DNA of 36,974 bases from Dehalococcoidia bacterium (GTDB lineage Bacteria > Chloroflexota > Dehalococcoidia > UBA2979), in NCBI GenBank assembly GCA_022451865.1, contig JAKUNM010000009.1, positions 1 through 36,974 of the forward strand. The letters are read 5' to 3'. Each line of letters opens with the position of its first letter. Position 1 is the stretch's first letter. A model generated the notes under the pieces. That model had not been told where the DNA came from and ran no database searches. It worked only from the letters and a program-made list of their open reading frames with translations. This document shows, piece by piece, positions 1 through 36,974 of this stretch. The position numbers and the translations under genes are program-made.

Positions 1-45
1 TATGATTGGTATTCCAACAACTGGAATTACTCGAATTTCTTTGTA
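1..45 (-). CDS. Possible 5' end of a gene running off the left edge (EIRVIPVVGIPII..., resembles N-terminus of CofE, F420-0:L-glutamate ligase); start codon not identifiable
   Basis: Reverse complement of the first ~40 nt reads EIRVIPVVGIPII; adjacent to an NpdG-like gene. Only ~13 residues visible and no ATG/GTG/TTG in frame after the upstream TAA. Confidence 0.22.
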
Positions 46-63
46 TTACATCATAATATCTAT

Positions 64-729
64 CTAATCAATACCCGAAATTTTCAATCCTGATTCAATT
101 TTATACCGCCCATTTATACCTATTAACAGAACTGTCAGATTCTCTATAAATTGCGAATATCTTAATGGTCCTGCGTCGATAGCCCTAACCCCTTTAATTT
201 CATTTGCTAGATCGATGACAATATTTTTTGCATCAGAATTATTACCAGTTATAAGTACATCAGAGTCTAATGATAGGTCTGGTTGTAAGAGCTTTTCAGC
301 GGATAGATTGTGAAAGGCACCAATGACAGAACTCTCATTAAGTAATTTCGCAGCTTCTTCAGTTGCAGAACCTGCTTCAACATGAATAGGTCTTGGGCCA
401 CGTTCAAATTTTACAGGAACTACTGCATCTATGATTATTTTCTCTGATAAATATGGTGCTAATTCAGATAAAGTTTCTGAATGTGCTTCGTAAGGAACTG
501 CGATAATAACGATATCTGATTTTTTGGCCGCATTTTCATTATTTGTTCCCGAGATATCTAATTTATGTGTAAATGAATTGCGAAGATTTTCCGAGAGTTC
601 TGATGCTACATCTGTACCACGTTTTTCATCGCGACTACCAATTGTAATTTTATGACCAACAATAGCAAATCTTGTCGCGAGTCCCTTTCCCTCAGGTCCA
701 GTTCCTCCAATTATTGCAATACGGTGCAT
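64..729 (-). CDS. npdG: NADPH-dependent F420 reductase (F420H2:NADP+ oxidoreductase family)
   Basis: MHRIAIIGGTGPEGKGLATRFAIVGHKITIGSRDEKRG Rossmann start typical of NpdG/Fno; start codon more likely at 729 than at 768 as in the ORF track. Confidence 0.75.
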   Translation of the reverse strand: MHRIAIIGGTGPEGKGLATRFAIVGHKITIGSRDEKRGTDVASELSENLRNSFTHKLDISGTNNENAAKKSDIVIIAVPYEAHSETLSELAPYLSEKIIIDAVVPVKFERGPRPIHVEAGSATEEAAKLLNESSVIGAFHNLSAEKLLQPDLSLDSDVLITGNNSDAKNIVIDLANEIKGVRAIDAGPLRYSQFIENLTVLLIGINGRYKIESGLKISGID

Positions 730-768
730 TGGTAGCCCTTTCACTATAGCTGATGAAAAAATCGACAA

Positions 769-2364
769 TTAATTGATTATTATTGTTCCTTCAGTCAGTA
801 TTAATCCATCTACAAAAAGTTTTAATGACCAACTTCCTTGAGCTAAAGTTTCCTTTTGAGCGTATCCTACCCAAAATTCTGAACTTGGTGTTTTACTCCA
901 ATTCAAAGAAGGGGAGCTATACTTTAGTTTATCATTGTGAGTAACGATCCAACTAAAATTTTTCGCCATTCCCATTTCAGATAATTCAGATTGCAACAAA
1001 ATTTGCTTGGGATTTTCAGAGATACCTTCTATTAATGTTCCAGTTTTTGATAGTGCACTTCCTAATTTAGTATTATTTGATCGAGGATTTTCAGAGAATT
1101 TGCCAATAGTTAAATAATTTGTCGATTGTAGAATTCGATTAGCCCATATTTCTAATTTCCAATTTCCTGAAGGTAATCCTGAGGAAGACGGTACGCCGAT
1201 TCTATCACTTATAATTGCAAAAGTTTCGCCACTCCAAACATAACTTGCTGACAATGAATCTTGTAAAATCTCATCGAGGTACCATCGTTCCTCGATGAGA
1301 GTATTTTCATCTAGGTTTTGTAAGCAATACTCAAAGTAAATATTTTCAGTTCCATCTAAAAAGTAATTACGATAATTAGTTAGATACAACTCATTATCTG
1401 TATAGTTTGCCTGATCAGAAAATTTTGGCGGGCCTATCCATGCATTATCTGTAAAATTAATCTCCTTTTGAATACCTCCAGTAAATAAAGGAGTTGGGCG
1501 GTTTTCTATTTTTGAAGTTTCAACAGTTCTTTTTAGTAATTCTTTTACTACACCTAGAGGTCTTATCTGTGTAACAGGTGCAATTAAGGAATATTGTTCA
1601 GGGATTAGAATTCCAACCAATTCACCACCTCCATTAAAGACTGCTCCTCCAGTTGCTGAATAGTCTAATTCAGCATTTATAACCCATTTTTCGATGCTTG
1701 ATTGTGTATTTTCTTTTCTAATTGTTTTTATTTTTGTTCGTGTGATGGTTAAAGAAGGCTCATCCATGGTGGATTCATAGGCAAATAATCTAAGTCGGTC
1801 ATTGAATTCAACAGACTCAGAATCTCCTATAACAGCAGATCGTAAATCTAATTCATTTTCTAATTCTTCTCCTTTATCAGTCTGATTGATTTTTAGTATC
1901 GCCAGATCAAGTTGGACTTCAGCATCTATAAGAACAGCTTGATAATTAGGTATTAAGCTATTAGTACTGATTAGATCTGTTGAGATATAAATCGTGTCGT
2001 TAGAAATCAACCCGTTAACTTGATAGGGATTAACCAAAGAATATGAGGTTAAAATTAATCCTTTTTCACCATCAATTATTACACCACTACCAGTTCGTGT
2101 TTTTTTGATTGAAGAATTTCTGCTCTCTACATGTATTTTGATGACTGATTGTGCTAATAATTGATCTTGCTCAGTTATATCAATTTTGATCTCATCTGAT
2201 GCTGGTTCTGGAGTAGGAATTAAGATTATTGGTGTAGGTGTTTTCTGAGCGCTACTAATTGTAGGAGTAGGAACTGCACCACCTGGTATTAGTTCACTAG
2301 TCTTAGCACAAGAACACAGTAATAGTGTGCTGATTGTCATGAAAAATAATCTAGTTAATAACAT
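769..2364 (-). CDS. Lipoprotein with a trypsin-like (S1C/HtrA-type) protease fold lacking catalytic His and Ser; extra C-terminal domain
   Basis: Signal peptide with lipobox-like LLLCSC; GSGVIIDGEKGLILTSYSLV (His of TNYHVV replaced), DLAILKI (Asp kept), DYSATGGAVFNGGGELVGI (GNSGGP serine position is Thr). Confidence 0.65.
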   Translation of the reverse strand: MLLTRLFFMTISTLLLCSCAKTSELIPGGAVPTPTISSAQKTPTPIILIPTPEPASDEIKIDITEQDQLLAQSVIKIHVESRNSSIKKTRTGSGVIIDGEKGLILTSYSLVNPYQVNGLISNDTIYISTDLISTNSLIPNYQAVLIDAEVQLDLAILKINQTDKGEELENELDLRSAVIGDSESVEFNDRLRLFAYESTMDEPSLTITRTKIKTIRKENTQSSIEKWVINAELDYSATGGAVFNGGGELVGILIPEQYSLIAPVTQIRPLGVVKELLKRTVETSKIENRPTPLFTGGIQKEINFTDNAWIGPPKFSDQANYTDNELYLTNYRNYFLDGTENIYFEYCLQNLDENTLIEERWYLDEILQDSLSASYVWSGETFAIISDRIGVPSSSGLPSGNWKLEIWANRILQSTNYLTIGKFSENPRSNNTKLGSALSKTGTLIEGISENPKQILLQSELSEMGMAKNFSWIVTHNDKLKYSSPSLNWSKTPSSEFWVGYAQKETLAQGSWSLKLFVDGLILTEGTIIIN

Positions 2365-2422
2365 CTATAACAAAGTTACCACTGTTCCTCGTAATAGTTT
2401 CTAGAGATGATTAATTTTTTAC

Positions 2423-2590
2423 TTATCCACGAGGTAATCCTAATCCTCGCGTTGCAATAATATTACTTTGGATTTCTGAAGTCCCAGCAGCAATCGTTGA
2501 CGAGACAGTACTGTCTGACCAATATTCCTTAAAAAAAGAACGAACTTCTTCTCTAAAGATTTTCTCATCGTGATTCCATGAAAAATCCAT
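2423..2590 (-). pseudogene. Internally deleted acyl-CoA dehydrogenase remnant (N-terminal ~24 aa joined in frame to C-terminal ~30 aa)
   Basis: Reverse strand reads MDFSWNHDEKIFREEVRSFFKEYWSDSTVSSTIAAGTSEIQSNIIATRGLGLPRG*; start matches ACAD N-termini, end matches the ACAD C-terminal GTSEIQRNIIA.RGLGLPR signature. Confidence 0.7.
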
Positions 2591-2713
2591 AGTTCCTCCA
2601 ATTCATAATTTGCTAAACAAAAATATAATAAAAAGTCTCTCGCAACATAATTACAGAAACTGTAAACTTCTCTCAATCTAAATAATACTAAATTAGTGTA
2701 CTAAGGAATCATA

Positions 2714-3520
2714 ATGGACTATGAAGCTATTCTTTTTGATGTCAATGATGGTATTGCTGTAATTACCTTAAATCGTCCAGAGCGTATGAATACTTTTAGT
2801 GATGCATTATTGAGTGAATGGGCAGACGCTATTGTACGTTGCCAAGAGGATGATTCTGTAAGAGTTGTCGTTGTCACTGGTGCGGGAAGGGCTTTTTGTG
2901 CAGGAGCTGACTTAAGAGCTACAGGAGATCAGGACACAGTTTTAATGCAAGAAGCAGGCCCTGCTGAGAGACGTAATTCACTTCGCTATAGTGTTTATCG
3001 AGTGCCACATGCCTTAGAACAATTAGACAAGCCTTATATTGCTGCAATTAATGGTGCAGCTGTAGGTGCTGGTATGGATATGGCTTCGATGGCTGATATT
3101 CGTATATCTTCCGATAAAGCCAGATTTGGTATGTCGTATATAAATGTTGCCCTAGTCCCAGGTGATGGTGGAGCTTGGTTATTGCCTCGAATTGTTGGAA
3201 AACAAAAAGCCTTGGATCTAATTTGGAGTGGTGAGATTTTTGGTGCTGAAGAAGCACTTCAAATGGGATATCTATTGAAAGTAGTTCCACATGATAACTT
3301 AATGGATGAAGTGATGGACTATGCTCAAAAGCTTGCCAAAGGTCCTCCAGTAGCTATTCAATTGGGCAAGCAATTAGTCAAAAGAGCTGATAGTCTTTCA
3401 TTCGTTGAATCACTAAATGCAGCTCAACACGCATTTACTATTTCTCAGCTTACAGAAGATGCTAAAGAAGGGCCTTTGGCCTTTAGAGAGAAGCGGCCTC
3501 CTAATTATACTGGTCGATAA
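2714..3520 (+). CDS. Enoyl-CoA hydratase/isomerase (crotonase) family protein
   Basis: ITLNRPERMNTFS, GRAFCAGADL, AAINGAAVGAGMDMA, DIRISSDKARFG. Confidence 0.9.
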   Translation: MDYEAILFDVNDGIAVITLNRPERMNTFSDALLSEWADAIVRCQEDDSVRVVVVTGAGRAFCAGADLRATGDQDTVLMQEAGPAERRNSLRYSVYRVPHALEQLDKPYIAAINGAAVGAGMDMASMADIRISSDKARFGMSYINVALVPGDGGAWLLPRIVGKQKALDLIWSGEIFGAEEALQMGYLLKVVPHDNLMDEVMDYAQKLAKGPPVAIQLGKQLVKRADSLSFVESLNAAQHAFTISQLTEDAKEGPLAFREKRPPNYTGR

Positions 3521-3585
3521 TTGTATGATTTTTCTTTTCAGAAATTAGCCTTTCGCGAGATAAAATACTCTGAAGGGGAATCCTG

Positions 3586-4875
3586 ATGAATGTTTTTCGA
3601 TTTGTGGTACTTGCTTTTTTATCAGCTATTTTAGGTGGTTTTGTTGCCGTTCAATTGTTCAATGATTCTAGTTCTGATTTTTCTGAAATTAAGCAAACAA
3701 TGATTGAAATCGATGCTCGACAAGATTTTATTGAACAGGAATTTTCTAATTCAGAAAAAGCTCTAAATCAGATAAATAATTCATTACTAACAAAAGAGCA
3801 ATCTCCAGATGACTTTGAAAGTTCTTCAGCTAATTCGCAAGAAAATATTGCTGTTCTCAAGTCAGCGATAGATAAAACACAAGATTCGGTTTTGAAAGTT
3901 GAACAAAATTACTTAAATACAAAAGAAACAATTAGTGATCTTAAAAATGAATTAGGAAATATTGAAGGTTTAAATACAGATCTGAGTTCTGTGGTTGATA
4001 GCGTAATAGCAAGTGTTGTTGTAATAAATGCAACTCAAGGTTCTTTAGGTAATAGTAATGGATCAGGATTTGTGGTTGATAGTTATGGCCACATAATCAC
4101 AAACTATCATGTAATTGAAGGTAGTACTGCGATAAGAGTACGTTTTCTAAATGGTGATACAGTTTCAGCAGAACTCATTGGATCAGACCCAAGTAATGAT
4201 CTTGCGGTTTTGCTAGTTTCTTCAGATCTAGTGAAGTTGGCTCCGGTTGAATTTGCTGATTCGTCAAAAGTCAAAGTTGGAGAGAATGTTTTTGCTATCG
4301 GTAATCCTTTCTCAGAGGATTTTAGCGTTTCAGCCGGGATAGTTTCTGCTATAGATCGAAATACAACATCTAGTTTTACGAATCGACAAATTTTAAGTGT
4401 CATTCAGACAGATGCTCCAATTAATCCAGGAAATTCAGGAGGTCCTCTTTTTAATCTTGCAGGAAAAGTAATAGGTGTAAATACATCCATTGCTGGACCA
4501 ATTAGAGGAAATGTTGGTTTAGGTTTTGCAGTTCCTTCAGACACAGTTAAAAGATTTCTTCCTAAGATGAAAATTGGTGAGAAAATAAAACACCCACAAT
4601 TAGGTATTTCTGGCCGTCAGCTAACACCGATACTTTCTGAAGAAAATCCTGATCCTGTTAGAGGAGTACTTGTTCTTGAATCTGTAGGTGCTGCATTGCA
4701 AGCAGGCATAATTGCAGGAGATATAATTCAGAGATTTAATAATGTTGAAATAAAAAATTTTACTGATCTTGCTGCCGCAATTGATAAGTATGATGTTGGA
4801 GATAAAGTGGATGTTTCCGTAATGCGTGGTACAGAGAAAATTGTAATTATTGTTACTCTAATCGAATGGCAGTAA
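3586..4875 (+). CDS. Membrane-anchored HtrA/DegP-like serine protease with coiled-coil region and C-terminal PDZ domain
   Basis: N-terminal TM; GSGFVVDSYGHIITNYHVIEG (His), NDLAVLLV (Asp), INPGNSGGPLFN (Ser); PDZ-like C-terminus. Confidence 0.9.
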   Translation: MNVFRFVVLAFLSAILGGFVAVQLFNDSSSDFSEIKQTMIEIDARQDFIEQEFSNSEKALNQINNSLLTKEQSPDDFESSSANSQENIAVLKSAIDKTQDSVLKVEQNYLNTKETISDLKNELGNIEGLNTDLSSVVDSVIASVVVINATQGSLGNSNGSGFVVDSYGHIITNYHVIEGSTAIRVRFLNGDTVSAELIGSDPSNDLAVLLVSSDLVKLAPVEFADSSKVKVGENVFAIGNPFSEDFSVSAGIVSAIDRNTTSSFTNRQILSVIQTDAPINPGNSGGPLFNLAGKVIGVNTSIAGPIRGNVGLGFAVPSDTVKRFLPKMKIGEKIKHPQLGISGRQLTPILSEENPDPVRGVLVLESVGAALQAGIIAGDIIQRFNNVEIKNFTDLAAAIDKYDVGDKVDVSVMRGTEKIVIIVTLIEWQ

Positions 4876-4884
4876 TTACTAATT

Positions 4885-5430
4885 TCATGGCAGTTTTATC
4901 GGTCGTCCAGCTACAAGGAACCATGCATCCTTGGCATTTGATGCTACTGATTGATTAATTGTGCCAAGCATATCTCTATAAATTCTCGCCAATTTTGATT
5001 CGGGTACAATACCTCCTCCTACTTCATTACTTACAATAATTGTCTGGGAGATACGCTTTTGCGCGTGTGAATAAATAATATCTAGTTCTGAAAATAAAAA
5101 TTTATATATCTTTTCAATGTTGTTGTTAGTGAGATTATTTTCGTAATCCATAAGTTGGTTAGCAACCCACATAGATAAACAATCAAGTAAAATACAGTGA
5201 TCAGTTTCTATCGATTGATAAGCTACAGCTAAATCAAATTTTGTTTCGATTGTTTTCCAATGTGAAGGTCGTCTTTTCTGATGTTGATGGATACGTTCTT
5301 GCATTTCAAGGTCTAATGGTTCCAAAGTGGCAAGATATACAGTTGGGATATCTTCTTCAGTTGCTAATTTCTCAGCAAAGGTACTTTTTCCACTACGTAC
5401 TCCTCCAGTTATAAAGATCAGATCGCCCAT
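4885..5430 (-). CDS. cobU: Adenosylcobinamide kinase/adenosylcobinamide-phosphate guanylyltransferase
   Basis: FITGGVRSGKSTFAEKLA P-loop, YLATLEPLD, LDCLSMWVANQL, VSNEVGGGIVPES. Confidence 0.92.
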   Translation of the reverse strand: MGDLIFITGGVRSGKSTFAEKLATEEDIPTVYLATLEPLDLEMQERIHQHQKRRPSHWKTIETKFDLAVAYQSIETDHCILLDCLSMWVANQLMDYENNLTNNNIEKIYKFLFSELDIIYSHAQKRISQTIIVSNEVGGGIVPESKLARIYRDMLGTINQSVASNAKDAWFLVAGRPIKLP

Positions 5431-5439
5431 ATTTACCTA

Positions 5440-6522
5440 TTAAGTAATCTTTCCGGCTACTTGTGCGTCAGTAAAAGTAGCCATTTCGTTTAGTAATTTA
5501 CATGCAGAAATACATAATGATAACCCCAAAGCAGCACCAGTAGCCTCTCCTAATCTGAGCTCAAGGTCCAGTAATGGAATTAGATTCATACGATCGAGGA
5601 TGATTTGATGTGCTGGTTCTGGCGATAAGTGTGAAGATATTAAGTATTCACTAATTTTTGGTTCCAAAATAACCGCAATTAGAGCAGCGACTGATGAAAT
5701 TACTCCATCAATTATTATTGGAACTCTATTTCTAGCTGCACCTATATAGATACCTGCCATTACTGCAATTTCATAACCACCAAGGGCAGAAAGTAAGCTG
5801 ATTGCATCTTCTGGATCGAAAATGTTGATTTTCAGAGCTTGCTCAATAGCCGATATTTTTTTCTTGTAAGTGAAATCGTCAATCCCCGTTCCTCTCCCTG
5901 TAACTATCTGGGGTTTTTTTCCAGTAATTGCAGCTGTGATTGCAGCAGCGGATGTTGTGTTTCCAATCCCCATTTCTCCACACGCAACTATATCGATTTG
6001 ATTATTTTGTAATTCATTGTTAAAAAATGTAATGCCTGCGGCCACAGCTTTTTCAGCATTTTTTCTTGTCATTGCTGGTCCATGAGTGAAGTCATCTGTA
6101 CCTTGTCCAATACTCAACGAAACAACAGGAGAATCCTCAAAATTTCCATTGTTGATTCCAGCATCTATAAGTACTAATCGTGCACCTATTGACTTTCCTA
6201 AAACGTTAATTGCACCACCTTGATTTATAAAATTCTCCATCATTTGTTTTGTTACTACTGGTGGATATGCAGATATGCCTTGCTGAGCAATTCCATGATC
6301 AGCGGCCACAACAACTACAAGGTTGTTTATTAGGGTAGGGTCCCTTTTTTGTCTTATACCTGCTATATGAACTGCTAAATCTTCAAGTCTACCGAGCGAT
6401 CCCTCTGGTTTAGTAAGTTTTGCTTGTTGTTTTCTGACTTTGTCTTGAATGGCAGTGTCTATGTGTGAGATTGCTGCACAATTTTCAGCAATTAAAGACT
6501 GGTCTTTTGATAATTTCGTCAC
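5440..6522 (-). CDS. cobT: Nicotinate-nucleotide--dimethylbenzimidazole phosphoribosyltransferase
   Basis: KLTKPEGSLGRLEDLA, VVAADHGIAQQGISAYPPVVT, GEMGIGNTTSAAAI, GRGTGIDD. Confidence 0.93.
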   Translation of the reverse strand: MTKLSKDQSLIAENCAAISHIDTAIQDKVRKQQAKLTKPEGSLGRLEDLAVHIAGIRQKRDPTLINNLVVVVAADHGIAQQGISAYPPVVTKQMMENFINQGGAINVLGKSIGARLVLIDAGINNGNFEDSPVVSLSIGQGTDDFTHGPAMTRKNAEKAVAAGITFFNNELQNNQIDIVACGEMGIGNTTSAAAITAAITGKKPQIVTGRGTGIDDFTYKKKISAIEQALKINIFDPEDAISLLSALGGYEIAVMAGIYIGAARNRVPIIIDGVISSVAALIAVILEPKISEYLISSHLSPEPAHQIILDRMNLIPLLDLELRLGEATGAALGLSLCISACKLLNEMATFTDAQVAGKIT

Positions 6523-6607
6523 TTTTATTCTCCATATGAAACTTACTTTGTTGTTTGTGTAGAAGAAAGGATACGAGTTTAGAATTTAATAATTATGGTT
6601 CCTCCTA

Positions 6608-6635
6608 TTGACATGTTGTCACAGATAAGTATGAT
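6608..6635 (+). promoter_or_regulatory. Sigma70-type promoter upstream of the c-di-AMP riboswitch
   Basis: TTGACA (6608-6613), 16-nt spacer, TATGAT (6630-6635); predicted start about 30 nt before the aptamer. Confidence 0.55.
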
Positions 6636-6672
6636 CTTGTTAAAACAATCACAACCTAAAAGGTTGTATAGC

Positions 6673-6790
6673 TGCTGAATCTTTGATTATGAATTCATAA
6701 TCGAGATCGGGGGAACCATTAATTGGGGTGAACTCTTTTCAAAGAGCGGGTGTCCTGACAACCCGAACCCGTCAGCTAACCTCGTAAGCA
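6673..6790 (+). promoter_or_regulatory. Cyclic di-AMP riboswitch (ydaO/yuaA leader type)
   Basis: Conserved blocks GATCGGGGGAACCA ... TTGGGGTGAA ... AACCCGAACCCGTCAGCTAACCTCGTAAGC match the remembered ydaO aptamer consensus; outer stem tgct/agca closes the element. Confidence 0.87.
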
Positions 6791-6803
6791 ATTTTCAGGC
6801 CAA

Positions 6804-6838
6804 TTCGGTAATTTTACCGGAGCACTAGATAGGAGTGC
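6804..6838 (+). promoter_or_regulatory. Putative riboswitch expression platform: hairpin TTCGGTAA/TTACCGGA followed by hairpin GCACT/AGTGC that overlaps the Shine-Dalgarno
   Basis: 8-bp stem 6804-6821 (one G-T pair); 5-bp stem 6822-6826/6834-6838 overlapping AGGAG at 6831-6835, ATG at 6843. Confidence 0.45.
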
Positions 6839-6842
6839 AGGC

Positions 6843-7055
6843 ATGATAGTGAGTCAACCACCTAAGAATTGTCCCCGATGTCGTGGTCTCATGTTAATAG
6901 AAGATGATTGGTACGGAAAATTCGGTACATGTATTGCATGTGGTTATGTACATGATAGTGAACGTTGTGATCCCAAAGATATTGAGGAAGAAGAACGTTT
7001 ATTAGCTGGGAAGCAGCGTCGTCGCCAACCATCACATGGAAAACTGCGTTTGTAA
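6843..7055 (+). CDS. Small zinc-ribbon protein with basic C-terminus, unknown function
   Basis: CPRCRGLM...CIACGYVHD (CxxC...CxxC), then RRRQPSHGK tail; RBS aggag; directly downstream of the riboswitch. Confidence 0.85.
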   Translation: MIVSQPPKNCPRCRGLMLIEDDWYGKFGTCIACGYVHDSERCDPKDIEEEERLLAGKQRRRQPSHGKLRL

Positions 7056-7076
7056 TTTTTCTCTATATCATAAATT

Positions 7077-7109
7077 AGTAAATCCTTGGTCATTGACTGA
7101 GGATTTACT
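7077..7109 (+). terminator. Strong hairpin after the zinc-ribbon gene, possible terminator
   Basis: AGTAAATCCTTGGT-CATTG-ACTGAGGATTTACT, ~14-bp stem with wobble pairs; only a weak T-tract follows. Confidence 0.5.
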
Positions 7110-7208
7110 TGCTTAAAATATAGACTTGTTACAAAATTTCCCCTGAAATTAACGGTTTAATTTATATAATATTGCATAGTAGTTTTGAAATATTTTAGGA
7201 GTTAGTTC

Positions 7209-8300
7209 ATGGCTAGTTTTGATATTCTTGTGTTACCTGGTGATGGAATAGGTCCAGAAGTTACTAAAGAAGGTGTCAGGACTTTAGAGTTAATCGGACA
7301 ACAATTTGAACATGTTTTTCGTCTTAAACATGATACTGTCGGTGGAGACTGTATAGACAAATTTGGTGTTGCGATACGTGAACAGACCCTCCAAGATGCT
7401 CGAGATTTTGATGCAATTTTATTTGGAGCTGTTGGTGGACCAAAATGGGATGATCCGACAGCTCCTGTTCGTCCTGAACAAGGTTTGCTTGCATTAAGAT
7501 CGGAATTGCAATTGTGGGCTAATTTACGTCCAGTGAAAGCAATTCCTGCGCTATTAGATTCTTCATCTATAAAACAAGAAATTCTTGAAGGTACCGATAT
7601 TATGGTTATAAGAGAGCTAACTAGTGGTGCGTATTTTGGTGAACCAAAAGAAAGAAGAAATGAAAATAATCTCCGTGCTGCTGTTGATACAATTTATTAC
7701 CGTGAAGATGAAGTTGAGCGAGTTGCAAGACTCGGATTCAAACTTGCACAGCAAAGACGTAATAAATTAACCAATGTTGATAAAGCTAATGTATTGGAAT
7801 CATCTCGACTATGGAGAGAAATTGTGCATGAAGTGCAAAAAGAATTTCCTGAAGTTGAATATGAAGATGTGTTAGTTGACGCTATGACTATGCACTTGAT
7901 TAAGCGACCTAGTGACTTTGATGTGGTTATCGCGGGCAATATGTTTGGTGACATAATTACAGATGAAGCTTCCATGTTGATTGGATCTATGGGAATGCTC
8001 GCTTCAGCATCTTTATCTACACCTGGAGAAGTTGGAACTGCTTTTGGCATGTATGAACCTATACATGGTTCTGCACCTGATATCGCTGGTAAAGATATTG
8101 CCAATCCACTAGCAATGATTTTGTGTACTGCGATGATGTTACGTCACTCATGTGGACTTGAAGAAGAGGCAGTAGCCATTGAAAAGGCAGTTAGTCAAGT
8201 AATCGAAGATGGATTGAGAACTGCTGATTTAACTTCTGAAAGCAATGTATTGAATACTGTTGAAATTGCCGATGAAGTTTTATCTCGATTAGGTAATTAA
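7209..8300 (+). CDS. leuB: 3-isopropylmalate dehydrogenase
   Basis: LPGDGIGPEVTKEGVRTL, GAVGGPKWDDP, RELTSGAYFGEP, GSMGMLASASL, EPIHGSAPDIAGK. Confidence 0.95.
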   Translation: MASFDILVLPGDGIGPEVTKEGVRTLELIGQQFEHVFRLKHDTVGGDCIDKFGVAIREQTLQDARDFDAILFGAVGGPKWDDPTAPVRPEQGLLALRSELQLWANLRPVKAIPALLDSSSIKQEILEGTDIMVIRELTSGAYFGEPKERRNENNLRAAVDTIYYREDEVERVARLGFKLAQQRRNKLTNVDKANVLESSRLWREIVHEVQKEFPEVEYEDVLVDAMTMHLIKRPSDFDVVIAGNMFGDIITDEASMLIGSMGMLASASLSTPGEVGTAFGMYEPIHGSAPDIAGKDIANPLAMILCTAMMLRHSCGLEEEAVAIEKAVSQVIEDGLRTADLTSESNVLNTVEIADEVLSRLGN

Positions 8301-8304
8301 TTAT

Positions 8305-8811
8305 TTATTGTCCAATTGATAAAGGTTTTTCTGGGTAGTTACCTGTAATTATTGGAATTAACAATTCTTTTAGTTTTATAGGGGAAGTTTTTTCTTTTAA
8401 TTGTGAAATTTGTTCTAAATTCATCCATTTATAAGACATTAGAGTAACCAATTCATCATCTTTTGTTGGTTTGATTTTTGGAGATTCTCTCGTGAGCTCA
8501 GCAACGTAGAAGTATTCATGTGTGTCATACCATTTTTCATACCCACTGTGATACCAAATCCAATCACGTACCCAAACACATTTTTTTAATGAGGGAGAAA
8601 AGCCTGTTTCTTCATATAATTCTCTTAGGGCAGTCTCTGAAGGTTTTTCATTTAATTCGGAAGCACCACCAGGTGTCATCCAGATAATTTCATCATTAAA
8701 ATCTGATGGATTTGTAGATGTTTCAAAAAGCAACAAATTCTTTTCACAGTCAAAAAGAAGTACACGAGCACCGGGGCGTTTTTCAGGATTTAAATTATGA
8801 ATTGTGGTCAT
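8305..8811 (-). CDS. NUDIX hydrolase
   Basis: Nudix box GGASELNEKPSETALRELYEETGF. Confidence 0.9.
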   Translation of the reverse strand: MTTIHNLNPEKRPGARVLLFDCEKNLLLFETSTNPSDFNDEIIWMTPGGASELNEKPSETALRELYEETGFSPSLKKCVWVRDWIWYHSGYEKWYDTHEYFYVAELTRESPKIKPTKDDELVTLMSYKWMNLEQISQLKEKTSPIKLKELLIPIITGNYPEKPLSIGQ

Positions 8812-8930
8812 TTTTATTTATTTTCTTTTCTGAACGTTAGTAGTAAGTTTAACGTAATAAATTCTTGTTTTATATGTTTGATTAATTTATGTAAAAATAA
8901 CTAAGCTTAATTTCTAATAGAGCGGATAAA

Positions 8931-10586
8931 ATGGCAGACCATATGAACTCCCCAGATAGTGGCTCTTCTGATGCTGTGAAATCTTTTTTACCAAATGCAT
9001 CTGATATCCGCTTATACGACACCACATTGCGTGATGGCCTTGGAATGGAAGGATTAAGTCTTTCCTTACAAGACAAATTATTAATTCTAAAGAAACTTGA
9101 TGATTTGGGTATTCACTACATTGAAGGTGGGTATCCAGGGTCTAATCCTAAAGATGCAGATTTTTTTAACCGCGCAAAAGAAATATCGTTAGCTAGTGCT
9201 GTGCTCGTGGCATTTGGTTCTACACGAAAACCTGGCAATGAAGTAGAAAAAGATGAGGCACTTCGTGCCGTTCTTGATGCTGGTACGGCAGCAATTACTC
9301 TTGTAGGGAAAACGTCAAAGAGCCAAGTGTTAGAGGTTTTAGAAACCACAGAAGAAGAAAATTTATTAATGATTGCTGAATCAATTCAATATCTTGAAAA
9401 TAAAGGTAAAGAGGTCATTTTTGATGCAGAGCATTTTTTTGATGGTTATAAAGAAGATAAAGATTATGCGATAGCTTGTATTCTCACAGCACAAAAAGCC
9501 GGTGCTTCTACTGTTACATTGTGTGATACAAATGGGGGAGCTATCCCTTCACAAATACGGCAGATTATTACAGAAATTCGTGATCTTATTGAATGTGATA
9601 TTGGTATTCATTGTCATAATGATACGGATATGGCTGTTGCGAGTACCTTAGCAGCGGTTGAAGAAGGCGCTACTCAAATACAGGCTTGTCTAAATGGATG
9701 GGGTGAGCGCACAGGTAATGCAAATATGATTTCAGTGATTCCAAATCTTAAATTAAAGTTAGGTTTAGATGTAGTTGGTGAAGAGCAGCTTAAACGACTT
9801 ACGGAAACTGCATTATTTGCATCAGAGCTTGCTAATTTCACTCCTAATTCTCAGCAACCATATGTAGGTGCTGGAGCATTTGCCCATAAAGCAGGGTTGC
9901 ATGTTGCTGCAGTCACAAAATCACCAGGCTCGTATACACATATTGATCCTTCATTAGTGGGTAATAAAGAGCGAATTTTGATCTCTGAACTGTCTGGTAG
10001 AAGAAATATTGTTGAGAAGCTTCGTGAGCAAGGTATAGAAGTTCAGTTAAACGATAATCAAATTACCCAAGTTCTTTCTGACTTAAAAAATCAAGAAGCT
10101 CGTGGCTACCAATTTGAATCAGCTGAAGCTAGTTTTGAATTACTGGTGCGTCGTTTACAAGATGATTACACATCTCCATTTAATCTTGAAGATTTTCTGA
10201 TTGTAGAACATGGACGAAATACTAGTAGTGATTCGTATATGGCAGAAATGCAAGCTGAGGCAATGGTAAAAATGCGTATAGGTGATCATTTGTCACAAGT
10301 AGCTGCTGATGGGAATGGTCCTGTATCTGCCTTAGACGCTGCTGTGCGAAAAGCTTTGTCCGAAGTACATGCGGAAATAGCTCAAGTTCGCTTAGTAGAT
10401 TATAAGGTTCGAATTATTGATTCTGGTGCAGGTGCTGATGCTGCTGTACGTGTTCTGATCGAATCCAGTGATGGTGTACGTTTATGGCGAACAGTTGGAG
10501 CTTCTACGGACGTTGTAGGTGCTTCATTGCTTGCGTTACAAGATGCTTACGAATATTGGCTCTTTCACTGGGGTCAAGGTGTTTGA
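8931..10586 (+). CDS. cimA: Citramalate synthase
   Basis: IRLYDTTLRDGLGMEGLSLSLQDKLLILKKLDDLGIHYIEGGYPGSNPKD; HCHNDTDMAVAS; C-terminal LeuA-type regulatory domain. Confidence 0.9.
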   Translation: MADHMNSPDSGSSDAVKSFLPNASDIRLYDTTLRDGLGMEGLSLSLQDKLLILKKLDDLGIHYIEGGYPGSNPKDADFFNRAKEISLASAVLVAFGSTRKPGNEVEKDEALRAVLDAGTAAITLVGKTSKSQVLEVLETTEEENLLMIAESIQYLENKGKEVIFDAEHFFDGYKEDKDYAIACILTAQKAGASTVTLCDTNGGAIPSQIRQIITEIRDLIECDIGIHCHNDTDMAVASTLAAVEEGATQIQACLNGWGERTGNANMISVIPNLKLKLGLDVVGEEQLKRLTETALFASELANFTPNSQQPYVGAGAFAHKAGLHVAAVTKSPGSYTHIDPSLVGNKERILISELSGRRNIVEKLREQGIEVQLNDNQITQVLSDLKNQEARGYQFESAEASFELLVRRLQDDYTSPFNLEDFLIVEHGRNTSSDSYMAEMQAEAMVKMRIGDHLSQVAADGNGPVSALDAAVRKALSEVHAEIAQVRLVDYKVRIIDSGAGADAAVRVLIESSDGVRLWRTVGASTDVVGASLLALQDAYEYWLFHWGQGV

Positions 10587-10617
10587 AATTTAATTGTTAA
10601 TTAGAATGGAGCTTAAA

Positions 10618-12024
10618 ATGACTCAACCGCAAACAATTGTAGATAAGATTTGGGAACAACATGTTGTCCATGCAGAACAGGGCAAGCCTGACCTTTTATA
10701 CATTGATCTACATTTAGTTCATGAAGTTACATCACCTCAAGCATTTGATGGATTAAGAATGACAAACAGGAGCGTACGTCGGCCTGATCTAACGTTAGCA
10801 ACAGTAGATCATAATGTGCCTACGACCGATCGTACATTACCTAATCCTGATCCCTTGTCTACTCAACAAATAGAAGTTTTGAGAACGAATTGCAATGATT
10901 TTGATATTCCTTTGTGGGATATATTTGATTTGCGGCAAGGTATTGTTCATATCATTAGTCCTGAACATGGTCTAACTCAACCTGGTATGACCATTGTTTG
11001 CGGTGATAGTCATACTTCAACGCATGGTGCGTTTGGTGCTTTAGCTTTTGGTATTGGTACTTCAGAGGTTGAACATGTTTTAGCTACACAAACACTACCA
11101 CAAAGTCGACCGAAAACCATGTCAGTTGAAGTTACAGGTGAACTTGGAGTCGGAGTCACAGCCAAGGATGTAATTTTAGCCATTATTCAGCGTACTGGGG
11201 TTGATGGTGGTGTTGGACATGTAATTGAATATCGTGGTGATGTAATTCGTAACCTTTCGATGGAAGAAAGAATGACAGTGTGTAATATGACTATTGAAGG
11301 TGGTGCAAGAGCAGGATTGATAGCTCCAGATGAAAAAACTTTTCAATATTTACGCGGTAAAGAATTTTCACCTTCTGGATTAGATTGGGACCGGCAGGTA
11401 GAAAATTGGAAAAAACTTGTGAGTGATGATGGTGCGATTTTTGATAAATCGATCGTTTTGGATGGAAACAACATAGCACCACATGTGACTTGGGGAACTA
11501 CGCCAGCGCAAAGTGTACCAGTTAGTGATGTAGTGCCTAACCCTGATGATGCTACGACTGCATCTTCGCGCGAAACTGCTCAGAGGGCATTGAAATATAT
11601 GGGTTTAGAGGCAGGTACAGCAATTACGGATATAGGCATAGATCGAGTATTTATTGGATCTTGTACGAATGGGCGTATAGAAGACTTAAGAAGGGCAGCA
11701 ACTATTATTGATGGTCAAAAAGTGTCTTCTTCTGTAAATGCAATGATTGTTCCTGGTTCGGGTAAAGTTAAACAACAAGCAGAAGAAGAAGGGTTAGATG
11801 TAATTTTTAAAGATGCAGGTTTTGAATGGCGTGAGCCTGGCTGTTCGATGTGTTTAGGAATGAACCCAGACATTTTATTACCTCAAGAAAGGTGTGCTTC
11901 TACAAGCAACAGAAATTTTGAAGGACGTCAAGGTGCTGGTGGAAGAACACATCTCGTTAGTCCTGAAATGGCTGCAGCAGCAGCCATTTCAGGTAATTTT
12001 GTAGATGTTAGGGAGATAATCTGA
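10618..12024 (+). CDS. leuC: 3-isopropylmalate dehydratase large subunit
   Basis: [76 protein letters not shown] 10618 has upstream ggag (ORF track begins 10594). Confidence 0.95.
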
Positions 12025-12644
12025 TGAAAGAAGTTAAACAAGTTCGTGGGAATGCGATTCCTTTAAATCGTGCTGATGTTGATACAGATCAAATAATTCC
12101 TAAGCAATTTTTGAAACGTATAGAGCGAACAGGTTATGGTGAATTTGCCTTTTTTGACTGGCGTAAAGATGATGATTTTATAACTAATCGACCTCAATAT
12201 CAGGGTGCGCCTATTATGCTTGCACAGCAAAATTTCGGATGTGGTTCTAGTAGAGAACATGCTGTATGGGCTTTAGAAGATATGGGTGTTGAAGCAATTA
12301 TTGCCCCAAGTTTTGGTGATATTTTCCGTAACAATTGTTCTAAAGTTGGTCTACTGACTATTCAACTTGATCAAGATGATGTTGATTACTTAATGTCTCG
12401 TGCTGAAGAATTACCCGAGGGAGAGATTGTTATTAACTTGGAAAATCAGACTGTCATGATAGGCTCAGATTGGTCACGTCAATTCAAAATTGATGAATTT
12501 GTAAAGCATCGATTACTTAATGGTTTGGATGATATAGGAATTACATTGGCAAATGAAGAGAAGATTTCTTCTTTTGAAGAAATACGTTCGATTTTTTTAC
12601 CAAGTACAGATCAAGCTGGTCAGGATAATCTAAAGATAAATTGA
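12024..12644 (+). CDS. leuD: 3-isopropylmalate dehydratase small subunit
   Basis: IPLNRADVDTDQIIPKQFLKRIERTGYGEFAFFDWR; NFGCGSSREHAVWAL; FGDIFRNNCSKVG. Confidence 0.95.
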   Translation: MKEVKQVRGNAIPLNRADVDTDQIIPKQFLKRIERTGYGEFAFFDWRKDDDFITNRPQYQGAPIMLAQQNFGCGSSREHAVWALEDMGVEAIIAPSFGDIFRNNCSKVGLLTIQLDQDDVDYLMSRAEELPEGEIVINLENQTVMIGSDWSRQFKIDEFVKHRLLNGLDDIGITLANEEKISSFEEIRSIFLPSTDQAGQDNLKIN

Positions 12645-13558
12645 TGACTGCTAATGTCGATAATGTTCCGTTACCGGAGAGCGTTTTTCGTTCTGTTCAG
12701 ATAGTACTTCCAACTATCGAGTACAAAAGTGTGGAACAGATTGGCTTTGGTATGAATAGAAGGGTCTATCGAGTCTCTGATGGACAAACATATTGGGCTA
12801 TATCTATTGCAAAGTCATGTGTCTATTCCGAAATTAATTCTTTTCGCCAAGAAGTTAAATTACTCAATTATCTACAAGATATAATTGTTTCAGGTATTAC
12901 CCCCCAAGATGCTCAATTGGTCGAATCTCAAGATGGTCATTTCGCTATGATTTACCGATTCATAGAGGGAAGAAATCTAAGTTCAGTTACAATACCGGAG
13001 TCTAAAATTAATACATTGGCGATTCAGATTGCTAATTTCTTTTACCAGTTACACACTATTTCACTCGATAGTTTGGATAGTATCGACATACAGACAATAA
13101 ACTTATTGGATGATCATTATATTCCAATGCTTAAAACTGCGAAGGATGATATTGATGGATATTCGTATACGTATTTAAAAAACTTACAAGAGAAATTTCG
13201 TTATTATGATAATAATTTTTCGCAATCTCCAGTTCTCGTGCATGGTGATATAAGTGGCGAACATCTATTAGTTGACTCTGAATATAATTTATGTGGTGTA
13301 ATTGACTTTGGTGACACTATGATCAGTGATTTTGCTATTGATTTTGCAGGTATATTAAATGATATGCCTAAAGAGTTCTTGGATAAGATCATGATTAACT
13401 ACAACAATTCGTTCGATACATATTTTTTCAAACGAGTCGAAGTACTAATTAATATGGCTCCACTTTTTGATATTGCATACGAAAGCACTGTTCATGATTC
13501 GCGTAAGAAGACTGAAGCAATTCAGAAACTTAAACAATTAGCTATAGCAAATGCATAA
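12644..13558 (+). CDS. Phosphotransferase of the APH/choline-kinase fold
   Basis: VLVHGDISGEHLLVDSEYNLCGVIDFGDTMISDFAIDFA (Brenner-like and DFG-like motifs); ATG overlaps leuD stop as TGATG. Confidence 0.8.
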   Translation: MTANVDNVPLPESVFRSVQIVLPTIEYKSVEQIGFGMNRRVYRVSDGQTYWAISIAKSCVYSEINSFRQEVKLLNYLQDIIVSGITPQDAQLVESQDGHFAMIYRFIEGRNLSSVTIPESKINTLAIQIANFFYQLHTISLDSLDSIDIQTINLLDDHYIPMLKTAKDDIDGYSYTYLKNLQEKFRYYDNNFSQSPVLVHGDISGEHLLVDSEYNLCGVIDFGDTMISDFAIDFAGILNDMPKEFLDKIMINYNNSFDTYFFKRVEVLINMAPLFDIAYESTVHDSRKKTEAIQKLKQLAIANA

Positions 13559-13570
13559 AGTTGCAATGGA

Positions 13571-15112
13571 CTATTCAGCAATGTTCTTTACAGCAATAGC
13601 TCGATTTAGCGCATGCAAATAAGCTCGGGCACTCGCTACTAAAATGTCTGTATCTGCAGCCCTGCCCTGATATGCATCACCATTTGTTTCGACTCTAATG
13701 GTTACTTCGCCTTGTGCATCAATTCCTTCTGTAACTGATTTCACAGAGAATTCTGTTAATGAATTTTCGGTATTTGTGACACGATTTATTGCTCTATAAA
13801 TGGCGTCAACTGGTCCTGTTCCTATCGCTGCATCTTCAGAGGTATTACCATCTGGATCCATTAATCGGACTGTTGCCGTGGGAGTACCGTGGTCACCAGT
13901 TGATACTTGGACAAGATCTAATGTCCAGGCATCTTGTACTTGAATTTGTGTTTGCTCAGAGATAATGGCCATTAGATCGCGGTCATCAACTTCATCTTTG
14001 GCATCAGCAACATCTAAAAACGCATCCCATATTCTTTGGAATTCATCTTCTGAGGGTTCAATTCCTAGAGATTCTAATCTCGATTGCAGACCATGCCGAC
14101 CCGACGTTTTTGTCAGTACAATAGCTGAACCGCCTGGGATACCCAATTCAACAGGATCCATTATTTCATAAGTCTCTCTCATTTTTAGAACACCATCTTG
14201 ATGGATACCTGATGAATGTCGAAAAGCATTTTTCCCTACAATTGCTTTATGTGGTTGTAATGTCATACCTGATGCACGTTCAACCAATTTACTAATTGAG
14301 TAAATTTCCTGTGGCTTTGCATCTACATGTACATTCATGAAATCGTCACGTGTACGTATCGACATGATAATTTCTTCTAAAGATGCATTACCAGCTCTTT
14401 CTCCAATTCCATTAATTGTCCCTTCAACCTGACGTGCACCACCGAGAATTCCTGCTAAAGAATTTGCAGTTGCCATTCCTAAGTCATTTTGGCAATGTAC
14501 AGATATTCGTGCTTTATGCATGTTTGGTACATTTTCAGGAAGAGAACGTATGAAGGCTTCAAACTCTTCAGGAATAGCATATCCGACAGTATCCGGAATA
14601 TTAATTGTCGTTGCCCCTTCTTCGATTGCTGCTTCAACAAGTTGATATACGAATTCTGGTCTAGATCGTGTAGCATCCATAGGAGAAAATTCGACATCCG
14701 AGGTATATTTTGCAGCTCTTGAAACTGCAGCTCGGGCCATTTCCATTATATCTTCACGATTTTTTCGTAGCTGTTGTGCTAGATGGATATCACTTGAAGA
14801 TAGAAAAACATGTATTCGTGGAGTCTCTGCATGTTTTACAGCTTCCCAAGCTGCATCTACGTCATTAAAGGCTGCTCGAGCGAGACCTGCGATTACTGGT
14901 CCTTTGACTTGTTTAGCAATTTCTGCAACTGATTCTAAGTCTCCTGGTGAAGATATAGGAAATCCAGCTTCGATAATATCGACATTCAATCTTGAGAGTG
15001 CTCGTGCAATTTCAAGTTTTTCATTGACTGTAAAACCGATCCCTGCCGACTGTTCTCCATCGCGAAGTGTCGTGTCAAAGATATAAACTTTTTCGCTACT
15101 ACTCATTTTCAA
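13571..15112 (-). CDS. leuA: 2-isopropylmalate synthase
   Basis: YIFDTTLRDGEQSAGIGFTVNEKLEIARALSRLNVDIIEAGFPISSPGD; SVHCQNDLGMATANSLAG; GERAGNASLEEI. Confidence 0.95.
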   Translation of the reverse strand: MKMSSSEKVYIFDTTLRDGEQSAGIGFTVNEKLEIARALSRLNVDIIEAGFPISSPGDLESVAEIAKQVKGPVIAGLARAAFNDVDAAWEAVKHAETPRIHVFLSSSDIHLAQQLRKNREDIMEMARAAVSRAAKYTSDVEFSPMDATRSRPEFVYQLVEAAIEEGATTINIPDTVGYAIPEEFEAFIRSLPENVPNMHKARISVHCQNDLGMATANSLAGILGGARQVEGTINGIGERAGNASLEEIIMSIRTRDDFMNVHVDAKPQEIYSISKLVERASGMTLQPHKAIVGKNAFRHSSGIHQDGVLKMRETYEIMDPVELGIPGGSAIVLTKTSGRHGLQSRLESLGIEPSEDEFQRIWDAFLDVADAKDEVDDRDLMAIISEQTQIQVQDAWTLDLVQVSTGDHGTPTATVRLMDPDGNTSEDAAIGTGPVDAIYRAINRVTNTENSLTEFSVKSVTEGIDAQGEVTIRVETNGDAYQGRAADTDILVASARAYLHALNRAIAVKNIAE

Positions 15113-15137
15113 CTCCTATTAGTTTATATACATAAAC

Positions 15138-15713
15138 TTATTCTGAGATGTAGGGTAATTCTCCCTCAGGGCGCCTACCTGATGCTTGATGAAATCTAGC
15201 AACTTCAACTGGTTCAGTAGTTGGGACAGAAATTGCTTGTGGGCCTCTTAACATGGCAATACGTCCAGTTCTTACCATTTCAATAATGGGATACGCGGCG
15301 AGGTTTTCTAGTAAGCTATCGACAGTTTCTGGATGGGCCACAAGTTGTATAACTACACTATATTCTGTGATATCTACTGCTTGTGCCCTAAATATTTCTA
15401 CTAAGTCGAGGATGTCCCTACGATTATTTTTTTCAGATCGAACCTTAATAAGTGCAATTTCTCTAACTATTGATTCTTCACGGCTAAGGTCAGAAACTTG
15501 AATAATGTCGATTAGTTTGTAAAGTTGTTTTTCTACCTGTTCACCTACATTATCATCTCCCTCCACTACAAAAGTCATTCGCGAGATGCCCTCTTGTTCT
15601 GTAGTTCCTACAGCTAAAGATTCAATATTAAAACCTCGTCTTCGAAATAATGAGGCAACGCGATTAAGAACTCCAGGATGATTTTCAACTAAAGCTGCTA
15701 GAGTGTGTTTCAT
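15138..15713 (-). CDS. ilvH: Acetolactate synthase small subunit
   Basis: MKHTLAALVENHPGVLNRVASLFRRRGFNIESLAVGTTEQEGISRMTFVV ACT domain. Confidence 0.95.
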   Translation of the reverse strand: MKHTLAALVENHPGVLNRVASLFRRRGFNIESLAVGTTEQEGISRMTFVVEGDDNVGEQVEKQLYKLIDIIQVSDLSREESIVREIALIKVRSEKNNRRDILDLVEIFRAQAVDITEYSVVIQLVAHPETVDSLLENLAAYPIIEMVRTGRIAMLRGPQAISVPTTEPVEVARFHQASGRRPEGELPYISE

Positions 15714-15737
15714 TTTAATTCTCCAAATTACCTAAGA

Positions 15738-17432
15738 CTACAAAGCCTTAACTTGATCTGATGTTTCAACAGTTTCGCTAAGTGCAGCACCAGCTGGCAC
15801 CATCGGCCAAACATTTCCTTCAGTTTCCACTTGGAAATCAATTAAAACGGGACCGGGATGATTATTTGCTTCTATAATTACATCATCAACTTCTGACTTA
15901 TTGCTTACACGAAGTGATTTTATACCATATGCTTCACCAAGTTTAACAAAGTCTGGCTGTGACATATTGACGGAAACATAGTTATTTCCATAAAAAAGTT
16001 CTTGCCATTGTCGGACCATTCCCAAGAATCCATTGTTCATGATTGCCATTTTGACAGGTAAATTTTCATCGATCATTGTGGCAATTTCTTGATTAGTCAT
16101 TTGAAATCCACCATCACCACAAATTGTCCAAACGGTTCTGTTTGGTTCGGCAACTTGAGCTCCTAACGCTGCAGGAACCTCGAAACCCATAGTACCTAAA
16201 CCACCAGAAGTAATTAGCTGACGAGGCCTTGAAATATTCATTAGTTGTGCGGCCCACATTTGGTGCTGTCCAACTCCTGTTACTACAACTCCTTCATTCC
16301 CAATTTTTTCAGCTATTCGAGATTCAATGTATTGAGGAGTTAGCTCATCTACCTCAGGTACTTTAAATGAATCCTTATGATCTCTACGTAATTCATCGAT
16401 CCAATGTATCCAATCAATGTGTGATAATGGCTCGAATTGTGTGATTAGTATTTTTAATACTTCCCGGACGTTACCTACAATTGGCGTGGTGGTGATTATG
16501 TTTTTGTTATGTTCTGCTGGATCTATGTCTACATGTATGACATTTGCCGTAGGGTTGAGATCGGCAAAGCGACCTAATGCACGATCATCCATGCGCATAC
16601 CTAATCCTATTATAAGGTCTGCATTTGATGCAGCGTGGTTGGCCCAATAAGATCCGTGCATCCCCATCATTCCATAGGAGAGAACATGATCTTGAGGAAT
16701 TGATCCAAGACCTAATAAGGTATTGAGAACTGGAGTACCTGATTTTTCAGCAAATTCCATTAACTCTTTAGATGCATCTGCTTGAATAATACCGTGTCCA
16801 GCAAAAATTATTGGTCGCTCAGCTCTGCGAATTAGCTGAACTGCATTCTTGATTTCATCTTCATTAATGAAAGGAAATGGTTCATATCCTCTAATAGAAA
16901 TTTGCTCTGGCCACTCGAAATCAGCTTCTTCGATAAATACATCCTTAGGAATATCAATATGTACTGGACCTGGTCTGCCAGTAGTGGCTATATAAGCTGC
17001 CTCAGCAAAAGTTGGTGCGATATCTTCCGCTCGCATTACGAGATAATTGTGTTTAGTAATTGGCATTGTAATACCAGTGATATCTGCTTCTTGAAAGCCA
17101 TCTCTTCCTAAAAGGTTTCGGGCAACATTTCCAGTTATGAAAAGTACAGGGATACTATCCATCATAGCGTCAGTAATAGCTGTAACGAGATTCGTTGCTC
17201 CAGGACCTGAAGTAGCTAAAGCACAACCCAATCTCCCTGAAGCCTTTGCATATCCTTCAGCTGCATGTCCAGCACCTTGTTCATGACGAACTAAAATATG
17301 GCGCACTTCAGGATGTGAAGGCCATCGATCATATAATGGAAGAACCACACCGCCTGGATATCCAAAGACAGTATCGATACCAATTTTTTTGAGTGATTCA
17401 AGGACTATATCTGCTCCAGTAATCTTCTTCAT
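15738..17432 (-). CDS. ilvB: Acetolactate synthase large subunit (ThDP-dependent)
   Basis: MKKITGADIVLESLKKIGIDTVFGYPGGVVLPLYD; GPGATNLVTAITDAMMDSIP; GDGGFQMTNQEIAT; start at 17432 with aggaag SD rather than the ORF-track 17507. Confidence 0.95.
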   Translation of the reverse strand: MKKITGADIVLESLKKIGIDTVFGYPGGVVLPLYDRWPSHPEVRHILVRHEQGAGHAAEGYAKASGRLGCALATSGPGATNLVTAITDAMMDSIPVLFITGNVARNLLGRDGFQEADITGITMPITKHNYLVMRAEDIAPTFAEAAYIATTGRPGPVHIDIPKDVFIEEADFEWPEQISIRGYEPFPFINEDEIKNAVQLIRRAERPIIFAGHGIIQADASKELMEFAEKSGTPVLNTLLGLGSIPQDHVLSYGMMGMHGSYWANHAASNADLIIGLGMRMDDRALGRFADLNPTANVIHVDIDPAEHNKNIITTTPIVGNVREVLKILITQFEPLSHIDWIHWIDELRRDHKDSFKVPEVDELTPQYIESRIAEKIGNEGVVVTGVGQHQMWAAQLMNISRPRQLITSGGLGTMGFEVPAALGAQVAEPNRTVWTICGDGGFQMTNQEIATMIDENLPVKMAIMNNGFLGMVRQWQELFYGNNYVSVNMSQPDFVKLGEAYGIKSLRVSNKSEVDDVIIEANNHPGPVLIDFQVETEGNVWPMVPAGAALSETVETSDQVKAL

Positions 17433-17469
17433 TTTGTTCTTCCTGTGAATTTCATTAATTTTTTTATTT

Positions 17470-17493
17470 GCAAGACAAACTACCCTTGCGGGT
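17470..17493 (-). promoter_or_regulatory. Two mutually exclusive small hairpins in the ilvB 5'-UTR
   Basis: Transcript ACCC-GCAA-GGGT (17482-17493) versus GCAAG-N10-CTTGC (17470-17489) share the same GCAAGGG segment. Confidence 0.35.
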
Positions 17494-17499
17494 TCTTTT

Positions 17500-17535
17500 G
17501 GCGACACTGCTCGTCAGGTGGACGACAGTATCGCC
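17500..17535 (-). promoter_or_regulatory. Attenuator-like hairpin in the ilvB leader, directly after the leader-peptide stop
   Basis: GGCGATACTGTCGTC-CACCT-GACGAGCAGTGTCGCC: 15 paired bases with one bulged A and two G-T pairs; not followed by a U-tract. Confidence 0.65.
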
Positions 17536-17630
17536 TATGTAAGGACTAGTAAGACGTTAGAAGGCACCAATAAGCTCAGGCCAGATAAGACCACGGAACG
17601 GTCAATGCTTATTGATGTGTTGTTCTGCAT
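17535..17630 (-). CDS. Branched-chain amino-acid leader peptide (31 aa) upstream of ilvB
   Basis: ATGCAGAACAACACATCAATAAGC...CTTACATAG = MQNNTSISIDRSVVLSGLSLLVPSNVLLVLT*; 14 of 31 residues are I/L/V, clustered at the end; followed by a hairpin and the ilvB operon. Confidence 0.75.
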   Translation of the reverse strand: MQNNTSISIDRSVVLSGLSLLVPSNVLLVLT

Positions 17631-17639
17631 AGTCCTAAT

Positions 17640-17669
17640 AGTATCATCAGGATTCGCACAATAAGTCAA
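17640..17669 (-). promoter_or_regulatory. Predicted promoter of the leader-ilvB-ilvH-leuA operon
   Basis: TTGACT (17664-17669) - 18 nt - GATACT (17640-17645); predicted start lies within ~10 nt of the leader ATG, implying leaderless or near-leaderless translation. Confidence 0.4.
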
Positions 17670-17767
17670 CTAGTTATGGTGACTTATTGGTAAATTTTAA
17701 AATTACCTTTTCCTTAAATTGAGAATAATTACCTGACTAAAGAGTCTCCCTGTCGTAGCATTTAATT

Positions 17768-18970
17768 ATGGATAAAGAAGTGATTGTAATTGGTGCTGGT
17801 CCTGCTGGTTCTACTGCTGCTAGAGAGATATCTTCTTTAGGATGGGAAGTTCTCCTTTTAGATAAATCACGCTTTCCTCGTGATAAGCCTTGTGGTGGTG
17901 GTGTTACGATACGGACGGATGAACTTTTACCTTTTTCACTTGATCCCGTAATTGAAGATGTAGTCTACGGAGCACATTTGCGATTGCGTGACAATCAAAT
18001 AATTACTCGACATACCTCTAAGCCTATAACATACATGACTCAACGAACCCGGTTGGATTCTTTTCTTGTTGAACATGCACAAAAGTCAGGTGTTGATTTT
18101 CGTGACGGCGTCGCTGTGGATCGTGTAAGAAGGTTATCTCAAAATAAATTCGAGGTAACTGACCGGCATGGAGATAAATATACGTCTAGCATTCTGATTG
18201 GTGCTGATGGAGCAAATGGAATAGTGTCGAAAAATTTAGGCTATGAAAATCCCATAGAGCGTGCAGTAGCTATTGAAGGCAATATGCCTTTTCCTAATGG
18301 TATTCCTGAAGAGTATAAAGGGATGGTTGGATTGAATTTCGGTTTAGTTAAGGGTGGTTATGGATGGATTTTCCCTAAAGAAGATCATCTTAATATTGGG
18401 ATAGGTGGATGGAAGATTAATGTTGGACATTCATTAAGATCTGATTTAGCAAAACTATGTGAAGTCTATGGATTTGATTTTTCAAAACTTGAACAAATTC
18501 GTGGTCATCATTTGCCCTTAATTCGCCCTGGTACATTGGTAAGTGCAGGTGGTTCAGCTGTTATAGGTGATGCTGCTGGATTTGTCGATCCTTTATCTGG
18601 AGAAGGGATTTATGGTGCTATTGCTTCCGCAGTCTCTATTGCTCCCGCAGTAAATAGTTTTTTGCAAGGACAATCAAATGCTTTGGATGACTATCATTTT
18701 TCGATTACCGATTCGATCATTCCTGATATTGAAAAGTCCAGAGCATTGATGGAGATTTTTCATGTTTTACCTGATCCTTTTGTTTGGTTGCTACAGCATT
18801 CTAATCGTTTTTGGGACCCTGCTGGTTCATTAATACGAGGCGAAACAACATATTCTGAGATTGTAAATCGTTTTGGACAAATACTTGGATCAAGCTTGAT
18901 TCCAATTTCCAAGTTTGCACAGTTATTAACTGGTAGAAAAGAGCAATTGCGCTCTCCTGATTGTCAGTAA
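17768..18970 (+). CDS. Geranylgeranyl reductase family FAD-dependent oxidoreductase
   Basis: VIVIGAGPAGSTAAREISSLGWEVLLLDKSRFPRDKPCGGGVT; GDAAGFVDPLSGEGIYGAIAS. Confidence 0.9.
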   Translation: MDKEVIVIGAGPAGSTAAREISSLGWEVLLLDKSRFPRDKPCGGGVTIRTDELLPFSLDPVIEDVVYGAHLRLRDNQIITRHTSKPITYMTQRTRLDSFLVEHAQKSGVDFRDGVAVDRVRRLSQNKFEVTDRHGDKYTSSILIGADGANGIVSKNLGYENPIERAVAIEGNMPFPNGIPEEYKGMVGLNFGLVKGGYGWIFPKEDHLNIGIGGWKINVGHSLRSDLAKLCEVYGFDFSKLEQIRGHHLPLIRPGTLVSAGGSAVIGDAAGFVDPLSGEGIYGAIASAVSIAPAVNSFLQGQSNALDDYHFSITDSIIPDIEKSRALMEIFHVLPDPFVWLLQHSNRFWDPAGSLIRGETTYSEIVNRFGQILGSSLIPISKFAQLLTGRKEQLRSPDCQ

Positions 18971-18998
18971 GAAAAAATATATTCGAATCTTCCTATTT

Positions 18999-19820
18999 CT
19001 AGTACAGATTTATTGCCTCGATTTCGATCTCTTTGCATTCTGATTGACTCATTGGTTGATAGTTCATTGCAGTGGAAAAATTATCTTGTATGCGAGAAGG
19101 ATATCTTGCGCCAGGTATTGCCACAGAAATATTTTGATTTGTAAGAACATATCGTAGTAAATTTGCTGGTGTTAAAGGACCTTTATATCCTTCTTCAACA
19201 GCAGTTCTTAATGCACTCATTCGACCAGATCCACCTAAAGGCCTCATTACTATTACACCGATATCATTTTGTGCTGCCATTTCAATAATTGAAGCTGTTG
19301 ATGGATAAAAAGCAGAGTATTCAATCATGATTGTGTCAAAAATATTTGATTGGATAATTTCAGTTAGCAGACTAAGATTATGGCATGAAATTCCAAGATG
19401 TTTAATTAATCCTCTGTACTTTGCAATTCTTAAACCTGCAATTGCTCCATCTTCTTCATCATTAACTTTTGACCAAGCATCAAAAGTTGATATGTCATGA
19501 AGTTGATACAAAGGTATTTCACTTAATCCTAGGGTAGCAATAGATTTGTCTACATCGTGTTGGCTTCCATTTGCTGTATGGCTGAAGGTCTTTGAGGTGA
19601 TTTTGAAATTGCTATTTGGGTTATTCCGTAAGTGTTGTCCTAGAAGGAATTCACTGCCTGAGTATTCTCGTGCAGTATCTATAAAATTGATCCCTACATT
19701 TTTAGCTGCATTGATAGTTTGATGACTTTCTTTTGATGTAGGTGTATCCATTGCACCTAACCCTAATTCGGTTACGAAAAGATTAGTACGCCCTAAACGC
19801 CTTTTTCTGATCGATTTCAT
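18999..19820 (-). CDS. Aldo/keto reductase
   Basis: RRLGRTNLFVTELGLGAMDTP; FIDTAREYSGSE, ITSKT, LYQLHDI (D-Y-K-H tetrad). Confidence 0.9.
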   Translation of the reverse strand: MKSIRKRRLGRTNLFVTELGLGAMDTPTSKESHQTINAAKNVGINFIDTAREYSGSEFLLGQHLRNNPNSNFKITSKTFSHTANGSQHDVDKSIATLGLSEIPLYQLHDISTFDAWSKVNDEEDGAIAGLRIAKYRGLIKHLGISCHNLSLLTEIIQSNIFDTIMIEYSAFYPSTASIIEMAAQNDIGVIVMRPLGGSGRMSALRTAVEEGYKGPLTPANLLRYVLTNQNISVAIPGARYPSRIQDNFSTAMNYQPMSQSECKEIEIEAINLY

Positions 19821-19842
19821 AGCATGGATCCTAATTCGATAA

Positions 19843-20736
19843 TTATATTGACATCATGATGGCAACAATAAAGCTCAAATTCACGATTATTATTGTTAAT
19901 AAAAACAAATAAGAAACAAATTTTGTAGTTTTATATAAGAAAAATGCCATAGCTAGATTACAAAGGAATATAATTGAAGCTGCTTGAGGTAGAACAAAAA
20001 GCGAATTTTTTGATTTGAAGTTTATGATTTCTTGCTGAACATATAGAGGGAAATGCACATTTATTTGATTAGGTAAACCTTGGAATTGGATTGCAAAGAA
20101 AAGCCACATTAGGAACCCGCTTAAAAATGACAAAGGTAGGAGGTATTGAAGATATTTATCCATACTGAGCGATCCCCAAAAATTTGGTGTTCGTTGTGCA
20201 TGTGATTCTAGAGGGATTAACTGTCCTAAATTTTTTCTAAGCTGAACTTCTTGAGCAAATTTTCTAGGATTTTCAATACTTATACCATATGTGTTTTTTT
20301 CAGTTACAAGATATATAACCTTATCGGATTGTTTTTCTGTTAAGTAGCATTGGATGTTACCTATTTTTGCTAGTTTACCGTTGCCAATATAATTTCCTGG
20401 CCAAGAAATTCCACTGATTTTTGGTAACCCTGCTGATGAAGCAGGGATTATGCTTTTTATTGAGTCAAGAGCGATAATTTGTATAGTTTCTCCCCATTTG
20501 ATAACTACACCATTTCTATCTAATGAATATTCCATTGTTACTAAAGAATAGTTCCATTTAGCAAAAAAAATGGTGACTAGTCCCATACATAATGCAAATG
20601 ATAAAAAAATTATAGTGGTGACTGAAAAATTTTCAGATACTGCAAAATTAATAAACAGGATAGTAATGCCTGTTGACCATAAAGTCAGGCAAGCACCAAT
20701 CGTTAATCCTAGAGCTCGTGGCGGATGAAAAGTCAT
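19843..20736 (-). CDS. Membrane protein with a PH-like cytoplasmic segment
   Basis: Four-ish TM segments around YSLDRNGVVIKWGETIQIIALDSIKSI...NPRKFAQEVQ (bacterial PH-like pattern). Confidence 0.5.
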   Translation of the reverse strand: MTFHPPRALGLTIGACLTLWSTGITILFINFAVSENFSVTTIIFLSFALCMGLVTIFFAKWNYSLVTMEYSLDRNGVVIKWGETIQIIALDSIKSIIPASSAGLPKISGISWPGNYIGNGKLAKIGNIQCYLTEKQSDKVIYLVTEKNTYGISIENPRKFAQEVQLRKNLGQLIPLESHAQRTPNFWGSLSMDKYLQYLLPLSFLSGFLMWLFFAIQFQGLPNQINVHFPLYVQQEIINFKSKNSLFVLPQAASIIFLCNLAMAFFLYKTTKFVSYLFLLTIIIVNLSFIVAIMMSI

Positions 20737-20778
20737 TACTCCGAGTACCTAATTAATATAAAAGCAAAATTTTAACAT

Positions 20779-21702
20779 CTATTTTGGGTAAATTGGATCT
20801 AACCAATTGTGATAATCAGAAAGTTCTCCAGTAACAATTTTAAAGTATGTGTCCTGTAATTTTTTGCTGATTGGGCCTGGTTTACCTGATCCTACAGGGA
20901 CACGATCTACTTCGGTCACAGGTGTTACGTGCGCCGCAGTTCCAGTCATTAAGACCTCTTCAGCAATGTATAACTCACTGCGATCTATTGATCTTCTAAC
21001 TATGGGAAGGTTTAAATCTTTTTGCGCTACGGAAAGTACGGTTTCAAGTGTGATTCCTTCAAGAATATTGTCTTGAGGGGGTGGAGTAATAATTGTGTCA
21101 CCTTTTATCATTACTATATTTTCGCCTGATCCTTCAGAAATATGCCCATCGACATTTAACATAATAGCTTCATCGAAACCATTAAGTTGAGCTTCTGTTT
21201 TTGCCATTGCATTATTTACATAGAGACCATTAACTTTTGCTCTTGCGGGGATCATTGTGTCATCAATTCGTCTCCATGAAGATGTCATACAACGTGCACC
21301 AATTTCTGTGTCAAGGTACGCACCAAAAGGTGTTAAAAAGAGTAAAAAATCATCTTCAAGATCATGCATACGAACCCCTACAGCTTCAGATGATTTATAA
21401 ACCATAGGGCGAATGTAGACGTCTTCCGTATAACCATTTTTCAAAGCTAATTCATGAATGATTTTGACTAATTCATCATCAGAATAATTAAGCTGCATTC
21501 GCATAATTTTTGCACTTTGGCGTAGCCGTTCGATATGTTCTCTTGATCTGAAAAGGTAAAGTTGTTTTTGAGTGTCATTCCAATTGCCGCGTATACCTTC
21601 AAAGACAGCAGTTCCATAGTTGAATGCATGTGTCATTATACCAATTTTGGCGTTTTCCATAGGAACAAATTCGCCTTGAAAAAAAGCTGTCGGTGTGGGC
21701 AT
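20779..21702 (-). CDS. ilvE: Branched-chain amino acid aminotransferase
   Basis: FFQGEFVPMENAKIGIMTHAFNYGTAVFEGIRG; KVNGLYVNNAMAKTEAQLNGFDEAIMLNVDGHISEGSGENIVMIKG. Confidence 0.93.
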   Translation of the reverse strand: MPTPTAFFQGEFVPMENAKIGIMTHAFNYGTAVFEGIRGNWNDTQKQLYLFRSREHIERLRQSAKIMRMQLNYSDDELVKIIHELALKNGYTEDVYIRPMVYKSSEAVGVRMHDLEDDFLLFLTPFGAYLDTEIGARCMTSSWRRIDDTMIPARAKVNGLYVNNAMAKTEAQLNGFDEAIMLNVDGHISEGSGENIVMIKGDTIITPPPQDNILEGITLETVLSVAQKDLNLPIVRRSIDRSELYIAEEVLMTGTAAHVTPVTEVDRVPVGSGKPGPISKKLQDTYFKIVTGELSDYHNWLDPIYPK

Positions 21703-21848
21703 AGTCTACTCCTAAATATAATCTTATCGTATGGCATTTAACGAAATTTTGAAATGAATCATAGGATGATGTTTGTTTGAACGGAAACCATTTTAGTACA
21801 TATCTCTAAACTTTCTAGAAAAAAAAACAAGATTGTGCTAGTGATTCA

Positions 21849-22757
21849 ATGTCAATGGATAAAGGATTAAGAATGAATCAAAATTCAAATGCTAAGTACT
21901 CAATTGGATCCGTCGATTTTAATGTAGTAAGTGATGGGGTCTATTGGTATGACGCTGGAGCGATATTTGGAGTTGTTCCTAGGATAATGTGGGAAAGGCA
22001 ACAGAAACAATTGGACACAAGTTACAGAATGCCCCTTGGTCTAAATTGTATAGTATTAAAATCTGAAGGAAAAACTATTTTGGTGGAGTCAGGGATTGGT
22101 GGAAAACCAGAAGATCGTTTAGCTGCATCACCTTTGGAACAGGGCAATTTAATAGACTCATTGAAACAGATTGACATTGCTCCTGAGGATATAGATATTG
22201 TCATTAATACTCATTTACATGCTGATCATTGTGGTTGGAATACAAGAATTAGCGATGCGAATAATATTCTCGAACCTACTTTTCGGAATGCAACATATCT
22301 TATGAGTAGACAAGAGTGGGAAGATGCTACTAATCCTAATGAAAGAACACGTGCAACATATTTAGCTCGAAATCTAGACCCAATTATCGATCGATTAGAA
22401 TTAATTGATCCTGAAAAAGAATATCTAGTTACGAATGAAGTCGTATTTGTTCCTACTCCTGGACATACGGCAGGTCATGGTACGGTTGTGGTTCGTTCAG
22501 GGCAGGAGTGGGGTGTTTATGTTGGTGATATGGCTCAGCATAAGTCACAATTGGAAAGGACCGCATGGGCTTCAGGATTAGATATTCTCCCTTTGGTTTC
22601 AATGGAAACTAAAAAGGCACTTATGGAAAAATGCATTGATGATGAGGCATTAATAATTTTTTGCCATGGTGAATTTCCTGGTGTTGGTCGTATGACACGC
22701 ACTTCAAATGGTTATAGGAAATGGGTAGATGTTGACCCGACAATAGCTTTCAGTTAA
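21849..22757 (+). CDS. MBL-fold metallo-hydrolase
   Basis: NTHLHADHCGWN (HxHxDH), PTPGHTAGHGTVVV, IIFCHGEFPG. Confidence 0.88.
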   Translation: MSMDKGLRMNQNSNAKYSIGSVDFNVVSDGVYWYDAGAIFGVVPRIMWERQQKQLDTSYRMPLGLNCIVLKSEGKTILVESGIGGKPEDRLAASPLEQGNLIDSLKQIDIAPEDIDIVINTHLHADHCGWNTRISDANNILEPTFRNATYLMSRQEWEDATNPNERTRATYLARNLDPIIDRLELIDPEKEYLVTNEVVFVPTPGHTAGHGTVVVRSGQEWGVYVGDMAQHKSQLERTAWASGLDILPLVSMETKKALMEKCIDDEALIIFCHGEFPGVGRMTRTSNGYRKWVDVDPTIAFS

Positions 22758-22782
22758 AGAAATTATTTATTAGAGGTTAGTT

Positions 22783-23940
22783 TTGAATAATAATAGCGAT
22801 CAGTTAAAAAACTGGATTCCTTTGTTACGAAAAGATGATTCTTCTGAGGAAGAAATTGTCCAAACTAATCGTTTGGCATTAGCTCATGTATACATGAAGT
22901 ATCAATGGCATCCTGCGCCAGTACATAATTTTACAGTTCCTTTATGGTTTAAAGGTGTCTACGATGAACAGAGAGCAGCAAGGCAGCAAGCAGCTATTTT
23001 TGATCGATCTCATTTAGGGAGATTTTATGTTGTTGGTGAAAGATCTTTGGAAATTTTAGATAGTGTTTTTGCTACTTCAGTTAAAGATATCCCTGAAGGT
23101 CACTTCAAACGCGTTCTGGTTTGTCATCCAAACGGTGTACTTTTAGATATCCCTACAGTTTTTCACCTGAGTTATGGTAGATGGCTAGTTATATCTGGAC
23201 CAAAAACTCAATCACATCTACTCGGTATGGTAGGTGAAGTAATAGATCAGCGTTCTTTAGAAAATGATGTAATTGTTTCAGATAGAATCGCGGATAGTGT
23301 ACTTTTTTCAGTGCAAGGTCCTGAATCAGAAAAACTTTTGGAAGGTGTGGTTGGAATAACAATTCCGAAAGCAGTACCCATTGGTGAAGTTCATGAAATT
23401 TTATTAGGCGGGTACAGAGCATTAATTGCACGCATCTCGCAAATTAATGAAGATGGATATTGGTTTTTACTTTCACCAGAGGTTGGCGAGCATTTTTTTG
23501 ACAATGCTGTCACAATGGGTATCGTCCCTGCTGGTTTGGCTGCACATGATGCTCTACGAATAGAAGCAGGATTTCTTGAAGCTCCATATGAAACTCCTGC
23601 ACCAGTTACTCCACTTGAAGCTAATTTGCAAGATCTTGTCGATTTGTATGATCGAGATTTTCCGGGTGTTGATATTTTGTTAAGTAGTAATGAAAATATT
23701 CCTGAAAGATCAATTCGAGGTATTAAGATTTTAGGGCAAGGTATTGCTCATCGTGGGGATAGAATTTTCTCAGAGAATAATAATATAGGTGCTCTAGTCA
23801 ATGCTGCTTATTCTGCTCAGTTAACTGCAAGTATTGGGTTAGCATATTTGAGCCCAGATCTTGAGAAAGTGTCTGTACAGATTTCTGGTCAACAAATTGA
23901 TGCTGAAGTAGTGGATCTACCTTTTTATAAAAATAATTAG
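22783..23940 (+). CDS. Divergent GcvT-like (aminomethyltransferase/folate-binding) protein
   Basis: AAIFDRSHLGRFYVVGERSLEILDSVFATSVKDIPEG, VQGPESEKLL, ALRIEAGFLEAP...TPLEANLQDLVDLYDRDFPG; TTG start. Confidence 0.7.
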   Translation: MNNNSDQLKNWIPLLRKDDSSEEEIVQTNRLALAHVYMKYQWHPAPVHNFTVPLWFKGVYDEQRAARQQAAIFDRSHLGRFYVVGERSLEILDSVFATSVKDIPEGHFKRVLVCHPNGVLLDIPTVFHLSYGRWLVISGPKTQSHLLGMVGEVIDQRSLENDVIVSDRIADSVLFSVQGPESEKLLEGVVGITIPKAVPIGEVHEILLGGYRALIARISQINEDGYWFLLSPEVGEHFFDNAVTMGIVPAGLAAHDALRIEAGFLEAPYETPAPVTPLEANLQDLVDLYDRDFPGVDILLSSNENIPERSIRGIKILGQGIAHRGDRIFSENNNIGALVNAAYSAQLTASIGLAYLSPDLEKVSVQISGQQIDAEVVDLPFYKNN

Positions 23941-23974
23941 ATGAGTTGAATATAATTTTCTGTACTACTGAGGA

Positions 23975-24628
23975 GTGAAGATGGATATTCAGGATTGGCT
24001 TGATGTGATTTATCCCGAAGTTAACCCAGACCTTGATCCACGTGCACCATTTATCGCACATATAAAAACAAGAACTCCAGAACATAACCCCCCATTGTTT
24101 TGGCTTGGTTCCGCTTTAGATGAAATTTCAGAAACAAATGAAATGGATACTTTTATTAAAAAAGCTCGAAATGCGGTCGGAGATCTAAATCAATTCAGTT
24201 GGTCTAATGAACAAGCCTGTTTAGATGTATTTTCACAAGCATGTGCATTTGCCTGGGCGTCTAAAAATCTTTCTAAACCTCAATTTATGGAAGAAAGTCA
24301 GGGTGAATATGCATGTATTTTCGTTCCTGAATTCAACACAACGATTGTCCCAAAACGAATCAGACATGTGCGACATTTTAAGGATATTGTCGATGATATT
24401 AGTAATTTTGTTACTGATGTCCAACAACTATTTACAAATGAACAGACTAAGATTGGTTATTTAGATACATACTTAAATCTAGATTGGTACGCTCAGGATC
24501 TGGGTTATAGACTTGAACTAACAGAACCGTTGGTTGGGGCACTGAAGAATTTTACAGGTGATCAAGATTTGCGGTTTGTGCTTACTCGACCTTTCCAATG
24601 GGGTAATCCTGTAGCAAGTTGGTATTGA
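23975..24628 (+). CDS. Hypothetical protein
   Basis: 217-aa open frame with gagg RBS upstream and continuous spacing in the gene cluster; no family recognised. Confidence 0.6.
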   Translation: MKMDIQDWLDVIYPEVNPDLDPRAPFIAHIKTRTPEHNPPLFWLGSALDEISETNEMDTFIKKARNAVGDLNQFSWSNEQACLDVFSQACAFAWASKNLSKPQFMEESQGEYACIFVPEFNTTIVPKRIRHVRHFKDIVDDISNFVTDVQQLFTNEQTKIGYLDTYLNLDWYAQDLGYRLELTEPLVGALKNFTGDQDLRFVLTRPFQWGNPVASWY

Positions 24629-24636
24629 GGTGGTTC

Positions 24637-25470
24637 GTGTTTGAATTAACTGATCTGTTACGTGCACTTATTATGGGTATCATTCAGGCAGTAACCGAAT
24701 TTTTACCTATCTCATCCTCAGGGCATCTTATTGTAGTGAAAGAATTTATTCATTTTGATGAACCAAACAACTCACTTACTTTTGATGTTGCTCTGCATTG
24801 TGGAACATCAATTGCAGTTGTCTTGTTTTTTTGGAGAGATTGGCAGAATATTTTCTATTCTGTTTTTTACGATATTGCTGACCATGGTGTGCTAATTAAA
24901 AAATGGAATGTTCAATCTCAACTATTAATTTGGATTATGATCGCTACAATTCCTGTCGTAATTATAGGATTTATTTTTCACGATTTAATTGAACAGACTT
25001 TACGTCAACCACTAGTAGTAGGTATTGCTTTGATTGTTTTTGGGATATTGATTGGACTTATGGATCGGTTAGGGGAAAGTAGTAAGAAATTAGAAGATAT
25101 CTATCTAAGTAATGCGCTATTTATCGGTGTATTTCAAGCTGTGAGTTTAATTCCAGGTGTTTCTAGAGCAGGGTTAACGATAGGTGCAGCTCGAATGCTG
25201 GGTTTTGATCGTGTAAATGCTGCACGTTTTTCTTTTTTGTTGTCTACACCTGCAGTAATAGGAGCAAGTTTATTAAGATTTTTTGAAACTCAGCAAAATA
25301 GTTATTCGATAAATTTAGCAGTTTTACTCGCTGGCAGTTTTATTTCTTGTCTTGTTGGTATTATTGTTATCCGATTTTTGTTGCGATATTTACAAAATGG
25401 CACGTTGTGGCCTTTTGTTTGGTATAGAATTGTTCTTGGATTAATGGTTATTGCGTATACCATGAGTTAG
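24637..25470 (+). CDS. uppP: Undecaprenyl-diphosphatase
   Basis: IQAVTEFLPISSSGHLIV, VSLIPGVSRAGLTIGAARMLG; GTG 24637 preferred over ORF-track 24619. Confidence 0.93.
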   Translation: MFELTDLLRALIMGIIQAVTEFLPISSSGHLIVVKEFIHFDEPNNSLTFDVALHCGTSIAVVLFFWRDWQNIFYSVFYDIADHGVLIKKWNVQSQLLIWIMIATIPVVIIGFIFHDLIEQTLRQPLVVGIALIVFGILIGLMDRLGESSKKLEDIYLSNALFIGVFQAVSLIPGVSRAGLTIGAARMLGFDRVNAARFSFLLSTPAVIGASLLRFFETQQNSYSINLAVLLAGSFISCLVGIIVIRFLLRYLQNGTLWPFVWYRIVLGLMVIAYTMS

Positions 25471-25510
25471 TGTTCAAAGGCGTTAAGTATTTTTAGTGTA
25501 GGGAAATAGT

Positions 25511-26299
25511 ATGACGGTATTAGATCAATTTCAGCTTGAGGGAAAAGCAGCCATCGTAACAGGTGCTGGCAGTAATTTGGGTCGAGAAATGGCTCTTGCT
25601 TTGGCTGCAGCTGGTTCGAATATAGTAGGTGTTGGTAGAAGACCCGAACCTTTAGAAGAAACAGCAGAAATGGTTAAAGAAAAAGGAAAAGAATTTTTGT
25701 CTTTACCAACTGACGTTACCGATTCAAATGCTGTTGAATCAATGATTCAATCAGCGATATCACATTTTGGTCAAATAGATATTTTGATTAATAATGCTGG
25801 CGGAGGTGGAGCTGGTCGCGGTAAGACATTACCTGAACTTACAGATGAAGACTGGCATGCAGGAATTGATGTGAATTTATCATCTGCATTTTTTTGTTCA
25901 CGCTCAATAATTGAACATATGGTAAGTCATCGATCGGGGAGAATAATTAACGTAGCCTCTGGGTGGGGGTATCGCGGTGGACGGAATCAATTTATGTATC
26001 CAATTGCAAAGGCAGGGATAATTTCATTAACTAAGTGCTTAGCAATGACATATGCTCGAGATGGCATTCGTGTTTCTTGTATTGCACCAGGGGCATTTCC
26101 TCATGAACTAGGACCCGAAACTGAAGCACGTGGCCAAATGCAAGCAGCTGGAAGATTTGGATTTATGAATGAAATGGGACCTCTTGCTGTGTTTCTAGCC
26201 TCAGAGGCCTCAGAGTATTTATCTGGTGAAACAGTATTAATTGATGGTGGTGCTATTGCTGCGGGTGTAACTCCTGCTGGCATTGCTCCAAATTTGTAA
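25511..26299 (+). CDS. SDR family oxidoreductase (intact catalytic residues)
   Basis: VTGAGSNLGREMALALAAAG, INNAGGGG, INVASGWGYRGGRNQFMYPIAKAG (S-Y-K). Confidence 0.92.
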   Translation: MTVLDQFQLEGKAAIVTGAGSNLGREMALALAAAGSNIVGVGRRPEPLEETAEMVKEKGKEFLSLPTDVTDSNAVESMIQSAISHFGQIDILINNAGGGGAGRGKTLPELTDEDWHAGIDVNLSSAFFCSRSIIEHMVSHRSGRIINVASGWGYRGGRNQFMYPIAKAGIISLTKCLAMTYARDGIRVSCIAPGAFPHELGPETEARGQMQAAGRFGFMNEMGPLAVFLASEASEYLSGETVLIDGGAIAAGVTPAGIAPNL

Positions 26300-26343
26300 G
26301 ATCTAATATCGGAAATTAATTATGAATTTAGAAAGGACATATT

Positions 26344-27108
26344 ATGTTTAGCTTAGAAGGTAAGCATTGTCTTGTAACTGGTGCTATCAGTCCTTTGCAA
26401 AGAGCTTTTGCAGTGGGGTTAGCAGAAGCTGGGGCAAATGTATCTTTAACGACCGCTTCTGATGATAAAGATCAAGAAGTAATGGCTAATTCAATTTTGA
26501 ACGAATGTTGGTCAGTTGGGTCAAGCGGAGAAGTTCTCAATGTTGATTTAAAAAATGCGACTCAATTAGATCAGACAATTTCAGAGCTTGAAATGAGTAT
26601 TGCCCCGATTGATGTTTTGGTTAATGCTAATCATACTGCAAGCATCAAACCTTTTTTAGAATTTTCGATTGATGAATCTCAAGAGCTTTTTGCAAGTAAT
26701 GTGCAGAGTACCTTAATACCAACTTCGATAGTAGGTAGAAAGATGCTAACTCGAGGAAAAGGCAAGATTATTAATATAGTTTCTATCTTGGCTGACAGGG
26801 GTGTTCCAAATTGTGCGATTTTTTCTGCTACTCAAGGATCGATCTTAGGTTTTACAAGATCATTAGGCATTGAATGGATTCGGCAAGGCGTAACAGTTAA
26901 TGCACTTGGATTGGGTTTTTATAGTGACTTAACGGGTCCTCAGCAAGATGGTGCATTGCGAGAAATTTTAGAAAAATATATTCCTGTTCGTCGCCTAGGT
27001 ACTTCTACAGATCTTCAAGGTGCATTAGTTTATTTATCTTCGGATAGCAGTGACTTTGTGGATTCAGAAATGATAGTAGTTGATGGTGCGATAAGTGTTC
27101 ATGCATAA
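26344..27108 (+). CDS. SDR-fold protein with lost catalytic Tyr/Lys and degenerate nucleotide motif
   Basis: VTGAISPLQRAFAVGLAEAGANV, NIVSILADRGVPNCAIFSATQGSILGFTRSLG (YxxxK replaced by FSATQ), NANHT in place of NNAG. Confidence 0.8.
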   Translation: MFSLEGKHCLVTGAISPLQRAFAVGLAEAGANVSLTTASDDKDQEVMANSILNECWSVGSSGEVLNVDLKNATQLDQTISELEMSIAPIDVLVNANHTASIKPFLEFSIDESQELFASNVQSTLIPTSIVGRKMLTRGKGKIINIVSILADRGVPNCAIFSATQGSILGFTRSLGIEWIRQGVTVNALGLGFYSDLTGPQQDGALREILEKYIPVRRLGTSTDLQGALVYLSSDSSDFVDSEMIVVDGAISVHA

Positions 27109-27113
27109 ATTGA

Positions 27114-27725
27114 ATGATCATTTTGAATAATCATAAAGAATTTTTTATATCACGTATTCAAGGCTCTCCTGGCCCCGAGTGGTCTGGAGATGGTTCTTTG
27201 TCGGGAGAAGATGGCCCAGACGTTTTATCTTCATCAACAGGTAAATACAAACCTGATTTAGAGAATGCATCAGGTTTGTATCCTCTGGCACCTTTCCGCA
27301 GAAGATTTGTAGGTTTTCTTATTGATGAACTTTTAGTAATGTCTTTACTTTTTGTTATCTGGATTATATTAGCAGTTGTGTTTCGTTATGAATCTCCAAT
27401 AGTTGCTACACAGATAACAGCAGCATCATCATTATTGCGAATTGGCTACGGTTGCATCTTCAATCCTCGTGGCTGGTCTCCTGGTAAACGATATGCGGGG
27501 CTTAGAATAGTCCGTGAAGATGGTTTACCTCCTGGATTGACCTATGGTCTCGTCAGGACAATGGGTGCATTTGTTAGTCGAAATATTTTTTTACTGGGTT
27601 ATTTGTGGGCAAAATGGGACCGCAAATCTCAAACGCTTCATGACAAACTTTCAGGAACATATGTGGTATTAATTTCTCAAGAAGTAGTATCTATTCGTAT
27701 AGAAGATGATTCGGAAAAGAAGTAA
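27114..27725 (+). CDS. RDD family membrane protein
   Basis: APFRRRFVGFLIDELLVMSLLFVIW ... GWSPGKRYAGLRIVREDG ... DRKSQTLHDKLSGTYVV; exact start uncertain. Confidence 0.8.
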   Translation: MIILNNHKEFFISRIQGSPGPEWSGDGSLSGEDGPDVLSSSTGKYKPDLENASGLYPLAPFRRRFVGFLIDELLVMSLLFVIWIILAVVFRYESPIVATQITAASSLLRIGYGCIFNPRGWSPGKRYAGLRIVREDGLPPGLTYGLVRTMGAFVSRNIFLLGYLWAKWDRKSQTLHDKLSGTYVVLISQEVVSIRIEDDSEKK

Positions 27726-28625
27726 TTATTCCCATGGCAAAGATCGTGGTTTTAAAATTTGTCTAACTGATCCATCTGCAACAAGTAATATAAGATCTAG
27801 GTTGCCATAAAGTTGAGGATTCATACTCTTTAGTGAAGTAGTAAATAGTTCATCTTTCATATGCGTTACGCTGGTTAAGAGTATTAATAAAGAAAGATCT
27901 GTAGATTCTGCAGTGATTTGTTTGGTGGCCCTAGCAATTTGTTGACGTAATTCTTTGCGAATATATGATCCTTCGATTAGATCAATTTGAGGTGGGGTAC
28001 TAATTACAGAGATACCATCTGGTGCATCTTTTTGTAAGCGCGAAACAACCCAATAATCATGTACTGGAACAGTCGTTAATTCTTCAACTTTTAGTAAACT
28101 GGCTTTGTCTCTAATTTGCGACAAAATCACATCAAGTTCTGCCTTTTCATCAGGTGTTCTATATATTTCTCTAGAATCAAGGTGGAATGATCCTTCAATT
28201 CCTTCAGAAATTATTGTCCATTCATTGGATAATCCACCACTTACAGCAACATAGGCTCCATCATTTTCTAATTTCGCTAACTTAACTGAGGTGGGGATTC
28301 TTACCTCCCGTCGTTCTCCTGGTGAAAGGTATTTTATTCCATTTAGTAATGTTTTATTGATATCAGAATTTGATAATGTGAGATCGTTAATGTTTACCCG
28401 AGGCGGGATCCAAATGTTATAAGCACCGTCCTCTTCTACTTCTTTATTGAGTAAATTTTCATAGTCATCAATTGTATTTGCGTAATCAGTGTTTCCCCAT
28501 AATTTAGCTATAGTAACGCCAACACTAAAATTTCTTTGCTTAAGAATTGCATCATGTATTTTAGATTTTTCATTATGAACATGAAAAGTACGAAAATAAT
28601 GATGACTCATCCATTCAGCAGCCAT
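27726..28625 (-). CDS. Hypothetical protein
   Basis: 299-aa open frame with plausible composition; convergent with the RDD gene; no family recognised. Confidence 0.6.
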   Translation of the reverse strand: MAAEWMSHHYFRTFHVHNEKSKIHDAILKQRNFSVGVTIAKLWGNTDYANTIDDYENLLNKEVEEDGAYNIWIPPRVNINDLTLSNSDINKTLLNGIKYLSPGERREVRIPTSVKLAKLENDGAYVAVSGGLSNEWTIISEGIEGSFHLDSREIYRTPDEKAELDVILSQIRDKASLLKVEELTTVPVHDYWVVSRLQKDAPDGISVISTPPQIDLIEGSYIRKELRQQIARATKQITAESTDLSLLILLTSVTHMKDELFTTSLKSMNPQLYGNLDLILLVADGSVRQILKPRSLPWE

Positions 28626-28677
28626 AAATAATGCAGATGTTTCTGTAGATAAAGTTGTAATGGATCAAGTCCTCATA

Positions 28678-29097
28678 TTATGAATTGTCTTTTGCAGCTA
28701 AGCGTTCATCACGTCTATTTAATGCTGGTTCCACACCGTTTTTAAGGAATTGGAGAATCACTGACACATTAAAAACTAAAAATCCAATCACTCCAACCCA
28801 CTTAAGTAGTGTGTAATAGATATTAGAAGTGTATTCAAGTTGTTGAAAAGTTAGTACTGTAATTACAGAAAGTGCTATTAGTAACAAAGAGATAATAATT
28901 ACATCCCATTTATGGATAAATCGACTAAAGGCAGCTAAAAGACCAGCACCAATAGCTATATTTCCAGCTATCATTCCTAACAGTGGAGTGCCATGATGAT
29001 CCCAAATTTGGTAAGAGGCTAAGATTAGAAGCATCATCCCAGCAGGAGCCAGAATAGCAAAAATTATTCCAGGTAGATCGCTTCGGTGAAATCTCAT
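28678..29097 (-). CDS. Small integral membrane protein
   Basis: About four hydrophobic segments in 139 aa; no family recognised. Confidence 0.6.
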   Translation of the reverse strand: MRFHRSDLPGIIFAILAPAGMMLLILASYQIWDHHGTPLLGMIAGNIAIGAGLLAAFSRFIHKWDVIIISLLLIALSVITVLTFQQLEYTSNIYYTLLKWVGVIGFLVFNVSVILQFLKNGVEPALNRRDERLAAKDNS

Positions 29098-29265
29098 GTA
29101 TATCCCTTTCCTGAGAATTATATTACCTGAATATCTGTATTATTCCGAAAAATCTGATAATAGAAGTTGATTACATAATAATTTTGATATTCGGTATCTT
29201 ATTTTTGATAATACTCAGTATGATGTCATATAAGATAATAAAAGTTTTATTGGTCAGGAATATAT

Positions 29266-30018
29266 GTGTCTATAAATATTACTTATGAAGATCACATTGC
29301 CATACTCTCTTTGGAGCTCACAGAAGATTATTTTGACTTGGATTCCTTAAATGAGTTAGCTGAGCACGCTTCAGCTATTAGTTTGGATGTAGAGAATACA
29401 TATGTTGTAGTGATTCGTTCTCTGAATTCTTCATTTGCTAAAGGGTGGTCACAGGAAATACTTAATATGACAGTAGATGATGAGATTACTATAGGAGCTG
29501 CATTTACTGAAATTGCTAGTATAAAGCAACCAACAATTGTTGCTACATCTGGTTCTGTCATCAGTGCTGGTTTAGAATTAGCGCTGGCATGTGATATACG
29601 AGTTGCAGCTGCGGATTCATTATTTGCATTTCCGGAAACTAAGATGGGATATGTCCCTTTAGCCGGTGCAACTCAACGTTTACCACGTGCGATAGGTAGA
29701 TCGAATGCTTTACGTATGCTACTCACTGGAGAGGAAATCAATGCAGATGAAGCATTGCGTATAGGATTGATTTCCGAATTGATTGATGAAAAAGGATTAG
29801 ATATACGTGTTAAGGAAATTGCTAAAATTATTGCTTCACGTGGCCCTATTGCTACTCGTTTTGCTAAAGAAGCAGTACTTCGAGGTAGTGAAGTTGGTCT
29901 TTCAGAAGGCCTTCAAACTGAATTGGACCTGACTGTAATTTTACAAGCCACGGAAGATCGTGCAGAAGGTGTAGCGGCATTTATAGAAAAAAGAGATCCT
30001 GTATTTAAAAACAGATAA
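29266..30018 (+). CDS. Enoyl-CoA hydratase/isomerase family protein
   Basis: SAGLELALACDIRVAAADSLFAFPETKMGYVPLAGATQRLPR (both crotonase Glu positions present); GTG start. Confidence 0.92.
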   Translation: MSINITYEDHIAILSLELTEDYFDLDSLNELAEHASAISLDVENTYVVVIRSLNSSFAKGWSQEILNMTVDDEITIGAAFTEIASIKQPTIVATSGSVISAGLELALACDIRVAAADSLFAFPETKMGYVPLAGATQRLPRAIGRSNALRMLLTGEEINADEALRIGLISELIDEKGLDIRVKEIAKIIASRGPIATRFAKEAVLRGSEVGLSEGLQTELDLTVILQATEDRAEGVAAFIEKRDPVFKNR

Positions 30019-30055
30019 TGATAAAGTTACTTTTTGATTTTGAGAGGAATAGAAG

Positions 30056-30319
30056 ATGAATGTCGTACTAAATTCTGATGATGCACACATTTTAGTCACG
30101 TTGGTGAGTGCACAAATATTGGATCATGTTGACTTGTCCCCTGAAGGCCGCAAATTAGTTGAAGAATGGAGACGTGATAGAAATTTAGGTACTAGTGCGA
30201 TGGATGATTTTACAGTTTTCCTAAATGAACGTATCGGTAATTATATAGATGAACGTACAACCAGAATGATGCGTACAAAAGGTAAGGTGAAAGTTTCTGA
30301 AACGGAGCGTTGGTCATGA
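30056..30319 (+). CDS. Small conserved-looking protein, paralog A of a tandem pair
   Basis: agagga RBS; 87 aa; shares pattern Q-I-x-x..LS....WR....G..AM....N..I with the next ORF. Confidence 0.7.
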   Translation: MNVVLNSDDAHILVTLVSAQILDHVDLSPEGRKLVEEWRRDRNLGTSAMDDFTVFLNERIGNYIDERTTRMMRTKGKVKVSETERWS

Positions 30320-30552
30320 AGGTAGAATTTACAGTAGAAGAATCGACAACGATGTTTGATGCTGTTGTAGATCAGATTGTGGAGATCAAACTTAGCAAGC
30401 AGGATAAAGCTATGATTCGGAGATGGCGAACGGAAATGTCTCCTGGTTCATACGCTATGCAGCTTTTAGGTGAAAAAATAAATGCTGAGTTGGAACGTGA
30501 ACATACACGCAGTGAAGTCAGTGCAATTAAGAAGCCTGATTGGGCATCTTAA
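30316..30552 (+). CDS. Small protein, paralog B of a tandem pair
   Basis: ATG at 30316 overlaps the previous stop (ATGA); VVDQIVEIKLSKQDKAMIRRWRTEMSPGSYAMQLLGEKINAEL. Confidence 0.7.
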   Translation: MKVEFTVEESTTMFDAVVDQIVEIKLSKQDKAMIRRWRTEMSPGSYAMQLLGEKINAELEREHTRSEVSAIKKPDWAS

Positions 30553-30576
30553 TTGCACTAAACTGTGGAGGTCGTT

Positions 30577-31290
30577 TTGCCTAATTTTATCGATGCAGAA
30601 CGTCAGGAAGATGTATTAATCCTACGGCTTAATCGCCCTGAAAGCTTAAACGCCTTAAATACTGCGATGCGTGATGAACTATGGCAGTATCTAATGTTAC
30701 TTCACGATGATCTTTCTATTAAATCTGCTGTTTTGCATGGAGCAGGTGATAGAGCATTTTCTGCAGGTGCTGACATAACAGAGTTTGGTACAGCACCTTC
30801 TATTATTGATGCACGAGCAGCAAGGGAGAATCGCGATTTGTGGAATTTAATGCAATCTCTGGATACTCCTCTAATCGCTGCTCTTCAGGGATTTTCATTT
30901 GGTGCTGGTCTTGAAATGGCTTTATATTGTGATTTGAGAGTTGCAGAATATAATGCTCTATTTGCGTTACCTGAAGTAAAGTTAGGATATATACCATCGG
31001 CTGGCGGTACACAAACTCTACCGCGCCACATTAATGCTTCTGATTCAAGTATGATGATTACCTCAGGCAATTCAATTAATGCAGAAAAAGCCTATCAAAT
31101 TGGATTGATACAGTACCTAACCGATCATTCACGATATTTACAACTAGCAATTGATTTGGCCGTAAAGATTTCTCAGATGAATCCTAAGATTGTACGTGCT
31201 ATTAAGAGATCCGTGCGTAGTAGCAGTGAAATGGGAATTTCTGAAGGACTGGCTTATGAAGCTAGAGTTAGATTGTCACTATCTAAGTAG
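30577..31290 (+). CDS. Enoyl-CoA hydratase/isomerase family protein
   Basis: LRLNRPESLNALN, DRAFSAGADITEFG, GAGLEMALYCDLRVAEYNALFALPEVKLGYIPSAGGTQTLPR; TTG 30577 after gtggaggt RBS preferred over 30565. Confidence 0.92.
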   Translation: MPNFIDAERQEDVLILRLNRPESLNALNTAMRDELWQYLMLLHDDLSIKSAVLHGAGDRAFSAGADITEFGTAPSIIDARAARENRDLWNLMQSLDTPLIAALQGFSFGAGLEMALYCDLRVAEYNALFALPEVKLGYIPSAGGTQTLPRHINASDSSMMITSGNSINAEKAYQIGLIQYLTDHSRYLQLAIDLAVKISQMNPKIVRAIKRSVRSSSEMGISEGLAYEARVRLSLSK

Positions 31291-31318
31291 TAATTGTTTA
31301 AGGTTAATATAGAGACTT

Positions 31319-31834
31319 ATGCATAATGGCGAGGAAAAAAAATCACACAAGCTATTTAATCTGTTGCCTAATATTCCTCCTTCCCTTGGCCCTATTGCAC
31401 TCATTGCCTTTTCCGCTTTGACAGTTTTAGTTTTTTTGTGGGGTGAACTAGTTGCTGATCCTCGAATTGATGTATCTCAATTCGATGCAGGACCTATTGA
31501 AAAATTTGATATAGGCAAAATTATAACTCTTGATGAGTTGGGATTTTATCTTATTGGCATGGAAGATGGTCGTATTCGTGCAGTAGATGGTCGTAATGAG
31601 AAAAGTGGGTGTGAAGTAATTTATGATAGAGAGGATACACGCGGTATTTCTAAAAATCCTCTGAGTATTACGGGAGTATTTTTGGATCGTTGTTCTGATA
31701 GTGTGTGGGCATTGACTGGAGATGCTATAAGTGGTGCTAATTATCCTTTAAGAACTCCACAAGTGACTTACAAAAGAGATGCAGAGGGCATTTTGCACGT
31801 CTGGGTTGAAGTAATTACGGTTTTAGATAGATGA
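31319..31834 (+). CDS. Membrane-anchored Rieske-like fold protein lacking [2Fe-2S] ligands
   Basis: N-terminal TM; EKSGCEVIYD ... GVFLDRCSDSVWALTGDAISGANYPLRTP ... GILHVWVEV aligns by eye with Rieske CTHLGC...CPCHGS...G.GPAPRPL. Confidence 0.55.
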   Translation: MHNGEEKKSHKLFNLLPNIPPSLGPIALIAFSALTVLVFLWGELVADPRIDVSQFDAGPIEKFDIGKIITLDELGFYLIGMEDGRIRAVDGRNEKSGCEVIYDREDTRGISKNPLSITGVFLDRCSDSVWALTGDAISGANYPLRTPQVTYKRDAEGILHVWVEVITVLDR

Positions 31835-31921
31835 TAAAGCGTTGAATTAGTACTGTGGTGTTACGTATGGAGTTGTCATTGCTAAAAAAAGCGATGCAAG
31901 TATAGGATTGAGTTGTTTCGT

Positions 31922-31952
31922 CAAGAGACTTAATGTAGTCTTTTGTTGTTTT
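31922..31952 (+). terminator. Rho-independent terminator
   Basis: CAAGAGACT-TAATGT-AGTCTTTTG stem (9 bp) followed by TTGTTTT. Confidence 0.65.
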
Positions 31953-32047
31953 CATATTGAATAAAAAATATGAGAAGCGAATGGAACTTTCCGAATTTAT
32001 TTGATTTGATTATAGCGTCCGTTTGTTAGAGCGGTGGGAGGATCGCT

Positions 32048-33631
32048 ATGAACACAGCTGAATTTCTTACTATTTCTTCTGCTATAGTGCCAGATAGAAC
32101 TGCATTAGCAGATCAAGATCACCACATTGCTTATATGGAATTACAGTCAAATGTGAATAAGTTAGCCAATGCTTTTCAATCTCTTGGAGTTGGTAAAGGG
32201 GCTAATGTTGGAGTAATGGCTGTTAATAGTCCTGATTTTGTAGAGATTTATTATGCTTCTGCTACTGTGGGTGCGACCTTAGTTCCATTAAATTTTCGTG
32301 CGAAAACAGAAGAAATTACCCATATGGTTAATGAGGCGGATATTGCAACTTTATTTATTGCAGAGCGATATTGGCCGATTTACGAAGAAGTGAAAGATTC
32401 ACTTAATGGTGTTAAAAATGTGATTGGTATTGATTTTAGTCCTCCTGGGTGTGAATCATTCGCAGATATTCGTGCAAGTGCAGAAGACATCCCTGTTTTT
32501 ATCGATATAGATGATGGAGATCCTACACTTTTAATTTATACTTCTGGAACAACATCACTCCCGAAGGGTGTAGTTTTATCCTATCAAGCTTTGACTGCAC
32601 TAGTAGTTAATACACAGTCTCCGGCAGATCCTACAGTTGATCAGGAGGTGGTTTTAGTTGCGGTACCTTTTTATCATATTGCAGGTGCTACCACGATGAT
32701 GAGCACTATCTTTTCAGGTCGTAGGCTTGCTATTCTTCCTCAATTTACGCCTGAGGGATGGTTGCAGATGGTTCAAGATGAGAAAGTAACGCATGCTTTC
32801 GTTGTTCCAACAATGTTAAAGCGCATCATGGAAGTAGAAGACTTTTCATCTTACGATCTATCTTCATTAAGACTTATTACATATGGTGCTGCGCCCATGC
32901 CGTATGAGGTAGTAAGAAATGCTGTTGATGTTTTCCCTCCTCAAGGCGTTGATCTCATGAATGCATATGGCCAGACAGAAGCCACTGGTTCCATGACCTT
33001 TCTTAGTCCTGAAGATCATCGCCTCGATGGTACTCAGGAGCAAAATGAATTGAAATTAGAACGTTTACGTTCTGTTGGTCGTCCGATGGCTGATATGGAT
33101 ATTGCAATAAAATCACCCGATGGCTCAATTCTTCCTCCGGATCAGGAAGGGGAGATATGTATTCGGGGAGATCGTGTTATGAAAGGCTATAACAAGAGAG
33201 AAGATGATACTGGTGCGACGATCCATGATGGATGGTTACATACTGGCGATCTTGGTAAAATTGATGCGGGTGGATATTTATTCATCACTGGTAGACTAAA
33301 AGATATGGTGATACGAGGTGGGGAAAATATTTCTACTGCTGAAATCGAAAATGTTTTAGAAGATCATGATGCCATATCTGAGGCAGCAGTCATTGGAGTA
33401 AAAGACACGGAATGGGGTGAGGTAGTTAAGGCTATAGTTGTTTTATCAGTAGATAATGCAAAGCCGTCTGAATCAGATTTGACGGATTATGTGAAGTCTC
33501 GCTTGGCGTCATATAAAGCTCCTGCACTGTACCAATGGGTTGATGAATTGCCCCGTAACCACTTAGGGAAAGTTCTAAAAAATGATTTGAGAGACCAATA
33601 TGGTCAACCAACTGAAGGTACGATTGTGTAA
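32048..33631 (+). CDS. Acyl-CoA synthetase / AMP-dependent ligase
   Basis: LLIYTSGTTSLPKGVVLSYQAL, NAYGQTEATGSMTFL, DGWLHTGDLGKID, GRLKDMVIRGGENIS, GKVLKNDLR. Confidence 0.95.
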   Translation: MNTAEFLTISSAIVPDRTALADQDHHIAYMELQSNVNKLANAFQSLGVGKGANVGVMAVNSPDFVEIYYASATVGATLVPLNFRAKTEEITHMVNEADIATLFIAERYWPIYEEVKDSLNGVKNVIGIDFSPPGCESFADIRASAEDIPVFIDIDDGDPTLLIYTSGTTSLPKGVVLSYQALTALVVNTQSPADPTVDQEVVLVAVPFYHIAGATTMMSTIFSGRRLAILPQFTPEGWLQMVQDEKVTHAFVVPTMLKRIMEVEDFSSYDLSSLRLITYGAAPMPYEVVRNAVDVFPPQGVDLMNAYGQTEATGSMTFLSPEDHRLDGTQEQNELKLERLRSVGRPMADMDIAIKSPDGSILPPDQEGEICIRGDRVMKGYNKREDDTGATIHDGWLHTGDLGKIDAGGYLFITGRLKDMVIRGGENISTAEIENVLEDHDAISEAAVIGVKDTEWGEVVKAIVVLSVDNAKPSESDLTDYVKSRLASYKAPALYQWVDELPRNHLGKVLKNDLRDQYGQPTEGTIV

Positions 33632-33676
33632 ATATGGAAATAGAATTTGTATGCATGTTTAAAATGGTGATGATTA

Positions 33677-35875
33677 ATGGCAACTGAATCTGCTATTCAC
33701 AATAATCGACTGCAATCTCAGCTAATTGGTAAATGGTGGATGCCTGCAATCGCGCTTAGTTTGGGCGGCCTTTATTTAGCTATGCAGTTTAGTTCAACTG
33801 AAGGTGCAGGACGCGAATCATTTTTTAATGTTGCCCACCCTTGGTCAGTATATGTATTTATGTCTTCTTTGGTGAGCTTATTAGTTTTTGGTTTAGTCCG
33901 ACATGCTACTTTGTGGCGCTTAGGTAAGGAGACTCCGGAAAGTGTTTTTGCCAATTTACCGCACCGATTCAAAAATGTTTTTCGTTTAGGTGTTGCACAA
34001 GATAAGGTCAGACGTGATCGTTATGCAGCCGTAATGCATTGGTCTATTTCTTCGTCTATTGTTGTCTTAACACTTGTCACCGCTCAAGTCGCTATTGAAG
34101 ATGATACACCTCTTAATTTTTTACATGGCCCTTACTATTTGTTTTTTTCTTTCTATGGAGATCTATTTGGATTGATAGGTTTAGTAGGTGTTGGCATGGC
34201 AATGTGGCGCCGATATTTTGTAGATTTTTCTCGAATACGTTGGGATGAACGTCCAGAAGATCATCTTATTATTGTTGGCCTAGGCTTAGTGCTACTTTCC
34301 GGTTTTTTTGTAGAAGCCTTTCGAATTGAAGTGACAGAATTAACACAATATCCTGATTGGGCAAAATGGTCTTTTGTATCTTATGTTTTGGCTAACTTTT
34401 TTGAAATTTTTGCAATGAGTGATAATCAAATATTGTGGAGTCATAGCGCGATGTGGTGGGTACATATTGTTTTGGCTTTTTCTTGGTTGGCTTTGATAGT
34501 TTTTACAAGGTTAGATCACCTATTCTTTGCTCCGATCAATGCATTTTTATTACGGACTGATTCTCCTGGACGTTTGTCAACAATTCCTAATATTGAAGAG
34601 CAAGAGATTTTTGGCGTTGGCTATATTCAGGATTTTTCATGGAAGCAGCTTTTTGAGTTAGACGCCTGTGTTCGATGTGGAAGATGCACAGATGTATGTC
34701 CGGCAAATTTAGCTGGCCAGCCACTATCTCCTATGCATCTTATCCAAGACTTAAAAGGTCATTTAGCTTCCGTTGGTCCATCGATACAAAAAACAGGGAA
34801 TGAAGGTGGTGATACTAGATCGGTTTCACCAATTTCTATGGTCGGTGAAGTCATTCAGGATGAGACCCTTTGGGCCTGTCGTACGTGTGGTGCATGTGTA
34901 CAGGAATGTCCAGTGATGATAGAGCATGTCCCAACTATTGTTGATATGCGTAGATTTTTAGTCATGGATGAAGCTCGATTACCACAAACGGCTCAAGCTG
35001 CATTGCAAAATATTGAAATGCGAGGTCATCCTTGGAGTGGGACTGCGTTAGAAAGAACTACATGGATGGATGGTTTAGGTGATGTACCAATTTTTGATGG
35101 TACACAAGATTATCTGTATTGGGTTGGCTGTTCAGGTTCATTAGTAGAAAGAAATTTGCCGATTACCAAAGCTGTGTTTAGGCTTCTGAAAGAAGCTGGA
35201 TCCTCTTTTGGTGTTCTGGGGCAGGAAGAAACATGCAACGGCGATCCAGCTAGAAGGTTAGGTAATGAATATCTTTACCAAATCTTAGCAGAACAATTAA
35301 TTGGTACCTTTAAAGAGAAAAATGTTCAGAAAGTAATAACTAATTGTCCGCATTGTTTCAATACGTTTAAAAATGAATACCCTCAATTTGATGGGCATTT
35401 TGAAGTATTCCATCACACTGAATTTTTAAATTCTCAATTACAATCAGGTGCCTTGAAAGTGCAATATGATTTACCTGAAACGGTTACCTACCATGATTCA
35501 TGTTATCTGGGTCGTATCAATGGTGTTTATGATGCTCCTAGACAGATTTTAGATTTTGTTCCTGGTGCGAACATCCAAGAAATGCAAAGAAATATGAGTA
35601 AAGGTCTTTGTTGTGGTGCTGGTGGTGGGAATATGTGGCAGGAAGAAGTCGGTGAAAGAAGAGTAAACCATGTGCGTAGTGAAGAAGCTATAGCTACTGG
35701 TGCAAGTAAAGTAATTTCTAACTGCCCTTTTTGTATTCAGATGTTTGAAGATGGGGTACCAGCCATGCAGCCAGAAGAGGTTGGTAGAATTGAACCCTTT
35801 GATGTGGCAGAAATTTTAGAGCTTGCTGTTTTTGGTAATCAAGATAATTTAGAAGAAGAAATTACAGAAGTATAG
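33677..35875 (+). CDS. Membrane (Fe-S)-binding oxidoreductase: NarI-like TM domain, two [4Fe-4S] motifs, two CCG-type domains; probable ETF:quinone oxidoreductase
   Basis: TM-rich N-terminus; CVRCGRCTDVCPANLAG, CRTCGACVQECPVMIEH; WVGCSGSL...EETCNGDPARRLG and DSCYLGRINGVYD...GLCCGAGGGNMW; followed by etfB/etfA. Confidence 0.88.
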   Translation: MATESAIHNNRLQSQLIGKWWMPAIALSLGGLYLAMQFSSTEGAGRESFFNVAHPWSVYVFMSSLVSLLVFGLVRHATLWRLGKETPESVFANLPHRFKNVFRLGVAQDKVRRDRYAAVMHWSISSSIVVLTLVTAQVAIEDDTPLNFLHGPYYLFFSFYGDLFGLIGLVGVGMAMWRRYFVDFSRIRWDERPEDHLIIVGLGLVLLSGFFVEAFRIEVTELTQYPDWAKWSFVSYVLANFFEIFAMSDNQILWSHSAMWWVHIVLAFSWLALIVFTRLDHLFFAPINAFLLRTDSPGRLSTIPNIEEQEIFGVGYIQDFSWKQLFELDACVRCGRCTDVCPANLAGQPLSPMHLIQDLKGHLASVGPSIQKTGNEGGDTRSVSPISMVGEVIQDETLWACRTCGACVQECPVMIEHVPTIVDMRRFLVMDEARLPQTAQAALQNIEMRGHPWSGTALERTTWMDGLGDVPIFDGTQDYLYWVGCSGSLVERNLPITKAVFRLLKEAGSSFGVLGQEETCNGDPARRLGNEYLYQILAEQLIGTFKEKNVQKVITNCPHCFNTFKNEYPQFDGHFEVFHHTEFLNSQLQSGALKVQYDLPETVTYHDSCYLGRINGVYDAPRQILDFVPGANIQEMQRNMSKGLCCGAGGGNMWQEEVGERRVNHVRSEEAIATGASKVISNCPFCIQMFEDGVPAMQPEEVGRIEPFDVAEILELAVFGNQDNLEEEITEV

Positions 35876-35949
35876 TTACATTTAGTAGATGACAGTTCGA
35901 GATGAAGTTATTGTAATCTAAGTCGTTTTGTTAGCAATGGAGGAATATT

Positions 35950-36756
35950 ATGCATTTTGTAGTGTGTGCCAAACAAATACCAGATCCGGAGACACCACCT
36001 TCGGCATTTAAAATAGATGAATCCACTAATACTGTTGTTCCTGCTCAGGGTTTTCAGCCTGTTTTAAGCCAGTACGATGGTATTGCTGCTGAAGCTGCCT
36101 TACAGATTAAAGAAGCATTAGGCGATGAAGCTAAAATTACGGTATTGTCAGTTGGTGCTGAAAGTGCTCAAGCTGCAATCAAGCAAGTCTTGGCAATGGG
36201 TGCTGATGAAGGCGTTCTCTTACAGGACGATGCTTTTGAAGGTGGTGATTCTCACACTACTGCAAAGGTACTTGCTGCAGCAATAAGTAATCTTGGTGAT
36301 GTTGATGCTGTCTTTTGTGGAAGACAGGCTGCCGACTGGGATGTAGGACAAGTTGGATTACTTGTTGCTGAGGCACTCGGGTGGCCAGCTGCAATACTTG
36401 CAAAAGGAGTAGAAATATCTGATGGTTCGATGAAAACTACTCGCGTAATGTCAGATGGATTCGAGACAGTCTCTCAAGCACTGCCTGCGGTAGTAACTGT
36501 GTCTAATGAATTTGGTGAACCTCGATATCCTAAATTACAACAAATTATGCAAGCAGCTAAGAAAACAGTGACTACAATGACTCATGGCGAATTAGGGCTG
36601 GATCCTAGTGAAGTAGGTTCCTCAGGTGCACGATTGAAATTAGAAAAACTTTATATCCCTCAGTCAGATTCTCAAGTTGAAATAATAGATGGTGAGACTC
36701 CTGAGGAACAGGCCACGAATTTAATTGCGAAGCTTGTTGCGGATAAAGTACTGTAG
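35950..36756 (+). CDS. etfB: Electron transfer flavoprotein beta subunit
   Basis: MHFVVCAKQIPDPETPPSAFKIDESTNTVVP; AVFCGRQAADWDVGQVGLLVAEALGWP. Confidence 0.93.
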   Translation: MHFVVCAKQIPDPETPPSAFKIDESTNTVVPAQGFQPVLSQYDGIAAEAALQIKEALGDEAKITVLSVGAESAQAAIKQVLAMGADEGVLLQDDAFEGGDSHTTAKVLAAAISNLGDVDAVFCGRQAADWDVGQVGLLVAEALGWPAAILAKGVEISDGSMKTTRVMSDGFETVSQALPAVVTVSNEFGEPRYPKLQQIMQAAKKTVTTMTHGELGLDPSEVGSSGARLKLEKLYIPQSDSQVEIIDGETPEEQATNLIAKLVADKVL

Positions 36757-36780
36757 TTTTTAGTTCGAGAGGGACAAAGA

Positions 36781-36974
36781 ATGGCAAAAAATATTTTAGT
36801 TGTTGGTGAACACGCAGATAGTGAAATAACTGCTACTACTGCTGAGTTGATTGGTCAGTCGACTCGATTGGCAGAAGGTGGATTAGTCTCTGTTGCATTA
36901 CTTGGAAGTAGTGCGGCTGATGCTACTCAGCAAGCCTTTGAAGCAGGTGCTGGAAAAGTATTTGTGAATGATGA
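36781..36974 (+). CDS. etfA: Electron transfer flavoprotein alpha subunit, N-terminus only (truncated by window end)
   Basis: MAKNILVVGEHADSEITATTAELIGQSTRLAEGGLVSVALLGSSAADATQQAFEAGAGKVFVND. Confidence 0.88.
   Translation, partial: MAKNILVVGEHADSEITATTAELIGQSTRLAEGGLVSVALLGSSAADATQQAFEAGAGKVFVND

Follow-up and report, generated by a model that had tools for sequence, protein, structure and literature searches.

We identified a c-di-AMP (ydaO/yuaA) riboswitch that was placed directly in front of a gene encoding a small, stand-alone zinc-ribbon protein, and this pairing was kept across many bacterial families. Thus, a known riboswitch class had a new, clade-wide output. In the reading that we favour, and to which we give somewhat better than even chances, the element would act as an OFF switch on this single gene, and the encoded protein would act in trans. 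The window, that is, the whole stretch of DNA that was analysed, comprised 36,974 nucleotides of a Dehalococcoidia bacterium contig, and the following features were located in it:

6608 to 6635, + strand: sigma-70-type promoter-like site, TTGACA-16-TATGAT (consensus match only, 11/12)
6663 to 6805, + strand: c-di-AMP (ydaO/yuaA) riboswitch aptamer (RF00379, 86.5 bits, E 5e-19)
6804 to 6821, + strand: platform hairpin UUCGGUA/UACCGGA directly 3' of the aptamer (predicted fold)
6822 to 6838, + strand: putative Shine-Dalgarno-sequestering hairpin GCACU..AGUGC (predicted fold, function inferred)
6843 to 7055, + strand: gene for a 70-aa C4 zinc-ribbon protein with the conserved basic tail GKQRRRQPSHGKLRL

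The aptamer was the single match that Rfam cmscan returned in the whole window. Its score lay well above the gathering threshold of 38 bits, model positions 1-134 were matched in full and all of the near-invariant blocks were present. The first-pass annotation had described a near-consensus ydaO/yuaA aptamer behind a good promoter, and the covariance model agreed on the aptamer with high significance. The promoter also stood, as a site 5' of the aptamer (TTGACA from 6608, TATGAT ending at 6635) that was in the right position, but sites of this kind were no more numerous here than in shuffled sequences of the region. The interval annotated there, 6608-7055, ran exactly from the promoter to the stop codon. 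The window's own genome (1.40 Mb, 85% complete) contained one RF00379 match only, as did each of two genomes from the same genus. The window aptamer presumably binds c-di-AMP, and the host was predicted to be able to make this molecule from its gene for a diadenylate cyclase (DAC domain PF02457, 137 bits).

In a survey of 45 genomes of the family, RF00379 was present in 41 and the ribbon protein in 40, and a comparison of coordinates placed the ribbon gene directly downstream of an aptamer for all 40 homologues found. At the class level, a profile search gave full-length ribbon matches in 111 of 295 genomes, all scoring at least 79 bits and reaching the last residue; below them there was a clean break, with scores dropping to about 40 bits and alignments that mostly covered the ribbon only. 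RF00379 was found in 127 of the same 295 genomes. Both elements occurred together in 110 genomes, the ribbon alone in one (G186), the riboswitch alone in 17 and neither in 167, these counts being confounded by common descent. A sample of 301 genomes from the phylum yielded no full-length ribbon match outside the class. Moreover, we scanned 85,462 species of GTDB r220, partly seeding the scan with the tail peptide, and examined the best 80 homologues. Their records were named Chloroflexi, Chloroflexota, Dehalococcoidia, Tepidiforma(ceae) or similar, including Tepidiforma flava, and a few stood under loose or bare 'bacterium' names. A strict aptamer core was located just upstream in 69 of these 80 and Rfam added eight more, so that the linkage proposed at the window's locus recurred in 77 of the best 80 homologues as well as throughout the family; L172, L176 and L187 were the three without an upstream aptamer. 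The linkage was absent from family f20, from the sampled members of f50 and from some members of f16 and f25. Since f20 kept the ribbon protein without a riboswitch in front, c-di-AMP control was not obligatory. Two individual cases may be added. Genome G300 had two ribbon copies (L079 and L080), one with a riboswitch and one without, and L111 (genome G014 C223) was a diverged paralogue with the altered tail GEKRQREPSHSFKSL and no riboswitch.

Related genomes share ancestry, and the pairing might therefore be an inherited neighbourhood of no regulatory meaning; alternatively, the aptamer could serve another downstream gene, such as leuB, which lay 154 nt downstream of the ribbon gene in the window. 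We consider this very improbable because the spacing between aptamer and ribbon gene, 37 nt in the window and a few tens of nt in its family, stayed short across many families while the other neighbours changed. Additionally, the core was invariant among 34 ribbon-linked aptamers and their P2 hairpin was kept via compensatory changes, with double-sided changes in 9 of 17 predicted pairs. The predicted control of the ribbon gene by a c-di-AMP riboswitch was thus well supported by these comparisons.

On the other side of the ribbon gene, the window contained divergent cobT/cobU, and cobalamin or leucine genes were often its neighbours within the window's family. No recurrent operon partner was found and the neighbours differed between families, although these calls were rough since a simple ORF caller gave antisense artefacts in high-GC genomes. 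This would fit a product that acts in trans. In line with cobT/cobU in the window, cobalamin/AdoCbl riboswitches were located a few kb from the ribbon gene at L075, L085, L146 and L191.

The region between the aptamer and the start codon was less uniform. In the window and its two congeners it was predicted to fold into two hairpins. The first was the counterpart of a CCGGC..GCCGG hairpin in family members, whose consensus had a compensatory change in one of four pairs, giving it weak support. The second overlapped the Shine-Dalgarno sequence (AGGAG, 6831-6835), and its sequence was identical in both same-genus leaders (L115 and L116). Beyond the window's genus, only a few others showed this second hairpin clearly; many family leaders left the Shine-Dalgarno sequence free in the predicted fold, and across the wider family the platform fold was poorly supported by the consensus. 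Of 75 leaders, 15 had a terminator-like stem followed by a U-run between the aptamer and the start codon; almost all of these were of the Tepidiformaceae type, in which the stem was strong. The position of this element 3' of the aptamer points to c-di-AMP turning the gene off, by termination in one lineage and probably at translation in another. The variation of platforms between families would also be consistent with an ON switch in which high c-di-AMP raises the ribbon protein. It is quite unlikely that this is the case, given the stem and U-run of the Tepidiformaceae and the general behaviour of characterised ydaO-class switches, which repress on ligand; we therefore retain the OFF direction.

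The ribbon gene encoded the 70-aa sequence MIVSQPPKNCPRCRGLMLIEDDWYGKFGTCIACGYVHDSERCDPKDIEEEERLLAGKQRRRQPSHGKLRL, with a single CxxC-x16-CxxC ribbon followed by a basic tail, just as the tiny CxxC...CxxC protein had been described by the first-pass annotation. We judged residue conservation on 43 diverse homologues found with an HMM. The four cysteines (C10, C13, C30 and C33) were invariant, and so were G15, E20, D22, G34 and E50. The C-terminal tail, QRRRQPSHGKLRL, was near-invariant: namely, R59-G66, R69 and L70 did not vary, and Q58, K67 and L68 were nearly constant. An RNA-level cause of this conservation was rejected because synonymous codons varied, with 2-6 of them per tail position, and thus the constraint on the tail acts on the protein. 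Such a tail implies a specific macromolecular partner. The AlphaFold model (mean pLDDT 75) comprised three strands and one short helix, and its confidence was low in the tail. Together, the invariant cysteines and the modelled strands identified a C4 ribbon with two CxxC knuckles, for which zinc binding is predicted.

No Pfam or NCBIfam model claimed the protein, and Foldseek gave no significant fold match (best E 0.12). Many of its few sequence and fold neighbours were transcription-type ribbons (TFIIB, RPB9/RPC10). It shared two CxxC knuckles and weak profile and fold similarity with the TFIIB, RPB9-RPC10 and TFS-type ribbons of PF08271 and PF02150. In contrast to them, it fell below every curated cut-off (19.2 bits for PF08271 with a gathering score of 29; 17.3 bits for PF02150 where 25.2 is needed), and apart from the ribbon and a short helix its 70 residues held only a conserved tail of its own. 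The weak Foldseek resemblances were led by Thermus thermophilus ZifS (TTHA0897, PDB 8yoz), the top hit, together with components of RNA polymerase III, for example RPC10. ZifS is likewise a small stand-alone bacterial zinc finger, but the match reached only that E-value of 0.12, and ZifS was absent from the matches in a profile search of PDB chains. A literature search found no paper on ZifS.

Two other possibilities were rejected. The resemblance of the tail to ribosomal protein bL34 was not beyond chance (when compared with the bL34 of the same genome, the shuffle fraction was 0.37), and a viral origin was dropped as no relatives were found in viral contigs. The matches to LysW carriers were sub-threshold, and the C-terminus was the basic GKLRL, not the acidic carrier motif.

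We hypothesized that the ribbon protein most likely binds nucleic acid or cellular machinery, close to the first-pass annotation, in which it was a putative new c-di-AMP effector with possible nucleic-acid or ribosome binding. It could instead assist osmolyte or cofactor metabolism as a structural or enzymatic accessory, such as a metallochaperone or a LysW-like carrier. Its weak LysW-type and rubredoxin-type matches, the cobalamin or leucine genes that often adjoin it in the window's family and the biosynthetic nature of the genes co-regulated by RF00379 elsewhere would agree with such a function. We hold it to be unlikely, since the neighbours change from family to family and conservation falls on a basic RRR tail, where a carrier would have an acidic C-terminus. 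The binding role is accordingly the one that we carry forward.

The ribbon gene had been proposed as the sole target of the riboswitch. This was true in the window's genus, and the ribbon was the one RF00379 target seen in streamlined genomes (1.1-1.6 Mb). In larger relatives, however, compatible-solute and envelope genes were also located behind RF00379. The other class genes behind RF00379 encoded trehalose-phosphate synthase (OtsA), KamA-family aminomutases, an inositol-phosphate cytidylyltransferase-like protein, a family-5 solute-binding protein, glycosyltransferases and an MFS protein. Judged by their annotated functions, these targets would fit osmoadaptation. KamA-family lysine 2,3-aminomutase-like proteins stood 3' of RF00379 at L205, L215, L220, L226 and L234, which suggests c-di-AMP control of beta-lysine-type osmolytes. 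The inositol-1-phosphate cytidylyltransferase-like protein (L203:788-1666) possibly serves the synthesis of a di-myo-inositol-phosphate osmolyte. Additionally, other small CxxC..CxxC ORFs followed 7 of 45 Chloroflexota aptamers that were not linked to the ribbon family, compared with 0.8% of random positions; the count is small and the surveyed loci were not a random draw. These ORFs were directly behind RF00379 at L217, L221, L222, L223, L224, L225 and L265, and those at L217, L221 and L224, from three class genomes, may represent a second RF00379-led zinc-finger family of the CxxC...C[NG]xCAxxYE type.

The full-length match, the complete set of consensus blocks and the leader position behind a promoter-like site made the window aptamer similar to other members of its class. 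In the literature that we covered, it differed from the described members in its target, since none of these papers mentioned a stand-alone zinc ribbon. The described targets of ydaO-class riboswitches are K+ and amino-acid transporters and osmotic and cell-wall genes (PMC7266159, PMC3766115), and one such riboswitch controls a kdp operon (PMC6488665). Our literature search found no paper joining ydaO/c-di-AMP, riboswitch and zinc ribbon, although an earlier listing in target surveys is possible, and a search for c-di-AMP, riboswitch and Dehalococcoid found only a co-aggregation paper.

In the proposed mechanism, bound c-di-AMP would stabilise the aptamer and thereby allow the platform hairpin to form. 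In the window species this hairpin would hide the ribosome-binding site, and in Tepidiformaceae an intrinsic terminator would take the same position. In better-studied bacteria c-di-AMP falls on osmotic upshift or at low K+. When its level falls, the ribbon protein would be made, and in relatives with several RF00379 riboswitches it would be made together with osmolyte genes. With its ribbon and basic tail, the protein would then most likely bind nucleic acid, RNA polymerase or the ribosome and so act in trans. A more tentative extension, which we rate clearly below even chances, is that the ribbon is a global trans-acting factor (of RNA polymerase, the ribosome or the nucleoid) that relays c-di-AMP across a large Chloroflexota clade.

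The best-known function of c-di-AMP is the control of K+ and osmolyte transport. If the ribbon were such a global factor, the system would be a second-messenger relay, with a regulator under riboswitch control in place of a transporter or an enzyme. Since the pairing was kept across many bacterial families, the ribbon protein is probably a major c-di-AMP responder in uncultured and thermophilic Chloroflexota. Because Tepidiforma is cultured, the role of the ribbon protein in c-di-AMP signalling is directly testable. In a large and mostly uncultured clade, a zinc ribbon of an undescribed family was among the best-conserved targets of c-di-AMP riboswitches.
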